Shown here: positions 1-59,438 of the stretch, in pieces
How positions within the stretch are numbered: the first letter of the stretch is position 1
Layout: the number at the start of each line of letters is the position of its first letter
Source of the DNA: Pirellulales bacterium
Lineage (GTDB): Bacteria > Planctomycetota > Planctomycetia > Pirellulales > Thermoguttaceae
Length of the DNA: 59,438 nt
Reading direction: 5' to 3'
Assembly (NCBI GenBank): GCA_016931995.1
Contig: JAFGDS010000141.1
Location: forward strand, 1-59,438
Made by a program: the position numbers and the translations under genes
Notes under the pieces: model-generated
What the model was told of the DNA's origin: nothing
Database searches by the model: none
The model's input: the letters and a program-made list of their open reading frames with translations, nothing else

Positions 1-414
1 AGCATCTGAACTCCTGAAACGCCAACGAGATCCTTCGCTTCGCTCAGGATGACTTGCGGCGAGGGCGAGGGTTCTAGGATAGGCTCTTAGGATGACGTTG
101 ATTCAGACGATGACGCGGAATCGGGCTTGGAACGTGTTTGGAAATGCGTCTCGGCCACCACGCGTATCACGAGGGGTTTGCCAGCGACGCCGTCCTTTGA
201 GGCGTCCAGACGTTTTCTCTAGCCCAGGCGTTCACGCCTGGGACCACGGATTCCCCCCAACGTGTTTTTTCCCAAAACCCCTTCCAGGGGCGTCCTTTCG
301 TGCTCTGGCCTCGCCGATCTTCCGCCCCCTGAAGGGGACGGAAAGGAAAAAGCCAATCCTATTTGCCCTTTCGATCCCCAGGCGTAAACGCCTGGGCTAG
401 AGAAAAAACGTATT
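1..414. repeat. Repeat-bearing intergenic stretch at window start
   Basis: I see no credible gene; the open frames here have no family features. The stretch holds one arm of the dispersed CATCCTGAGCGAAGCGAAGG family at 27-53 (inverted sense) and two copies of a short perfect palindrome, CCAGGCGTTCACGCCTGG, at about 222-243 and 379-398, in opposite sense. Both families are typical of the gaps throughout the window. Confidence 0.6.
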
Positions 415-1422
415 TCAAGACGCGCTCTTAGACGCGGGCGCGTCTGGCCCGCCGCGGCGTGCCCAGTATTGGGCCAGCAGGGTCCCGGTCGCCATGCAGC
501 CGAAGGTGTACAGCGCGGTGGGGATGGCGGCCTCGGGCTCGTCGGGAAACGCGGTCAGCACGAGCATCGTGCCCAGCCCGGCGTTCTGCATGCCCACCTC
601 GAGGGCCAGCGCCCGGCGCATTCCTTGCGGCAACCGCATGAGCCACGCGCCAAGCCCGCCGACCGCGTAGCCACCGATATTCAACATGGCCAGCGCCGCC
701 AGCACGATCGGGTCGACCCCGTCCAGCCGCTCGCGGTTCAGGGCCACCACCACGGCGATGATCCAGAGGATGGTCAGGTTGGCCACGATCGAGCCGGTCC
801 GCCGGGCCAGCGCCTCCCACCGCCGGCTGCGGCGCGCCAGAGCGTAGCCGGCGATGACCGGCGCGACGACCGTCCACAGGAGCGTGAAACTGATTTCGCC
901 GGCGGGCAGGGGCCGCCACTGGCCCAAGGTCAGCTTGAGCCCCAGCGGGACCAGGATCGGCGAAAAAAGCGTGGACGACGTGGTCAGGCTGACCGAATAG
1001 CTCACGTTCGCCCGAGCCGCCAGCGAGAGCACGTTCGAGGCCATCGCGCCGGGCACGCAGCCGGCCATGATGACGCCCGTCAACAGCGGCCCCTCCAGCC
1101 CCAGCCCTCGACCCGCGAGGTAGGCCAATAGCGGCATCGACGCATACTGCACGGCCGTGCCGCCCAGCACGGCGGGCCACCGGCGCAGGACCTGCGCGAC
1201 TTCGTCGCGCGGCAGGAGCGACCCGATCGCGAACATCGTCGCCGCGATGAGCCCGCTCAGGGCTGGCTGGCTCGCCGCGAACGGATCGGCCACGCCCGGC
1301 AGCCACGCCGTCCACCGCAGCGCCAGAAGCGACCCCAGCACCAGCCAGACCAGCAGGAATCGCGCAATGGCCTCGCGAAGCCCCTCCAGCATGCGATCGA
1401 ACAGCGATGGCGAGGGTCCCAC
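415..1422 (-). CDS. BASS-family (bile acid:sodium symporter-like) membrane transporter
   Basis: Predicted inner-membrane solute transporter of the BASS/SBF fold, about 335 aa with 9-10 hydrophobic helices. Family-like features are the glycine-rich crossover stretches GCVPGAMASNVLSLAARANV and MQNAGLGTMLV, the two regions that bind Na+ and substrate in BASS proteins. The substrate cannot be read from sequence; members carry bile acids, pantoate, pyruvate or other organic anions. The start is uncertain: GTG at 1422 is preceded by GGAGA at good spacing, an ATG lies at 1392, and the frame is open to a TTG at 1455. It stands alone, with repeat-filled gaps on both sides. Family confidence is high, substrate unknown. 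Confidence 0.82.
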   Translation of the reverse strand: MGPSPSLFDRMLEGLREAIARFLLVWLVLGSLLALRWTAWLPGVADPFAASQPALSGLIAATMFAIGSLLPRDEVAQVLRRWPAVLGGTAVQYASMPLLAYLAGRGLGLEGPLLTGVIMAGCVPGAMASNVLSLAARANVSYSVSLTTSSTLFSPILVPLGLKLTLGQWRPLPAGEISFTLLWTVVAPVIAGYALARRSRRWEALARRTGSIVANLTILWIIAVVVALNRERLDGVDPIVLAALAMLNIGGYAVGGLGAWLMRLPQGMRRALALEVGMQNAGLGTMLVLTAFPDEPEAAIPTALYTFGCMATGTLLAQYWARRGGPDAPASKSAS

Positions 1423-1981
1423 AGGGCGTCTCTCCGGGTACGCGGCGTGGCGCAACGTGAAGATCGTACTGCGCGCGGATTCCGGTGGTCAACCGGACGC
1501 GCATTCCAACTATAGACTGTCATCCCATCGCCAACGAGCCGCTTGCGGCTTCGCACGCCACGTCGTCGTTGAACGCCCGCGGCGTCGTTCCGATCGCCGC
1601 GGCGTCATCCTGGGCGAAGCAACGTCATCCTGAGCGCCGCGGAGTCATCCTGAGCGACGCGGAGTCATCCTGAGCGCTGCGGAGTCATCCTGAGCGACGC
1701 GGAGTCATCCTGAGCGAAGCGAAGGATCTCGCACGTCCGGGAGATCCTTCGCTCCGCTCGGGATGATATGGTCTATACCATAAGTGATTGCCGAAAAAGC
1801 ACTTACATACGTTCTTGCTGGTCCGGCTTCTCGGAACAACGCGGCTTGCGGACGGTGAATGGCCGCACCTCCTGTCAGCGCCGTCCGTCTCGCCGAATGA
1901 GCCGTCGGCGAACTGCTCTTCTGTCAATTTGGGAGATTTGCGATACTCCGCGATAGTTTGACGCGCACGCGAGGCCCACGC
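1423..1981. repeat. Intergenic region between divergent transporter and lpxB
   Basis: No convincing gene. It contains the 20-bp tandem array described separately, then a perfect 16-bp dyad TATGGT-CTAT-ACCATA at 1767-1782, and about 190 bp of unassigned sequence before lpxB. Promoters for both divergent genes should lie here, but no clear -35/-10 pair was found. Confidence 0.55.
1604..1766. repeat. 20-bp tandem array of the CATCCTGAGCG repeat plus inverted arm
   Basis: Six head-to-tail units of exactly 20 bp start at 1604, 1624, 1644, 1664, 1684 and 1704. Each begins GTCATCCTGAGCG (first unit GGGCG) and varies only at the last few bases (GCCGCGGA, GACGCGGA, GCTGCGGA). The last unit changes to the standard dispersed end GAAGCGAAGGATCTC and is followed by the inverted arm GAGATCCTTCGCTCCGCTCG at 1741. 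It reads as a local expansion of one arm of a dispersed palindrome. Confidence 0.9.
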
Positions 1982-3253
1982 ATGAGCCATCAGAAACCCT
2001 TGACGATATTTTTTTCCGTTGGCGAGCCCAGCGGCGACGTCCACGGGGCCAATCTCATCCGCGCGCTGGCCCGCGAATGCCCGCGGCTCGAGGCCGTCGG
2101 CTATGGCGGGCCGGAGATGGCGGCAGCCGGGTGCCGATTGCACGCCGATCTGACCGCGCTGGCGGTGATGTGGTTCGCCCGCGTGCTCGTCAATCTCCAC
2201 CGATTCTGGGACCTGGCCAGCCGCGCGGACCGCTATTTCCGTCACCACCGGCCCGATGCCGTGGTGCTGATCGACTATCCCGGCTTCAACTGGTGGATCG
2301 CGCGCCGCGCCCGGGCGCACGGCATCCCGGTGTTCTACTACACGCCGCCGCAGATCTGGTCCTGGGCGTGTTGGCGGGTAAAGAAGATGCGGCGCTTCGT
2401 GGATCACGTGCTTTGCAGCCTGCCGTTTGAAGAGCCCTGGTTCCGCGCCCGCGGATGCCATGCCACGTTCGTGGGCCATCCCTTCTTCGACGAGGTCCGG
2501 CGGGCGCGGCTGGACGAGGACTTCCTGCGCCAGCAGAGGGCGAAACCAGGACGGCTGGTAACGATTTTGCCGGGCTCGCGCACCCAGGAGGTGAGCCACA
2601 ATCTGCCGGACTTCCTGAAGGCGGCCGCCCGGGTGCGCGAGGCGGCGCCCGACGCCCGGTTCGCCGTGGCCGCCTTCCGCCCGCACCAGGCCGAGCTAGC
2701 CCGGCGGATGATCGAGGGCAGCGCCCTGCCGATCGAGATCCACGTCGGCAAGACGCCGGAGCTAATGCATTTGGCCGCGTGCTGCATGGCCTGCTCGGGT
2801 TCGGTCTCGTTGGAGCTGCTCCACCACGAGAAACCGACGGTCGTGCTCTACCGGATCAGCCGGTTGGCGTATTTCGTGCAAGGGTTCTTCCGACGCGTGA
2901 AGTACATCACGCTGGTGAATCTCTTATCCGCCGGCGGTTTGGAGGGCGACGATCTTCGGCCGTTCGACCCCGCCCAGCCGGACGCCGAGAAGGTCCTTTT
3001 TCCCGAGTATTTGACGTTCCGCGACGCGTCGGAGCGGATTGCCGGACACGTCGCCGGGTGGCTCCTGGACGAGCCCCGTCGCCAGGCGCGCGTCGCCGCG
3101 CTTGCCGAGCTGAAAGCCCTGGTGGCCCACGACGGCGCGTCGCGCCGCGCGGCCCGATACATCCTCGCCGCATTGGATGTCCCCACTGCGACGGCGGTAC
3201 CTCATAATCACCTTGCCCACGGCGAAAACCACGTGACGCCGCGCGCCGGCTAG
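1982..3253 (+). CDS. lpxB: Lipid-A-disaccharide synthase LpxB
   Basis: Glycosyltransferase (GT19) that joins UDP-2,3-diacylglucosamine and lipid X to form the lipid A disaccharide at the cytoplasmic face of the inner membrane. About 423 aa, slightly above the usual 380-390. Diagnostic motifs in order: GEPSGDVHGANL near the N-terminus, PPQIWSWACWRVKKM, GHPFFDEV, LPGSRTQEVSHNLP and CSGSVSLELLHHEKP in the C-terminal nucleotide-sugar-binding half. The chosen ATG has a GAGG about 8 nt upstream; the frame is open to 1958. The C-terminal 25 residues beyond the family core look unconserved. No other lipid A gene lies nearby, so the usual lpxA-lpxB context is absent. It supports an LPS-type outer membrane. 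Confidence 0.95.
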   Translation: MSHQKPLTIFFSVGEPSGDVHGANLIRALARECPRLEAVGYGGPEMAAAGCRLHADLTALAVMWFARVLVNLHRFWDLASRADRYFRHHRPDAVVLIDYPGFNWWIARRARAHGIPVFYYTPPQIWSWACWRVKKMRRFVDHVLCSLPFEEPWFRARGCHATFVGHPFFDEVRRARLDEDFLRQQRAKPGRLVTILPGSRTQEVSHNLPDFLKAAARVREAAPDARFAVAAFRPHQAELARRMIEGSALPIEIHVGKTPELMHLAACCMACSGSVSLELLHHEKPTVVLYRISRLAYFVQGFFRRVKYITLVNLLSAGGLEGDDLRPFDPAQPDAEKVLFPEYLTFRDASERIAGHVAGWLLDEPRRQARVAALAELKALVAHDGASRRAARYILAALDVPTATAVPHNHLAHGENHVTPRAG

Positions 3254-3280
3254 CCGCGTGAAGGCGCGTTTTCAGTACCA

Positions 3281-3366
3281 CTGGCTCCGCCAACGTTTGT
3301 GTGCCACTGGCTCCGCAAGTGCGATTAGGCGCCACCGATTCGGCACTGGCAAAGCCAGTGGCACAC
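3281..3366. repeat. Dispersed GTGCCACTGGCTCCGCC repeat, inverted copies
   Basis: Imperfect inverted copies of the family GTGCCACTGGC...GCCAGTGGCAC lie between lpxB and the M50 gene. Related copies occur near 23426-23514, 25892-25956, 41488-41545, 43279-43407, 49325-49352, 52065-52135 and 59394-59416. Each can fold into a hairpin. No gene is seen between 3254 and 3520. Confidence 0.8.
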
Positions 3367-3520
3367 ACCGCCAGCGGCACGCACGGCGACGTTCCGAGAG
3401 ACACTGCCCCTCCTTCTTCAACCCGATGGACGGCTCTACAATTCTCCGCGGACGGCCGTCCCGCGCGCCGGCGGGATGCCAGCGTGCCGTATCCGTGTAA
3501 CCGACCGGGAGCCTCCCGCC

Positions 3521-4333
3521 GTGCTCCATGCCGAACCAGCGCCGACCCAGGGTGACTTGCACTTCTCGGTGTTCGGGATCCGCGTTCGCGTGCATCCCTT
3601 CTTTTGGCTGGTGTCCGTCATGCTCGGGCTGAACGAGCCGAAGCTGTTGGGCGTTGGAATTTGGGTAGCGGCCGTCTTCGTCGCGATTCTGGCGCATGAG
3701 CTGGGGCATGCTCTATGGATGCGGCGGCTTGGCCTGGAACCGTGGATCGTCCTGCACGGCATGGGCGGCCTGGCCTGTTACCATCCTTCCCAGTTGTCGG
3801 GTTCCCGAGCCTCGGGTTGGCTTCAGCAGGTGCTTATTTCGCTGGCCGGACCCGGCGCGGGGTTTCTCCTGGCGGCTCTGATCCTGGTCTTGGCGGTGGC
3901 CACGGGCCACGAGATCGGAATTTTTTTCGGGGCGCCGCTTGGCCTGACCGTCTGGGTCGCGGGTCTGCCGTCGGACGTTCTTTCACGGTTCGTCAATTGT
4001 CTGCTCCAGGTCTGCGTGGCATGGGGACTCGTCAATCTATTGCCGGTTTATCCACTTGATGGGGGTCAGGTGGCGCGCGAGATCCTGCTGCGCATCAACC
4101 ACCGCGAAGGCGTCCGACGATCATTGGTGCTCTCGACGATAACTGCCGCGCTGGTGGCCGCGTTTGCGCTGGCGGAACTCGCGCAGGCCATGCAAGTGCG
4201 GACCGCGCTGGGCGGTCCGCCGACGTCGGTCTTCAAAAGCGCAAGTCTTTACGTGGCTTTGCTTTTCGGCTATCTCGCCTACGCCAGCTACCAGGCTCTT
4301 TTGGCCCAGCGCCCAGGAGGCCGGCGCTGGTGA
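3521..4333 (+). CDS. M50-family membrane zinc metalloprotease (site-2-protease type)
   Basis: Intramembrane zinc protease candidate, about 270 aa. The metal-binding HELGH motif is at residues 59-63 within a hydrophobic helix, and the third ligand motif NLLPVYPLDGGQV is near residue 190, as in SpoIVFB/rhomboid-like M50B proteins. There are 5-6 membrane segments and no PDZ domain, so it is the compact class. GTG at 3521 is preceded by GGGAG and starts just before the first conserved segment; an upstream in-frame ATG at 3476 is possible. Substrate unknown; relatives cleave membrane-bound regulators. It is followed by a long gap, so it is probably monocistronic. Confidence 0.85.
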   Translation: MLHAEPAPTQGDLHFSVFGIRVRVHPFFWLVSVMLGLNEPKLLGVGIWVAAVFVAILAHELGHALWMRRLGLEPWIVLHGMGGLACYHPSQLSGSRASGWLQQVLISLAGPGAGFLLAALILVLAVATGHEIGIFFGAPLGLTVWVAGLPSDVLSRFVNCLLQVCVAWGLVNLLPVYPLDGGQVAREILLRINHREGVRRSLVLSTITAALVAAFALAELAQAMQVRTALGGPPTSVFKSASLYVALLFGYLAYASYQALLAQRPGGRRW

Positions 4334-4853
4334 AACACCCCCGCGCGCCGCGCGACAACGACCATTCGCGCGTCGCGCGAGGCCGCGCGGCGACGGCTTC
4401 GAGAAACCGCGCGGCGCGTGGAAAGGGGTGCTCGAGGGACGTGAAGAGAAGACTCCCAATGACGCGCGACCATCGCTCGTCGAGATGCGCGTCGAAAGGG
4501 TTTGAATCGGCCGTCGCCGCCGTTTGACGGATCGTTGATGGAAGACCTTTCGAGTGAATCTTGACGGGCGGAAGAATTTTGACTAAAAAAATTCCGCCAG
4601 AATCACGATTACGATGTTGCATTTTCCTGGGAAATGCGTACAACTATGTGCTAAGGTTCTTGTGAAATGTGCAAGTTGACCACCCCAATGGACGCAAACG
4701 GACGCGACGGCAAGCACGGACGCGAGCCATTGGGGATTGCTAGGATGCCAGTTGGTTATCTTGTCAAAGGGTGAGATCGATTACCCGCGCCGGGCGTTCC
4801 GGGGCTAGTGAAAGACACGATCTCGCCGCGAACCCTTGGACGGAGGAAGAACC
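4334..4853. other. Intergenic region upstream of the lysine-rich gene
   Basis: No gene seen. Less GC-rich in the middle. A hairpin GGCGGAA...TTCCGCC at 4567-4598 encloses AATTTT/AAAATT and could end transcription from the M50 gene. An inverted pair GCATTT...AAATGC lies near 4617-4635 and overlaps a possible promoter (TTGCAT, 16 nt, TACAAC). Both readings are weak. Confidence 0.4.
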
Positions 4854-5096
4854 GTGCCCAAGAAGAAGAGAGTGGCCAAGAAGGCCACGAAGAAGGTGGC
4901 GAAGAAGAGGAAGGTGGCCAAGAAGAAGGTGGCCAAGAAGAAGGTGGCCAAGAAGAAGGTCGCCAAGAAGAAGGTGGCCAAGAAGAAGGTGGCCAAGAAG
5001 AAGGTGGCCAAGAAGAAGGTCGCCAAGAAAAAGGTCGCCAAGAAGAAGGCCAAGCGGCGCGTCAAGAAGGCCGCCGCCGTCTGCCCCACCTGCTGA
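4854..5096 (+). CDS. Histone H1-like lysine/alanine-rich repeat protein with Cys tail
   Basis: 80-aa, extremely basic protein. After a short irregular start ([14 protein letters not shown]) come nine exact VAKKK pentapeptides encoded by a 15-bp tandem repeat at 4914-5048, then [15 protein letters not shown]. Low-complexity Lys/Ala proteins of this kind (H1/Hc1-like, AlgP-like) bind DNA through charge and are implicated in nucleoid compaction; that role is inferred. The CPTC tail is unusual and could bind metal or form a disulfide. GTG at 4854 follows GGAGGAAGA with ideal spacing, better than the upstream ATG at 4836. The antisense frame (LATFF repeats) is a shadow. Repeat number is likely to vary between strains. 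Confidence 0.8.
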
Positions 5097-5135
5097 CGCG
5101 ACCCATCGCCTCGAATGCAGTCACGACGAGAAAGG

Positions 5136-5166
5136 GCCGCCGGGGAATCCACCCTGGCGGCTCTAA
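5136..5166 (+). terminator. GC-rich terminator-like hairpin after the lysine-rich gene
   Basis: GCCGCC-G-GGG-AATCCA-CCC-T-GGCGGC folds into a strong stem at 5136-5161, followed by CTCTAAGTATTTAT with a weak T content. It lies between convergent genes and could serve either strand. Confidence 0.5.
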
Positions 5167-5253
5167 GTATTTATAGGGCAGTCACTTGCGATTGACGTGA
5201 ATCATCTCCGGCCGTTCCGTTGGACCCGTGCTCGTGCATCGCGAGGCGCGTTT

Positions 5254-5745
5254 TCAGAACGATTGCGGTTGGTCGGAAGGGCGCCAAGGCAGACGCGAAC
5301 GGATTTGGGTAATCGCGTCCTTGGGTGGCTGCGGCGCCCGATCGAGATGGCGGCGCGCGAGGCGGGCCAGACCACCCGCGTGGCGGCGCGACGCAACGAC
5401 GTGGACCGCGCCGGCCTCGCGAAGAAGCCACTGGTGCTCGGTTGCCTCGGACTGGCCGACCACGGCCACCCTCGCCAGCGGATACGCGCGCGAAAGCTGG
5501 CTCAGACGCTCGATCAGTGGATCGAGGTTCTCGGCGGTGAGTTCCACCGCCACGAAACTCGACGGCGCTTCGGCCAACCGCCGCCAACATGCGTCGAGGT
5601 TTTCCGTGGGGACGAGGGCGCACTGGCCCTTCCATTCGCGTCGAATCGCCGCGGCCCAACGGCCAGCGCGTTCGCAGACGAGCAGCTGTCCGGCCCTGGC
5701 GTTTTCGGGCAGAAGCGTCGCTGAGGCATTCATGGCGTGTTTCAT
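5254..5745 (-). CDS. Small receiver-like (pseudo-response-regulator) protein
   Basis: About 163 aa from ATG at 5745. The middle reads like an alpha/beta receiver-type fold: a strand (FVAVELTAEN), a helix, a strand (ARVAVVGQS), then a helix and strand (AGAVHVVASRRH). No clear phospho-acceptor Asp or acidic pocket is visible, so any such domain is atypical. It lies just downstream of the degenerate NtrC-like regulator on the same strand, probably co-transcribed; the open frame overlaps that gene if an earlier start is used. A role as partner or modulator of that regulator is only inference from position. Confidence 0.6.
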   Translation of the reverse strand: MKHAMNASATLLPENARAGQLLVCERAGRWAAAIRREWKGQCALVPTENLDACWRRLAEAPSSFVAVELTAENLDPLIERLSQLSRAYPLARVAVVGQSEATEHQWLLREAGAVHVVASRRHAGGLARLARRHLDRAPQPPKDAITQIRSRLPWRPSDQPQSF

Positions 5746-5827
5746 TGCCGCGGACGGATTGGGTTGCCCGGCGGCGCATCCGCGCCCGCGTGGACACGTC
5801 GCGCGGAGGGGAGTTGACGGGCGCAAT

Positions 5828-7207
5828 TCATTCCAGGCCAAGCTGGACCAATCGACGATATAGCCGCGGCCGCGTCACGCCCAATAATCGCGCCGCGCGG
5901 GCCTTGTTTCCTTTCGCCTGCGTCAACGCCCGCTCGATCAATTCCCGCTCGATTTCGCCGAGAAAACGGTCCAGTTGGATGGTTTCGACGCGGGGCGGCG
6001 GATGGGCGGCCGCCTCGGCGGCCAGGTGGATCCGTTTCGGCAGGTCGGCGGGCCGGATTTCGGGCCCCTCGGCCCGCTGGTGGGCTTCGGCGATCAATAG
6101 CGCCATTTCGTCCACGTTGCCCGGCCAAGCGTACGCGTCCAGACAGGCCAACGCCTCCGCCGTGAACCCGGCAAGCTGTTTCGCGCCCTGGGCGTTGACG
6201 TCCTCCAGCAGCATTTGCGCCAAGAGCGGCACGTCCTCGCGGCGCCGCGCGACGGGAGGCAGCGCGATCGTGATGGTTTCCAATCCGGCCGCCAGGGAGG
6301 GATAGAATCGTCCCCGCCGAGCCATCCGGCCCAGCGACCGCCGCGCCGTGGCGATTACCCGCAACGAAGGCCGGCGCCCCAACAGCGCCGCGGCCAGTTC
6401 ACCCTGAACGTCGCGCGGCAAGCGGTCGGCCTCGTTCAACAGCAGCGTGCTTCGAGTCGTCCGCGTTCCCAAGGCCCCGGAGAGCAGCGTCGAGACCGTC
6501 GAGCGGATCAACTCCGACCCGAGCATCGAGCAGTCCAGCGGGATGAGCGAGCCTTCGCCTCCGGGATCCGACGCGTAGTGGATGGCCGAGGCAACGTGCC
6601 GCCGCCCGCTGCCCGGCGGGCCCACGATCGCGACGTTCGCGCGGCACCCGGCGGCCAGTTCGGCCTGGGCGCGAGCCAATCGCATGGGGGGGCTATCGCC
6701 CGCGAGCCGGTCCACGCGACATCGCCCGGCCGCGGCCGCGCGAAAACGGCGGATGCGGTCGTGCATCGCGTCGGCGCGGGGCTCGTTGGACGGCGCCGCG
6801 TCGAGTTCCGGCGGCGTCTCATCTTCGGGCAGATCGTCGCTGTCGACCAGGACGACCAGGGCGATTGTCGGGCCGGCGTCAAAAGAAAGCGGCACGAACC
6901 GAGCCCGCCGCCGCCGAAGCCGTCCCGCCGGATCCGCGGCGGCGACGATCGCGGTTGTCGGTCGGCCTTCCTCGATGCCTGGCGGGCCGCACAGCCCATC
7001 CACGGCCGCCGCGACCGTGCCCGGCTTGGCCGTGGAATGGTACGCGCACGTCTGCCCGAGGATCTCCTCGTCCGACCGGCCGAGCCACGCCAGGCACGCC
7101 TCGTTGCAGAACACCACCGTTCGCTCGTCGTCCAACACGTAGACGGGGCGCGCCGCCTCGTGCAGGAGTCTTGCCAATTCGGTGGCTCGCGTGCGTTGCC
7201 GGGCCAT
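5828..7207 (-). CDS. NtrC-family regulator with PAS, degenerate AAA+ and Fis HTH domains
   Basis: 459 aa. Residues 8-60 form a PAS domain (VYVLDDERTVVFCNEACLAW). About 175-370 are an AAA+ domain related to sigma-54 activators. About 415-455 are a Fis-type helix-turn-helix (AKGNKARAARLLGVTRPRLY). The AAA+ part is degenerate: Walker A is GPPGSGRR at 196-203, with Arg where Lys is expected; Walker B is TLLLNEAD, with Asn for Asp; and the GAFTGA loop that contacts sigma-54 is missing. It therefore probably does not remodel sigma-54 holoenzyme and may act as a DNA-binding regulator at sigma-70-type promoters, as TyrR-like proteins do. It lies 122 bp downstream of nuoN on the same strand. Confidence 0.82.
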   Translation of the reverse strand: MARQRTRATELARLLHEAARPVYVLDDERTVVFCNEACLAWLGRSDEEILGQTCAYHSTAKPGTVAAAVDGLCGPPGIEEGRPTTAIVAAADPAGRLRRRRARFVPLSFDAGPTIALVVLVDSDDLPEDETPPELDAAPSNEPRADAMHDRIRRFRAAAAGRCRVDRLAGDSPPMRLARAQAELAAGCRANVAIVGPPGSGRRHVASAIHYASDPGGEGSLIPLDCSMLGSELIRSTVSTLLSGALGTRTTRSTLLLNEADRLPRDVQGELAAALLGRRPSLRVIATARRSLGRMARRGRFYPSLAAGLETITIALPPVARRREDVPLLAQMLLEDVNAQGAKQLAGFTAEALACLDAYAWPGNVDEMALLIAEAHQRAEGPEIRPADLPKRIHLAAEAAAHPPPRVETIQLDRFLGEIERELIERALTQAKGNKARAARLLGVTRPRLYRRLVQLGLE

Positions 7208-7273
7208 CGCTCCTCCCGATCGTCCTTTGTCTTCTTTAAAGCCCGATTCAATGGGCGTCGTTGAAAGTCGTTC

Positions 7274-7339
7274 CGAGTGAAGCGAAGGATCTCCATTCCT
7301 TTCGACGCGACCGAGATCCTTCGCTTCGCTCAGGATGAC
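7274..7339. repeat. Inverted pair of the CATCCTGAGCG repeat at the nuoN 3' end
   Basis: Two arms, GAAGCGAAGGATCTC and GAGATCCTTCGCTTCGC, flank a short spacer and form a hairpin. The right arm overlaps the end of nuoN: its TCATCCTGA (read on the minus strand) supplies the last two codons and the stop. Confidence 0.85.
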
Positions 7340-8856
7340 GAGTTTAACGTTGGGACATCATTGCGGTCGACTTGGGTCGCGGGAGTCACGCCCGGTCGAG
7401 CGCGACGGCATTCGCCCAGCAGTGGTCCGCTCCAGAGTCCCACCAACACCACCAGCATCGCACATGCCGCGGCGGCCGACCAGGCCCCGCCGCGGCGCGT
7501 CCGACGCGGCGTGGCCAGGGGGATGCGGAAGTAGAGCACCGCGACGATCCGGAGATAGTAGGCGGCCGCCACGGCCGCGTTGAGCACGCTCAAGACGGCC
7601 AGCGCGATAAACCACGCCCGGACGCCGGCCGACGCCGCGTCGGCCGAGGGCCGCACGTCCAGCGCGGCGGCCACGACGACCAGCTTGCCCCAGAAGCCGG
7701 CCAGCGGCGGAATGCCCGTCAGACTGAACAGGCACACGGCCAACGCGCCGGCGATCCATGGGCACGTTTTACCCAGCCCGGCCAATTCCTCCACGTTATC
7801 AATCGTGCCGTCGCTGCCGCCGAGATGCACCAGCGCGGCGAACGTGCCCAGCGTGCCCAGGGCGTAAACACAAAGGTAAAACAGCATCGCGGCGATTCCG
7901 TCCCAAGCTCCGCCGGGCGCGTCCGCGGCCAAGCCCGCCGCCAACGCGGCCAGCAGGAAGCCCGTGTGCGCGATCGACGAATAGGCCAAAAGACGCCGCA
8001 GATTCGTTTGCCACAGGGCCATGGCGTTGGCGAGCGTCATGCTTGCCACGGCCAGCACCGCGACCGCGCGCCAGCCGAAGTCGGCGGCGCCGGGCATGGC
8101 CAAAAGTAGCCGCGCCAGCGCGGCGAAGCCGGCGATCTTCGGCACGACGGACAGGAACGCCGCGCCCAAGTGCGTTGTGCCCTGGTACACGTCGGGCGCG
8201 TAGAAGTGGAACGGCACGGCGGCGATTTTCAGCGCGAGGCCCGCCACCACCAGGGCCAGCGCGATCTTGGCCAGATCGACCGTCTCGCCCGGCGCCTCGG
8301 CCAACTGCCGGGCGATTGTCGCCAGGTCGGTCGAGCCCGCCGCGCCGTAGAGGAAGCTCAACCCGTAAAGCAGAATTGCCGACGACAGCACGCTCAGGAA
8401 GAAGTACTTCGTGGTGGCTTCCTCCGAGGCGGCGTCCGAGCGGCCGACGAACAGCAGGAGGTACGTCGGGATGGACACGAGTTCCAGCGCGACGAACAGC
8501 AGAATCAACTCGCCCGCTCCCGAGGCCAGCATCGCGCCGGCCACGGCCAAAAGCAACGAACCGAAGAACTCGGGCGCCGCGTCGCGCGTCGCGCGGCACG
8601 CCATAAGGACTAGAATGAAGCCGGCGGCCAAGACCGTCCAGCGGAGGATCTGCCCAAACGCGTCGCCAGCTAGCGTGCCCATCGGGCCCACGGAAGACTG
8701 CAAGCCGAGCGCCGCCGCGGCCGCGACGATCGCCGCGCCGGCCGCGGGCCGCCACGCGCGGCGCGACGCGACAAATGCCCCGGCCATGTAGATCGCCACG
8801 GCCGCCGCGGCCAACACGATCTCGGGCATCAGTTGGGCAATCGCTTCATTGGGCAC
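7330..8856 (-). CDS. nuoN: NADH-quinone oxidoreductase subunit N
   Basis: Antiporter-like membrane subunit of complex I, one of three proton-pumping units. 508 aa with about 14 helices; E. coli NuoN has 485. Typical segments include LFVALELVSIPTYLLLFV (the key helix-5 Glu region), KIAAVPFHFYAPDVYQG, LLAYSSIAHTGFLLAAL and SLTGIPPLAGFWGK. The start is GTG at 8856, preceded by GAAGGACA; an in-frame ATG at 8829 is an alternative. It is the last gene of the nuo cluster. The C-terminal residues and stop lie inside a dispersed repeat. Confidence 0.96.
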   Translation of the reverse strand: MPNEAIAQLMPEIVLAAAAVAIYMAGAFVASRRAWRPAAGAAIVAAAAALGLQSSVGPMGTLAGDAFGQILRWTVLAAGFILVLMACRATRDAAPEFFGSLLLAVAGAMLASGAGELILLFVALELVSIPTYLLLFVGRSDAASEEATTKYFFLSVLSSAILLYGLSFLYGAAGSTDLATIARQLAEAPGETVDLAKIALALVVAGLALKIAAVPFHFYAPDVYQGTTHLGAAFLSVVPKIAGFAALARLLLAMPGAADFGWRAVAVLAVASMTLANAMALWQTNLRRLLAYSSIAHTGFLLAALAAGLAADAPGGAWDGIAAMLFYLCVYALGTLGTFAALVHLGGSDGTIDNVEELAGLGKTCPWIAGALAVCLFSLTGIPPLAGFWGKLVVVAAALDVRPSADAASAGVRAWFIALAVLSVLNAAVAAAYYLRIVAVLYFRIPLATPRRTRRGGAWSAAAACAMLVVLVGLWSGPLLGECRRARPGVTPATQVDRNDVPTLNSSS

Positions 8857-8966
8857 GGCTTGATGTCCTTCATTGGTGGGCAGGGTTGCGACGCGTTTCG
8901 TTCGTGTTGTGTCAGAGAAACAGACTCATCCCACCCAATCGCCAAGACACAAAGCGTGACGCCTAG

Positions 8967-9225
8967 CGCGGCTGCGCCGCGGGATTTTCTAAGGCATAAG
9001 TCCGGTGTCCAATGGGATTCAAGAAAACGGCCCCTGGTGACGAACGCCATCAGGGGCCTGACGCGCCATTGGCGCACCGGATCCTGGATATCCCTCATCA
9101 GGTTGCGTCCCCGCGGAGCCTGACTCCGTTTCTCCAGGCGCCTTCAGTATATCCGCGCCGAGAAACCACCCGCAAGTACCATTGGACACCGGACATATGC
9201 CTCGAAAATCCCGGGGCGAAGCCCC
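8967..9225. repeat. Outward-facing pair of a hairpin-tailed repeat (CCATTGGACACCGG family)
   Basis: Two copies of a roughly 50-bp element in inverted orientation, at 8967-9015 (minus) and 9179-9225 (plus). Each has a core CCATTGGACACCGGA then ATGCCTYRGAAAATCCC, and ends in a small hairpin (CGCGGCGCAGCCGCG or GGGGCGAAGCCCC). Cores face inward and hairpins outward. The pair spans the nuoM end and supplies most of its C-terminal extension. Confidence 0.85.
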
Positions 9226-10893
9226 TATTGATTCTCGCGGGCGGGACCAGCTATCGGCTCCGCAAAAGCCCTGCCCTATCGGCTCGGCGGGAGCCTCGCC
9301 TTCCCGCAGCGCGCGTGGGGACGTGACCATCGGGGCGGTACGATCGTGAAGTGTCTGTCTGGCCTCCACCGTAAGCCGGTCGAGCGTCGGACTCATTCGA
9401 TCCAAAAAGAACCGCGGCGCGAGGCCCAGCCACAAGGTGACGACCGCCAAGGGCGCCAGGCAGGCGATCTCGCGGACGTTCAGATCCCGCGGCGGCGCGG
9501 CGGCCCGCCCGCGCGGCTCGCGCAAGAGGCCAAAGAACACCCGCTCGACGAGCCAGAGCATGTACCACGCCCCGAGCACGACGCCAGCGACGGCCAGCAC
9601 CGCCAGTATTCGATACAGGACGATCCACGGCCCCGGCGCGGCCGCCCAGCCGCGGTCGAACATGCCCAGCAGAATGAGAAACTCGCCCACGAATCCCCCC
9701 AGACCCGGCAGACCAATGCTCGAGAGAGTCATCACGAGCATGAAGAAGGCCGCCCAGGGCAGTCGCCGGGCCAGTCCGCCCAGCTCGGCGATCGAACGCG
9801 TGTGGTACCGCTCGTGGAGCATTCCGACCAGGGCGAACAGCCCGCCGGTGGCCAGCCCGTGGTGGATCATCTGCACCACGGCCCCTTGCGTGCCCAGCGG
9901 ATTCAGGGCAAACAGCCCCAGCGTGCAGAAGCCCATGTGGCTCACGCTCGAATACGCCACCAGCCGCTTCATGTCCGATTGCGCCAGCGCCACCAAAGCC
10001 CCGTACAGAATGCCGGCCACGGAGAGACTCAAAAGCCACGGCATGCACGTCACCACGGCCGCCGGCAGCATGGGCACGGCGAAACGGAGGAACCCGTACG
10101 CGCCAATCTTCAGCAGCACGCCGGCCAGGAGCACGCTGCCCGCCGCCGGCGCCTCGACGTGCGCAAGCGGCAGCCACGTGTGCAGCGGGACCATGGGAAC
10201 CTTGACTGCAAGCCCGGCGAACAGGGCCAGGAAGACCCAAAGCTGCACGTGCGGGGGCATCGGCGCGGCCGCCAACCGCTCGGTGAGCGCGGCGATCGAA
10301 AACGTCATCGCGCCCGTGCCCGCGTGCTGATGGTCCCATAGCACAATGGCCAGAAGCCCCAGGAATGAGAGCACGCTTCCGACCAGGGTGAACAGGAAGA
10401 ACTTCACTGCCGCGAGCCGCCGCTGCTGGCTTCCCCAGATTCCGATGAGGGAAAAGAGGGGGATTAGGGTGAATTCAAAGAAAATGTAAAACAGGATAAT
10501 GTCCCGCGCGGCGAAGACGCCCAACATGCCGGTTTCCAGCAGGAGCAGGAGGCGGTAGTAGAGCGGGGCCTGCTGGTCGATGGCGTCCCAGCCGACCAGC
10601 ACGGCCACCACCGACAAAAGCGCGGTCAGCCCAAAGAGCCAAAGGCTCAGCCCATCCAGTCCCACGCTCAGCCGCACGTCCACCGGTCCGTGCTCGCCGC
10701 CGAGCCACGCGGCGTCGAACACGGCCACTTCCGCGTCCTCGCCGGCGGGAAATTGCGCGACGAGCGCGCAGGCGACCGCGAGCGTGGCCAACGCCGCCCC
10801 CAGCGCCACCGCCCGCGCGTAGCCCCGCGGCCCGGCGACCCAAAAGGCCCCGGCCAAGGGAACGAGCAGCGCTAGGACAAGGAGAGAGGGCAT
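9019..10893 (-). CDS. nuoM: NADH-quinone oxidoreductase subunit M with repeat-derived tail
   Basis: Antiporter-like membrane subunit of complex I, 624 aa from ATG at 10893 (GGGGAGGAT upstream; a TTG precedes it). E. coli NuoM has 509. Core motifs: FYIFFEFTLIPLFSLIGIWG, VKVPMVPLHTWLPLAHVEAP, LLKIGAYGFLRFAVP, LVAYSSVSHMGFCTLGL and GLPGLGGFVGEFLIL. Homology should end near RQTLHDRTAP; the remaining roughly 100 residues (for example EGEAPAEPIG) are translated from dispersed repeats and intergenic sequence and look unconserved. It lies 54 nt after nuoL and 162 nt before nuoN. Confidence 0.95.
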   Translation of the reverse strand: MPSLLVLALLVPLAGAFWVAGPRGYARAVALGAALATLAVACALVAQFPAGEDAEVAVFDAAWLGGEHGPVDVRLSVGLDGLSLWLFGLTALLSVVAVLVGWDAIDQQAPLYYRLLLLLETGMLGVFAARDIILFYIFFEFTLIPLFSLIGIWGSQQRRLAAVKFFLFTLVGSVLSFLGLLAIVLWDHQHAGTGAMTFSIAALTERLAAAPMPPHVQLWVFLALFAGLAVKVPMVPLHTWLPLAHVEAPAAGSVLLAGVLLKIGAYGFLRFAVPMLPAAVVTCMPWLLSLSVAGILYGALVALAQSDMKRLVAYSSVSHMGFCTLGLFALNPLGTQGAVVQMIHHGLATGGLFALVGMLHERYHTRSIAELGGLARRLPWAAFFMLVMTLSSIGLPGLGGFVGEFLILLGMFDRGWAAAPGPWIVLYRILAVLAVAGVVLGAWYMLWLVERVFFGLLREPRGRAAAPPRDLNVREIACLAPLAVVTLWLGLAPRFFLDRMSPTLDRLTVEARQTLHDRTAPMVTSPRALREGEAPAEPIGQGFCGADSWSRPRESIGASPRDFRGICPVSNGTCGWFLGADILKAPGETESGSAGTQPDEGYPGSGAPMARQAPDGVRHQGPFS

Positions 10894-10898
10894 CAATC

Positions 10899-10941
10899 CA
10901 TCCTCCCCGCTCCCGCGGGCGGGAGAGGGGTCGGGGGTAAG
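10899..10941. repeat. Short GC-rich palindrome between nuoL and nuoM
   Basis: CCCCGCTCCCGCGGGCGGGA followed by GAGGGGTCGGGGGTAAGGGG fills the short gap. Related CTCTCCCGCTCGCGGG-type copies occur near 28601-28650 and 59256-59286. Confidence 0.7.
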
Positions 10942-10947
10942 GGGACG

Positions 10948-13071
10948 TTACATCATCAACGCTCCAAACAGCGCGAGCAACCCCAGCACCATGGCCAGGG
11001 CGTAGTATTGAACCAGCCCGTTTTGAAGGGGCCGCAGCGCCGCGCCCACGACAACGGGCGCGAGCCCGCACCAATCCACCAGACGGTCCACCACGTTCCG
11101 ATCGCACCAATGGCACAACCAAGCCAGCCCCGCCGCCGGCCGCGCCAGAAGCCATTGGTAGATCTCGTCGAACAGGAATCGGTCGCGCGAAAGCTGGTAC
11201 AGCCCCAGGGTCTTCATAACCTGGGCAAGCCGCCGGCCCAGCGCCGGACTGAACACGTACAACACCGCCGCCAGCGCAATCCCACCCAGGGCCAACGTCG
11301 TGCCGAGCACGGCCACGGCAAGGTGGGAGGCAGCCGATTCGTGACTGGCGGGGACAGTCCCCTTTTCGCTGCGCGAAAATGGGGACCGTCCCCGGGCAGG
11401 GGCGTCGGAGGGGGACAGTCCCATTTTCGTCGCGCGAAAATCGGGACCGTCCCCGAGGAACGCGACCGACGGCGTCTTGTGAAGGAAATTGGCAAATCCA
11501 TGGGTCAACTCGAAGACTCCGCCCGCCAGCACGGCGCACGCGGCCAGCACGAGAAGCGGCCCGGTCATCACGCGGGGCGACTCGTGGGCGTGGCCGCCGG
11601 CTTCGTCCGGCAGCCGCTCGGGTCCGAAGAACGTGCGGAACACCGCGCGGAACGTGTAGAACGCCGTGAGCCCCGCCACGGCCAGCGCGACGAGGTAGAG
11701 CGTCAGAAAAAGCCGCTGCCCGGCGCCGGCCTGCTCGTGCAGGGCGACGAGGATGGCGTCCTTGCTCCAGAAGCCCGCGAACGGGAACACGCCGGCCAGG
11801 GCCAACGCCCCGACGAGGAACGTCCAGAACGTCACGGGCAGCCTTCGTCTGAGCCCTCCGAAGCGCCGGATGTCGATCACCCCGCCCATCGCGTGCATCA
11901 CGCTGCCGGCGGCCAGGAAGAGCAGGGCCTTGAAGAAGGCGTGCGTCACCAGGTGGAACATCCCGGCGGTCACGCCCAACATCGTGCCCGCCCCCAAGGC
12001 CAAAAACATGTACCCAAGCTGGCTGATTGTCGAATAGGCCAAGATCCGCTTCAGGTCGTTTTGCGTAATCGCGATCAGGGCCGCCAGCAGGGCCGTGAAC
12101 GCGCCGACGACGGCCACCGCGTGCTGGGCGCCGGTCGAGACGGCCCAAAGCGGCATGCACCGGGCCACGAGATACACGCCCGCCGTGACCATCGTGGCCG
12201 CGTGGATCAGGGCGCTCACGGGCGAGGGGCCCTCCATCGCGTCGGGCAGCCAGACGTGCAGCGGAAACTGCGCGCTCTTGCCGCACGCCCCCAAAAGCAG
12301 CAACAGGCAAATGGCCGTGCCCGTCGCGCCGCCAACCAGCCGCGCCGGATCGGCCAGCACCGTCTGGCCCAGGATGCCCACGCCGGTTACCTGCCCGGCC
12401 GTCACCGTATCGTGGAAATCCAGCGTCCCGTACGTGGTCCACAACAGGAACACGCCCAGGGCGAACCCGAAATCGCCCACGCGGTTGACCAGAAACGCCT
12501 TCTTGCCGGCCGCGGCCGCCGCGGGCCGCTCGTACCAGAAGCCAATCAACAGATAGCTGCACAGCCCCACCGCCTCCCAAAACACGTAAAGCAACAGGAA
12601 ATTGCTCACCGACACGAGCATCGTCATCGAGAAGACGAACAAGCCCAGGTAGGAGAAGAATCGCCAATATCCCCGGTCGCCGTGCATGTAGCCAATCGAG
12701 TAGACGGCGACCAAGAGGGCGATGAACGTCACGAAGGCCAGCATGATCGCCGTCAAGGGATCGGCCCGCAGGGTGACGTCCACGCGAAAGGCCGGCGAGG
12801 CGGACTCCACGGCGGCGTCCTCCGGTCCGACCTCGGCCCAACTCCACAGCGCGACCGTCCGCTCGAAGCCGATCCCGCCTTCCGCCGACCGGCAGCCCTG
12901 CCCCACCCGCTCGACCAAGAGCAAGCTGGCCGCCAGCGATACGGCCAGGGCCAAGACGACGGGCACGTGGCTTCGCGGGCCGAGCACCGGACGGCCCAGC
13001 GCGGCCGTGGCCACCGCCGCCGCCAGCGGCAAGCCGGGAATCACGATCAGCAATGCGGGAATATCAAACAT
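10948..13071 (-). CDS. nuoL: NADH-quinone oxidoreductase subunit L with in-frame repeat insertion
   Basis: Largest antiporter-like subunit of complex I, carrying the long lateral helix. 707 aa versus 613 in E. coli. Motifs: YVFWEAVGLCSYLLIGFWYE, SAQFPLHVWLPDAMEGPSP, ALIHAATMVTAGVYLVAR, KRILAYSTISQLGYMFLALG and VFPFAGFWSKDAIL. The start ATG at 13071 overlaps nuoK by 8 nt. About 45 residues after LHKTPSVAFL come from two tandem hairpin repeats (11350-11455) inserted in frame in the loop before the C-terminal helices; homology resumes near SHLAVAVLGTTLAL. All antiporter motifs are intact, so the insertion appears tolerated. Confidence 0.96.
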   Translation of the reverse strand: MFDIPALLIVIPGLPLAAAVATAALGRPVLGPRSHVPVVLALAVSLAASLLLVERVGQGCRSAEGGIGFERTVALWSWAEVGPEDAAVESASPAFRVDVTLRADPLTAIMLAFVTFIALLVAVYSIGYMHGDRGYWRFFSYLGLFVFSMTMLVSVSNFLLLYVFWEAVGLCSYLLIGFWYERPAAAAAGKKAFLVNRVGDFGFALGVFLLWTTYGTLDFHDTVTAGQVTGVGILGQTVLADPARLVGGATGTAICLLLLLGACGKSAQFPLHVWLPDAMEGPSPVSALIHAATMVTAGVYLVARCMPLWAVSTGAQHAVAVVGAFTALLAALIAITQNDLKRILAYSTISQLGYMFLALGAGTMLGVTAGMFHLVTHAFFKALLFLAAGSVMHAMGGVIDIRRFGGLRRRLPVTFWTFLVGALALAGVFPFAGFWSKDAILVALHEQAGAGQRLFLTLYLVALAVAGLTAFYTFRAVFRTFFGPERLPDEAGGHAHESPRVMTGPLLVLAACAVLAGGVFELTHGFANFLHKTPSVAFLGDGPDFRATKMGLSPSDAPARGRSPFSRSEKGTVPASHESAASHLAVAVLGTTLALGGIALAAVLYVFSPALGRRLAQVMKTLGLYQLSRDRFLFDEIYQWLLARPAAGLAWLCHWCDRNVVDRLVDWCGLAPVVVGAALRPLQNGLVQYYALAMVLGLLALFGALMM
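11350..11455. repeat. Two tandem hairpin repeats inserted in frame in nuoL
   Basis: Unit 1 (11350-11394) and unit 2 (11411-11455) each read GGGGACAGTCCC, then TTTTCGCGCG/CGCGAAAA, then GGGACCGTCCCC, giving roughly 44-bp near-perfect palindromes. The same family occurs in nuoA at 23051-23118 and between genes at 54735-54778. Confidence 0.92.
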
Positions 13072-13510
13072 GGCGGCGATAATCGGTTTTCTCGGGCGGG
13101 ATCTCCGGTCGGCGTCCAGCCGGTGGGAGCGTGGGCCAGTCCGGGGCGGGCCGGGGTTCCGCCAGCGGCTCGGCCGGCTCGGGCGGCTCGATCCCCGGTT
13201 CGTGGATCGCCCGCCACAACGCCACGTCGAGGCTGCCGCGACGCCGGTACAATACCAAAACGAGAGCCAATGCCACGGCCGCCTCGCAGGCCGCCACGGC
13301 GATGACAAATAGCACCAGCGCTTGCCCGCCCAGGTCGCCGTGCAGCCGGCTCCAGCCCACCAGGCTGACCGAAACGCCCTGCAGGAGCATCTCCGCCGAC
13401 AGGAACATGACGATCATGTTCCGCCGGCTCAAAAAACCGACCAACCCGATGCCAAACAGCATCGCGCCCACCAGCAGAAGATGATGCAGTAAAGCTGTTT
13501 CGGACATCAT
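13064..13510 (-). CDS. nuoK: NADH-quinone oxidoreductase subunit K with proline-rich tail
   Basis: Small membrane subunit of complex I, 148 aa; E. coli NuoK has 100. The three-helix core is clear, with FLSRRNMIVMFLSAEMLLQG carrying the conserved membrane Glu, then LFVIAVAACEAAVALALVLV with the second Glu. After the core follow about 45 residues rich in Pro/Glu/Ala (EPGIEPPEPAEPLAEP), probably cytoplasmic and unconserved. Starts are adjacent ATGs at 13510 and 13507. The end overlaps nuoL by 8 nt, indicating translational coupling. Confidence 0.95.
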   Translation of the reverse strand: MMSETALLHHLLLVGAMLFGIGLVGFLSRRNMIVMFLSAEMLLQGVSVSLVGWSRLHGDLGGQALVLFVIAVAACEAAVALALVLVLYRRRGSLDVALWRAIHEPGIEPPEPAEPLAEPRPAPDWPTLPPAGRRPEIPPEKTDYRRHV

Positions 13511-13541
13511 TCAACTACGCTGAAAACACAAGGGAGAGAAC

Positions 13542-13625
13542 CACGGATGAACACGGATGGGAATGGGAAGGAACCTCCTGTCATTTGTCTTATCTGTGTT
13601 CATCTGTGTTCATCTGTGGTTCTCT
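13542..13625. repeat. Inverted GGATGAACACGGATG repeat between nuoJ and nuoK
   Basis: GAACCACGGATGAACACGG and its inverted partner TGTGTTCATCTGTGGTTC flank a short spacer. This family (sense ATCCGCGTTCATCCGCGGTT) recurs at 16171-16318, 17933-17965, 18188-18228, 20402-20434 and 45233-45284. The right arm forms the nuoJ C-terminus (REPQMNTDEHR). Confidence 0.88.
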
Positions 13626-14351
13626 ATCTGCTACCTCCAAATTCCCGCCGCGTTCTCGCACGTGCGCGGCGATCGCCACGGCGCCGACCAGGGCAACGAA
13701 CAGCAGCACGCCGGCCACCTCGACGGCGATCAAGTGCCGTCCGAACAGCTCGCGGCCAAAGTGGACCAGGGGGGATCCGCCGTCGATCGCTTCCGCCCGC
13801 GCGGCCGCGCCGCGGGCGGCCATCGCCTCGACGGCCGGCCCACTCAACGCGCTGCCCAACGCGACCGACAGGATCCCCACCATCACCGCCCCGGCCGCCG
13901 ACGCCACCAGCGGCTCCGTGCTCGCGCGGTCGTAGGGCGCCCGGCCCTCGGGCTGGGCCAGCATCAAAACGAACAAAAAAGTCACCAGAATTGCCCCGGC
14001 GTAGACCGACACCGTGGCCACCGCCAAAAACTGCGCCCCCGCGACCAGAAACAATCCCGCCGTGCCCAACAGCACCAATCCAAACCACAACGCCGCGTGG
14101 ATCGGGTTGCGCGAGCTGATCGTGCCAACGGCCGCCACGAGCGTTACCACGCTGACCACACTCACCACGCCGCCGGCCAGCCAGCCGCCCCATCCCGGCA
14201 GTTGGGACCCAAACAACCCCAGACTCGCCGCGCCCGCCACCACGCCCAGCGCCCGCGCGCGGGCCCCGTGGCGCGGCGACGGCACGAGCAGCCCCAGGGC
14301 AATCGCCCCGGCCACCGTCGCGATCGAAACCACCTCGATCGAGCCGATCAC
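13590..14351 (-). CDS. nuoJ: NADH-quinone oxidoreductase subunit J
   Basis: Membrane subunit of complex I, about 253 aa; E. coli NuoJ has 184. The core includes RNPIHAALWFGLVLLGTAGL, FLAVATVSVYAGAILVTFLF with the conserved Tyr-Ala-Gly of the helix-3 pi-bulge, and a terminal helix VEVAGVLLFVALVGAVAIAA. An extra N-terminal pair of helices precedes the core. Start GTG at 14351 overlaps the nuoI stop by 4 nt; the frame is open further upstream inside nuoI, but that is a shadow. The last residues (EPQMNTDEHR) and the stop lie in a dispersed repeat. Confidence 0.93.
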   Translation of the reverse strand: MIGSIEVVSIATVAGAIALGLLVPSPRHGARARALGVVAGAASLGLFGSQLPGWGGWLAGGVVSVVSVVTLVAAVGTISSRNPIHAALWFGLVLLGTAGLFLVAGAQFLAVATVSVYAGAILVTFLFVLMLAQPEGRAPYDRASTEPLVASAAGAVMVGILSVALGSALSGPAVEAMAARGAAARAEAIDGGSPLVHFGRELFGRHLIAVEVAGVLLFVALVGAVAIAAHVRERGGNLEVADREPQMNTDEHR

Positions 14352-14899
14352 GGGCCGTCCTCCTTCCGTCGCGGCTCGGGCACTCCGGCCGTGCGCATCG
14401 GCTCCGCGTCCTTCGTCATGTCGTACACGGCCAGGAGCTTCTCCTTGTCGAAAATCATCTCCTCCCGGCTCTTGCCCGACAGATCGTACAGGCTCGTCAG
14501 CTCGATCGCGTCCACCGGGCAGGCCTCCTCGCACATGCCGCAATAGATACACCGAAGCTCGTCGATCGTGAAGCTCTCGGGATACTTATCCCGGTCCGGC
14601 CAGGGACTCTCGGCGGCCACGATGTCGATGCAATGCGCCGGGCAGGCCGTCGCGCAGAGAAAACACGCCACGCATTTCACCCGGCCCTGGCTGTCGCGAT
14701 TGAGCCGGTGCACGCCGCGGTAGATCAGCGGCGCCGGCGACACGTATCGCTCCTCCGGCGACTGCACCGTCTTCTTCCGGCCGAACAGGTGGCGCAGCGT
14801 CGTGGCCAGCCCCTCGGTGGCCAGCGGCACGTACACGCGGCCCAACGGCCCCAACTCCGGCTCGTCGATCCAACGCACCCGTGGGTCGTCCGGTTTCAT
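14348..14899 (-). CDS. nuoI: NADH-quinone oxidoreductase subunit I (8Fe ferredoxin)
   Basis: Peripheral-arm subunit of complex I carrying clusters N6a and N6b, which pass electrons to NuoB. 183 aa, close to E. coli (180). Two canonical 4Fe-4S motifs: CVACFLCATACPAHC and CIYCGMCEEACPVDA. Start ATG at 14899 overlaps the nuoH stop by 4 nt; the end overlaps nuoJ by 4 nt. A basic N-terminal segment (LRHLFGRKK) fits docking to the membrane arm. Confidence 0.96.
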   Translation of the reverse strand: MKPDDPRVRWIDEPELGPLGRVYVPLATEGLATTLRHLFGRKKTVQSPEERYVSPAPLIYRGVHRLNRDSQGRVKCVACFLCATACPAHCIDIVAAESPWPDRDKYPESFTIDELRCIYCGMCEEACPVDAIELTSLYDLSGKSREEMIFDKEKLLAVYDMTKDAEPMRTAGVPEPRRKEDGP

Positions 14900-16137
14900 T
14901 GCGGAGTCTCCTCTTCGTCCGTCGGGCCAAGTTGCCACGCCGGCCCGCGCCGCGGCCGGTTGTCCGGCTCGCCCGGCACAAGCCACACGACCACCGCCGC
15001 GCTGGCCGCGAACACCCCCCAGCCAAACGCCGCCATCGCCGCGATATTCGAAATCCCCAACGCGGCGGCCATCTTCGCTCCGTACTCCACCCAAACAACC
15101 AGGACAACCAGGTTCACCATTCCCAGCGGCAGGATTACTTTCCACGCCAGGGCCATGAGCTGGTCGAAACGGAACCGCGGCCAGCTCCATCGGGCGAGCA
15201 TGAAGAACAGAATCGTCAGTAACACCTTGCCCAGGAGAACGACCACCCGCGCCAGGGCGATCGGCCACGTGACTTCCTGTCCACTACCGGTCACGCCCCA
15301 TAGGTGCCACCCGCCAAAAAACAAGATCACGATGAGGAACGACGCCACGATCATGTGCAGGAATTCGCTCACGAGGATCAACAGCAGCTTCACGCCGGAG
15401 TATTCCGTGTGGTAGCCGCCGACCAGCTCCTGCTCGGTCTCGGGCAGGTCGAACGGCAGCCGGCCGGACTCGGCGAACCCCGCCACGAAGAACACGAGGA
15501 ACCCAAGCGGCTGCAGGGCGACGTTCCACGCGCCGCTTTGGGCCTGCTGAGCGATGATGACGTCCAGCCGCAGCGACCCGCTGGCCAGCACGACGCCCAC
15601 CAACCCCAGCCCGAGCGGCAGCTCGTACGAAATCAATTGGGCCGCGCCCCGCAACCCGCCGTACATGCTGTACTTGTTGTTGCTCGCCCAGCCGCTGAGC
15701 AGGGCCCCATAGACGGCGATGCTTCCCGCGGCGAAGACGTAGAGCACGGCGACGTCCACGCCCGGCGCGACGACCAGCTCGATCGGCCGGCTCATCCCTT
15801 CCAGGCCGAATTCGGACGGCAACACGCTGCCAAACGGCACGACGGCGAAGATGGCCACCGCCGCCGTGAACATGACCGCGGGCCCGAGGAAGTAGAGCAG
15901 CTTGTCGACGTGCGACGGGGTGAACTCCTCCTTGAAGAAGAACTTCACGCCGTCGGCCAAGGGCTGGCCCAGCCCGAATAGGCGGATCCTCGTCAACGGA
16001 ATCCCCACCCGATTCGGCCCCAGGCGATCCTGGATCCACGCCGCCATCCACCGCTCCAGCAACACCAAATACGCCGCGGCCGTCATCAGCCCGGCGATCA
16101 CCAGAGCGGTCTTGATGAGCGTTTCAAGAAGAAACAT
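14896..16137 (-). CDS. nuoH: NADH-quinone oxidoreductase subunit H
   Basis: Membrane subunit of complex I that forms much of the quinone chamber. 413 aa versus 325 in E. coli. Hallmarks: YLVLLERWMAAWIQDRLGPN, GLGQPLADGVKFFFKEEFTP, GWASNNKYSMYGGLRGAAQL, ISYELPLGLG, and AESGRLPFDLPETEQELVGG, followed by YHTEYSG. After the usual last helices there is one extra hydrophobic segment (IAAMAAFGWGVFAASAAVVV) and a charged tail. ATG at 16137. It is followed directly by nuoI (4-nt overlap) and preceded by a repeat-filled 142-nt gap. Confidence 0.96.
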   Translation of the reverse strand: MFLLETLIKTALVIAGLMTAAAYLVLLERWMAAWIQDRLGPNRVGIPLTRIRLFGLGQPLADGVKFFFKEEFTPSHVDKLLYFLGPAVMFTAAVAIFAVVPFGSVLPSEFGLEGMSRPIELVVAPGVDVAVLYVFAAGSIAVYGALLSGWASNNKYSMYGGLRGAAQLISYELPLGLGLVGVVLASGSLRLDVIIAQQAQSGAWNVALQPLGFLVFFVAGFAESGRLPFDLPETEQELVGGYHTEYSGVKLLLILVSEFLHMIVASFLIVILFFGGWHLWGVTGSGQEVTWPIALARVVVLLGKVLLTILFFMLARWSWPRFRFDQLMALAWKVILPLGMVNLVVLVVWVEYGAKMAAALGISNIAAMAAFGWGVFAASAAVVVWLVPGEPDNRPRRGPAWQLGPTDEEETPQ

Positions 16138-16170
16138 GGCTATTCGTTACGGCTGCTGTATCCGTTTCAC

Positions 16171-16318
16171 GGAACCACAGGTGAACGCGAATGAGGGAGA
16201 GGAACCGCGAATGGACACGAATGAACGCGAATCGTCCAATCTGCGTTTATCCGCGTCCATCCGCGGTTCCCTCTTGTCGTTATCCGTGTTCATCCGTGTT
16301 CATCCGTGGTTCCTTCAT
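16171..16318. repeat. Multi-copy inverted GAACCGCGAATGAACGCGAA repeat between nuoG and nuoH
   Basis: Several copies of the GGAACCRCGRATGRACRCGRA family in one sense (16171-16230) and the inverted ATCCGCGTCCATCCGCGGTT sense (16250-16318) form a long hairpin. The inverted arm runs into the nuoG coding end. Confidence 0.88.
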
Positions 16319-17857
16319 CTCGATCTCCCGAAAAACCTCCTGCAGTACGACCTCCGCCTGATACAGCCCCGACCGGCCGGAGAGCTCCCAGAGCAAGCTG
16401 CCCTCGGTCCGCGCGCCGGAGGGCGGACGGATGGCTCGCCGGGCCGATTGGAGCAGGCCGTCGCGGTTGACGTACGAGCCGTCGCGCTCGACAAACGCCG
16501 CCCCGGGCAGCACGTAGCCGGCGCGCTCGGCAAGCGGCGAGTCGAACAGGTCTTGCACCACGAGCAGGCCCGCCCGCGCCAACTGCTCGGCCGCGCTCGC
16601 GTCGATCCACGGTCGGCGATACCCGCCGGAAACCCACGCCCCGCCGACCCCGCCCTGATGAGCCCGCGAAACCACCTCGTCAAACGACGCCACCCGCCCG
16701 GCGAAATGGGCGAGAATCCGCTCGACCCCTCGCCGGTTGGGGCACTTCTCCGCCGAGATCACAAACCCGCCGGGAAACCGTTCGTCCTCGCCGACCGTTG
16801 GCACGGGCCCCAGGGCCAGTATCGCCTCCGGGTCGATCGACCGGATGTAACGGCACAACAAGTACGCCTCTTCCACGGTGAGAAACGGCGAGACCACCGC
16901 CGCCAATGGCCCGGCGTGGCGGAGCCGCCCGTCAAGCTCCCGCACGAGCTTCGACCAGTCCACGGCCACGGTCGCGCCGCCCTCGCGCCGCAGCGGAGTC
17001 GCGAGCCGGCTCGGGTTGTGGACGTGCGGATAGCTCCAGCGGCCGTCGTTGCAGATCCACCAGCGATTGACCTTCGGATTCTCGCGCGGCCGAATCCGGT
17101 GGACCCGGTCCTGATTCTCGTCGATCCAGATCGAGCAGCCCGTGGCGCAGCCCGCGCAAACGCCCTCGTGCGACCGCATGAACCACACCCGCTGGCGATA
17201 GAGGAAGTGCTTGTCGCAAAGCGCCCCGACCGGGCAGAGATCGACCACGTTGCCCGACAGGTTGTTGTTCAAGGGAAAGTCGGCCAGCACGTCGATCTCC
17301 TCGTGGCTGCCTCGCCCCGTGACCATGAGCTCGCTCGAGCCGCTGACCTCCCGGACGAACCGCACGCACCGGCTACACAGAATGCAGCGGTCCACGAAGA
17401 GCGTGATATCCGGCCCGAGTTCCCGGCGGCGGCTCACGAACGGCCGCGCGTCGGCCCGCCGGGCGTCCTGGCCGTGGCGGAAGTGATAGTCCTGCAAGAA
17501 GCACTCGCCCGCCTTGTCGCAAATCGGACAGTCCACCGGATGCCGCAGCAGCAAGCCCTCCTCGACCATCGCCCGGGCCTGGACGACCTTCGGGCTGTTC
17601 GTGATGAACACGGAGCCGTCGGTCGCCGGCGTCTGGCAGGCGGGCACGAGCTTCGGCATCATCACGACGTGGCCTTTCGCCCGATCGATCGTGCCGTGCT
17701 CGACCAGGCACATCCGGCAACTGCCCACCACCGACAAACCGGGGTGCCAACAATAGTGTGGAATCTCGATCCCCAACCGCGCGGCCGCCTCGATCCCGTT
17801 GAGGCGATCCTCCGGGTCCAGCTCCAACACGCGATTGTCGATCGTTACGCGGGTCAT
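16280..17857 (-). CDS. nuoG: NADH-quinone oxidoreductase subunit G (short form)
   Basis: Peripheral-arm Fe-S subunit of complex I. About 525 aa, much shorter than E. coli NuoG (908): the molybdopterin-like C-terminal part is truncated. All cluster motifs are present: HYCWHPGLSVVGSCRMC with a later AC for the 2Fe-2S cluster; HPVDCPICDKAGEC for N5; CILCSRCVRF...CPVGA for N4; and CAGCATGC plus a Cys 27 residues later (WWIC) for N7, an optional cluster. ATG at 17857 is preceded by an in-frame GTG at 17860. The C-terminal EPRMNTDEHG and stop are encoded by a dispersed repeat. Confidence 0.95.
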   Translation of the reverse strand: MTRVTIDNRVLELDPEDRLNGIEAAARLGIEIPHYCWHPGLSVVGSCRMCLVEHGTIDRAKGHVVMMPKLVPACQTPATDGSVFITNSPKVVQARAMVEEGLLLRHPVDCPICDKAGECFLQDYHFRHGQDARRADARPFVSRRRELGPDITLFVDRCILCSRCVRFVREVSGSSELMVTGRGSHEEIDVLADFPLNNNLSGNVVDLCPVGALCDKHFLYRQRVWFMRSHEGVCAGCATGCSIWIDENQDRVHRIRPRENPKVNRWWICNDGRWSYPHVHNPSRLATPLRREGGATVAVDWSKLVRELDGRLRHAGPLAAVVSPFLTVEEAYLLCRYIRSIDPEAILALGPVPTVGEDERFPGGFVISAEKCPNRRGVERILAHFAGRVASFDEVVSRAHQGGVGGAWVSGGYRRPWIDASAAEQLARAGLLVVQDLFDSPLAERAGYVLPGAAFVERDGSYVNRDGLLQSARRAIRPPSGARTEGSLLWELSGRSGLYQAEVVLQEVFREIEMKEPRMNTDEHG

Positions 17858-18187
17858 CACAACGCCAACACCAGGTTCGCAGGGAAAGTCACCACGGAGA
17901 CACGGAGGACACGGAGAGGAAAGACAGGGAAGGAACCGCGGATGAACGCGGATGAACGCAGATGACGATAGAGATGAAGAAGCGAAGAGACTGTTTGTGT
18001 CAAGGAAGGCGCATAGGGAACCGCTTGGCGTGCTTCGCTCCCCCAGTCATGGATTCGTGTACGAACCATCTCTTCCATCACCTTCTCCCCTCTGCGTCTT
18101 TGCGCCTCCGCGCGAGTCCTTGTTCTCGTCCGTCCCTTCCTCTCCGTGTCCTCCGTGCCTCCGTGGTCAATCCCTTTATCGGAATCC
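17858..18187. repeat. Repeat-filled gap between nuoF and nuoG
   Basis: No gene. It contains GATGAACGCGGATGAACGCA copies at 17933-17965, a middle rich in short direct repeats (CACGGAGACACGGAGGACAC and TCTGCGTCTTTGCGCC types) and inverted copies running into the nuoF 3' end at 18188-18228. The whole gap looks like a composite palindromic repeat cluster. Confidence 0.75.
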
Positions 18188-19570
18188 TTATCCGCGTTCA
18201 TCCGCGTTCATCCGCGGTTCCCTCCCGGCGAATTCCATTGCCTCGACCGGCTCCGTCTGCCCGAAGCCGCTCGGATTCGTGGTCCGGATGTGCTCTTCCA
18301 GCTCGTCGCGGAACTTGCCCAGCGCGTTTTTGATCGGCCAGGCGGCGCCGTCGGCCAGGCCACAAATGGTCGTGCCCGGCATGATCCCGATCGAATCGCC
18401 GATCTCGGCCAGCAGGTCCAAATCCACTAGCCGCCCCCGCCCGGCGCGGATCCGCTGGCACAACTCCAACGCCCATTGGGTGCCCTCGCGGCAGGGCGTG
18501 CACTGTCCGCAGCTTTCGTGGGCGAAGAACCGGCAACTGTTGTACAGGAACTCCAGGATGGGATACGTCTCGTCGAGCACGATCATGCAGCCGGTGCCCA
18601 GCCCGAGGCAGCCCGCCCGCACCGGCCCGGCGAAGTCCATCGGCGTGTCCAACTCCGACTCGGCCAGCAAGCCCGTGCTCAATCCGCCAGGCACGACGGC
18701 CTTCGCGCGTCGGCCCTTCCACACGCCGCCGGCGAATCGGTCGATCAACTCCCGGCACGCCGCGCCCAGCGGGGCCTCGAACCAGCCGGGTCGGTTCACG
18801 TGGCCGCTTGCGCCGTACATCTTCGGGCCGAAGCTGCCGGGATCGCGGGGGTTGGTCGGGTCGGGCGGCACGCCGATCGAACGGAACCACGCCGGCCCGC
18901 GGTCGATAATGTGCGTCACGCAGGCAAGCGTCTCGACGTTGTTGACCACCGTCGGCCGGCGAAAAAGGCCCTCGACCGCCGGAAACGGCGGCTTGATCCG
19001 CGGCCATGCCCGCTTGCCCTCGATGCTCTCGATCAAGCCCGTCTCCTCGCCGCAAACATAGGCCGCCGCTCCGCGATGGACGAAAATATCCAGCGAAAAC
19101 GCGCTGCCCAGGATGTTCCGCCCCAGGTAGCCCGCCGCGCGGCACTCGGCCAGCGCCGCTTCGAGCCTGGCCAGCGCCAGCGGGTATTCGTAGCGGAGAT
19201 ACACGTAGGCCGTGCTCGCCCGCGTGGCGTAGGCGCTCAGGATCGTCCCCTCGATCACCTGATGGGGATCGCCCTCGATCAGCACGCGGTTGACGAACGT
19301 GCCGGGCTCGCTCTCGTCGGCGTTGACGCACAGGTAGATCGGCCCGGGATGATCGGCGGGCAGGAATGACCACTTCAGCCCCGTCGGAAACCCCGCCCCG
19401 CCGCGTCCGCGAAGGCCGCTTGTCCGGACCTGCTCGAGCACGTCCTTTGGCGCGAGCTCGGCCAGCGCCCGCCGCAGCGCGCGGTATCCTCCGCCCGCCT
19501 CGTACACGGCCAGCCGATGGCCGTCGGGCTTCGCCAGATTCGCGGTCAGTACGGGCTCGAAGTCAGGCAC
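18188..19570 (-). CDS. nuoF: NADH-quinone oxidoreductase subunit F (NADH/FMN-binding)
   Basis: NADH-oxidising flavoprotein of complex I, about 460 aa (E. coli 445). It carries FMN/NADH glycine-rich segments GLRGRGGAGFPTGLKWSF and GEETGLIESIEGKR, the NADESEPGT motif, and N3 cluster ligands in ESCGQCTPCREG with the fourth Cys in TTICGLADGAAW. GTG at 19570 has GGAG upstream and lies 2 nt from the nuoE stop; the longer open frame reaching into nuoE is a shadow. The C-terminal GREPRMNADERG and stop come from a dispersed repeat. Confidence 0.95.
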   Translation of the reverse strand: MPDFEPVLTANLAKPDGHRLAVYEAGGGYRALRRALAELAPKDVLEQVRTSGLRGRGGAGFPTGLKWSFLPADHPGPIYLCVNADESEPGTFVNRVLIEGDPHQVIEGTILSAYATRASTAYVYLRYEYPLALARLEAALAECRAAGYLGRNILGSAFSLDIFVHRGAAAYVCGEETGLIESIEGKRAWPRIKPPFPAVEGLFRRPTVVNNVETLACVTHIIDRGPAWFRSIGVPPDPTNPRDPGSFGPKMYGASGHVNRPGWFEAPLGAACRELIDRFAGGVWKGRRAKAVVPGGLSTGLLAESELDTPMDFAGPVRAGCLGLGTGCMIVLDETYPILEFLYNSCRFFAHESCGQCTPCREGTQWALELCQRIRAGRGRLVDLDLLAEIGDSIGIMPGTTICGLADGAAWPIKNALGKFRDELEEHIRTTNPSGFGQTEPVEAMEFAGREPRMNADERG

Positions 19571-19572
19571 GG

Positions 19573-20043
19573 CTACTCCAGCGCATCCACCAGCGCGTCG
19601 ATCTTCTCCTTGGTCATGTTGCCGTGCAGCGTCTGGTTCACGAGCACGGCGGGGGCCTGCTCGCACGCGCCGAGGCACTCGGCCACTTCCAGCGTCGCGC
19701 GGCCGTCCGGCGTGGTCTGGCCCGGCCGGATGCCCAGCCGGGCGCACAGGTGCGCGAGCAGATCCTCGCCCCCCCGCGCGGCGCAACTGAGCGACCGGCA
19801 CACCCAAATCCGCGCCCGGCCCAGCGGCCGGTCCTGCTTGAAAAACCCGTAGAACGAAAGCGCGTCCTGCACCTCGGCCGGGGCCAGCTCCAACAGCCGC
19901 GCGATCTCGACCACGGCCGCCGGCGGCACCCAGCCCAACCGCTCCTGCACGACGTGCAGCGCCGGCAACACCACCGCCCGCCGCGTCGGATACCGCGGAA
20001 AGAGCGATTTGATGGCGTCCAGGATGTCGTTGTCCAGTGTCAC
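19573..20043 (-). CDS. nuoE: NADH-quinone oxidoreductase subunit E
   Basis: Thioredoxin-fold 2Fe-2S subunit (cluster N1a) of complex I, 156 aa (E. coli 166). Ligands are CRSLSC (C-x4-C) and, about 35 residues later, CLGAC (C-x3-C). The N-terminal helical domain has FPRYPTRRAVVLPALHVVQE and a GWVP motif typical of the family. It starts at GTG 20043 after GGAGTGATTT. The stop is 2 nt before nuoF, so the two are surely co-translated. Confidence 0.95.
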   Translation of the reverse strand: MTLDNDILDAIKSLFPRYPTRRAVVLPALHVVQERLGWVPPAAVVEIARLLELAPAEVQDALSFYGFFKQDRPLGRARIWVCRSLSCAARGGEDLLAHLCARLGIRPGQTTPDGRATLEVAECLGACEQAPAVLVNQTLHGNMTKEKIDALVDALE

Positions 20044-20495
20044 GGCCGAAAATCACTCCTGGAAACGAGTCAACAAATCACCACGGAGACACGGAGGCAC
20101 GGAGAAGAAGGTTGGGGAAGTAAGGGCTCGCGCGAAGACGCATAAGGCGACGATGACTCGCGCAAAGACGCAAAGACGCGGAGGGAGGAGATAAAATAGA
20201 GGTGGTTTCGCGCGGATCGCTAGTACCGCTTCCAGAAAGTCGTTACCGGACGGCCAAGAAGCCGCTTGCGGCTTCGCAATCCAGGATACAGGCACGTACT
20301 TCCTGGAAGACGTGCTAGTTGCGGGAGAAAGGCGCTCTGGGCCGCCCCCGTTGCGCCTTTTTGGGCATACACGGTCTCTTCCTTTTTTCATCTGTGTCGT
20401 CATTTGCGTTCATCCGCGTTCATCCGCGGTTCCTTCCTCGCGTTTCGTCTCCGTGTCTCCGTGGTGAAATCCTCTTTTCTGTACGAGTCTCTTCG
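20044..20495. repeat. Repeat-filled gap between nuoD and nuoE
   Basis: No gene found in about 450 bp. It holds CACCACGGAGACACGGAGG and CGCAAAGACGCAAAGACGCG stretches, a short AAGCCGCTTGCGGCTT palindrome near 20259-20275, and the inverted ATCCGCGTTCATCCGCGG copies at 20402-20434 followed by TCTCCGTGTCTCCGTGGTG at about 20446-20464. The ends of the gap are inverted relative to one another, so it behaves as one large imperfect palindrome. Confidence 0.72.
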
Positions 20496-21722
20496 TTACC
20501 GATCCAGCTCCCCGGCGATCACGTTCAGGCTGCCCAGCACGGCCACGACGTCGCTCAGGCGATGACCGCGGATCAGGTGGGGAAACAAGGAGAAATGCAC
20601 CAGCGACGGCGGGCGCGTCCGGGCGCGATACGCCCGAGGGCTGCCGTCGCCAACCACGTAGAACCCCAGCTCGCCGCTGGGCGATTCAATGGCCGAGTAC
20701 ACCTCTTCGCAAGGGACCTCGAACCCGCGATTGGTCATCGAGAGTTCGAAATGCGTGATGAGCCCTTCGATCGTCGAATGAACCGCCCGCTTGTCCGGCA
20801 GGGCCGTCCGCTCGCCCACGCCCACGTTGACCGGCCCGCCGGGCAGGTTCTCGATCGCCTGGTGGACGATCTTCAGGCTCTCCCGCATCTCCGCCATGCG
20901 GACGAGATAGCGCGCATAGCAGTCGCCGCCCGTGGCGCAGATCACGTCGAAGTTGAACTCGTCGTAGCCCAAGTACGGCTCGTCGCGGCGCAGGTCGCGG
21001 GCGACCCCGCTCGCCCGAGCGATCGGCCCGCTCGCGCCCCGATTGATGGCTTCCTCCCGCGAGAGCACGCCGACGCCCTTCGTGCGATCGACGAAGATCC
21101 GGTTGCGATCGAGCAGCCGCTCCATGTCGTCCAGCGTTCGCGGGAACTCCCGCAGAAACAGGCGGATCATGTCGATCGCCTCGGGCGTGGCGTCGTGCGC
21201 CAGCCCGCCCACCCGGGTGTAGCTCGTCGTGAACCGGGCGCCGCAGAGGGCCTCGAAGATGTCGTAGATCGGCTCGCGCGGGTTGAAGGCGTACACGAAG
21301 TACGTGAACGCCCCCGTGTCGAGCCCCACCGCGCCGTTGCAGACCAGATGGTCCGCGATCCGCGACAGTTCGGCGGCGATCACCCGCAGATAGCGGCAAC
21401 GCGGCGTTACCTCGATGCCCAAGAGCCGCTCGACGGCCATGTGCCAGGCGACGTTGTTGGCCGCCGCCGAGCAGTAGTTCATCCGGTCGGTGATGGTGAC
21501 GTACTGGTTGAAGTCGAGGTGCTCGCCCAGCTTCTCGAAGCCCGAGTGAAGGTAGCCGATCTCCGGCATGGCGTCCACCACCCGCTCGCCGTCGAGCTTC
21601 AGCACGATCCGCAGCGTCGTGTGGGTGGCCGGGTGCTGCGGGCCGAAGTTGAGCGTCCACAGATACGCCCGCGGCTCGTCTCGGCGAAGGTCGCCCGGCG
21701 GGATTTCGGGAGTCAAGGGCAT
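20496..21722 (-). CDS. nuoD: NADH-quinone oxidoreductase subunit D (49-kDa type)
   Basis: Quinone-site subunit of complex I at the tip of the peripheral arm, 408 aa, separate from NuoC as in most bacteria. Markers: NFGPQHPATHTTLRIVLKLD (the His of the quinone site), EIGYLHSGFEKLGE, ITDRMNYCSAAANNVAW with the conserved Tyr region, ARFTTSYTRVGGL, and a C-terminal GDGSPRAYRARTRPPS close to the family consensus. ATG at 21722. It is separated from nuoC by 190 bp holding a repeat. Confidence 0.96.
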   Translation of the reverse strand: MPLTPEIPPGDLRRDEPRAYLWTLNFGPQHPATHTTLRIVLKLDGERVVDAMPEIGYLHSGFEKLGEHLDFNQYVTITDRMNYCSAAANNVAWHMAVERLLGIEVTPRCRYLRVIAAELSRIADHLVCNGAVGLDTGAFTYFVYAFNPREPIYDIFEALCGARFTTSYTRVGGLAHDATPEAIDMIRLFLREFPRTLDDMERLLDRNRIFVDRTKGVGVLSREEAINRGASGPIARASGVARDLRRDEPYLGYDEFNFDVICATGGDCYARYLVRMAEMRESLKIVHQAIENLPGGPVNVGVGERTALPDKRAVHSTIEGLITHFELSMTNRGFEVPCEEVYSAIESPSGELGFYVVGDGSPRAYRARTRPPSLVHFSLFPHLIRGHRLSDVVAVLGSLNVIAGELDR

Positions 21723-21812
21723 GATGCGGCACGCGCGCGGCGAGTGGGATTATCGTTCTATCCAAAGCACCAATAACGAAATCCCAATAACCAAGGAATG
21801 TCCGAATGGTCC

Positions 21813-21899
21813 TGTGGGAGGCGACTCCCGTCGCCGATTACCTGTTGCCAGCCCTCTGCCTTTCGCCACCGAATCGGCGACGGGAGTCGCCTCCCACAA
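21813..21899. repeat. Inverted GGCGACTCCCGTCGCCGA repeat between nuoC and nuoD
   Basis: TGTGGGAGGCGACTCCCGTC and its inverted partner GACGGGAGTCGCCTCCCACA flank about 35 bp. The family recurs at 41561-41640, 52012-52035 and 52185-52217. Confidence 0.88.
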
Positions 21900-21912
21900 A
21901 TCCCCCCGTCCC

Positions 21913-22428
21913 TCAACCCGGATATTGCTCTTCGTTCTCGCGCGTGACCACCGGGTGGTTGTGACGCTCGCCGTGGCCTTGCAGGGGATAGTCCTTGCGG
22001 AGCGGATGGGCCTCGAATGCGTCGGGCAACACCAGCCGCCGCGGGTCGGGATGGCCCTCGAAGCGAATCCCGAAGAGATCCCAAACCTCGCGCTCCAGCC
22101 AGTCCGCCGCCGCCCACAGGTCCACCACCGACCGGACCGTCGGCTCCGGGTCGTTCACCCGCGCGCGGACCACCAGCCGGGCGCTCGTCGCCGTGTTCAC
22201 CAGCACGTACACCACGCCGTATCGGTCCGCCGCGCCGGGATAGTCGAGATAGTCCACGCACGTGATGTCCGCCAAAAAGTCGAACCCGTGCTCCTCCTTG
22301 AGCGCGCGGAGCACGTCGTGCGCCGCGGCGGCCGGCGCGACGAGCCTCTGCTGGCCGCGAAACGCGTCGGCCGCGACGCCGGGATACGCCTTCTTCAGGG
22401 CCTCGACGGCCGCGAGCGTCTCACTCAT
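21913..22428 (-). CDS. nuoC: NADH-quinone oxidoreductase subunit C (30-kDa type)
   Basis: Peripheral-arm scaffold subunit of complex I, about 171 aa. The signature is intact near the C-terminus: [20 protein letters not shown], then [23 protein letters not shown] at 22428 overlaps the nuoB stop by 8 nt; a TTG two codons upstream is also in frame. Fits 30-kDa subunits not fused to NuoD. Confidence 0.95.
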
Positions 22429-22912
22429 GAACAATCCGGTCCCTCCGCCGTGCGGTCCCCTCGCGCTGGATCTTCTCCTGCAGGTCGATGATCGACTGGA
22501 TGAGTTGCTCGGGCCGGGGGGGGCAGCCGGGCACGTACACGTCCACCGGCATGAAGCGATCCACCCCCTGCACCACCGCGTACGTGTCGAACACCCCGCC
22601 CGTCGACGCGCACGCCCCCATCGAGATGCACCACTTCGGCTCGTGCATCTGCATCCAGATCCGCTGGAGCACGGGCATCATCTTCATGGCCACGCGGCCG
22701 GCGACGATCATCAGGTCGCATTGCCGGGGGCTGAAGCGGAACACCTCGGCCCCAAACCGCGCGAGGTCGTGCCGGCTCGCGCCCGTGGCCATCAGCTCGA
22801 TCCCGCAGCAGGCCGTGGCGAACGGCATCGGCCAAAGGCTGTTCTTCCGGCACCAGTTCACCAGGGCATCGAGCCGGGTGATGAGCGCGTTGTCGGGCAA
22901 TTCTAGCGCCAC
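22421..22912 (-). CDS. nuoB: NADH-quinone oxidoreductase subunit B
   Basis: Carries the N2 4Fe-4S cluster that reduces quinone. About 163 aa, a standard short NuoB. Ligands are the tandem Cys in [13 protein letters not shown], the Cys in [11 protein letters not shown] and the Cys in [11 protein letters not shown]. The start is inferred as GTG 22912, giving 10 nt overlap with nuoA; the upstream open frame to 23332 is antisense-like repeat sequence within nuoA and is rejected. Confidence 0.95.
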
Positions 22913-23385
22913 CGGAACACCCCTTTGCGCCAGTCGTAGACAAACCCCAGCGCCAATAGCCCGATGAAGATCATCACGCCGGCGAATAAGACGTGCCGCT
23001 GGCCCACGCGACCGGCCTGCGAGGGCGAGGCGCCCGCCGGGCCGGATGAAGGGGACAGTCCCATTTTCGCCGCGCGAAAATCGAGACAGTCCCCAATGCG
23101 AGAATGGGGACGGTCCCCGGTCAACGCGGGCTGACCCGTCACGGCCCAGGGATAGAGAAACAACAGCTCGACGTCGAACACCAGAAACGCGATCGCCAGC
23201 AGGTAGAACCGGAAGTCGAACCGACGGTGGGCGTTGTGGATTGGATCCATGCCGCTTTCGTACGGCATCCGCTTGGCTGGGTTGGATCGTCGCGGCCCCA
23301 GAAGATTGGCCACGACCACCAGCACCCCGCACAGCCCGGCCGCGCAGGCGATGAACAACAGGATGGCAAGGACTCCGGCATGCAT
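22903..23385 (-). CDS. nuoA: NADH-quinone oxidoreductase subunit A with in-frame repeat insertion
   Basis: First gene of the nuo operon; membrane subunit that links the two arms of complex I. 160 aa; the family is usually 115-150. Helix 1, then the conserved loop motif MPYESGMDP, helix 2 [20 protein letters not shown] with its conserved acidic residues, and helix 3 [20 protein letters not shown] followed by WRKG are all intact. Between helices 2 and 3 about 40 residues are translated from the GGGGACAGTCCC hairpin repeat (23051-23118) and neighbouring GC-rich sequence. ATG at 23385 follows GGGAAG. The insertion lies in a loop, so function is plausible. Confidence 0.95.
23051..23118. repeat. 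Hairpin repeat inserted in frame in nuoA
   Basis: One full unit (23051-23094: GGGGACAGTCCCATTTTCGC to GACAGTCCCC) plus a partial arm (AGAATGGGGACGGTCCCC, 23101-23118). Same family as the two units in nuoL. Confidence 0.92.
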
Positions 23386-24191
23386 TGGCGCTTCCCGCTA
23401 TCCCCCGCGAACGGTCGTGATCCGATGCCGTTGGCTTTGCCAGCGCGACGCTGGCTTTGCCCGCGCAATGCGATAACGCCGTTCACGCACTGGCAGAGCC
23501 AGTGGCACACAATCCCAGCCGTCCGCGAAAAACGTCAAACGAGACGCTCTCCCCGCGCGCCCGTTCGCAAGGCGCGGTAGGGTATTCTAACCGCGGCCGC
23601 GCATTCCGTGAAGCATCCGCCCGGTCGAGTCGCGCCCCCGTGTTCGAGAAGAAGCGCGCGGCCGTGGGCAGTACCGCGGAAACGGGAGCGCGCCCAACGA
23701 ATCGCGCCGAAGAGACTGGCCGAAGAACGCGCCATGGCCAGCGCAAAAAGAAGCCCCTCGTAGGCGGGGCAGGGACCTTCGAGGGGCGATCTGGCGAGGG
23801 ATGTCCCTCACGCACCTGTGATTATGCTTGCCAGCGAAACAAATCTCAATCCCGCTTACGGGTATTCTTTTTTGTCCAGATTTCCGATCCCAACGCTAGG
23901 ATGCCCGATTGACTCCGAAGGGGGATGTCTTTCCCGCGGAACCCCCCGGTGCGTACTGGCCGCCCATGCAAAACCGCCACGCGACGTTACAATACCGTAT
24001 CCACCGACCCGTCGAAATCGTCCGCCCGGGGGGTAATAATCAACGCAAAAGAGTTGACGCCCGGTCGTTTTCGCCGGCTCGTTCGCTTTCTCTGACAATT
24101 CCCATTCTGCCTTTTGAACCGATTCGCTGGCCGTTTTTCTTTGGAGTGCGGCGACTTGTCGCCGCTTTCCTCTTTTCTAGGACTCCCGCCC
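23386..24191. other. Long intergenic region upstream of nuoA and the M20 gene
   Basis: Divergent promoter region of about 800 bp with no convincing ORF. It holds GCCAGTGGC-type repeats at 23426-23514, a minus-strand terminator-like hairpin at 23745-23787, a GGGTAATAATCAACGC stretch near 24036, and a GGAGTGCGGCGACTTGTCGC palindromic repeat at 24145-24170 just before the M20 start. No tRNA was recognised. The terminator with no gene before it on that strand suggests an unannotated transcript. Confidence 0.5.
23745..23787 (-). terminator. Orphan minus-strand terminator-like hairpin
   Basis: On the minus strand GCCCCTCG (23787-23780) pairs with CGAGGGGC (23760-23753) and is followed by TTCTTTTTGC. 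A second hairpin, GAGGG-ACAT-CCCTC, lies just before it at 23796-23809. No minus-strand gene precedes it, because the next gene upstream (24192) is divergent. Confidence 0.55.
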
Positions 24192-25418
24192 GTGCTCCTG
24201 GACCCCGTCGAGACGACCGCCCAGCTAGTGGCCATCCCCAGCGTCAACCCGATGGGCCGCGACGCCGCCGGGCCGGAGTTTTTCGAGGGCCGATTGACGG
24301 ACCACCTCGAAGGACTCTTCGCCCGGCTGGGGTTGCCGACGCTCCGCCAACCGGTCGCCCCCGGCCGGGAGAACATCCTCGCTCGGCTCGATGGGACGAT
24401 TCCTCCGGACCGCGGCGGCGCGGTCCTTCTGCTCGACGCGCATCAGGACACCGTGCCGGTGGAGGGCATGACGATCGAGCCCTTCCGGCCCGAGGTCCGC
24501 GACGGCCGTCTCCACGGCCGCGGCGCGTGCGACACAAAGGGGTCGATGGCCGCCATGCTCTCGGCCGTGGCCCGCCTGGCCGAGTCGCCGCCTCCGGACA
24601 TGCCGACGGTCATTCTCGCCTGCGCGGTGAACGAGGAATTCGGCTTCACGGGGGCGGCGTCCCTGGCGGGTCTCTGGACGGACCCGCCGGCCGGCGCGCG
24701 GTTCATTTCGCGCCGGCCCGACGCGGCGATCGTCGGCGAGCCGACCGGTCTGGACGTGGTCGTCGCCCACAAGGGCGCGGTTCGTTGGACGTGCCGCACG
24801 CACGGCAAGGCTGGGCATAGCTCCAATCCGGACGCCGGCGCGAACGCGATCTACCGCATGGCCCGGGCGCTGGCCGTTTTCGAGCGATACCAGGCGGAGG
24901 GCGTCGGCCACGCGCCCCGGCATCCGCTTTGCGGCGGCGCGACCTTGAGCGTCGGCACGATCCGCGGCGGCATCAGCGTCAACACGATTCCCGACCTTTG
25001 CGAGATCGAGATCGACCGCCGGGTGCCGCCGGGCGAGTCGCCCGAGGACGCTTACCGGCACGTGCTCGACTTCTTCGCGCGACACTGGCGCGAGCCGTTC
25101 GACGTGGAGCACATGCCGCCCGCGCTTGTGCTCCCTCCGCTTTCCGACGACGCGAACGGTCCGCTGGGCCAGAGCCTGGCCGACGCGGTCGAGGCCGTCA
25201 TCGGCCGATGTTGCACGATCGGCGAGCCCTACGGCACGCACGCGGCAATCTATGCCGCGGCGGGCGTGCCCTCGGTGGTTTTTGGCCCGGGCTATCTCGA
25301 ACAAGCCCACACCCGCGACGAGTGGGTGCCCATCGAGCATCTCGAACAAGCAGCCGAGGTCCTGTATCGGTTCGTGTCCCAGGGCGGCGTCGCGCCGCGT
25401 GGCGAGGGCCGCCCATGA
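24192..25418 (+). CDS. M20-family metallopeptidase/deacylase (ArgE/DapE-like)
   Basis: Co-catalytic zinc amidohydrolase of the M20 family, about 408 aa from GTG 24192. Metal and catalytic residues are visible: DAHQDTVPV (His84, Asp86), GRGACDTKGSMAAML (Asp114), VNEEFGF (Glu148 general base, Glu149), EPTGLDVVVAHKG, and a late His in YLEQAHTRDEW. The dimerisation domain lies about 195-310. The closest named activities would be acetylornithine deacetylase or succinyl-diaminopimelate desuccinylase; I cannot tell which. The upstream open frame to 24114 includes ECGDLSPL, the translation of a dispersed repeat, so it is excluded. The stop overlaps the ruvX start by 4 nt. Confidence 0.88.
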   Translation: MLLDPVETTAQLVAIPSVNPMGRDAAGPEFFEGRLTDHLEGLFARLGLPTLRQPVAPGRENILARLDGTIPPDRGGAVLLLDAHQDTVPVEGMTIEPFRPEVRDGRLHGRGACDTKGSMAAMLSAVARLAESPPPDMPTVILACAVNEEFGFTGAASLAGLWTDPPAGARFISRRPDAAIVGEPTGLDVVVAHKGAVRWTCRTHGKAGHSSNPDAGANAIYRMARALAVFERYQAEGVGHAPRHPLCGGATLSVGTIRGGISVNTIPDLCEIEIDRRVPPGESPEDAYRHVLDFFARHWREPFDVEHMPPALVLPPLSDDANGPLGQSLADAVEAVIGRCCTIGEPYGTHAAIYAAAGVPSVVFGPGYLEQAHTRDEWVPIEHLEQAAEVLYRFVSQGGVAPRGEGRP

Positions 25419-25885
25419 ACGCTCCGCCCTCCGTGCCCGGCCGCGTGGCCGGGATCGACTTCGGCTCCGTGCGGATCGGGATCGCCCTGAGCGACCCCGA
25501 GCGCCGCCTGGCCAGCCCCCACGAGACCTACACCCGCCGCGGACCCGACCACGACGCGCGGCGTTTCGCGCGGCTGGTCGAGGAGGAGGGCATCGTGCAG
25601 TTTGTCGTGGGGCTGCCCGTGCATTTGGACGGACGGGAGAGCCAAAAGTCGTCCGAGGCCCGCGCGTTCGGCGCCTGGCTCGCCCAGGTGACTGGCGTTC
25701 CCGTGGCCTTCTTCGACGAGCGCTTCACCACCGTCGAGGCCGAACAGGCCCTGCTCGGGGCCGATCTGTCCCGCCGCCGCCGCAAGGACCGCCGCGACCG
25801 CGTGGCCGCTCAGATCCTGCTCGCGGCGTATTTGGAGTCGCGGGGCCGCCAGACAGGCCCGCCGCGCGGGTTGGACGATCCCTGA
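25415..25885 (+). CDS. ruvX: Putative Holliday junction resolvase RuvX/YqgF
   Basis: 156-aa RNase H-fold nuclease of the YqgF family, implicated in pre-16S rRNA processing and Holliday junction resolution. Motifs: AGIDFGSVRIGIALSD (first catalytic Asp), FVVGLPVHLDGRES, FFDERFTTVEAEQALL (Glu) and DRVAAQILLAAYLE (last Asp). ATG 25415 sits in an ATGA overlap with the M20 gene, indicating coupled translation. Confidence 0.93.
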   Translation: MNAPPSVPGRVAGIDFGSVRIGIALSDPERRLASPHETYTRRGPDHDARRFARLVEEEGIVQFVVGLPVHLDGRESQKSSEARAFGAWLAQVTGVPVAFFDERFTTVEAEQALLGADLSRRRRKDRRDRVAAQILLAAYLESRGRQTGPPRGLDDP

Positions 25886-26278
25886 GCCGAGGTGTGCCAC
25901 GGGCTCCGCCAGTGCCGTGGAACAACGGAAGTGTGCCACTGGTTCCGCCAGTGTCAGTAGTTCCAAATTCGTCCCCCAAGTCATCCTGAGCGCAGCGAAG
26001 GATCTCGGCGGCAAGGGAGATTCTTCGCTGCGCTCGGAATGACAGTATCGATTGCCTCCAAAATTTGGAACTACTGAGTGTCGTGGAACATTCAGAACAC
26101 TGCTCCAACAACGCGGGGTGCCATGTCCACGCTTGCGTGGACATGCGATTGGCACTGGGAAGGCATGTCCACGCAAGCGTGGACATGGCGCCCCATCGCA
26201 TGGCACTGGCAGAGCCAGTGGCACGCGCGAACACTCCCCTCTCCCCATTTCGGGGAGGGAACGCGCGGGCAGCGGCGT
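25886..26278. repeat. Repeat cluster between convergent ruvX and TonB-receptor genes
   Basis: No gene. It contains GTGCCACTGG copies (25892-25956), a 121-bp compound palindrome at 25956-26076 whose outer arms are CAGTAGTTCCAAATT and AATTTGGAACTACTG around an inverted CATCCTGAGCG pair, and two CATGTCCACGCWWGCGTGGACATG palindromes at 26121-26192. Any of these hairpins could end transcription from both sides. Confidence 0.85.
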
Positions 26279-28408
26279 CTACCTCCGCAAGACGATCTGC
26301 GTGAAGACCTCCTGCTGCACCTCCGTCCGAAACGACCCCAGGTAGCTGTCGTTGCCGTATTCGGCGTGCGTGCCGGCGAACAGGTTGCGCCCCACCACGG
26401 ACCACTCGAAGTGCTTGCTCGGCCGGTAGGCCAAGCGGACGTCGCCGGCGAAGTAACTGCCTACCTGCTCCGTGGGCAGGCAGTCCACGTACCGGCCGAT
26501 CACATCCAACTCCCAGTTGCGTCCCAACGGGCTCGAGCTGCCCAGGACAAATTGGTTGCGGGGGCTTTGTCCCTCAACCCGCTCGGGGATCTCGGAATAG
26601 AGAACCGGCGCCATGTCGAGCACGACGAACGAGTACGAGCCGTGTAGCCGCCATCGCGGCGTGACGTCGTAGTTGGCCGCCCATTCAAATCCGTAGGACT
26701 CGCCGGCCATCGCGTTGACCAACTGTCCCGGCAAGAGGAACGTGCCGCCCGGTCCGGGCACGGGAGCCCCGAACCGCGACATGATGAGGTGCTCGTAGTC
26801 GTACAGGAACACGGCAAAGTCCCAGGAGAACCGCTTCGTGGCCTGCACGCGGTAGCCCAGCTCGTAGGCGATCAACTCCTCGGACAATAGCCCGGTATTT
26901 CCGTGAATCACCGGGAACGTTGGAAAGGGAAACGGCGAGTCCGGCGGCGGTGGAAAGGGCGCGAGCGTGGCCAGGGCGTTTTCCTCGCCCCGGGTGGGCG
27001 TGCGCACCGCGCGGGACACCGCCCCCCAGATCGCCCGTCGATCGTCCGGCGTCCACAACACCCGCACCGTCGGCTGATACTCGAAGCCCGTGTAGTCATT
27101 GTGCTCGAACTTGCACCCCAGCGTCAAATACCACAAGTCCTCGGCCAGCGTAATCTCGTCCTGCGTGAAGTAGCTGAACAAATTGTCGGATCGGTGGTCG
27201 GGCGTCATGCCGTAGCTCGTTGACGCATGCACGAAGTCCTTCGTGTTGCGGTAGCCGCAGCCCCAGATGAAATTGTGGTTGGAGCCGATCGGAAACCGGT
27301 GTTGGAAGTCGAAATCGAACGTGTCCCGATCTTCCGAGAGACCGTAGTTCACCCAATGGCGCTCCGTCCGGTCGTAGTATAGCCGCAGCGTCCAGTCCGA
27401 CTCCTCGTCCAGCACGCGCCGCCAATGGAACACGGCGTTCTCGCCGCTGACGTGCGTGGCGTCGTGCCGCAATTGCATGTACGGCGGCGTCATCCGCGGC
27501 GCCACGGAGTAGTCGCCGCTATAGCCGTTGTAGCAATCGCCCTGGAGAGTCAGGGTGTCGTCGCGGTTGGGCGTCCAATCGGCCCGAAAACCGCCCCGAC
27601 CCTGCCGCCAGTCGTCATAGGCCGGATTGTCCGCGCTGAAGCCGGCGCCGCGCTCGAACCACTTGCCGTACACCCGGTAGTGCAAGTCCTTCCCGGCCTG
27701 GCTGCCGGCGCGGATGGTGGCGAAGCCCAACTCCTCCGTGCCCGTCCCGCTCTCGACGTAGACGCCCTGCGTGTCCTTCGCGCTTTTCGTGATGATGTTG
27801 ATGATGCCGTTGACGGCATTGGCGCCCCAGACCGACGCCCCGGGCCCCCGGATCACCTCGATCCGCTCGACGTCCTCCAAAACCAGGTCCTGCACGTCCC
27901 AAAACACCCCGCCAAACAGCGGCGTGTACACGGCGCGCCCGTCGATTTGCACCAGCAGGTTATTGACGAACCGGCCGCTGAAACCCCGGATCGATATGGA
28001 CCACTTGTTCGAGTCGATCCGGGCGACGTTCACGCCCGGCGCCAGACGCAGCACGTCCGGGAGGTTCTTCGCGCCCGAGCGGCGGATCATCTCGTTGGTG
28101 ATGACGAACACCGCCGCCGGCGAATGGCCCACCGTGCTTTCCTGCCGGGCCACCGTCGAGACGGGCACGTCCAGCGAGGGCGAGCCGGTCAAATGGCCCA
28201 CGCGAACCTGGGAGAGTTGCGAGACGTCCTTATCCGCCATGGAAAGCAGGGCGTCCAGGTTCTCGGCGGTCGGCTCGGCCGGCGCCGGCGCGGCGGCCTC
28301 GCCGCCCGGCGCCGGAGGCGGTTGTTGTCCCCGCGCCTCCCCCGACAAGAGAACCAGCCCCAGGATCAGCCCCGCCACGAGAACGACCCGATGGTTCGTT
28401 TCTTCCAT
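26279..28408 (-). CDS. TonB-dependent outer-membrane receptor
   Basis: 709-aa outer-membrane active transporter. A signal peptide (HRVVLVAGLILGLVLLSGEA) ends near residue 26, followed by a Pro/Ala-rich linker. The plug domain (about 75-190) has VFVITNEMIRRSGAKNLPDV, SISIRGFSGRF, VLVQIDGR-like LLVQIDGRAVY and IEVIRGPGASVWGANAVNGI. The rest is a beta-barrel with many aromatic strands. The substrate is not identifiable; the plug resembles BtuB/iron-chelate receptors. ATG at 28408 is chosen because the signal peptide follows directly; the frame is open to 28714 through repeat sequence. A perfect dyad upstream may be an operator. No TonB, ExbB or ABC partners lie nearby. Confidence 0.9.
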   Translation of the reverse strand: MEETNHRVVLVAGLILGLVLLSGEARGQQPPPAPGGEAAAPAPAEPTAENLDALLSMADKDVSQLSQVRVGHLTGSPSLDVPVSTVARQESTVGHSPAAVFVITNEMIRRSGAKNLPDVLRLAPGVNVARIDSNKWSISIRGFSGRFVNNLLVQIDGRAVYTPLFGGVFWDVQDLVLEDVERIEVIRGPGASVWGANAVNGIINIITKSAKDTQGVYVESGTGTEELGFATIRAGSQAGKDLHYRVYGKWFERGAGFSADNPAYDDWRQGRGGFRADWTPNRDDTLTLQGDCYNGYSGDYSVAPRMTPPYMQLRHDATHVSGENAVFHWRRVLDEESDWTLRLYYDRTERHWVNYGLSEDRDTFDFDFQHRFPIGSNHNFIWGCGYRNTKDFVHASTSYGMTPDHRSDNLFSYFTQDEITLAEDLWYLTLGCKFEHNDYTGFEYQPTVRVLWTPDDRRAIWGAVSRAVRTPTRGEENALATLAPFPPPPDSPFPFPTFPVIHGNTGLLSEELIAYELGYRVQATKRFSWDFAVFLYDYEHLIMSRFGAPVPGPGGTFLLPGQLVNAMAGESYGFEWAANYDVTPRWRLHGSYSFVVLDMAPVLYSEIPERVEGQSPRNQFVLGSSSPLGRNWELDVIGRYVDCLPTEQVGSYFAGDVRLAYRPSKHFEWSVVGRNLFAGTHAEYGNDSYLGSFRTEVQQEVFTQIVLRR

Positions 28409-28706
28409 GATCTCGCGTCCATCCGGTCCAACGGTTGCGCCTCGGGACGCTCCTTCTGCCGCCGCGCGGATCGCGCGCATGACCGGCACCGCCCCTGTAC
28501 TACAGGTCGGTCCGTACAATCGGTACTCTGCGACAAACGTGGATTCATCGGCACAACCGGCACAGCCCCTACGGGCTGCCCCGCGCCGGAAGGGTTGCAA
28601 GACGCCACCTCCCCTCGCCCGCGAGCGGGAGAGGGGCCGGGGGTGAGGGGACGCCGTCTCCGACGGCTGGCTCATCCAGCAGCGGTATGCATCGACCGGC
28701 GCGTCT
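28409..28706. other. Upstream region of the TonB receptor with dyads and GC repeat
   Basis: No gene. From the receptor outward: a perfect 13-bp dyad CCTGTA-C-TACAGG at 28494-28506, then a CAGCCCC/GGGGCTG-type palindrome (GCCCCTACGGGCTGC) near 28564-28579, and a CTCCCCTCGCCCGCGAGCGG repeat at 28601-28650. Confidence 0.5.
28494..28506. promoter_or_regulatory. Perfect 13-bp dyad upstream of the TonB receptor
   Basis: CCTGTA and TACAGG flank a single base, about 90 nt before the receptor start. The size and symmetry suit a dimeric repressor. The regulator is unknown and the site could be chance. Confidence 0.35.
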
Positions 28707-29603
28707 TCACGCAAACCGAACGGAGGCCAGACGCCGCCGCACCGCCCGGGTGAAATGCACGGCGGGGTGGCCGATCGTCAGCGCCAAGCCGATCTTGTTG
28801 CCCGGCGGAATCCCATACTTCGCGCGGAACGTCTTGTCCCGCTCGAACGCCTGGGCCGTGCCCAGCAGACAACTGCCCAAACCGAGCGACTCGGCGGCCA
28901 GCATGGCGTACGTGGCGGCGATGTGGCAGTCGGTCGGGTCGCCCACCGCCGACGTGTGGAAGAGCATGGCCAGCGGGGCGCCGTAGGTGAAGGCGTCGCG
29001 CCCTCGGGCGTGTTCGCTAACGAGCGCCTGCATGAGCGGCCGGACGAAGTCGCGCAGCAGGGCATGGCCCGACTTGCCCAAGAACGGACGCATGAGCGTG
29101 AGGGTGACCGGGTTGAAGAATTTGGCCGCGCGCTCGAACGAGACGGCCGCGTCGGCGGCGAACGCGCGGACCTTGTCCCGCCCATGGAAAACGAGCACGC
29201 TCACCTCGTGCGGCGGGATGCCCATCGGAGCGGTCGAAACCATCGCCAGGATCCGATCCACCGTGGCCCGATCCACTTCCCGATCGGTGAACTGCCTCAC
29301 GCTCCGCCTGGCCAGGAGCAACGCCTCGAGCGCGTCGGCGGTCGCCCGGGCGTCGGCCGGCGGAATCCCCACGACGTCGTCCGCCCGCATCCCGCGGCCC
29401 TCGACCCGCATCGCGCCGGTCGGACACACGCACGCGCAATGCCCACAGGCGATGCAGCCCATGAACCCACCCGTCCCGGCCCGCGGCAGCCCGTCCTCGA
29501 TCGCGAGCACCCCGTCCGGGCAGATCCGCGCGCACGCCCCGCACCCCGTGCACAACGCCGCGTCCGCGCTCGGCCGTCCCCGTTCGTCAAAGGTCATGCC
29601 CAT
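28707..29603 (-). CDS. Ferredoxin-nitroreductase fusion flavoprotein
   Basis: 298 aa. The N-terminal 70 residues are a 2x4Fe-4S ferredoxin (CTGCGACARICPDG and CIACGHCACVCPTG). From about 90 on is a nitroreductase domain that should bind FMN (LLARRSVRQFTDREVDRATV, APMGIPPHEVSVLVF, LGSCLLGTAQAF and the C-terminal LTIGHP). Such fused proteins reduce flavins or nitro/quinone compounds using electrons from reduced ferredoxin-type donors; the true substrate is unknown. Upstream on the same strand is a repeat-filled gap to the SIMPL gene. ATG at 29603 is the first start; a second Met is 2 codons later. Confidence 0.87.
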   Translation of the reverse strand: MGMTFDERGRPSADAALCTGCGACARICPDGVLAIEDGLPRAGTGGFMGCIACGHCACVCPTGAMRVEGRGMRADDVVGIPPADARATADALEALLLARRSVRQFTDREVDRATVDRILAMVSTAPMGIPPHEVSVLVFHGRDKVRAFAADAAVSFERAAKFFNPVTLTLMRPFLGKSGHALLRDFVRPLMQALVSEHARGRDAFTYGAPLAMLFHTSAVGDPTDCHIAATYAMLAAESLGLGSCLLGTAQAFERDKTFRAKYGIPPGNKIGLALTIGHPAVHFTRAVRRRLASVRFA

Positions 29604-29626
29604 GATCGGTCCTTGGGAAGGAAGGA

Positions 29627-29821
29627 AACCACGAAAGACACGAAATACGCGAAAGGTTTAGGAAAGAGAAAGAAACCGTCGCGGAACCCGCGTCGTTTTG
29701 ACACGTCATCCTGAGCGCAGCGAAGGATCTCGTTGACGCGCCACGATTGGAGATGCTTCGCTTTGCTCAGCACGACGAGCTTCGTCAACCTGTCGTGTAT
29801 GTCGTGTCTTTCGTGGTGATC
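29627..29821. repeat. Inverted CCACGAAAGACACGAAATAC repeat enclosing a CATCCTGAGCG hairpin
   Basis: ACCACGAAAGACACGAAATA at 29626-29650 and its inverse GTGTCTTTCGTGGT at 29804-29817 enclose an inverted CATCCTGAGCGCAGCGAAGG pair at 29705-29776, so two repeat families are nested. A further copy of the outer family is at 38922-38951. Confidence 0.82.
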
Positions 29822-29831
29822 TTCTACGTCC

Positions 29832-30635
29832 TCAATGCGGCCGCGGGTGCATCTCGTACGTGATGGTCACGGTCGAGCGGATCGTGATCGTGCCCGGCGC
29901 GAGCAGGGCCTCGCCACTGGCGGTCGCCGGGACGCCCTTCGCCTCGCGCTCGTCGGCCACCAGGCGAAACCGCGCCGGGCCCGCCGGCCGCGCCTCGGCC
30001 ATCCCGCCTCCCATTCCACCCATGCCCCAGGTGTGCTCGTCGCCCTCGACGTCCTCCACAATCTCCAGGGCCTCGCCCAACGCCAGCCCGTTGAGCTCGG
30101 CCAAATGCCGGGCTTTCTCCCGAGCGTACCCCACCGCCTTCTCCCGCGCCTCCACCTGGTACTCGTGGTGCTTCCGCGTCCGGAACAACAGATCGCCGAC
30201 GTTGGTGACCCCCGCGGCCAACGCGTCCGCCAGCACCGGCTCCAACTTCGTGAAGTCGCGGATCGACACCTCGATCGACCGGCTCACCTCATAGCCGACG
30301 AACACGGGCTCTTGGTCCGCACGCCGCCGCTCGTACCGCGGCCCCATGTCGAGCCCCGTCATCGTGAGCTGCTCCGCCGGCAGCCCGTGTTTCGGTCCCA
30401 GCGCCAGCACCGCCCGGGTGAGCTTGTCGTTCTCCGCCTTCGCGCGGAGCAGGTCCTTGTTCTCCGTGTCGATGGAGAACGTCAACAAGACCTCGTCCGG
30501 CACGACGGCGATTTCCGCCTTGGCCGACACCCTCACGCTCCGCACCGGCTCCCTGGCAACGAGCGCGGACTGAAGAATCGCCACAACGGCCATGCACAAC
30601 GCCGAACACGCCGCCCACCTTCGCAACCCACGCAT
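29832..30635 (-). CDS. Exported SIMPL-domain (DUF541) protein
   Basis: 267-aa predicted periplasmic protein. Signal peptide about 1-27 (ACSALCMAVVAILQSALVA). The SIMPL domain covers most of the rest: VRVSAKAEIAVVPDEVLLTF, LTMTGLDMGPRYE, VGYEVSRSIEVSIRDFTKLE and a C-terminal strand TITIRSTVTITYEM. The bacterial family is widespread and its biochemical role is not settled. A short Met/Gly stretch (WGMGGMGGGMAEA) interrupts the domain. ATG at 30635 follows a near-perfect GGAGGTG Shine-Dalgarno, so the longer upstream frame is rejected. Probably monocistronic. Confidence 0.88.
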   Translation of the reverse strand: MRGLRRWAACSALCMAVVAILQSALVAREPVRSVRVSAKAEIAVVPDEVLLTFSIDTENKDLLRAKAENDKLTRAVLALGPKHGLPAEQLTMTGLDMGPRYERRRADQEPVFVGYEVSRSIEVSIRDFTKLEPVLADALAAGVTNVGDLLFRTRKHHEYQVEAREKAVGYAREKARHLAELNGLALGEALEIVEDVEGDEHTWGMGGMGGGMAEARPAGPARFRLVADEREAKGVPATASGEALLAPGTITIRSTVTITYEMHPRPH

Positions 30636-30863
30636 CGCGCCACCTCCGGCTGGCTGGAAACAGGAATCACGGCCCACGCATGGCCCCATGATACCCCGCT
30701 GGGGGCGTGGGGACAAGGGTGCGGGCATTGACCGGGGATAGGCTCCGTGCCTTGATTGTATTGGACAAACCAGAAGGCATCGCCTGGTTCTGGATCGGTT
30801 CCCACGGGGACTGCGACAAGCTGCTGTCGTAACGGGGGTGCAGATCGTGCAGGGAGCGCAACG

Positions 30864-31517
30864 TCAAGATTTCGGCGTCCGCGTCGGGGACCGTCCTCCG
30901 CGCCAGCCTGAAACGCCGTGGAATCGTCGCTCGTGCTCGAAGAGGGTTCGGTGTTCGCCGACGCCGACCTCCTTGTCGTGCAGATGCCTAACGTCAACCA
31001 CGGCGCCGAACCGCACGAACACCTCCTCGAACAGCGCGTAATCCACGCCCCAATAGACCATGGCGCAGGACATCGGAGCCCCCTTTCCGCCGTCCTTGCC
31101 ATTCACGAGGAACCGCAGTCGCGTGTCGTACAGGAACGCCACTGCCGTCGCAGCCCCCCAAACATAGACTTTCCAGTGTCGGGTGTTCGTCGCGACGGGC
31201 ACCAGCGCCAACACCTCCGCGTGATGCGTTCGATGCGATTCGGCGCACCTCCGCAGCCAATCGCGAATCGTGGTGCCTCGCTTTCGATCACTCCCATACG
31301 GCGGATTCACGAAAACGGTGGGGAAATCCCATGAAGCCGTCAATCCGTCAACCTCGGGCAGGGTGTACTCCACCTCTGCCCGCACGATCGAATACTGATT
31401 TGAACACGGATCGAGCGCGATCCTGCCCGAGAAAAAGCGACGAATCGCCTCAACGTACTTCGGCGGGGTACACCAGTGCTGGCTCAGCGACTCCGCGTTG
31501 TTGCGTCCTGCGGTCAT
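30864..31517 (-). CDS. Phage-type DNA N6-adenine methyltransferase
   Basis: 217 aa, class I methyltransferase of the phage Dam type (family pattern W-TPP near the N-terminus, a D-P/A-C-x-N stretch, then NPPY). Visible: QHWCTPPKYVEAIRRFF, IALDPCSNQYSIVRAE (SAM-binding region), and catalytic TVFVNPPYGSDR. The target sequence is unknown. ATG 31517 is preceded by GGAGGAGAGG lying inside the end of the adjacent gene, only 4 nt from its stop. The pair looks like a compact restriction-modification operon. Its base composition is visibly less GC-rich than that of the neighbours, suggesting transfer. Confidence 0.8.
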   Translation of the reverse strand: MTAGRNNAESLSQHWCTPPKYVEAIRRFFSGRIALDPCSNQYSIVRAEVEYTLPEVDGLTASWDFPTVFVNPPYGSDRKRGTTIRDWLRRCAESHRTHHAEVLALVPVATNTRHWKVYVWGAATAVAFLYDTRLRFLVNGKDGGKGAPMSCAMVYWGVDYALFEEVFVRFGAVVDVRHLHDKEVGVGEHRTLFEHERRFHGVSGWRGGRSPTRTPKS

Positions 31518-31521
31518 GTTG

Positions 31522-32670
31522 CTAACCTCTCCTCCAATCCTTGCCGGCGAGCTTTCGAAGATCCACCTGTAGTTTGCCGAGCTTAGCCCGGTTCGGCGCG
31601 ATGACGTTGAACCAGGTTTCGACCTCCGCTTCATGCGACGAGAAGTACCTTCGGAGCGCCTCGTCGGCGGCAACGCCAATGCGGACCTTGGTGAAACGAT
31701 TCGTGCCGGATCTCCCCGAATAGCTGGCCAAGAATGCTTCACGAGCCGCTTCGAGCTCGGGCGCGGGGTGAAGCAAAAGACGGTCGATGAATTGGGCGAG
31801 TCCGGAATCCGTGAGGAAGAGGAGCCAGTCGTATGACTGGGCAAGCACGCGCAGTTCTTTGTTCTGATTCGCTGAGGTGAACCAGTTTCCGTGGTTGCTG
31901 ACGATTCCGACCGTCAAGATGAAACCCCGCATATCGGATACTGACGAGCGGTCGATTACGTCTCGCAATAATTCCCCGTAGGGACCTGTGCGGAACGTGC
32001 CATCGCGGCGTTCCAGCATTCCGTGAAATTGACCGTTACGAAGCCGGACTTTCTGGAGCGACGATATCGTTCTGGCGACGTAGGCCCCTTGTTTCGCCTT
32101 CTCGATTGTCTGTGGGCCTTTGCGCATCCCCTCCTCCACCCCAACCCGTTTGCACTCGAATATGGCAAAGGGATCGGGGAAGAGCTGACAGACAACGAGG
32201 TCGCAATGCGAATCATCCATCGCGTCCACGTTTGCCACAACGAGGCCGCTCTCGTCCTCGGCAATCACGCAAGCATTGCGTTTCACGCCGTCCGTACTGA
32301 GAACTTGCGTGGATTTCACCGTCGTATTGGCCAGAAGCGGCATTTGCCGTGTGAGCTTGGCCGCGGTGAGAGGCAGAATCAAGGGGGCCACGTGGACTGC
32401 GTGTCTGGCGGAAATGGGATGGAGCGAAAACTCGACGTTGTGCAGGATGTCGGGATTCGCGAACTCGGGAACCGATCGTTCAATGGCAATGTGATCTCGC
32501 AGATTCCAGGCGCGCAACGTGTAGAAGGTGACAATCTCGACGAGTGTGCCCAGGGCCCTGCCGGCGGCTTTCTTCCGATCCGCGGCATACTTGAACACCG
32601 TGTCAGCGAGTGTCCGCTGAAGGACATCGACGGACTCGAAGGTCAAGGTTACGCTCCCACAACAGAGCAT
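31522..32670 (-). CDS. Putative type II restriction endonuclease (PD-(D/E)XK type)
   Basis: 382 aa. I do not recognise the exact family. A plausible nuclease core is CDLVVCQLFPDPFAIFECKR: an Asp, then about a dozen residues, then Glu-x-Lys at the end of a strand, as in PD-(D/E)XK enzymes. GPQTIEKAKQGAYVARTISS follows. Context supports an endonuclease: it is immediately upstream of, and coupled to, an adenine methyltransferase. The start ATG 32670 is chosen because the longer frame to 32835 has no features; the site lacks a strong Shine-Dalgarno. Function is inferred mainly from pairing and the ECK motif. Confidence 0.6.
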   Translation of the reverse strand: MLCCGSVTLTFESVDVLQRTLADTVFKYAADRKKAAGRALGTLVEIVTFYTLRAWNLRDHIAIERSVPEFANPDILHNVEFSLHPISARHAVHVAPLILPLTAAKLTRQMPLLANTTVKSTQVLSTDGVKRNACVIAEDESGLVVANVDAMDDSHCDLVVCQLFPDPFAIFECKRVGVEEGMRKGPQTIEKAKQGAYVARTISSLQKVRLRNGQFHGMLERRDGTFRTGPYGELLRDVIDRSSVSDMRGFILTVGIVSNHGNWFTSANQNKELRVLAQSYDWLLFLTDSGLAQFIDRLLLHPAPELEAAREAFLASYSGRSGTNRFTKVRIGVAADEALRRYFSSHEAEVETWFNVIAPNRAKLGKLQVDLRKLAGKDWRRG

Positions 32671-32978
32671 GGTTCCCGTCTGATCCACCCCATGTCCCCA
32701 CTGGGCACGGTCGCCACTGGTCCGAGTATGAGAGTTGTCGGTCCATTTCGCAAGAGGGGCATAGCGTCTCCACACCCCCATGGGGGACCGCTGCAGCCAC
32801 AACCGCGAGTGGATCGCCCGATGCGGTCTGCTCAAACAGCCCAGCAGGCTGCGTTATCGCCTGTCGATCCCGCGGCTTCCCTTTGGTCAGGTTCAGCCGC
32901 CCAATGAGGAGGAAGAGGAGTTCCGCGACTGCGTCCCATCAGCCGGCGCGACATGTGGGATACGATCAGATCGACATC
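32671..32978. other. Intergenic region between nuclease gene and M56 fusion gene
   Basis: About 300 bp with no supported gene. A short plus-strand frame (32780-33025) has an odd EEEEEF stretch but no start signal or family features and overlaps the end of the M56 gene. Promoter for the methyltransferase/nuclease pair should lie here; none was clear. Confidence 0.4.
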
Positions 32979-35342
32979 CTATAGAGACAGGTGGCCAAAG
33001 AGCGTCTCGTCTCCACGCAGAATGAAGAACTTGAGCGAATCGTCCTCGTCCAGCTCGGGTCGGCCGAGGATGTAACGGAGACTCTCCAGTGAAACGGTCT
33101 CCCACGCGCCCAAGCCCACCAACACGTCGCCGCGGCGGATTCCCTGCTTGGCCGCCGGGCTGTCGGGCCGGACGGAAGCGATGGCCAGGCCGCCGCGGTA
33201 GCGCGTCTTGAAGCGCTCGCGGAACTGCTCCGGCGAGATGTCCTCCAACTCCAATCCAAGACGATCCCGAATCGCCTCCGAGGATCCGTGGCGGTCCGAC
33301 GTGGCTCCGGGGCCGGAGTGCTCCGGCGAGCTGGGTCTGACCACGGGTGACGTGCCGCGCTCGCGCCCGACGGGCGCGGCGACCCGCGGCGCGGTGGCCG
33401 CGGGCCGGCCGTACATGGCGTCTAGCGACGTGCGAGGCTCGCGCGCGATGGGTTTTGCGTCCCGCGGCGAGTCGGAGATGATGACCCGATCGCCCGGTAG
33501 AAGCTCAATGTTCGCGGCCGTGGTCGCGTCGCGGGCGAGCGCCTCCAGGTCGACCGGCAGGACCACCTCGCGGCCCGGGGTGGGACGCAAGATCCAAATA
33601 TACTTGCCCGCGATGCTCTCGCGGTTTGACGCCTGGGCAATTGCGTCGAGCACGGTGTCGCTGCCCGTCCACGGCACGCGGATCACGTTGTCGCCCCGGC
33701 CGGCCGCCCCTTTCGAGAGGACGTAGTAGACCTTGCTGTTGAAGGCGGTTACCTCGACCGTGACCCGCGGGTCGTACAGCGTCGCGCCGAGGTGCTTTTC
33801 CAGGGTCTGGGCGGCTTCGGCAATCGTCTTGCCGGCCACGTGGACCACGCCGTATTGGCGGAGATTCACCGTCCCGTCCGGACCGACCAGGTAGTGGCCC
33901 GAGATTGGCGGGAATCGGGTGCTCCGGGCCAACTCGACCGATACACTGGGGTCGTCAAGCACGTCGCGGAACCTCTCGGTGACGGCTGCTTTGAATTCAT
34001 CGAGCGTCTTGCCCGCTACGTCTACCGTCCCGAAGCCGGGGCCAAAATCGAACGCTCCGTCGCGATCGACCAGATATTCCCGAGGCAATATGTTCGTCCC
34101 GGTTATGCGCAATGTCAGTATGTCAAAAGCAGACATCCGTTGCGGAAGCTTGGGCAGCAGATCCCGCAACTCGATCTGCAAAACGTCCGGCGGCTCGATC
34201 ACGTAGAGCGGCCGGTGACGCTCGGGCAGAGGCGTCGTCGCCGCCTCCTCGCCCGTGCTGGATTCGATTCCGACGGTCGGGCCAGCCACGGGATTCTCTG
34301 GAACAGGCTCGTCCGCCACAAGACGGACGCGAAAAACGCCCAGTGCAACCAGCATCACCGCAACGACGATAAGAACGGCTTTCTTCATGGTCGTATCCTC
34401 CAATGACGGGACCGTGAGAAGTTGACGCACGCGAACGGCCAAGGAGCTTCCTCCCGCCGTCGCCGCGCAAGGAAGGAAGGGCGCGCTCATCGCGCCGACG
34501 TCCACCAACGCCTTGGCATAGCCGATCCGCCCCGCCGGATCGCCCGCGGCCGCCTCGCGGTCACAAGCCCACTCGGCCAGTTCGACAAACCGCCGTGCCG
34601 CCCACCACGCCAGCGGGTTGAACCAGTGCGGCAGGGCCAATAGATGCGCCGTGAGGTTCTTCCACACGTCGCCGCGCCGAAAATGGGCCAACTCGTGGCG
34701 CAAGATCGCGGTGCGTTGGTCCGGCAGCAGGCGCGACCACAACCCCGCGGGCACAAGCAACCGATACCCCGCTGGTGTCAAGCAAAGCGCCGGTCCGATG
34801 CGGTTGCCGACCCGCAGCGGGATCGAACGCCTCACGCCCTGCCGGGTCAGAAGCTCCGTCCACTCGTCCCGCCATGCCAATTCGGCCGCGCGGCTGCCCG
34901 CGCACCGCGCCAAAAACCGCACGTACGCCGAAGCGCCAAGACCAAGCGCGATCGCCAGGCCGCCAAGCCAAACGCGCACGAGCCAGGTGGCCCAGCCGAC
35001 CGCCGGAGCGGCGACGGGATTTCCCTCGAGGGACTCCGCGTTTATCGAGGGCGCCGACTCGATCTCGGCAGCGAAGGCCGCGACCGGCAGTGGGTTGTCC
35101 TCGTCCGTTCGTTCGACGGACTCGACGACACTCGGCCGCAGCCATGCGGGACGCGCCACGGAGATCGGCAGATGAAACCAAGCCACGCCCTGGGCGAGCA
35201 CCAGCAGCCACGCAGCGCGTTGCGCCGCCAGCGACGCCGGCCGGAGCCGCCAAACCAACGCGCCCACCAACAACCCGGCCGTGCCCAGCGCCATCGTCGT
35301 GCGAAGCAACAGCAAGGCGATTTCCTCGGATGAAGGAATCAT
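32979..35342 (-). CDS. BlaR1-type M56 metalloprotease fused to polysaccharide-export (SLBB) and PDZ domains
   Basis: 787-aa membrane protein. Residues 1-150 hold three helices and about 165-285 the M56 protease domain, with zinc motif HELAH at 216-220 followed by FRRGD and a downstream Glu in WACDREAA. A fourth helix is at about 318-338. From about 370 to 600 it resembles Wza-type polysaccharide export proteins: LYVIEPPDVLQIELRD, YLVDRDGAFDFGPGFGTVDV, then GHYLVGPDGTVNLRQYGVVH, plus SLBB-like segments and LPGDRVIISD. After a Pro/Ser linker, a C-terminal PDZ domain (about 705-780: GLAIASVRPDSPAAKQGIRR). In BlaR1 the part after helix 4 is an extracellular penicillin sensor; here it is replaced. 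ATG 35342 overlaps the blaI-type stop by 4 nt. Confidence 0.88.
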   Translation of the reverse strand: MIPSSEEIALLLLRTTMALGTAGLLVGALVWRLRPASLAAQRAAWLLVLAQGVAWFHLPISVARPAWLRPSVVESVERTDEDNPLPVAAFAAEIESAPSINAESLEGNPVAAPAVGWATWLVRVWLGGLAIALGLGASAYVRFLARCAGSRAAELAWRDEWTELLTRQGVRRSIPLRVGNRIGPALCLTPAGYRLLVPAGLWSRLLPDQRTAILRHELAHFRRGDVWKNLTAHLLALPHWFNPLAWWAARRFVELAEWACDREAAAGDPAGRIGYAKALVDVGAMSAPFLPCAATAGGSSLAVRVRQLLTVPSLEDTTMKKAVLIVVAVMLVALGVFRVRLVADEPVPENPVAGPTVGIESSTGEEAATTPLPERHRPLYVIEPPDVLQIELRDLLPKLPQRMSAFDILTLRITGTNILPREYLVDRDGAFDFGPGFGTVDVAGKTLDEFKAAVTERFRDVLDDPSVSVELARSTRFPPISGHYLVGPDGTVNLRQYGVVHVAGKTIAEAAQTLEKHLGATLYDPRVTVEVTAFNSKVYYVLSKGAAGRGDNVIRVPWTGSDTVLDAIAQASNRESIAGKYIWILRPTPGREVVLPVDLEALARDATTAANIELLPGDRVIISDSPRDAKPIAREPRTSLDAMYGRPAATAPRVAAPVGRERGTSPVVRPSSPEHSGPGATSDRHGSSEAIRDRLGLELEDISPEQFRERFKTRYRGGLAIASVRPDSPAAKQGIRRGDVLVGLGAWETVSLESLRYILGRPELDEDDSLKFFILRGDETLFGHLSL

Positions 35343-35731
35343 TCGTGGGCCTCCGCTTCAGCTTGGACAATCAGGCGTTTCAACTCCGCCAGCTCCTCGG
35401 GCGAGAGCCGGTGGTCCGTCAGGAAGTGGGCGACCAGGGGGACCAGCCGCCCCTGCGTCACCCGGTCCAACAGGGTCTCCAAATCGCGCACGCCCACCTC
35501 GGCCGGATTCAACACGGCTTCGTAGCGGGCCGGCCGCTCGTCGCTGCGCCGGACGACGTCCTTCTTCGCCAAGCGATTCAGCCGCGTCTGCATGGTGGTG
35601 TAACCCACCGGCTCGCCGAAGTCGTCAAACGCCTCGTGCGCCTCGCGCAACGTTAGCGGACCCCGCTGCCAGAGCATGGCCAGGATGTCCAACTCGCCCC
35701 GCGAAAGCCGTCGCCCGCTCGACGTGCTCAT
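35339..35731 (-). CDS. BlaI/MecI/CopY-family transcriptional repressor
   Basis: 130-aa winged-helix repressor. The N-terminal DNA-binding part is typical (RRLSRGELDILAMLWQRGPL, VGYTTMQTRLNRLAKKDVV with RRSDERPARYEA), followed by a dimerisation helix region (FLTDHRLSPEELAELKRLIV). In the family, an M56 protease cleaves or inactivates the repressor after a signal. Here the stop overlaps the start of the M56 fusion gene by 4 nt, so the two are co-expressed partners. Start ATG 35731 is preferred over an upstream frame running through the operator. Two symmetrical sites upstream suggest autoregulation. Confidence 0.9.
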   Translation of the reverse strand: MSTSSGRRLSRGELDILAMLWQRGPLTLREAHEAFDDFGEPVGYTTMQTRLNRLAKKDVVRRSDERPARYEAVLNPAEVGVRDLETLLDRVTQGRLVPLVAHFLTDHRLSPEELAELKRLIVQAEAEAHE

Positions 35732-35744
35732 GGCAGATTTCCTT

Positions 35745-35785
35745 ATGACTGGAGTAATAAGAGCAGATTGTATGACTTTTGTCAT
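35745..35785. promoter_or_regulatory. Two ATGAC-N4-GTCAT dyads, candidate BlaI operators
   Basis: Site 1 at 35772-35785 is ATGAC-TTTT-GTCAT, a perfect palindrome. Site 2 at 35745-35758 is ATGAC-TGGA-GTAAT, with one mismatch. They share the same half-sites and spacing and lie 14 and 41 nt before the repressor start, 27 nt apart, in an AT-richer stretch. Confidence 0.55.
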
Positions 35786-36125
35786 GCGACGCAAGGGCGG
35801 TATTTCGACAATGCCCCCGCACCCTGGTGCGGGAGCGGTTGGGAAATGGCGTCATGCTGAGCGCAGCGAAGCATCTCAACTCGTTTGGGAACAACGAGTT
35901 CCTTCGCTTCGCCCAGGATGACGCGACGTCTCGGATCACGTTTTTCGTTCAGGCTCTAAGTCTCTGCCATAAAAAGACTTCCGCATCCACTTTCCCCGCT
36001 GGTCCCCGTTGCCGCCCAAAGGGGAAAAGGATATATTGGGCGCTTCCCGTGGGCGAGTCCTAGGCCGCTGGGCGCGTGGGTCCACGGCGCGCGGCTCGCC
36101 GGCATGATTGTGGAAAGGACCTCCC
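35786..36125. other. Divergent region between blaI-type gene and gyrA
   Basis: No gene. It holds an inverted CATGCTGAGCGCAGCGAAGC repeat pair at 35851-35922 and an AT-richer stretch near 35930-36040 in which a gyrA promoter may lie; no strong consensus was found. Confidence 0.5.
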
Positions 36126-38891
36126 TTGTCGACCGACTCAAATATCCCCCTGGATCCGCCGGACGATGTTCCCCCGGAGGAAGTGCCCGCCGACGGCGGC
36201 AATGGGCAGGGGCGGCTCCTGACCTTGCCCATCGAGGAGGAGCTCAAGGACAGCTACCTCACCTACGCGATGAGCGTCATCGTCAGCCGCGCGCTACCCG
36301 ACGTGCGCGACGGCCTCAAGCCCTCGCAGCGGCGGATCCTCGTCGCCATGAACGACCTGAACCTCACGCCGGGCGCGGGCCGCGTGAAGTGCGCCAAGAT
36401 CTCCGGCGACACCAGCGGAAACTACCACCCGCACGGCGAAAGCGTCATCTATCCCACCCTCGTCCGCATGGCCCAGGAATGGAACATGCGCTACGTGCTG
36501 GTGGACAAGCAGGGCAACTTCGGCTCGATCGCCGGCCTGCCGCCCGCAGCCATGCGATACACCGAGGCGCGGATGTCGCCCACCGCCGCGCTGCTGCTCG
36601 AGGACCTCAAGCTCGACACCGTCGATTTCCTGCCCACCTACGACGAGCGACGCACCGAGCCGAGCGTCCTGCCGGCAAAGTTCCCGAACCTGCTGGTCAA
36701 CGGCGCCAACGGCATCGCCGTGGGCATGGCCACGTCCGTCCCGCCCCACAACCTGGGCGAGATCTGCGATTCGGTCGTCAAAATCATCGACGACCCGGAC
36801 GTCTCCATCGACGAACTCTTGGAGATCTGCCCGGGGCCCGATTTCCCCACGGGCGGCGTCGTCTGCGGGCGAAACGGCATCCGCCGCGGCTACCACACCG
36901 GCCGCAGCACGATCGTCGTCCGTGCCCGCGCGCACATCGAGGAAGGCCACAAAGGCCGCCCGCGGATCGTCGTCACCGAGATCCCCTTCCAGCAAGCCCG
37001 CGATAGAATCGAGGAACGGATTGCCGCGATGGTCACCGAGGGCAAGATCCCCGGCATCTCCGGCATCCGCAACGAGAGCGACCTGAAAGAACCGGTGCGG
37101 CTCATCCTGGAACTGAAGCGCGACGCCGACCCCGACGTCGTCCTGAACCAGCTCTACCAGTTCACGCCCCTGCAGGACAGCTTCTCGCTGATTTTCCTGG
37201 CCCTGGTGGACGGCAAGCCCCGCGTGCTCTCGTTCAAGGAGCTTCTGGAGGAGTTCCTGCGCCACCGCGTGATCGTGATCCGCCGGCGGACGCAGTTCCT
37301 CCTCTCCCGGGCGCGGCAGCGCAAGCACACGGTCGAGGGCCTGCTTCTGGCCCACGCGAACATCGACGAGGTGATCCGCGTCATCCGGGCGTCGAAAACC
37401 CAAGCCGAGGCCAAGGAGCGGCTCGTCCAGATCGAATGCCCCGGCGCCATGCTCCGCCGGGCGCTGGGCGACGCGGGCTTTGCCGTCTTCCAGGAGGACC
37501 GCGGCGTATCCGAAAACTACACGCTCACGCCCGTCCAGGCCGATGCCATTCTCCGCATGACCCTGGGCCAGTTGGTCAACCTCGAACAGGAGAAGCTCGG
37601 CGAGGAGCACCGCGAGCTGTTGGGCCAAATCACCGAATTCGTCCGCATTCTGTCCGACCGGCAGAACATCTTGGACATCGTCCGCGAGGACATGCGCGAG
37701 CTGAAGCGGAAGTACGGCGATGCCCGGCGGACCGAGATCAGCGGCGAGGAGATCGGCGACCTGGACATGGACGACCTCATCACCGAGGAGACCATGGTCG
37801 TCTCGATCAGCAGCAACGGCTACATCAAACGCACCCCGGCCAGCGCCTACCGCGCCCAGCGCCGCGGCGGCAAGGGCCTCAAGGGCGCGAAGACCGAGGA
37901 GGAGGACCCCATCCAGCACCTCTTCGTCGCCAGCACGCACGCCTATCTGATGTTCTTCACCAGCCTGGGCAGGGTGTATTGGCAGAAGGTGTACAGTCTG
38001 CCCCAGTTGGCCCGGGACGCCCGCGGCCGCGCGATCGTCAATCTGCTGAACCTGGCCGAAGGCGAGCAGATCACCGACTGCCGCGCGGTGAAGGATTTCG
38101 ACCTGCCGGACCATTTCCTGGTCATGGCCACGCGCAAGGGCCTGGTGAAGAAAACCGCCCTGGACGCCTATCGCCGCCCGATGAGCCGGGGGATCATCGC
38201 CATCAAAATCCGCGAGGACGACGAGCTGGTCGACGTGAGCATCACGAAGCCCGGCGACGAAATCGTCCTCTCCACCAAAAACGGCATGGCCATCCGGTTC
38301 CCGGAGTCCAACGTGCGTTCGATGGGCCGCAACGCCAGCGGCGTGAAGGGCATCAAGCTCATCGGCGACGACGAAGTGGTCGGCATGGCCGTGGCCGATC
38401 CCGACGCCTCGCTCCTGACCGTCTGCGCCCACGGCTACGGCAAACGAACGCCCTTCGGCCCCAACCAGGAGCAAGAGCCCGGCGATGGCCTCGACGACGC
38501 CGATGTCGAAACCGCCGCCGACGCGGAAACCGGCGTCGAATCCGAACCGGCCGACGAGCCCACCGAGGAGGACGAGGGCCTGTCCTCCCAGCATTGCTAC
38601 CGGACGCAGCGCCGCGGCGGCAAGGGCCTGCGCGACATCAAAACCACCCAGCGCAACGGCCCGGTCATCGGCTGCGTCGGCGTGACCGACCAGGACGAAC
38701 TGCTGATGATCTCCGCCCGGGGCAAGCTCCAACGCATCGCCGCCGCCGAAGTGAGCACCATCGGCCGCAACACCCAGGGCGTGCGGATCATGAACCTCGA
38801 CGAGGACGACACCCTCGTGGCCCTCAAACGCGTGCCCCGGGAAGATGACGAGGAAGGGCCGGCAAACGGAAATGGCCATGAAGCCGAGTAG
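36126..38891 (+). CDS. gyrA: DNA gyrase subunit A (GyrA)
   Basis: Breakage-rejoining subunit of type IIA topoisomerase, about 921 aa. N-terminal winged-helix core with [35 protein letters not shown] and catalytic Tyr in [11 protein letters not shown]; a coiled coil to about residue 500; then a beta-pinwheel domain. A GyrA-box QRRGGKG occurs twice, in [20 protein letters not shown] and [20 protein letters not shown], supporting gyrase (DNA-wrapping) rather than ParC. An acidic insert of about 40 residues ([20 protein letters not shown]) lies just before the second box. Start chosen as TTG 36126, after AAAGGA; a TTG at 36108 is also in frame. The 861-aa antisense frame is a GC-codon shadow. gyrB is not adjacent. 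Confidence 0.95.
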
Positions 38892-39265
38892 GATTCAGCC
38901 CTGATATCTCGGGGATTTTGGGGAACCACGAAAGACACGAAATACGCGAAAGGGATGACGAAACTCGTCAGGCTGGGCGAAATGGAGCATCCCAATCATA
39001 CAGCGTTAACGAGATCCTTCGCTCCGCTCAGGATGACACGATTTGGGATGATACGATGAACCGATCGTTGCCGGCGATCAGGTCCGGGTGGGAGATGTCG
39101 CGTTAAAGAATCCTTTATTTGCTGGCAGGCCATTAAAATTTTTGGCCATTTTCTTTAATTGCACCCGTATCGGGGGATTGCACGCTCACTCCTTCAGGCA
39201 CGACACCCTTCGGACACTCGTGACCATTAGAGCGCATCACGGATAAACGTAGCGTCTTGCGTGCC
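38892..39265. other. Intergenic region after gyrA
   Basis: No gene. It contains a CCACGAAAGACACGAAATAC repeat (38922-38951), one arm of the CATCCTGAGCG family (39011-39037) and an AT-rich hairpin at 39128-39156 listed separately. Confidence 0.55.
39128..39156 (+). terminator. AT-rich terminator-like hairpin
   Basis: GGCCA (39128-39132) pairs with TGGCC (39143-39147) around TTAAAATTTT and is followed by ATTTTCTTT. Outer AAAGAA/TTCTTT can extend the fold. It is about 240 nt after gyrA; it may end that transcript or be part of the next gene's promoter. Confidence 0.4.
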
Positions 39266-40225
39266 ATGCCCTCCCGCGCCCTGATTACCGGCGTCTCCGG
39301 CTTCGTCGGCGGGTTTCTGGCCGAGCATCTGTTGGCTTGTGGTGACAGCGTATTGGGCGCGTCGCCCGACGGAGCGTGGCTGCCGGAAAGCGATCCTGAG
39401 ATCCGGGACTCCATTCCGCTTGTCGGCTGGGACCTGGGCCGCGACGAACGGCCCGACGGCGAAGCGCTCACGCGGATCGAGCGATTCGCCCCCGAGGCGA
39501 TCTACCACCTGGCCGCCCTGAGCGTGCCCGACGAGTGCGGCCGCGACGAGCCGACGCCCCGGGCGTGGGCCGTCAACGTCGAGGGCACGCGCCGCGTGGT
39601 CGAGCTGGCCGCCGCGCTGCCTTCGCGACCTCGGGTAATTGCGATTGGCAGCAGCCACGTCTACGCGCCGGTCGATCCCAAGTCGCCCACCGTAAACGAG
39701 GACGCTCCGCTGGGCCCCGCGCGCGGCTATGGCCAGACGAAACTCGCCGCCGAACGGCTCGCGTTGGAATTGGGCCACCGGCGCGGCGTGCAGGTCGTCG
39801 TCGCCCGGGCGTTTCCCCACACAGGCCCCCGGCAAAACCCGCCGATGATGCTGCCCCAATGGGCCCGGCAGTTCGCCTTGGAGACAGAGACACCCGTGGA
39901 AGTGCATACCCGCGACGCCTGGATCGACCTAAGCGACGTCCGCGACGTGGTTCGGGCGTACCGGCTGCTGACCTCAATCGGCCACCCTGGTACGGTCTAC
40001 AACGTCGGCTCGGGCCGCAATCGTCGCTCGGGCGACGTGCTCGACGCGCTCCGCGCCTTGGCCGGCCCGAATCGCCCCGTCGTCGAACTCCGCCCAGGCC
40101 GCAAACAAGACCCCATCGCCGATATCACGCGCCTTTCGGTCCAGACCGGCTGGACGCCCAAGATCCCCTTGGATCAGACGGTCGCCGACACCTGGGCCTT
40201 CTGGCGCGACTGGCCGGACGATTGA
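39266..40225 (+). CDS. NAD(P)-dependent epimerase/dehydratase, GDP-6-deoxy-mannose reductase-like
   Basis: 319-aa extended SDR enzyme acting on nucleotide sugars. Rossmann motif GVSGFVGGFLAEHL at the N-terminus, AIYHLAALSVPDE, NVEGTRRVVELA, the active-site SSHVYAP and YGQTK (YxxxK), then ARAFPHTGPRQ. The pattern resembles GDP-4-dehydro-6-deoxy-mannose reductases, which make GDP-rhamnose; substrate is not proven. ATG 39266 is used; a TTG three codons upstream is also open. No other sugar-nucleotide gene is adjacent. Confidence 0.88.
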   Translation: MPSRALITGVSGFVGGFLAEHLLACGDSVLGASPDGAWLPESDPEIRDSIPLVGWDLGRDERPDGEALTRIERFAPEAIYHLAALSVPDECGRDEPTPRAWAVNVEGTRRVVELAAALPSRPRVIAIGSSHVYAPVDPKSPTVNEDAPLGPARGYGQTKLAAERLALELGHRRGVQVVVARAFPHTGPRQNPPMMLPQWARQFALETETPVEVHTRDAWIDLSDVRDVVRAYRLLTSIGHPGTVYNVGSGRNRRSGDVLDALRALAGPNRPVVELRPGRKQDPIADITRLSVQTGWTPKIPLDQTVADTWAFWRDWPDD

Positions 40226-40275
40226 CGCTGCCAGTTGAACCGACTACATTGCGCGGGTGCATGCGGGGGCCGAGG

Positions 40276-40347
40276 TGCCATGGCCATGCTCGCGTGGCCA
40301 TGCGGCGGAATCCCGCGCCAACATGCCCACGAGAGCGTGGGCATGGC
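40276..40347. repeat. CCATGCYCACGMKMGCGTGG palindrome pair
   Basis: GCCATGCTCGCGTGGCCATG and GCCCACGAGAGCGTGGGCAT are two palindromes of the same general design as those at 26121-26192. Confidence 0.7.
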
Positions 40348-40396
40348 GCCCGTGCTCTCCCCACAACGTTCGCCACTTGAAGAAAGGAATCTCGCC

Positions 40397-41479
40397 ATGT
40401 TCGTCGTGTCCGACTATCCGCTGGCCGTGGTCCTTTGCGTGGTGACGATGCTCTGCTGGGGTTCCTGGGCGAACACCCAAAAGGCGGCGGGCAAGGGCTG
40501 GCGGTTCGAGTTGTTCTACTGGGATTACGTCTTCGGCGTGGTCATCCTGGCCACCATCTCCGCCTTCACGCTCGGCAGCCACGGCTCCACCGGACGCAGC
40601 TTCCTGGCCGACGCCAAGCTGGCCCATTTCGAGATGATCCTCTCGGCCCTGGCCGGCGGCGTGGTGTTCAACCTGGCCAACATCCTCCTCGTGGCCGCCA
40701 TCTCGATCGCCGGCATGTCCGTGGCCTTTCCGGTGGGCATCGGGCTGGCCCTCATCGTCGGCGTGGGTGTGAATTACGACTGGCAGGACCCGGACCCGGC
40801 CGGCAACCTCGCCCTGCTCGTGACCGGCGTCGTGCTCGTGACCGGGGCGATTGTCTGCAACGCCGTGGCGTATCGACGGCTTCCCGGCCAGGACCGGGGC
40901 CTGAGCACCAAGGGGCTCGTGCTGTCGGTCTGCTGCGGCGTTTTGATGGGCTTTTTCTACCTTCTGGTCGCCCGGACCCTGTTCAACGATCCCCTGCGGC
41001 CCCAGGACGGCTTCCTGAGCCCTTACACGGCCGTGTATTTCTTCGCGCTGGGCATCCTCGCCAGCAACCTGATCTTCAACCGGGTCATCATGGCCAAGCC
41101 CTTTGTCGGCGAGCCGGTGACGTGGAACGACTACCGCAAGGGGACCGTCTGGCAACACGTTCTGGGCGTGCTGGGCGGCGTCATCTGGTGCGTCGGCATG
41201 ACGCTCAACATCGTCGCTTCAACGGAGGCAACCCCGGCCATTTCCTACGGACTGGGCCAAGGCGCGACGATGGTCGCCGCCATCTGGGGCGTGTTCGTCT
41301 GGCGCGAATTCCGCGACGCCCCCCGCGGCACCAACCGCCTCCTGGGCCTCATGTTCCTTCTGTACCTTGCCGGTCTGGGCCTCATCATCGCCGCCCGAAT
41401 ACCCGAGGCCAAAAAGCCGCCCCAACCCGCGGCGGAATTGACCGCGACGCCGCCAGCGACTCCATGGTATCATGGATGA
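40397..41479 (+). CDS. DMT-superfamily transporter (GRP/ureide-permease-like)
   Basis: 360-aa membrane protein with about ten helices. The N-terminal CWGSWANTQKAAGKGWRFEL followed by FYWDYVFG, and NLANILLVAAISIAGMSVAF, are typical of GRP sugar-uptake and plant ureide permease-type members of the drug/metabolite transporter superfamily. The substrate is likely a small polar solute (sugar, purine or allantoin-like) but cannot be assigned. ATG 40397 follows AGAAAGGAAT; the upstream frame to 40235 is repeat sequence. It may be co-transcribed with the reductase 170 bp upstream. Confidence 0.85.
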   Translation: MFVVSDYPLAVVLCVVTMLCWGSWANTQKAAGKGWRFELFYWDYVFGVVILATISAFTLGSHGSTGRSFLADAKLAHFEMILSALAGGVVFNLANILLVAAISIAGMSVAFPVGIGLALIVGVGVNYDWQDPDPAGNLALLVTGVVLVTGAIVCNAVAYRRLPGQDRGLSTKGLVLSVCCGVLMGFFYLLVARTLFNDPLRPQDGFLSPYTAVYFFALGILASNLIFNRVIMAKPFVGEPVTWNDYRKGTVWQHVLGVLGGVIWCVGMTLNIVASTEATPAISYGLGQGATMVAAIWGVFVWREFRDAPRGTNRLLGLMFLLYLAGLGLIIAARIPEAKKPPQPAAELTATPPATPWYHG

Positions 41480-41487
41480 ACCCGCGC

Positions 41488-41640
41488 GGGTGCCACTGGC
41501 TCCGCCAGTGCCGCGACTTCCGCGTGTGCCACTGGCAACGCCAGTGTCGCGATAGGATTTGTGGGAGGCGACTCCCGTCGCCGACCGAGAGTGGATGCAC
41601 GGAATTGTCGGCGACGGGAGTCGCCTCCTACAGATAGCCC
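41488..41640. repeat. Two repeat families in tandem after the transporter gene
   Basis: GTGCCACTGGCTCCGCCAGT and a related copy (41488-41545) are followed by an inverted GGCGACTCCCGTCGCCGA pair (41561-41640). Confidence 0.82.
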
Positions 41641-41673
41641 CCATCCAGATTCGGAACGGAGTGGAAGGCAACC

Positions 41674-43272
41674 ATGCACGCGGCCCTGATTGCCCTGGCG
41701 TTCGCGGTGGTTTCCGCGGACAAACCGGCCGACACGCCCGCCTCCAAACCCGCGGCCATCGTGGTTTGTCCCGACGCGCTCCGCCCGGCGCTCGCGCCGT
41801 GGTTGGCGCATCGCCAGCGCCAGGGCTACACGTTGCGGCTCGTCTCCGCCGAAGGCACGGCCGAACAAGTCCGCCAGCGGATCCGCCAGGAAGCATCGCG
41901 GGGCGATGCGCGGTTTGTCGTCCTGGTCGGCGACGTGGCCGCGGACGGACAAAGCGGCGCCGCCGGCGTGCCCACGTTCCTGCCCGAGGCAAAGATCAAC
42001 GTCCGCTTCGGTGGGCAAAAGGACATCGCCGCGGACAATCCCTTCGCCGATCTCGACGACGATCAGGTGCCCGATCTGGCCGTCGGCCGCCTCTCGGCCG
42101 ATACGCCGGAGGAGCTCTCCCGCGTGGTGGCCAAGACGCTCGCCTACGAGCGATCGGGCGGGTTCGGCCCCTGGCGGCGGCGGCTGAATTTTGTGATCGG
42201 CCTGGGCCGCTTCGGCCCGATCCTCGACGCGGCCCTCGACGGCGCCACGCGCCACCTTTTGACCACCGCCATCCCCGACGGCTACGACGTCTCCGTCACG
42301 TTGGCCAACTGGCAGAGCCCCTACTGCCCCAACCCGCGGCAGTTCCGCCAAACAACCCTCGACCGGCTCAACGAGGGCGCGGCGTTCTGGGTGTACGTGG
42401 GCCACGGGAGCGTGTTGCGTCTGGACCGGCTCAACATGCCCGGACTGCGGGACCCGATCTTCGCCGTGGCCGACGTGGACCGGCTCGCCGCGCGGCGGCT
42501 ACCGATCGCGCTGTTCCTCGCGTGCAACACGGGCGCGTTCGACCGGCCCGACGACTGCCTGGCCGAACGGATGCTCCGCCAACCTGGCGGGCCGGTGGCC
42601 GTGGTGGCCGGTTCGCGGGTGACGATGCCCTACGCCATGGCCGTGCTGGGCCTCGAAATGATGGATCAGTACTTCCGCCGCGAGCCCGAAACCCTGGGCG
42701 AATTGCTCCTGGCCGCGAAGAAGGAGCTTGCCCGCGCGGATTCGACCCATCCCACGCGCCGTATGTTCGACTCGATCGCCAGTTTGTTGAGCCCCAACGC
42801 GGCCCGATTGAACGAGGAGCGTCGCGAGCATCTGTTGCTGTTCAACCTGATTGGCGACCCAATGCTCCGCCTGGCGCGTCCTGCGGCGGTTCGGATCGAA
42901 GCGCCCGCGTCGATCGAGCCGGGCGGGGAACTGACGGTTTCGATCGACAGCCCGGTGGCGGGCCGCGCGACCGTCGAGTTGGCCCGACCCCGGGGAGAGC
43001 TGGGCTTCGCGCCGCCCGTGCGGAGCGAATTCCCCGCCTCGGACGACGCTCTGGCCGCGTACGAGGATGTGTATCGCCGCGCGAACGACGGCCGGTACGC
43101 GGCGGTCCAGCGGGATATTTCCACCGGCAAGTCCCAGATCAACCTGCCCATCCCGTCCGACGCGCGGGGCAAATGCCACATCCGCGTCCACGTCGAAGGC
43201 CCCCGCGGCTTCGCCCTGGGATCCGCGCCGATCGCGGTTGGCGGCAAGCCCGGGACGGACGAGAGACTGTAG
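41674..43272 (+). CDS. Secreted C25 (gingipain-like) cysteine peptidase
   Basis: 532 aa with an N-terminal signal-like segment (ALIALAFAVVSA). The caspase-like C25 fold is marked by VVLVGDVAADG, the PDLAVGRLSADTPEEL repeat-like motif, the catalytic His in YVGHGS (His244) and the catalytic Cys in FLACNTGAF (Cys284). LLLFNLIGDPMLRL closes the domain. The remaining 140 residues (VRIEAPASIEPGGELTVSID) look like an Ig-type beta domain, as in gingipains. No Por secretion tail is seen. ATG 41674 has GGAG/GAAGG upstream. Converges on the next gene through a repeat cluster. Confidence 0.87.
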   Translation: MHAALIALAFAVVSADKPADTPASKPAAIVVCPDALRPALAPWLAHRQRQGYTLRLVSAEGTAEQVRQRIRQEASRGDARFVVLVGDVAADGQSGAAGVPTFLPEAKINVRFGGQKDIAADNPFADLDDDQVPDLAVGRLSADTPEELSRVVAKTLAYERSGGFGPWRRRLNFVIGLGRFGPILDAALDGATRHLLTTAIPDGYDVSVTLANWQSPYCPNPRQFRQTTLDRLNEGAAFWVYVGHGSVLRLDRLNMPGLRDPIFAVADVDRLAARRLPIALFLACNTGAFDRPDDCLAERMLRQPGGPVAVVAGSRVTMPYAMAVLGLEMMDQYFRREPETLGELLLAAKKELARADSTHPTRRMFDSIASLLSPNAARLNEERREHLLLFNLIGDPMLRLARPAAVRIEAPASIEPGGELTVSIDSPVAGRATVELARPRGELGFAPPVRSEFPASDDALAAYEDVYRRANDGRYAAVQRDISTGKSQINLPIPSDARGKCHIRVHVEGPRGFALGSAPIAVGGKPGTDERL

Positions 43273-43278
43273 CCCGCC

Positions 43279-43440
43279 GTGTGCCACTGGCTCTGCCTTT
43301 CCGCCGTGTGCCACTGGCTTTGCCTTTCCGCCGTGTGCCACTGGCTTTGCCAGTGCGAATCTTCGCGAGCGTTCATTGCAGACACTGGCAAAGCCAGTGG
43401 CACACGCGCGGCTCGGCGGGAGCCTCGCCCTCCCAATTCC
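43279..43440. repeat. 27-bp tandem repeat plus inverted copy
   Basis: Three direct units beginning GTGTGCCACTGGCT start at 43279, 43306 and 43333. The third continues into GCCAGTGCGAA and is matched by the inverse ACTGGCAAAGCCAGTGGCAC near 43384-43407. A CGGCGGGAGCCTCGCCCTCC element follows. This is a local expansion of the same family as 3281-3366. Confidence 0.88.
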
Positions 43441-43448
43441 CGACCATC

Positions 43449-45101
43449 TTACGGCCGGGCGTCCGGCGGCGCGAGCCCGGTGATCGGCAGGGTCTCCAGG
43501 CGGTTGTTCTCGTCCAGGTGGATCACCCGCACGCGGTGGCGGTTCGTGTCGGCCACGTAGAGCTTGTCCGACAGAGCCGAGAGTCCGCTCGGCTCGTCCA
43601 GCGGGTCGGTCGCGGCCTCGCCCGTCAACACAAGCGTCCGCACCGCGCCGGTCGCGAGGTCAACCTCCTTGATCTTGTTGTTATACGTATCGGCGACGAA
43701 GAGCCGGCCGCCGGCCAGGGCGATCCCCAGCGGGTGTTGCAGCCGGGCCTGGCCCGGGGCGCCGTCCACGTCGCCGAAGGTGAACAGCCTCGCCTCGGGC
43801 AGTCCCGCCGTGCCCACCAGCGTGCGGACCGGCCCGTTGGGCGCGAGCGAGACTGCCCGGATCGAGCTGCCCTCGCTATCGGCCACGTAGAGCCACGCGC
43901 CGTCCGTGGCCAATCCGCTGGGCTGCGCGAACGACGCCGCGCCCAGTTCAAAGGGTCGGGACGGCAGCCGCCGCCCATCGACGATGTCCTCGACCCCGTT
44001 TCCGGCAAACGGCCCGATCTTCGACCCGTCCAGCGCCATCCGCCAAATCTGGTGCGTCCCCGCCATGGCGATGAAGAGGTGTTCGTCGTGAACCGCCAGG
44101 GCCCAAGGGCTGGCCAGGGCGATCTGCCGGGGCCGCGAACTGGGCACGAGCGGCGCCGGCGCGCGGAGCTGCGCGCCCTTGCCCGCCACGGTCGTGACCC
44201 TGCGCGCGTCGAGGTCCACCCGGCGGATGAGGTGGTTTTCCGTGTCGGCCACGAAGAGTTGCGCGCCAACGAGGGCCATGCCCTGCGGGCTGTCAAACTG
44301 GGCCTTGGCGAACTCGCCGTCGGCACGGCCCGGCTGGCCGTCGCCGATCGCGTCCACGAGCCGGCCGTCCAGCCCGGCGATGACGATGCGATGATGCCCC
44401 GTATCGGCCACGAAGAGCCGTCGGCCCTCGGCGTCGGCCAGCACCTTGCCGGGGAATCGCAGGGGGCTATCGTGCGCGTCGCCGGCCAGACCCAACGCCC
44501 GCGGCTTTTCGTCCAGGAGCCGCTGGCCGCGGTAGTATGGAATCGCGCGGCGCAATACGGCGCTCACCTCCTCGAACGTCGCCTCGCCGCTCTTGCCCCA
44601 GATGGCCATGCCCTCCGGGTCGATCAAAAGCAGCGTGGGCCACGCGCGGACGCCGAATCGATTCCAGACCTCGTGCTTCGCGTCGTTCAGCACGGGGTGC
44701 TCGATCCGGTGGCGGCGGATTGCCTCGCGGATATTGGCGGCGTCGCGCTCGGCCTCGAATTTGCCCGTGTGAACGCCGATCACCACCAGCGTGTCCGGAT
44801 ACGCCCGTTCGAGCTTCTTGAGCTCCGGTAGGACGTGCATGCAGTTGATGCAGCAGTAGGTCCAGAAATCCATGAGGACGAACTTGCCGCGAAAATCCTC
44901 CAGGCGGAGACTTTTCGGCGTGCTCCCCGACGGGTCCTCGGGGCCGTTGACCCACTCGATCCCGTCGGGCAGCGGCGGCACGCTTTGTCGATTCGGAAAC
45001 GGATGGGCGCTCATCGCCGGTTGCCGCAATAAAAAGAACCCGGCCGCGATCGCGCCCGCCACGACCGCGCCGCGCATCGCCGTGCCGCGAAGCCGGGACA
45101 T
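43449..45101 (-). CDS. NHLRC2-like thioredoxin/NHL-repeat protein
   Basis: 550 aa. A signal or membrane anchor (VVAGAIAAGFFLL) precedes a thioredoxin-like domain (about 45-190) with the motif DFWTYCCINCMHVLPEL (CxxC at Cys84/Cys87). Next come at least five NHL blades (RRLFVADTGHHRIVIAGLDG, QLFVADTENHLIRRVDLDA, WLYVADSEGSSIRAVSLAP, RLFVADTYNNKIKEVDLATG, KLYVADTNRHRVRVIHLDE). This order and the CCINC motif match the family of animal NHLRC2 and its bacterial homologues. The protein probably acts outside the cytoplasm in redox or scaffold roles; that is inference. ATG 45101 follows GGGGAGGAT. Confidence 0.92.
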   Translation of the reverse strand: MSRLRGTAMRGAVVAGAIAAGFFLLRQPAMSAHPFPNRQSVPPLPDGIEWVNGPEDPSGSTPKSLRLEDFRGKFVLMDFWTYCCINCMHVLPELKKLERAYPDTLVVIGVHTGKFEAERDAANIREAIRRHRIEHPVLNDAKHEVWNRFGVRAWPTLLLIDPEGMAIWGKSGEATFEEVSAVLRRAIPYYRGQRLLDEKPRALGLAGDAHDSPLRFPGKVLADAEGRRLFVADTGHHRIVIAGLDGRLVDAIGDGQPGRADGEFAKAQFDSPQGMALVGAQLFVADTENHLIRRVDLDARRVTTVAGKGAQLRAPAPLVPSSRPRQIALASPWALAVHDEHLFIAMAGTHQIWRMALDGSKIGPFAGNGVEDIVDGRRLPSRPFELGAASFAQPSGLATDGAWLYVADSEGSSIRAVSLAPNGPVRTLVGTAGLPEARLFTFGDVDGAPGQARLQHPLGIALAGGRLFVADTYNNKIKEVDLATGAVRTLVLTGEAATDPLDEPSGLSALSDKLYVADTNRHRVRVIHLDENNRLETLPITGLAPPDARP

Positions 45102-45479
45102 GCCAACATCCTCCCCATCGGTTTCTCTCGCCGCCAAGGCGCCCCATGGGATTCTACGCGCCGGCGTTCCGTGTTGCGAAGCCGCAAGCGGCTCATCGGC
45201 TGCGCGGCAACAACCTGTTGGAAGACGCACCACCAAGCATTCATCCGCGTGAATCCGCGTCCATCCGCGGTTCCTTCCTTCCGTGATGCCAGGGACAGTT
45301 GGTGGAACGCCGCGCGGCCGTTGCAACAAGCCGATTCACCACCCCAAACCACTCGGAACCCACCACCGCGAGGGGGTTTTGCTCTCTTTTGCCTTGCCGA
45401 GTGGGGGCTCGCGTGGATAAGTTAGAAGAGGGGTGGTTCCTCGCCGTGTTGCGGCCCGGGGGGTCGAAGGGGTACGGTC
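45102..45479. other. Divergent region between NHLRC2-like and FHA regulator genes
   Basis: No gene. It has ATCCGCGTGAATCCGCGTCC repeats at 45233-45284, an AAGCCGCAAGCGGCTCATC palindrome at about 45179-45198, and a CCACTCGGCAAG-type inverted pair around TTTTGC near 45353-45410. Promoters for both genes should be here. Confidence 0.5.
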
Positions 45480-47546
45480 TTGTCCAAGCTCGCCTATCTG
45501 GTCATCCGCGACGGCCTGAAATGGACGGACGTGTTTCGGCTGGTCCCCGGCCAGTCCGTCACGATCGGCCGCGCCGCCACCAACCAGATCGTCGTCAAGG
45601 ACGACCGCTGCAGCCGCAACCACGCCGAGATCTTCAGCTCGGAAGGCCAATGGACACTCCGCGACCTGGACAGCCGCAACGGCACCATGGTCGGCGACCA
45701 GCGCGTCACCGGCGACTGGGTCCTCCGGCCCGCCGACGTGATCCGCGTCGGCCGGTCCCAGTTGGTGTTCGTTCACCATCTGACCGAGGCCTTCAACGAT
45801 CCACCCACCGCCGTCGTCGCGCCGGAGCTCGACGCGACCCATTCCGACAACGTCCTCGACGACGACTCCAACGTGCTCGAACCCTTCGAGCCAACCACGA
45901 TCACGCATCGCCGCGGGCAAACCCGGTTCCTCGAGCCAAGCCAGCCGTCCGAGGAAAACCAAGAGCGCCGCGAAGACAATAAGGAGGAAGTCGACGATAC
46001 CGGCATCTCGAAGCAGGGCCAGGCCGCCGCGCGGCTCTGCAGGATCGCCTTCGAGCTGGCCAAGGCGCCCGACTTGCCGAAGATGGCCGACTTGGCCCTG
46101 GCCGGGCTCTTCGAGAGCACGCACACCGACACCGGCGCGTTGCTCCTTTTGCCGCGCGATTCCTCGAAGGAACCCGACGGCGCGGACCTCGAAATCGTCG
46201 CCCAGCGGACCCTCGCCGAACAGCGGTACCACCGCCTGTCGAATTTTCTCGCCACGACGATCATGCGCGAGGGCGAGGCCGTCCTGGCGCGAAACGTCAT
46301 GGGCGACAGCACGCTGGGTAGCCGCGACAGCAAGGGCGAGATCCTCGCCACGAGCGTCATCTGCGCCCCCGTGCGCCACGCCAACCGCACGCTCGGCCTG
46401 ATCCACCTCTACTCGACCGACTCGCGCCGCGTGCCCGACCCGGACGACCTCGAATTCACCCTCGCCGTGGCCGACACCGTGGCCGTGGCCCTGGTCAACC
46501 TGAACCGGCGGCAGGAGCTGACCGAAAACCTCAGCCAGATGCAGGACGAAAACACCCAGCTCCGCGAGCGGCTGGGAGTGACCAGCGAAATCATCGGCTC
46601 CAGCCAGGTCATCCGCCAGGTCACCGAGCAGATCGCCCGCGCGGCCGCCAGCAACGCCACGGTTCTCATCCGCGGCGAAAGCGGCGTCGGCAAGGAGCTG
46701 GTCGCCCGCGCGATCCACTACTCCAGCGCGCGGAGCAAAAACACGTTCGTCTGCCTCAATTGCGCCGCGCTATCGGAGGACCTGCTGGCCAGCGAGCTAT
46801 TCGGCCACGAGCGCGGCGCGTTCACCGGCGCGACGGAGCGCAAGATCGGCAAGTTCGAGGCCGCCGATCGCGGCACGCTCATGCTCGACGAAATCGGCGA
46901 GATGAGCCCCGGCATCCAGGCGAAGTTTCTCCGCGTGCTCGAGGGCCATCCGTTCGAGCGCGTCGGCGGAAACAAGCCCGTCAAGGTGGACGTCCGCGTG
47001 ATCGCCGCCACCAACCGCGACCTCGAACAGGACGCCGCCGACGGACGCTTCCGCCGCGACCTGTATTTCCGCTTGCATGTGCTGGAAATCGTCGTTCCCG
47101 GCCTGCGCAAGCGCCTCGACGACATCCCCGAGCTGGCCTACTACTTCCTCCGGAAGTACGTCGACGAAACCGGCCGCAAGATCGAGGGATTCTCCGACGC
47201 CGCCTTGCAGCAGTTGATCACCTACCGCTGGCCCGGCAACGTCCGCGAGTTGAAGAACGTCATCGAGCGGGCGGTCGTCCTCTGCCGCGGGCGGCTGATC
47301 GACCAGGGCGACTTGTTGCTGTCGAAACTGCCCACCGCGGGCCCCACCGGCCAGCTTGGTCCCGCCGATCGCTTCAACCCCTGCTCGCTGGCCGATCTGG
47401 AGCGCGACCACATCCTCGCCACGCTCCAACACACCGCCTGGAACAAGAGCCGCGCGGCCACCCACCTCGGCATCGAACGCTCCACCCTCGACCGCAAGAT
47501 CCGCCGCTACCGCCTCACCGAGGAATCGCCGTCGTCTGGCAATTGA
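45480..47546 (+). CDS. Sigma-54 activator with FHA and GAF sensor domains
   Basis: 688-aa transcriptional activator. FHA domain at about 5-100 ([39 protein letters not shown]), a GAF domain at about 185-345, AAA+ domain at about 375-610, and a Fis-type HTH at about 640-685 ([20 protein letters not shown]). The AAA+ part is fully canonical: Walker A GESGVGKE from residue 399, GAFTGA from residue 446, Walker [14 protein letters not shown] suggests it reads a phosphothreonine signal from a Ser/Thr kinase. The first codon is TTG 45480. A good candidate regulator of the next two reading frames, 115 nt downstream. Confidence 0.93.
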
Positions 47547-47661
47547 CCCGCGCGGAGATTGGCAATCGCGACGGGACGGTGTACACTGACGGGCAGTCCG
47601 CCGCGGCAGACACCGTCTCGCCGGCGCTGACACCGGCCAGAGGCCCTCGGAGGACGCGACC

Positions 47662-48186
47662 ATGAGGTACATGGCCCTCGCGTTGGCCTTGGTTTGGTGT
47701 TGGATGCCCAGCGCGGCCTTTGCGGCTGAGGAGGCAACTCCCCCTCCTCTTCAAAAGCAACTCTGCGATCTGCGTATCCAGGGCGAAGCGATCGACCTGC
47801 TCGTGCTCGTCGAGAAGAACAACCTCGCCGGCGTCCAGTTCGCGCGACCGGGCAAGATTCTGCGGCTGCCACCGGGGCGATACCGCGTCCAGACCGTGGA
47901 CGTGGCCGGCGGCTTCCGGTTTGACGACCGCGGTCGATGGAATGAAGGCTGGTTTGATCTGACCCCCGACCAGCCCGGCGAAATCGCGGTCGGCGCGCCG
48001 CTGTCCTCCCGCGTGAGCGTGACGCGGCACGGCACGTTCCTTCAGTTGGACTACGCCCTGGTCGACGCCGAGGGCCGACCCTACGACCGGTTCGCGAACA
48101 ACTCGCCGTGGCGCCGGGCCGCGCCGATGTTCTCCATCCACAAGGATGGGAAGGAGATCGGATCCGGTTCGTTCGAGTACGGCTGA
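47662..48186 (+). CDS. Exported domain of a UGA-interrupted membrane protein, N-terminal part
   Basis: 174 aa ending at TGA 48184-48186. Signal peptide (MALALALVWCWMPSAAFA), then a domain of unknown function rich in beta-strands (LRLPPGRYRVQTVDVAGGF, MFSIHKDGKEIGSGSFEYG). Translation continues in the same frame after the TGA with GGTCAYSWRVPP and on through four or more helices to 49074 without another stop, so this is very likely only the N-terminal part of a 470-residue protein. The upstream frame boundary is clear and ATG 47662 follows GGACGCGACC. Whether the TGA is read through, recoded or is a mutation cannot be told here. Confidence 0.75.
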   Translation: MRYMALALALVWCWMPSAAFAAEEATPPPLQKQLCDLRIQGEAIDLLVLVEKNNLAGVQFARPGKILRLPPGRYRVQTVDVAGGFRFDDRGRWNEGWFDLTPDQPGEIAVGAPLSSRVSVTRHGTFLQLDYALVDAEGRPYDRFANNSPWRRAAPMFSIHKDGKEIGSGSFEYG

Positions 48187-48217
48187 GGCGGCACCTGCGC
48201 GTACTCGTGGCGAGTAC
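48184..48217 (+). promoter_or_regulatory. In-frame UGA followed by SECIS-like hairpin
   Basis: TGA at 48184-48186 is followed 14 nt later by GTACTCG-TGG-CGAGTAC (48201-48217), a perfect 7-bp stem with a 3-nt loop; outer GGCG (48187-48190) can pair with CGCC (48218-48221). The loop is 21 nt from the UGA and has a G in its first two positions, within the published bacterial SECIS limits. The residue context would be FEYG-U-GGTC. Confidence 0.4.
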
Positions 48218-49074
48218 CGCCCACCGCCGGCGCCGGCACGCTTTCTATCGTCGCCCGAGAGGACCTCGGCGAACTGGGGCCCGCCGAAAGCCCGCCGGCG
48301 GAGTTCACGTGGCGGTGGTACTACAACCTGCCGAGTCTCCCGCTTTGGATCGTACTGGGGTTGCTGCTCGTTGTGCCCCGGGCCAACCGCAACCGCCAGG
48401 CGTGGCTGATCCTGATCTTGCCGCTGCCGCTTGCGGCGTTCTGGCAAGTCCTTTGGCTGGTCCTCGGACCATCGTACGCGCTCGAGTCGATGGCTCTCTG
48501 GACGACTTCTCTCGCGATTGCCTGGGCGAGCGTTTGGCTCGTGACGCCGTGGCTCGGTGGGACCGGCCGGGCCCGCGCGTGCATTGGAGCCCTGGGTGTG
48601 ATGGCGGCGGCATTGGCGTTGGCTTATGTCGGGTACTTCGGCCTGTGGGTGTCGGCCCAAACGTCGCTGCGAACGGCGGCCCTTGGGGTCTCACTGGCCG
48701 TTCCTCTCGTTGTCGCCACGGCGCTTGCCGCGCGACAACGTCCCGCCGGCCGGGCGCGGCCGTCCTTTGGCTGGTTGGCGCTGGGGTTAGTCGTGTTCGT
48801 CGAAGTGTGCGTGCTCGTCGTCATGACGCCGGCGAACTTTGGTCCAAGAGCGTTCTTCTCGGGGAGGTTCCTCGAACAGTTTGTTCTTCAAAGCCAACCA
48901 ATCGTGGCGGCCTTGGTGGTCTTCCTGTTCCTCTTCAACCTGCCGGTGATGCTGCTTTGCAGCTATAACTCCTGCTATCGCCAGCGGCTGGAGACCATGT
49001 TCCCGGCGGCCGGACGCCCGCCGGCGGAGCCAGAGGACCCAATGAGGCGGCAGGAAGGTCAGAACCGCTTCTAG
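48187..49074 (+). CDS. Membrane domain of the same UGA-interrupted protein, C-terminal part
   Basis: In frame with 47662-48186 and directly after its TGA. It begins GGTCAYSWRVPPTAGAGTLS, an extracytoplasmic continuation, then has a WRWYYNLPSLPLWIVLGLLL helix and further helices (AWLILILPLPLAAFWQVLWL, GVMAAALALAYVGYFGLWV, LALGLVVFVEVCVLVVM, IVAALVVFLFLFNLPVMLLC). No good Shine-Dalgarno supports separate initiation; a TTG at 48361 is the first formal start. The last codons lie in a terminator hairpin. The family is not recognised. Confidence 0.65.
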   Translation, partial: GGTCAYSWRVPPTAGAGTLSIVAREDLGELGPAESPPAEFTWRWYYNLPSLPLWIVLGLLLVVPRANRNRQAWLILILPLPLAAFWQVLWLVLGPSYALESMALWTTSLAIAWASVWLVTPWLGGTGRARACIGALGVMAAALALAYVGYFGLWVSAQTSLRTAALGVSLAVPLVVATALAARQRPAGRARPSFGWLALGLVVFVEVCVLVVMTPANFGPRAFFSGRFLEQFVLQSQPIVAALVVFLFLFNLPVMLLCSYNSCYRQRLETMFPAAGRPPAEPEDPMRRQEGQNRF

Positions 49075-49099
49075 AGAGAAGAGGTTCTGACCGTTCTTT
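49057..49099 (+). terminator. Rho-independent terminator overlapping the end of the membrane-protein frame
   Basis: GGTCAGAACC (49057-49066) pairs with GGTTCTGACC (49083-49092), and CTTCT with AGAAG inside, giving a 15-bp stem with one mismatch and AGAG loop. It is followed by GTTCTTTT. The stop codon lies in the loop region. Confidence 0.75.
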
Positions 49100-49425
49100 T
49101 AGAACAACTCTCGCGGATCGGTGGCACGCTCTCAAGCGTAGCGACGGGCGTGGTGGCCCCAAAGCCGACTTTCCCCCTGGCGTTCATCCGACTCATCTTG
49201 CCCTGCGCAGGGGCTCTGCCCCCGCACCCCCGGGATTTTGGGAGGCATGACTCCGGTGTCCAATGGTGCATGTCACGGGTGGGTTGCCAAATGAACGCGT
49301 CGTTGGTCCAGCGCTCGACGGGCGCACTGGCAGAGCCAGTAGCACACGGCTGGCCGTGCCATTTCCACACCCATTGGACACCGGAGCTATGCCTCAGAAA
49401 ATCCTGCGGCGAAGCCGCACTTGTT
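49100..49425. repeat. Gap with outward-facing CCATTGGACACCGG repeat pair
   Basis: No gene. Two copies of the hairpin-tailed element lie at 49210-49266 (minus) and 49371-49419 (plus), in the same inward-core arrangement as at 8967-9225. Between them is a GCACTGGCAGAGCCAGTAGC element. Confidence 0.85.
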
Positions 49426-50352
49426 TCACGGCTTGCCGGACTCCATCGCGTACTCCACCGAAAACGTCTCGGCCGGATCGTCGCCGCGGCGATCGAGCTT
49501 CGGCGAGTAGGCCTCGACGTGGATCGTGTTCTCGGCCGGGGCAAAACGCAGGATCCGAAGCCAGCCCTGGCCGCCGTTGGGTAGATTCTGGTAGTCGGTC
49601 ATCAACTCGATCACGGGCGTGCCCGCGTCCGTCTCGGCCACCGACCGATTCGCCCCCCAGTGATGCCCGCAGACCACCAGAAACACGTTGGCGTGCTTGC
49701 GGATGAGCTTGTCCCACATCCGCTGGCCGATTTCGTCACGGCCCTTGCGGAACAGGTAGCAGTGCGTGGCGACGATCGCGCGGTGGTCGGCGTGGCGCCG
49801 CAGCACGTCGTCGGCCCAGGCGTACGTCGCGTCCATCGGGTCCCACTCGAGGCTCAGCACGAGGAACTTCATCCCGGCCGCCTCGAACCGGCAGTAGTTG
49901 TTGTCGTTCGTGCCGTCCTCGTTGCCGCCGTACCAAGGGCAGCCCTCGAAGCGGCTCGGCGGAAAGTACTTGCCGTAGAGCGACGCCCGGCGCTCGGGCA
50001 CGCGTTTGTTCTCCTCCATGTCGTGGTTGCCCGGCAAGACGCTATAGGGGACCGCCCCGTCCAGAATCTTGTGCGCCGCGTCGGCCGCCTTCCACTGCGA
50101 CTCTTCCGTGGCCTTGTCCACGATGTCGCCCAGGTGGATCACGAACTTGATGTTCCGCGTCTCGGCCTGTTCCTTGATCCACTGCGCCTGCTGGCAATAG
50201 ATGTCGGGATGCTTCTCGCTGTAGTACTGCGTGTCGGGCAGCAGCACCACGCTGAAGTCTTTTGCCGCGTCCGCCGCCGCGCTGCCGACGGTTGGAAGGA
50301 ACCAAACCAAACCAAGGGCCGCGACGCGAAGGAATGATCGACGATGAAACAT
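49426..50352 (-). CDS. Exported calcineurin-like metallophosphoesterase
   Basis: 308 aa. The N-terminus HRRSFLRVAALGLVW looks like a twin-arginine (Tat) signal, with cleavage near SAAA. Metal ligands of the family: LLPDTQYYSEKHP, HLGDIVD, LPGNHDMEE, IVATHCYLF and CGHHWG. The intact set of Asp, Asn and His residues predicts a dinuclear metal phosphoesterase acting in the periplasm. Substrate unknown. ATG 50352. Converges with the membrane-protein gene. Confidence 0.9.
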   Translation of the reverse strand: MFHRRSFLRVAALGLVWFLPTVGSAAADAAKDFSVVLLPDTQYYSEKHPDIYCQQAQWIKEQAETRNIKFVIHLGDIVDKATEESQWKAADAAHKILDGAVPYSVLPGNHDMEENKRVPERRASLYGKYFPPSRFEGCPWYGGNEDGTNDNNYCRFEAAGMKFLVLSLEWDPMDATYAWADDVLRRHADHRAIVATHCYLFRKGRDEIGQRMWDKLIRKHANVFLVVCGHHWGANRSVAETDAGTPVIELMTDYQNLPNGGQGWLRILRFAPAENTIHVEAYSPKLDRRGDDPAETFSVEYAMESGKP

Positions 50353-50739
50353 GGGGATGCTCCAGGAGGGGAAAACGGGGTGGGTGGACTACGCTCGCGG
50401 TGATGCCGATGTCATCGGCAAATAACGGGTTCACCACCCAGACACGGAGGGCACGGAGATAACAACTTTCGGTAGTACCAAGTCCGCACCCGCTGGTCAT
50501 CCTGAGCGCAGCGAAGGATCTCCCTCGCCAACGAGATCCTTCGCTGCGCTCAGGATGACTTGTCGGGGCAAATCGGGAACTACCGACCTTCGGTTGATTA
50601 TAGGCGACCGGATCCGGGTCGGGCAAACACAACACGTGACGCTAAAGACCAGAGGGAGTCCTTCCTCCCAGGGCGTGATACCACCTATCCGTGCCAAGGC
50701 GTCTCCGTGCCTCCATGTCTCCGTGGTGATTTTCAAAGC
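50353..50739. repeat. Repeat-filled gap with compound palindrome
   Basis: No gene. A 118-bp compound palindrome spans 50469-50586: outer arms TCGGTAGT and ACTACCGA enclose an inverted CATCCTGAGCGCAGCGAAGG pair, as at 25956-26076. Short CACGGAGGCACGGAG-type direct repeats flank it, some in inverted sense (about 50440-50460 and 50703-50727). Confidence 0.82.
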
Positions 50740-51039
50740 CTACTCCCGCACGACCTCCTCGATCTTCGCCTTTAGCTCCTCGGGCGCGATCCCGCGGACG
50801 AGCACGCGCTTGTGCCGGCCGGTCTCGCCCGAGAGAAGCTCGATCCGTGACTTGCGCAGGCCCAGCGTCTTGCTCAAAACGGCGACGATCGCCTTGTTCG
50901 CCAGGCCCTTCTCGGGCGCTTGCGTGACGCACACGCACAGCGCGCCGTCGCGCGGCCCACGGAGTTCGTTGCGCCGCGCGCCGGGCTGGGCCCGCACCGA
51001 CAAGATCGTGCCTTGCGGATGCGACTCAAGATCGATCAT
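50740..51039 (-). CDS. DUF167/YggU-family protein
   Basis: 99-aa small protein of the conserved YggU family: LSVRAQPGARRNELRG at the N-terminus, VTQAPEKGLANKAIVAVLSK, and LLSGETGRHKRVLVRG. Function in bacteria is unknown. Its ATG overlaps the YggS stop by 4 nt, a frequent pairing. Confidence 0.93.
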   Translation of the reverse strand: MIDLESHPQGTILSVRAQPGARRNELRGPRDGALCVCVTQAPEKGLANKAIVAVLSKTLGLRKSRIELLSGETGRHKRVLVRGIAPEELKAKIEEVVRE

Positions 51040-51746
51040 CCGTCCAGTAGCCCTTCAAACAGCGCCGAGCCGATCCGCGCCATGGTGGCCCCTTCCTCGA
51101 TGGCCGTCTCGAAATCGCCGCTCATGCCCATCGAAAGCTCGGCCAGATTCACCCGCCCCGCCAGCCGGACGTTGAGCCGGTCGCGCAGCTCGCGCAATCC
51201 GGCGAATTCCCTCCGCGCCTGGTCTGGCGTGCCGCCCCAGGACGACATGCCCATCAGGCCGCGCAGCTCCACGTTCTCGCACGCCGGCCACGCGGTAAGG
51301 AGCGGCTCGACCTCGTCGGGGCGCAGCCCGTGCTTGCTGGCTTCGCCTGAAATGTTCACCTCGAGCAGGATCGGCACGCGCCGACCCAGCTCGCCGGCGA
51401 TCCGGTCCACCGCCTCCAGCAGCTTCGGGCCGTCGATCGACTGGACCATCTCGACGAGTTCGAGCGTCCGGCGGACCTTATTGCGCTGGAGCGTGCCGAT
51501 CATGTGCCAGCGGAGCGGCAGGTCGGCCAGAGCCGCGGCCTTGGCGGCAAGCTCCTGCGGCCGGTTCTCGCCCAGCACGGTGCAGCCGCACCGAGCCAAT
51601 GCGCGGATGTCGTCCGGCCCGACGTACTTGGTCACGGCGACCAGTTCGACCTCGTCTCCCCGCCGGCCCGACCGCGCGGCCGCGTCCTCGATCCGCCCGC
51701 GGATCGCGGCCACGTTCTGGGCGATTTGTTTCACGCGGTCGAACAT
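51036..51746 (-). CDS. YggS/PROSC-family PLP homeostasis protein
   Basis: 236-aa single-domain TIM-barrel protein that binds pyridoxal phosphate and helps control free PLP and amino-acid pools. The PLP Lys is in ELVAVTKYV (Lys40); LGENRPQEL, WHMIGTLQRNKV and LSMGMSGDFETAIEEGATMA plus RIGSALFE are family signatures. Two starts are possible, ATG 51746 and ATG 51752; the open frame to 51914 is the translation of a dispersed repeat. Coupled to YggU. Confidence 0.94.
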   Translation of the reverse strand: MFDRVKQIAQNVAAIRGRIEDAAARSGRRGDEVELVAVTKYVGPDDIRALARCGCTVLGENRPQELAAKAAALADLPLRWHMIGTLQRNKVRRTLELVEMVQSIDGPKLLEAVDRIAGELGRRVPILLEVNISGEASKHGLRPDEVEPLLTAWPACENVELRGLMGMSSWGGTPDQARREFAGLRELRDRLNVRLAGRVNLAELSMGMSGDFETAIEEGATMARIGSALFEGLLDG

Positions 51747-52246
51747 CGCCATCTTCGTCGCAATCGCCGGGCGGGTACCACTGCTGGCTTGTCCAGCAGT
51801 GCGACCTCTCGCCAGACGCTGCTGGACAAGCCAGCAGTGGTACCGCTTTTTGACGCATGTCGCTAAGACGCGCAAACCAGGCAAGCCGGGGCGTCCGCGC
51901 AATCCCGCGTTCATCCTATCAGCCGATTCGTCCCCCAGTCAAGAAGTCGGCTTTACGCGGCAGGGCCATTTGCGAATAATTGCCCCCGCGACTGCCGCCT
52001 CCGTTGTCTGTAGGAGGCGACTCCCGTCGCCGATGCGCCAGGAGCCGGCTCGTTGTCGGCGAGCGTGTGCCACTGGCTCTGCCAGTGCTGAATCGCCTGT
52101 GTTTCCGGGCACTGGCAGAGCCAGTGGCACTCAAAACAGGCCCCAAAACACGAACCCTCAATTCACTGACACGGCACGCTAGGAGCCGGCTCGTTGTCGG
52201 CGACAGGGGTCGCCTTCCACAACTCTATTCCAGAAAGATCCTGCCC
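51747..52246. repeat. Divergent gap with three repeat families
   Basis: About 500 bp with no gene. It holds an inverted CCACTGCTGGCTTGTCCAGC pair at 51774-51844, GGCGACTCCCGTCGCCGA at 52012-52035 and a diverged copy at 52185-52217, and inverted GTGCCACTGGCTCTGCCAGT copies at 52065-52135. Confidence 0.82.
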
Positions 52247-54733
52247 ATGGCCCTTCTCCCCCGCCATTCCCGTTGGCTTGCCTCCCGACTGCTGATCGCC
52301 GCGCTAGCACCGAGCGTGGTGTTCCTTTTCGGCTGCGGCTCGGGCGACAAATCGTCCGACGATCCGGGCGCCGCGGTCGCCCCCAGCTCGTCCGCCTCCG
52401 CGCAAGGCGCGGCCGCCGACGCCCCCAACGCGCAGGCCATCCTCCGCGACATGGTCAAGGCCTACCGCGAAGCCCCCGGCTATGAAGACGAAGGCCGGGT
52501 TATCCTGGGGCTTGAGATCGACGGGAAGCCGGGGGAAGACAAGGCCGACTACCGCGTCGCGTTGGCCCGGCCCGGCAAGCTCCGCGTGCAGGCGTACCAG
52601 GGCGCCGTCGTCTGCGATGGCCAGACCCTTTTCGGCTTTTCGGCCAGCGCGCCGCAGCGCGTGCTCCGCCGGCCGGCGCCCCAGCCGCTCACCATCCCGT
52701 CCATCTTCTCCGAGGCGATCCTTGCCGACTCCATGGCTCAGGGGCCCACGGCCGATTACTTCTGGGTGCCGGCCCAGGTTGTCCTTCTCCTGGCCGACGA
52801 TCCGCTCAAGACGCTCCTTCACCGCGCCGCGCGGGTCGAGCTGCTCGATCCCGGCACGGTCGAAGGCCGAACGTGCCACCGCGTCCAGGTCAGCCGACCC
52901 GAGGGCAAGAGCGTCTTCTGGATCGACCAGCAGTCGCATGTCCTACGACGGATCGTGTATCCCACGGAATTGCTTACCGACATCGACGGCACGGGCAGGG
53001 CCAAGATCGTCTCCCTCGTGGTCGAATTGGCCAACGCGCAGTTGGCCGCTCCCACCGACCCGAAGGCATTCGTCTTCGAAGTGCCGAAGGACGCCGAGGT
53101 GAGCGACGTTCTGGTGCCGCACGAATTGGCCGGGTTGGGCAAGCCTTCGCCCGACTTCTTCTTCGACGGGCTCGACGGCAAACCGATCACGCGCACGTCG
53201 CTGGCCGGCAAGGTCGTCGTGATCGACTTCTGGGCCACGTGGTGCCAGCCGTGCCGTCAGTGGCTGCCGGAACTCCAAAAGGTTTACGAACGATTTCAGA
53301 ACAACCCGCAAGTGGCCTTCCTTGCCGTGAGCGTCGACGCCGCGGACGTGCCCAACGGGGAGCTCGCCAAGGCGCTCGACGGCATGGGCGTCCGCATGAG
53401 CGTCTATCGCGATTCGCGGGAGTTCGCCGCGAAGGCGTTCCACGTCCTGGGCATTCCCACCACGATCGTGCTGGATGCCAAGGGCAACGTCCAGAGCTTC
53501 GACACCGGCGGCCGCCCGACACTCGGTGGCGAGCTCGCCAATTGGATCGACCGGCTCCTGGCCGGCAAAGACGTCTTTCCCGACAAACAACGCGCGTTGG
53601 AGATCCGAAAGGCCGACTACCAGCGGATCTTCGAGCACATGGTCAACACCGGCCTGTACATCAGCCCGCTCGACGTGATTCAGGAACTTCCGCCCTCGGG
53701 CGTGGCCGAAAAGACCGCGCCCAAGCGGCTCCAGATCGCTCCCGCCTGGAAGTGCGCGGAGCTGACCCTGGCCGGCGACGTCCTCTGCGTTGAGTCGAAA
53801 GACGGGCCGCCGCGGATCTACGTTATCGACGGCGGCAGGGCCGTGGCCGAGTTGGACCCCGCCTCAGGCAAGGTGCTCCGCCGCGAGCAGGTCCGGCCGG
53901 CCGATGCCGAACCGATCCTGTTTCTTCGCACGAACGTCGGCGCGGACGGCAAACGGCTGTTTGTCGGCTCCGGTCGCGGGGCGCAGCAATTCCACGTCTT
54001 CGACGAGAACCTGCGCCCGCTGTGGAGTCTCCCGCCCGACGCCGAGCGGAATCGCCACGCCGGCGTGGGCGACGTGCAAGTGGGCGACCTCGACGCCGAC
54101 GGACGGCTCGAAGCCTGCGTGGGCTATCTCGGCCTGGTGGGCGTTAAGTGCTTCCGGCTCGACGCCGCGGCGCCGGCCGACGCCGTCTGGTCGCAGCGGG
54201 CCGTGGCCAACGTCTGCAAGCTCGCCCTGGAAGGCCCCGACGCGACGGGCAAGCGGCGGGTCCTCTGCGCCAACGAGCAGACCAGCCTGGTCGCCATCGA
54301 CTCGGCCGGTCAGTTAGCCAGCAAGATATCCCTCGACGGCCGATTGCTCTACTGGATCGCCACGGCCGACGTGGACGGCCGCGGGGGCCATGAGATGTGC
54401 GGTCTGTGCGCGCCGGAGCTGGGGCGGAACGTCGCGTTGGGCATGGACGCCGCCGGCAATCTGCTCTGGAGCCATGACCTGCCTGACGGCCTCCAGCAGT
54501 CGAGCAATCTGGTCGGCGCGCTGCGTCTTGACCCCGAAGGTCCGGCCCATTGGCTGCTGGTGGGGCCGGACGGCTCGCTGCACGTCGTCTCCGCGTCGGG
54601 CCAACCGGTGGACCAGTTCAACTACGGCTCGCCCATCCACGGCATGGCCACGACGCGCTCGGCCCAAGGACCGGTCCTGATCATTACCAGCCCCACCGGC
54701 GTGGAAGCCCTGCGGATCCAAGGGCCGCGGTGA
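52247..54733 (+). CDS. Large lipoprotein with thioredoxin (TlpA/ResA-type) domain
   Basis: 828 aa. The N-terminus LASRLLIAALAPSVVFLFGC is a lipoprotein signal with lipobox LFGC (Cys30). A domain at about 60-280 looks LolA/DUF2092-like (outer-membrane lipoprotein-sorting fold: MVKAYREAPGYEDEGRVILG). A thioredoxin domain follows, with WATWCQPC at residues 329-336, and FHVLGIPTTIVLDAKG. From about 500 to the end is a beta-propeller of FG-GAP/PQQ type (VGDVQVGDLDADGRLEACVG, DVDGRGGHEM). It would sit on the periplasmic side of a membrane and move thiol electrons. Target unknown. The upstream frame is repeat sequence; ATG 52247 is the first with a signal peptide. Confidence 0.88.
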   Translation: MALLPRHSRWLASRLLIAALAPSVVFLFGCGSGDKSSDDPGAAVAPSSSASAQGAAADAPNAQAILRDMVKAYREAPGYEDEGRVILGLEIDGKPGEDKADYRVALARPGKLRVQAYQGAVVCDGQTLFGFSASAPQRVLRRPAPQPLTIPSIFSEAILADSMAQGPTADYFWVPAQVVLLLADDPLKTLLHRAARVELLDPGTVEGRTCHRVQVSRPEGKSVFWIDQQSHVLRRIVYPTELLTDIDGTGRAKIVSLVVELANAQLAAPTDPKAFVFEVPKDAEVSDVLVPHELAGLGKPSPDFFFDGLDGKPITRTSLAGKVVVIDFWATWCQPCRQWLPELQKVYERFQNNPQVAFLAVSVDAADVPNGELAKALDGMGVRMSVYRDSREFAAKAFHVLGIPTTIVLDAKGNVQSFDTGGRPTLGGELANWIDRLLAGKDVFPDKQRALEIRKADYQRIFEHMVNTGLYISPLDVIQELPPSGVAEKTAPKRLQIAPAWKCAELTLAGDVLCVESKDGPPRIYVIDGGRAVAELDPASGKVLRREQVRPADAEPILFLRTNVGADGKRLFVGSGRGAQQFHVFDENLRPLWSLPPDAERNRHAGVGDVQVGDLDADGRLEACVGYLGLVGVKCFRLDAAAPADAVWSQRAVANVCKLALEGPDATGKRRVLCANEQTSLVAIDSAGQLASKISLDGRLLYWIATADVDGRGGHEMCGLCAPELGRNVALGMDAAGNLLWSHDLPDGLQQSSNLVGALRLDPEGPAHWLLVGPDGSLHVVSASGQPVDQFNYGSPIHGMATTRSAQGPVLIITSPTGVEALRIQGPR

Positions 54734-55010
54734 GGGGACTGTCCCAATTTTTCGCGCCAGGGGGCTGTCCCCCTTGGATGTCCCTTGGCAAGTGGCGTTG
54801 TGCGGCAGGCCAGACTCCGCTTCTCTGGTCGCGACAGAAGCACGAGCAATCCGCCTTCCGTCACAAGTCCCATTGGACACCGGAGTCATGCCTTAGAAAA
54901 TCCCGGGGGTTCGGGGGCAGAGCCCCCGCGCATCCTTCTGTTGGATGAACCTGAAAAGAACACTGTTGGACAAGCCAGCAGTGGCACCCTTCGACGAGCC
55001 GCAACCTTCC
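54734..55010. repeat. Gap with three repeat families between convergent genes
   Basis: No gene. GGGGACTGTCCCAATTTTTC family at 54735-54778 (the nuoL/nuoA type), a single CCATTGGACACCGGAGTCAT element with long hairpin tail (GGGGGCAGAGCCCCC) at 54869-54925, and a TGGACAAGCCAGCAGTGG arm at 54966-54983. Confidence 0.85.
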
Positions 55011-55259
55011 TCACACCGACGCCGTCACGTTCACCCGCCGGCCTTTGCGGTCGAAGTGGACGTAGCCGTCCATGAGGGCGAAGAGGGTGTAGTCGTTGCC
55101 GCAGCCGACCCCCTTGCCGGGGTGGAACCGCGTACCCAACTGCCGGACCAGGATGCTCCCGGCGCTAACAAACTGGCCGCCGAATCGCTTCACGCCACGG
55201 CGCTGACCGGCCGAATCGCGACCATTCCGGCTGGAGCCTTGTCCCTTTTTGTGTGCCAT
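55011..55259 (-). CDS. rpmA: 50S ribosomal protein L27
   Basis: 82 aa. Canonical bacterial L27: [60 protein letters not shown], then DGYVHF. The N-terminus starts directly with AHKK, so no cleavable Firmicute-type extension. ATG 55259 follows GAGGAAGG. rplU (L21), usually just upstream, is not present in this window; instead a long leader with a terminator-like hairpin lies upstream. Essential gene, presumably well expressed. Confidence 0.97.
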
Positions 55260-55627
55260 GGCGGACCCTTCCTCAAATCGATAGATCGTCGTAAGCTGAT
55301 ATTTGATTTGCTTTTAGTGATTCCACACAGCGGCAGGCGCAAACTCCGAGCCGCCGGGGGAACCCTTCTTTTACCCAGAATCCGCAGCCAAGTCAAGTGG
55401 CCTGGGGGCAAGCTGGCCAGACGTCACCGGGTACACTGCCAGTCCGGCGCTACCATTCGTCTGGCTTCCTAATGATGGCCCCGGAACTGCCAGTGATTTG
55501 GGCAGGGAACTGCGACACCTTAAGGAGTCCAAGGGGTAATAGCCGGTGCTTGTCCGCGATGGCTCGCAGCTCAACGGCAGCTCCTCGAATGGGGTTCCTG
55601 GCCGGCATGGCTCGTGTTCCGTCCGGC

Positions 55628-55691
55628 AAAAAAAGAGCCGGTCATATAGACCGGCCAAACCGCTCTCGAGGAGCGGGGAGTCGTCATTTCT
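55628..55691 (-). ncRNA. Candidate small RNA or attenuator leader upstream of rpmA
   Basis: The predicted transcript begins near 55691, folds CCGCTC-CTCGA-GAGCGG (55677-55661), then GCCGGTC-TATAT-GACCGGC (55655-55637), and ends with TC plus TTTTTTT (to 55628): a textbook rho-independent terminator only about 60 nt from the start. It is either a free small RNA or a leader that attenuates rpmA, which lies 370 nt downstream on the same strand. Confidence 0.5.
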
Positions 55692-55697
55692 CACTTA

Positions 55698-55727
55698 ATT
55701 ATCGGTTACACTCTTCTCTATTGTCAA
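55698..55727 (-). promoter_or_regulatory. Sigma-70-type promoter upstream of rpmA
   Basis: On the minus strand TTGACA (55727-55722) and GATAAT (55703-55698) are separated by 18 nt; a TGT lies 5 nt before the -10. This is the clearest consensus promoter seen in the window. Start of transcription would be near 55691. Confidence 0.7.
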
Positions 55728-55912
55728 CAATCCGTCAATTGCGTCAATGGCCATTTTGGCGCCGTCGTCGCAAACGACTGGTGCTTAACGAGTTGAAGAG
55801 CGTGTCGCGACAAGCCCTTGGCATTCTCTCCGTAAAAACAATACACCACCCGTGCGGCGTATTGGTGGGGCGGGACACGGGGTTCGCGGGAGTGTTCTTC
55901 GAAGACCCCTGC

Positions 55913-56857
55913 TCACGGCCGGCTCAGGCTGGGCAGGTAGAGCCACTCGTAGTCCGGCTCGCCCGGATAGCCGCGGCGGAGGGCCTTTTCCTGGGAGAGC
56001 TCGTCGCCGGGACGCCAGAAGTTGAGCTTGAGCGTCTTCAGGAGCAGCGTCCGGTATTTCTCGCGGGGGGCGCCGGGGGCGTACTGGCCGGGTTTGTCCC
56101 GCCAGCGGTAGGCGTTGGTCAGTCCTTGCACGTAGATGGTGAATCGGTCGATCCGCGGGTCGATCTCCTCCCAGGTGGCGACGCCCCAGACCGTTTCGCC
56201 GACGGCGATTTCGCGGGCCATGTCCACGGCGTTGTGCAGGGGCTCGCGGGCGGTGGCCTGCTTCATGCCCGACCAGGCCGGCACGCGGCGATCCTCCCGG
56301 GCGCGGATGGCCGGCATCGCCAGCGGGATGACGCGATCGGGATACGCCTTGTTGTATTCGGGGCTTTCCAGCAGAAACTCCGGAACGAAACGGATGGGTT
56401 TGTCCTGGTATTCGGCGGTGTACTTGCCGTCCTCGCCTTCGGCCGGGTGCATCCAACCCCAGCGCGGCGGCCCTTCTTTCTGCTGTTCTTGCGGGACGTT
56501 CGTCACGCTGTAGACGAGGTAATGGATGGCCTTGCGCTGCATCTTGCCGCTTTCCTGCGGCATGTCGATCCAAACCATGCGCAGCGGCTTGAACTCGAAC
56601 TTCAGGCTCCAGATGTCGCGGCGGAAGGTGGCGTCGCGGGCCCAATCGAACTTGGCGTCCACCGCGAGAAGCTCGACCACGTCGTGGTGGCTGAACGATT
56701 CGTCGACCTGCCGGGCGGAATCGGTGGCCTTCATCACGCCCTTGGCCGGGGCGCGGTACGGGGCCTTGCCCCCGTCCTGCTGGCCGAGCACACCCGCCGG
56801 CGCCAGCCACGCGAGCACAAGAAACAACACGATCCCCACGTGCGCCGGGCGGTTCAT
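55913..56857 (-). CDS. Exported protein of unknown function
   Basis: 314 aa. Signal peptide MNRPAHVGIVLFLVLAWLAP with cleavage near VLGQ. I do not recognise the family. Features: DLWSLKFEFKPLRMVWIDMP-like stretch (DIWSLKFEFKPLRMVWIDMP), a Trp-rich MHPAEGEDGKYTAEYQD region and a C-terminal YEWLYLPSLSRP. No metal or catalytic motif stands out. Start ATG 56857 is preferred to a frame reaching 56917. Neighbours give no hint. Confidence 0.75.
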   Translation of the reverse strand: MNRPAHVGIVLFLVLAWLAPAGVLGQQDGGKAPYRAPAKGVMKATDSARQVDESFSHHDVVELLAVDAKFDWARDATFRRDIWSLKFEFKPLRMVWIDMPQESGKMQRKAIHYLVYSVTNVPQEQQKEGPPRWGWMHPAEGEDGKYTAEYQDKPIRFVPEFLLESPEYNKAYPDRVIPLAMPAIRAREDRRVPAWSGMKQATAREPLHNAVDMAREIAVGETVWGVATWEEIDPRIDRFTIYVQGLTNAYRWRDKPGQYAPGAPREKYRTLLLKTLKLNFWRPGDELSQEKALRRGYPGEPDYEWLYLPSLSRP

Positions 56858-57392
56858 CAACGGGATTCTCTCTCTGTCTGCGTTGGGCTCGGTGGTCCGA
56901 CACCCCACACTGCGCAAAGCCGCCTCTTCCCCGAAATCGGGAGAGCCTACCTAACTAACTAGTATAGCCGCCCGTCGATCAGACCGTCAAGGAACGCAAT
57001 CCCCCCATGAGAGCTATCCATACGGCCAATTCATTTCGCCCATGTGCCCACATAAACGGCAGATTCCCAACAATGTGCATGGCCCTGGCAATCCTGCCCG
57101 GTCCCGTCGGCGTTTCCGTTAAGGCTGTCAGGACCCGATTTCGATAAATGGATAACGGGCTGAGGATGGGTGAGATCGTTAGCCCGGGATACTTGGCCAA
57201 GATCGACCGGCGGTTGCTGGGGTGACCGCCGGACGATCGCGCGAGAGCACTGACGCGAACGGCCACGGGACAGGATGGCCCGAGTGCGCGGGCAGGTCGG
57301 AGGCGGGTTTGCTTCACCCGCCGACTCACTGGGCAGTCGCCCGACCTGCCGCCGGCGCACGCGGCGCCATCCTGTTCTGTTTTCTTGTCTTC
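56858..57392. other. Intergenic region with structured RNA-like element
   Basis: About 530 bp without a supported gene; no open frame here has family features. AT-richer in the first half (56950-57160). The second half is dominated by the branched hairpin element at 57270-57375. Confidence 0.5.
57270..57392 (+). ncRNA. Multibranched structured element followed by T-rich tract
   Basis: Nested complementary segments: ACAGGATGGC (57270-57279) with GCCATCCTGT (57366-57375); GTGCG (57284-57288) with CGCAC (57356-57360); GGCAGGTCGG (57291-57300) with CCGACCTGCC (57341-57350). Inside are two hairpins, GGCGGGT/ACCCGCC (57302-57322) and CGACT/AGTCG (57322-57339). TCTGTTTTCTTGTCTTCTT follows on the plus strand. 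Strand is inferred only from that tail. Confidence 0.5.
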
Positions 57393-58253
57393 TTACGCGC
57401 TCTCCGCCGGCGCCAGCGCGAGCTGCTTGAGGGCGTTGAGGGCGGCCAGGACGTCGTCGGCGCGGACGTCGCGCCAGCCGGCGAGCTTGTGGCGGACGAT
57501 GGCCAGCTTCAAAGCCTCGATCGCGTCGGCCAAGTCGTCCGGCAGCTCGGGCAAGTCCTCGAACGGCCGGACGGGCTCGACGGTCGGGCGGGCGTCGAGG
57601 ACCGTCTGGCCTTCGTTCTCGCGACGCTCGTGTTGCGCGCGGTTGGTCTTGCTGGCGGGGTCGTCATCGGCCGCGTCGTCGGTCGGTTCAACGACGGCCG
57701 TTTTGGCCGAGAGTTCGCGGGGCAGGGGCTCGCCGGGGGCGATGGCATCTTCGTCCAACTCGGCGGCGAACGCGTCGTCCGCGCGGGGCTCGTCGCCCGC
57801 CGGCGCGCCGAGCGTCCGCCAGCGGCGCTCGCGCATGGCGAGGACGGACCATCCGCTTTGGACGGCGCCTTCGAGCCACATTTCGGCGTCGTCCCAGTCG
57901 AGGGCGGCCTGAAAGTGGCTCCAGAACAGGCCGTCGTATCGGGCGTGCGTGTCGCCGAAGCGCTGGAAAACGCGACGGAGCCGCCCGACGTGCTGCGGCG
58001 TGACGCCGCCGACCCGGCGCGCCCAGGCGTCGTCGCCGTACGCGGCGGCCGAGGCGCCGACGGCGAGGAGGTCCTCGCGCCACGCGAGAATGATCCGGCC
58101 CTTCTCCCAGTTCGTCGTGCTCACCAGGCGATTCCACGAGCCGACGTGTTTGGTGCTCGCGTCCTCGACGGCGGGGTTTTCCTCCTCGGCGGATTCGATC
58201 CAACCGGCGTTTTCGTCAAGCTCCGTTTCGGGCAGATCCCACGGTTCGTCCAT
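57393..58253 (-). CDS. Conserved-looking protein of unknown function
   Basis: 286 aa, acidic, soluble, no signal peptide. The N-terminal half reads as an alpha-helical domain rich in Trp (NRLVSTTNWEKGRIILAWRE, FWSHFQAALDWDDAEMWLEG); the C-terminal half is a disordered acidic linker (EPTDDAADDDPASKTNRAQH) ending in a helical segment. ATG 58253 follows GAGGAAAC. I do not recognise the family. The next gene upstream on the same strand (58564) codes for another small protein, possibly in the same unit. Confidence 0.7.
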   Translation of the reverse strand: MDEPWDLPETELDENAGWIESAEEENPAVEDASTKHVGSWNRLVSTTNWEKGRIILAWREDLLAVGASAAAYGDDAWARRVGGVTPQHVGRLRRVFQRFGDTHARYDGLFWSHFQAALDWDDAEMWLEGAVQSGWSVLAMRERRWRTLGAPAGDEPRADDAFAAELDEDAIAPGEPLPRELSAKTAVVEPTDDAADDDPASKTNRAQHERRENEGQTVLDARPTVEPVRPFEDLPELPDDLADAIEALKLAIVRHKLAGWRDVRADDVLAALNALKQLALAPAESA

Positions 58254-58563
58254 TGCGGTGGGTTTCCTCGGTTTGATTTGGTGGTGTTTGCTGGCACATT
58301 AGCGGCCGCTTCGCGGCGCGGATTGGCGTGGACGCAACCGGGCGCGGCGGCGACGAAAGGGCGTTATTTTACCAAGTTTCGGCGACGTTTTTCCACGCGC
58401 GGGCGCTTTGGGCGATCGACAATCGCCCGGAATGCTGGCGGCGAAACACTTTGGGTGAGGCGGCTCGCGCGCGGGGGGCCGACGGCCGTGGGGAAAACCT
58501 GTCGATGGGGTCGCGGTCAGCGTGGGGTGGTGGGGCATTTGCCCGACGGATTCTCGATGATGG
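58254..58563. other. Gap between two minus-strand unknown genes
   Basis: About 310 bp, GC-rich. It contains a GCCGCTTCGCGGC palindrome near 58307 and a GGGCGATCGACAATCGCCC palindrome near 58411. No gene or promoter was clear. Confidence 0.45.
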
Positions 58564-59160
58564 CTACTTGTCCGGCTTGTCCCTTTCTTCAACGGCCCGC
58601 AATCGGGCGATCATTTCGACGACCTGGTCGTCCGACCGGCGCGCGTCGGGGACGCGGTTGAGGAGCATCCGCACGCGTTCGAGCTGCCGGGGGGGAAAGA
58701 CGGCCGCCTCGACCAGGCAGAGACAGCACTCGGCCATCTCGATGTTCTGTTCGGTGGTGCGTTCTTGGACGTGGAAGATTTCTTCATACCTTTCCCGCTT
58801 CCGCGCGATGCCACGCTGTCTGACGCGGCAGGGTGGGCAGCGGACGCAGTCCGAGTCGAGGCCGAATCCCAACTCCTCATACCAGTGTTTCTGTTCCTCC
58901 GCGAAGAAAAGGAACGGCCTGCCGCAGTCGCGACAGATTCTTTTGAGATCGAAGTAATGCGTGACGGGGACCGTGGCGGGAGTCTGCCGGCTCAGGTCGG
59001 CCACGATTGCCGTGCCGGGGATTTTCCAGTCATCCAACGCCCGCCAACCCAAATAGACGCCCTCGCAACCTGGGCGGGGATCCAGCCCGGTGATTCTTGG
59101 CCGATTGCCAAAGCGAGGATGCTCGACGTACAACTCGAAGGGATCGTCGGGTTGGATCAT
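58564..59160 (-). CDS. Zinc-ribbon domain protein of unknown function
   Basis: 198 aa from ATG 59160. The middle carries a likely zinc-ribbon: CRDCGRPFLFFAEEQKHWYE, followed about 15 residues later by CVRCPPCRVRQR, matching the treble-clef/zf-trcl type. A second Cys pair (ECCLC) lies further on. N-terminal part has EHPRFGNRPRITGLDPRPG. A nucleic-acid or protein-binding role is plausible for zinc ribbons of this type but unproven. The upstream frame to 59421 is repeat sequence and is excluded. Confidence 0.75.
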   Translation of the reverse strand: MIQPDDPFELYVEHPRFGNRPRITGLDPRPGCEGVYLGWRALDDWKIPGTAIVADLSRQTPATVPVTHYFDLKRICRDCGRPFLFFAEEQKHWYEELGFGLDSDCVRCPPCRVRQRGIARKRERYEEIFHVQERTTEQNIEMAECCLCLVEAAVFPPRQLERVRMLLNRVPDARRSDDQVVEMIARLRAVEERDKPDK

Positions 59161-59438
59161 GGGGATCGGCTCGGACAAGGGGTGTTTCGGCGATCGACGG
59201 CGTTCTTCTTGGAGGGCCGCGCACTGTTTCGGCGTCCCCTCGGCCGCTCGCGCGGCCACCCTCTCCCGCGAGGCGGGAGAGGGGAGGGATGTACGGTGGG
59301 GCACACTTGCCCCACCGTGTTCATGGTGGATGTTGGTGGGGCAGGTGTGCTCCACGCTACGTTGTGGGCGAAACGGTGGCAGGTTCTCCTTGCTCACTGG
59401 CGGAGCCAGTGGCACACACATACGGACTATCGGGCCGG
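59161..59438. repeat. Repeat-bearing window end
   Basis: No gene. It contains CCCTCTCCCGCGAGGCGGGA at 59260-59280, an inverted GTGGGGCACACTTGCCCCAC/GTGGGGCAGGTGTGCTCCAC pair at about 59297-59358 and a GGCGGAGCCAGTGGCACAC arm at 59400-59418. Confidence 0.75.

Follow-up and report, generated by a model that had tools for sequence, protein, structure and literature searches.

Bacterial selenoproteins decoded by SelB and a SECIS element, of which FdhF of Escherichia coli is an example, have an in-frame UGA codon with a hairpin just after it, in genomes that encode selA, selB, selD and tRNA-Sec. The gene described here resembles them in each of these features, with the hairpin loop at 21 nt and a G in the loop. 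It differs from them in three ways: (i) the scaffold is predicted to be an Ig-like domain that is exported, rather than an enzyme of the molybdopterin or thioredoxin-fold kind; (ii) forms with Cys in place of selenocysteine (Sec) are rare; and (iii) almost the same hairpin sequence recurs across many lineages.

A recent catalogue (PMC13188914, 2026, Table 1) comprises 119 prokaryotic selenoprotein families. According to that paper, characterised selenoproteins mostly have a thioredoxin-like fold, and for nearly all selenoenzymes the Cys homologues are far more abundant. The discovery method deep-Sep retains a candidate when its top matches include a known Sec homologue or two or more Cys homologues. 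Thioredoxin-like U-x-x-C and C-x-x-U proteins and UGSC (NF041046) are similar to our family in having a Sec that is usually accompanied by a Cys on its C-terminal side (PMC13188914). Our family differs from both: the spacing is U-x-x-x-C, the domain is a predicted beta-sandwich, and none of the 62 members scanned (0/27 and 0/35) matches an NCBIfam 20.0 model at E 0.01. Lastly, SAO and Tso are selenoprotein operons described by Haft and colleagues, as cited in PMC13188914. They share with our family the clustering of selenoprotein genes in a specialised neighbourhood; the neighbours here are instead selA, selB, a SelD–AhpD fusion, HGD-D/double-cubane reductases, an activase, a methyltransferase and a NapH-like ferredoxin.

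The window, i.e., the whole stretch of DNA analysed, is 59,438 nt from a Pirellulales bacterium (GenBank assembly GCA_016931995.1, contig JAFGDS010000141.1). Its frame 47662–49074 (+) has a single interruption, the TGA at 48184–48186, with 174 codons before it and 295 sense codons after it, then TAG. The first-pass annotation of this DNA had drawn attention to the UGA in an otherwise open frame and to a smooth FEYG-x-GGTC-AYSWRVPP join across it, both of which are borne out, and had proposed that a SECIS-like hairpin directs Sec insertion at the UGA. That proposal is supported by the conserved UGA, the covarying hairpin and the Sec machinery described below. Judged from these sequence comparisons, the gene very probably encodes a selenoprotein. 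The features are as follows:

45480..47546, + strand: upstream neighbour, FHA-GAF-sigma54 activator-Fis, ending in TGA as a real stop
47649..47654, + strand: probable ribosome-binding site GGAGGA, 7 nt 5' of the ATG (judged by eye)
47662..49074, + strand: probable selenoprotein gene; 470 codons with a single UGA (Sec175), followed by the stop TAG
47662..47724, + strand: probable signal peptide, residues 1–21 (by eye; model helix 2–13)
48004..48321, + strand: predicted Ig/FNIII-like beta-sandwich domain bearing Sec, residues 115–220 (AlphaFold2 model, VIA-align)
48184..48186, + strand: UGA probably read as selenocysteine, residue 175 (in-frame TGA kept in homologues)
48196..48198, + strand: TGC, the partner Cys179 of the U-G-G-T-C motif (homologue alignments)
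48201..48217, + strand: putative SECIS hairpin GUACUCG-UGG-CGAGUAC, 7 bp (covariation, codon constraint, covariance model)
48208..48210, + strand: apical loop UGG of the hairpin
48337..48999, + strand: predicted multi-helix membrane domain, residues 226–446 (model helices; membrane nature by eye)

The UGA is conserved among relatives. We searched the protein, with the TGA read through, against 147 whole genomes, most of them from the window's own family and order, and found matches at E 0.001 in 17 of them. The 48 matches listed comprise 45 with an in-frame TGA, two that stop short of the site, and one that spans it without TGA (G002:C506); hence 45 of the 46 listed site-spanning matches have TGA, which was read directly at the site in 29 places. 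Further members are found in the window's own genome, on contigs C83 (two), C71, C15 and C39. The domain alignment A1 has 27 rows, which were selected by a motif and do not include L008, L018 or L030. Used as a profile, it matches 34 of 392 genomes of the phylum, and 27 of these have a TGA-containing match.

A second search left the site codon free. Contigs of one genome per species (84,980 species) were scanned for F-[EQ]-[FY]-G-NNN-G-x-x-C...W-x-V-P, where NNN is the site codon; the pattern itself sets the flanking residues, the Cys at +4 among them. All 133 matches listed (132 distinct, with one duplicate), on 116 stretches, have TGA at the site, and none of these main-motif matches has Cys; the match set partly overlaps the 147 relative genomes, so that the two tests are not independent. 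Going by their titles, the 80 stretches listed include 53 from planctomycetes, 11 from Verrucomicrobiota, six from Hydrogenedentota, four from Omnitrophota, and one each from Lentisphaerae and Sumerlaeota. Two of the 80 are labelled Nealsonbacteria, a label that looks wrong; the window's own family is suspected.

The homologues thus have UGA at the site and no unrelated residue. The first-pass annotation had also noted that TGC becomes TGA by one base change; such an origin in this gene is not supported and was set aside, since Cys forms are rare: none among the 133 matches listed and three in the wider superfamily (L081, L269 and L275). The first of these, in G528, is the Cys form of a genome without a selB match.

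The wider superfamily was surveyed with the full-length alignment A3, which has a match in 43 of the 392 phylum genomes. Among the 59 matches listed, 27 have TGA and 32 have no stop. In seven of the 32, a UGA lies just beyond the matched stretch; a further 20 comprise 13 with UGA, two with Cys at the site (L269 and L275) and five distant relatives without the motif; the remainder are three that cover the membrane part only and two in genes whose TGA is seen by the A1 profile. Most of the no-stop matches that were opened belong to a second subfamily, with FPGSC-U-GRGF and similar motifs, in which Cys precedes Sec; at L244, L262 and L268, two UGA codons follow one another directly. Sec is also absent from L020/L211 and from one repeat of L210, and L073, L082, L083 and L084 are distant relatives without the motif.

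The hairpin after the UGA was examined in several ways. The first-pass annotation had placed a perfect 7-bp stem with a UGG loop 21 nt from the UGA. The stem and loop are as described; the 21 nt are the distance from the UGA to the apical loop, and the stem starts 14 nt after the UGA. Many homologues have 8 bp where the window has 7, and variants include GGAUAUUC-UGC-GAAUAUCC and AGUGCGUU-UGG-AACGCACU, the second in a different peptide. The spacing had also been taken to lie within bacterial SECIS limits. A strict version of the published bSECIS rule calls for a bare-stem energy of −7.5 kcal/mol or lower and a G within the first two positions of the loop. The window hairpin fails it narrowly, its bare 17-nt stem having −7.2 kcal/mol; a 25-nt local fold gives −13.3. 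This rule is passed by 66 of 132 motif sites listed, 16 of 35 divergent sites and 228 of 3000 controls. An Rfam scan of 47000–49500 returned no SECIS family and four sub-threshold matches.

Energy, spacing and loop rule were loosened after the strict rule proved too strict for half the sites. The relaxed test calls for a loop start 17–27 nt after the TGA and a bare-stem energy at or below a threshold; four thresholds were tried, with a separate random draw of 3000 TGAs for each test. At −3, the hairpin is found after 132/132 motif TGAs among the matches listed, 33/35 divergent and 519/3000 random TGAs. The corresponding counts are 131/132, 32/35 and 418/3000 at −4; 131/132, 31/35 and 311/3000 at −5; and 129/132, 30/35 and 199/3000 at −6. 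A hairpin after the family UGA exceeds chance.

Base pairing is maintained through sequence change. Across 29 aligned sites, standard pairs occupy 96.6% of 232 pair cells, and two-sided changes occur in nine cells, compared with 1.3 in shuffles (0/500 as high). The covariation score of these sites likewise exceeds that of all 500 shuffles. The two-sided changes fall at two of eight pairs, and 133 of 500 shuffles have as many. Since many aligned rows are paralogues or come from close relatives, the cells are not independent. The alignment A6 holds 27 more divergent rows (profile matches, L008 and the window). It keeps 27 of 36 rows, a choice favouring the structure: L065, L068, L071, L074, L079 and L080 are omitted for apparent indels between UGA and hairpin, and L075, L076 and L078 were gapped by MAFFT. 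In these 27 rows, 78.7% of 216 cells are paired (62.4 in shuffles), 30 cells show two-sided changes (8.4 in shuffles) and the covariation score is 0.427 (0.156 in shuffles), with 0/500 shuffles as high in each case; sliding the pairing partner lowers the score. Two-sided changes are found at seven of eight pairs, which 48 of 500 shuffles reach, and the number of two-sided pairs is on its own weak evidence for the hairpin.

The codons that form the hairpin are held constant against codon usage. For 106 distinct YSWRV sites among the matches listed, with expectations taken from the same frames, Tyr is TAC at 106/106 sites (57 expected) and Arg is CGA at 101/106 (14 expected). Ser is TCG at 83 and TCA at 23 (28 and 10 expected). 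Val is GTA at 81 (12 expected) and GTG at 25 (35 expected), i.e., GTA or GTG at 106/106 (about 46 expected), with GTC and GTT at none (60 expected). By these comparative measures, the hairpin at 48201–48217 is an RNA element.

A covariance model built from 46 sites gives six strong matches in the window's own genome (E 2.7e-11 to 4.8e-7, with the next at E 0.75 and 3.7). They are the six protein members, and all six are training sites, so that the model is tested by the lack of further matches and by the wider set. Among the 147 relatives, 17 genomes hold a total of 63 model sites, 24 of which were used in training, with up to seven sites per genome; 16 of the 17 are also positive for the protein, and the other 130 relatives have no match at E 0.01.

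The genome has the machinery for Sec. We found selB (316 bits, cut-off 242), selA (531 bits) and selD (367 bits), the latter two also above cut-off, and tRNA-Sec (80.4 bits, above cut-off), which ARAGORN reports as tRNA-SeC tca (UCA). Within the 392 phylum genomes, selB (E 1e-60) is present in 25 of 27 genomes with the TGA family and in 211 of 365 others (Fisher p 1.3e-4, a rough figure, since the genomes are related). The two TGA genomes without a selB match, G154 and G455, are 83% and 56% complete, respectively. On this strong comparative evidence, SelB with Sec-tRNA(UCA) would decode the UGA at 48184, directed by the hairpin at 48201–48217.

Two architectures are found in the family. Among the 132 distinct sites listed, 42 have at least 250 residues after Sec, as in the window gene (271–323 residues follow U in 32 homologue references), 88 have at most 130, and two lie between. 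The AlphaFold2 model of the window protein (mean pLDDT 88.3, pTM 0.82) has beta domains followed by helices, with nine helices of at least eight residues in residues 226–446, mostly at pLDDT >90; the loop 176–178 is uncertain. The model of a secreted paralogue on C83 has pLDDT 81.9. In VIA-align comparisons of residues 115–220, the matches listed are beta-sandwich domains, mainly of Ig/FNIII type; the best has Z 7.3 and rmsd 2.9 over 79 residues, and Z <8 may mean only a common arrangement. Foldseek with the window model returned nothing at E 0.001 or better, and its listed rows hold no thioredoxin fold, which proves nothing. With the secreted paralogue, it returned two multi-domain surface proteins at E <0.001, uninformative at TM-scores of about 0.1. 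A PDB sequence profile search gave one match, a surface adhesin (E 3.6e-4), that ends before the Sec site. The product is predicted to be exported, to have an Ig-like fold and to be membrane-anchored.

The first-pass annotation had read C/U-GGT-C as a redox-like pair. This holds for the window gene and most relatives, but not for all. The Cys at +4 is present in 27 of 27 A1 rows, themselves selected by a motif, and in 24 of 35 divergent sites; it is absent in 11, and one of the 35 has Cys at +3. The +4 Cys is missing from L008 and from L214, the member encoded on C39 of the window's own genome. Neither the Sec site nor the +4 Cys varies in A3 (35 rows, one a 121-residue fragment, L003) or in A4 (the own-genome paralogue and 26 of 28 candidate references), which the scan pattern forced in most rows; nearly all rows are scan-derived, and the invariance of the +4 Cys, G, W, V and P is by construction. 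A Cys in the membrane part is found in 28 of 33 A3 rows and is missing from the window protein.

We propose that the exported product would present Sec175-Gly-Gly-Thr-Cys179 on an Ig-like domain held at the envelope by the predicted C-terminal membrane domain. The likeliest activity would be a reversible redox step of the selenenylsulfide/dithiol type, taking place outside the cytoplasm, to which Sec and the nearby Cys point and towards which we lean with some reserve.

The gene neighbourhood of relatives suggests possible partners. In several relatives, UGA genes are near a methyltransferase, three HGD-D proteins, of which the first exceeds the cut-off of the double-cubane reductase model, and an activase; further neighbours, again in several relatives, are a fusion of SelD with an AhpD-like domain, a ferredoxin of the membrane, SelA and SelB. 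The ferredoxin matches Pfam Fer4_5 and falls below the cut-off of the NapH model. Among the 116 loci listed, each up to 8 kb and including several from one contig, tblastn finds selA, selB or selD in 40, and selA or selD in 38, the selB query being one that could also catch other GTPases. From gene sizes, we expect the chance rate of sel genes in such loci to be well under 1%. A NapH-like protein is matched in 27 of the 116 loci listed and the first reductase in 18. At L203, one neighbouring reductase scores 401.1 bits (cut-off 350; NF040772, double-cubane cluster reductase) and the activase 249.6 bits (cut-off 125.4; TIGR00241, acyl-CoA dehydratase activase), while two further neighbouring reductases are below the NF040772 cut-off. 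These two proteins thus pass the cut-offs of the described reductase and activase families, whereas the link to selenoproteins is one of gene neighbourhood only. In the window's own genome, selA on C133 has methyltransferase and reductase genes as neighbours, identified by eye from gene ends. The window gene itself stands alone, not beside Sec or Fe-S genes. A role for the FHA/sigma-54 activator upstream of it, to which the first-pass annotation had pointed, is not supported: by eye, no such neighbour was recognised in the relatives' gene lists.

Electrons may come from the NapH-like membrane ferredoxin and the double-cubane reductases with their activase, a tentative route suggested by the genes beside the relatives. 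Similarly speculative is a broader reading, in which the PVC group and neighbouring phyla might possess a Sec-dependent extracytoplasmic redox system, with many paralogous exported Ig-fold proteins that carry Sec, mostly together with a Cys four residues further on, linked Sec-synthesis genes, and double-cubane reductases and NapH-like ferredoxin driving it across the membrane. Such a system would have escaped notice because discovery methods depend on Cys forms and these are rare.

Sec might alternatively serve in the binding or delivery of metal or selenium, rather than in redox turnover. We consider this unlikely, though deserving of serious attention, given that selD and selA are among the neighbours, that members of the second subfamily carry C-U or U-U there and that the +4 Cys is not universal (24/35 divergent sites). 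It fits less well with the single Sec per protein in the main family and with the +4 Cys of the window gene and most relatives, which is redox-pair-like.

As a further alternative, the UGA could be a regulated stop, with termination giving a free exported domain, Sec insertion at plentiful selenium giving a membrane-anchored form, and both forms being functional. In E. coli, termination and Sec insertion are known to compete, and in proteins of the window type the exported domains precede the UGA and the membrane domain follows it. However, strands 180–184 and 192–199 of the modelled domain come after Sec, and termination would cut the fold. The same applies to the short-tail type (88 of the 132 sites listed), where the tail after U consists mostly of strands of the same domain. 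We therefore regard a regulated stop as improbable.

Less probable by a wide step is that UGA is read as an ordinary residue, either under a reassigned code or by programmed readthrough, in which a near-cognate tRNA would decode the stop and the hairpin would be the signal. A hairpin that follows a stop codon can indeed promote readthrough. However, selA, selB and the sigma-54 gene of the own genome end in TGA as a true stop; therefore, the code is not reassigned, and general UGA reassignment is rejected. The family also follows selB (25/27 genomes), is often near selA, selB or selD (40 of the 116 loci listed) and occurs here in a genome with tRNA-Sec(UCA), all of which speak against this reading. 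As for a nonsense mutation, pseudogene or assembly/base error, with the downstream part dead, a single TGA in one draft genome does look accidental, and the first-pass annotation had allowed for it, but the chance is negligible given the TGA in 45/46 spanning and 133/133 free-codon matches listed, the conserved protein encoded after the UGA (A3) and the covarying hairpin; a base error is irrelevant because the UGA is conserved in homologues.

The proteins are apparently a large, uncatalogued family of exported selenoproteins in planctomycetes and related bacteria. The matches listed span six phylum-level names, nearly always with Sec, on a predicted Ig-like exported scaffold. Compared by its catalogue listing, no entry among the 119 families of PMC13188914 could be equated with this family; our model scans covered those catalogue entries that have NCBIfam or Pfam models, as distinct from cd or PTHR models alone. 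In open-access text, we found no description of the family, a scope in which absence from print is not proven. A paper on Porphyra planctomycetes refers to putative selenoproteins in a supplement that might name a family member. Since Cys forms are few, the family could be missed by discovery of the deep-Sep type; the near-constant hairpin offers a way to detect selenoproteins that have no Cys homologues. Annotation pipelines in which UGA ends a frame would truncate such proteins, and many are probably mis-annotated. The family raises the questions of which extracytoplasmic chemistry needs Sec, and so rarely Cys, and of why these environmental bacteria retain Sec decoding. The window protein matches no family in Pfam (E 1), NCBIfam or PHROGs. 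Among 27 members of the short-tail type, Pfam identifies GEVED in six and SHD1 in four, and nothing else.

A distant second subfamily of homologues, found by profile search of genomes of the phylum, carries the UGA within a different motif, FPGSC-U-GRGFVPVAVSVP or GGC-U-GGGF, and in most members a Cys residue precedes the Sec residue. Two in-frame UGAs occur in a row at three of these loci (L244, L262, and L268). Cys codons replace the UGA in the homologues of this subfamily at L269 and L275, the genomes of which (G323 and G340) also carry selB. The second-subfamily loci are as follows.

L239, L242–L248, and L257–L260: second-subfamily loci
L262, L263, L265–L268, L271, and L274: further second-subfamily loci

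At four loci, selenoprotein genes are adjoined by a gene for a SelD protein that begins with a Cys-rich segment and ends in an AhpD-like (CMD) domain. Clusters of reductase genes are also linked to Sec genes.

L204:280-1926: SelD-AhpD-like fusion (Pfam and NCBIfam)
L207:5937-7562: SelD-AhpD-like fusion (Pfam)
L212:622-2286: SelD-AhpD-like fusion (judged from the start of the sequence)
L227:16337-17956: SelD-AhpD-like fusion (judged from the start of the sequence)
L203:7641-13039: methyltransferase, three HGD-D/double-cubane type reductases, and activase, linked to Sec genes
L222:852-5777: methyltransferase and three HGD-D/double-cubane type reductases in the window's own genome, adjoining selA (identified by eye)

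The window's own genome (G000) encodes a second SelA-like protein (L044, G000:C121:4917-6254), which at 253 bits falls slightly under the selA cut-off of 267.9. A second RNA scores above the tRNA-Sec gathering score (L036, G000:C24:1470-1556; 49.9 bits versus 47); this RNA is perhaps a tRNA-Ser. Two JABMRB01 contigs (L089 and L153) are titled Candidatus Nealsonbacteria, which looks like a mislabel, as the contigs match those of G016, a genome of the window's own family, in length.

Shortly 3′ of the selenoprotein gene is an inverted repeat (window 49228-49409) with 39-nt arms that are 85% complementary and separated by a 104-nt spacer. Its 16-nt core is found again at window positions 9000, 9179, and 54870, with five matches in the window versus 0.11 expected. 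The repeat and the copies of its core are a small MITE-like repeat family.
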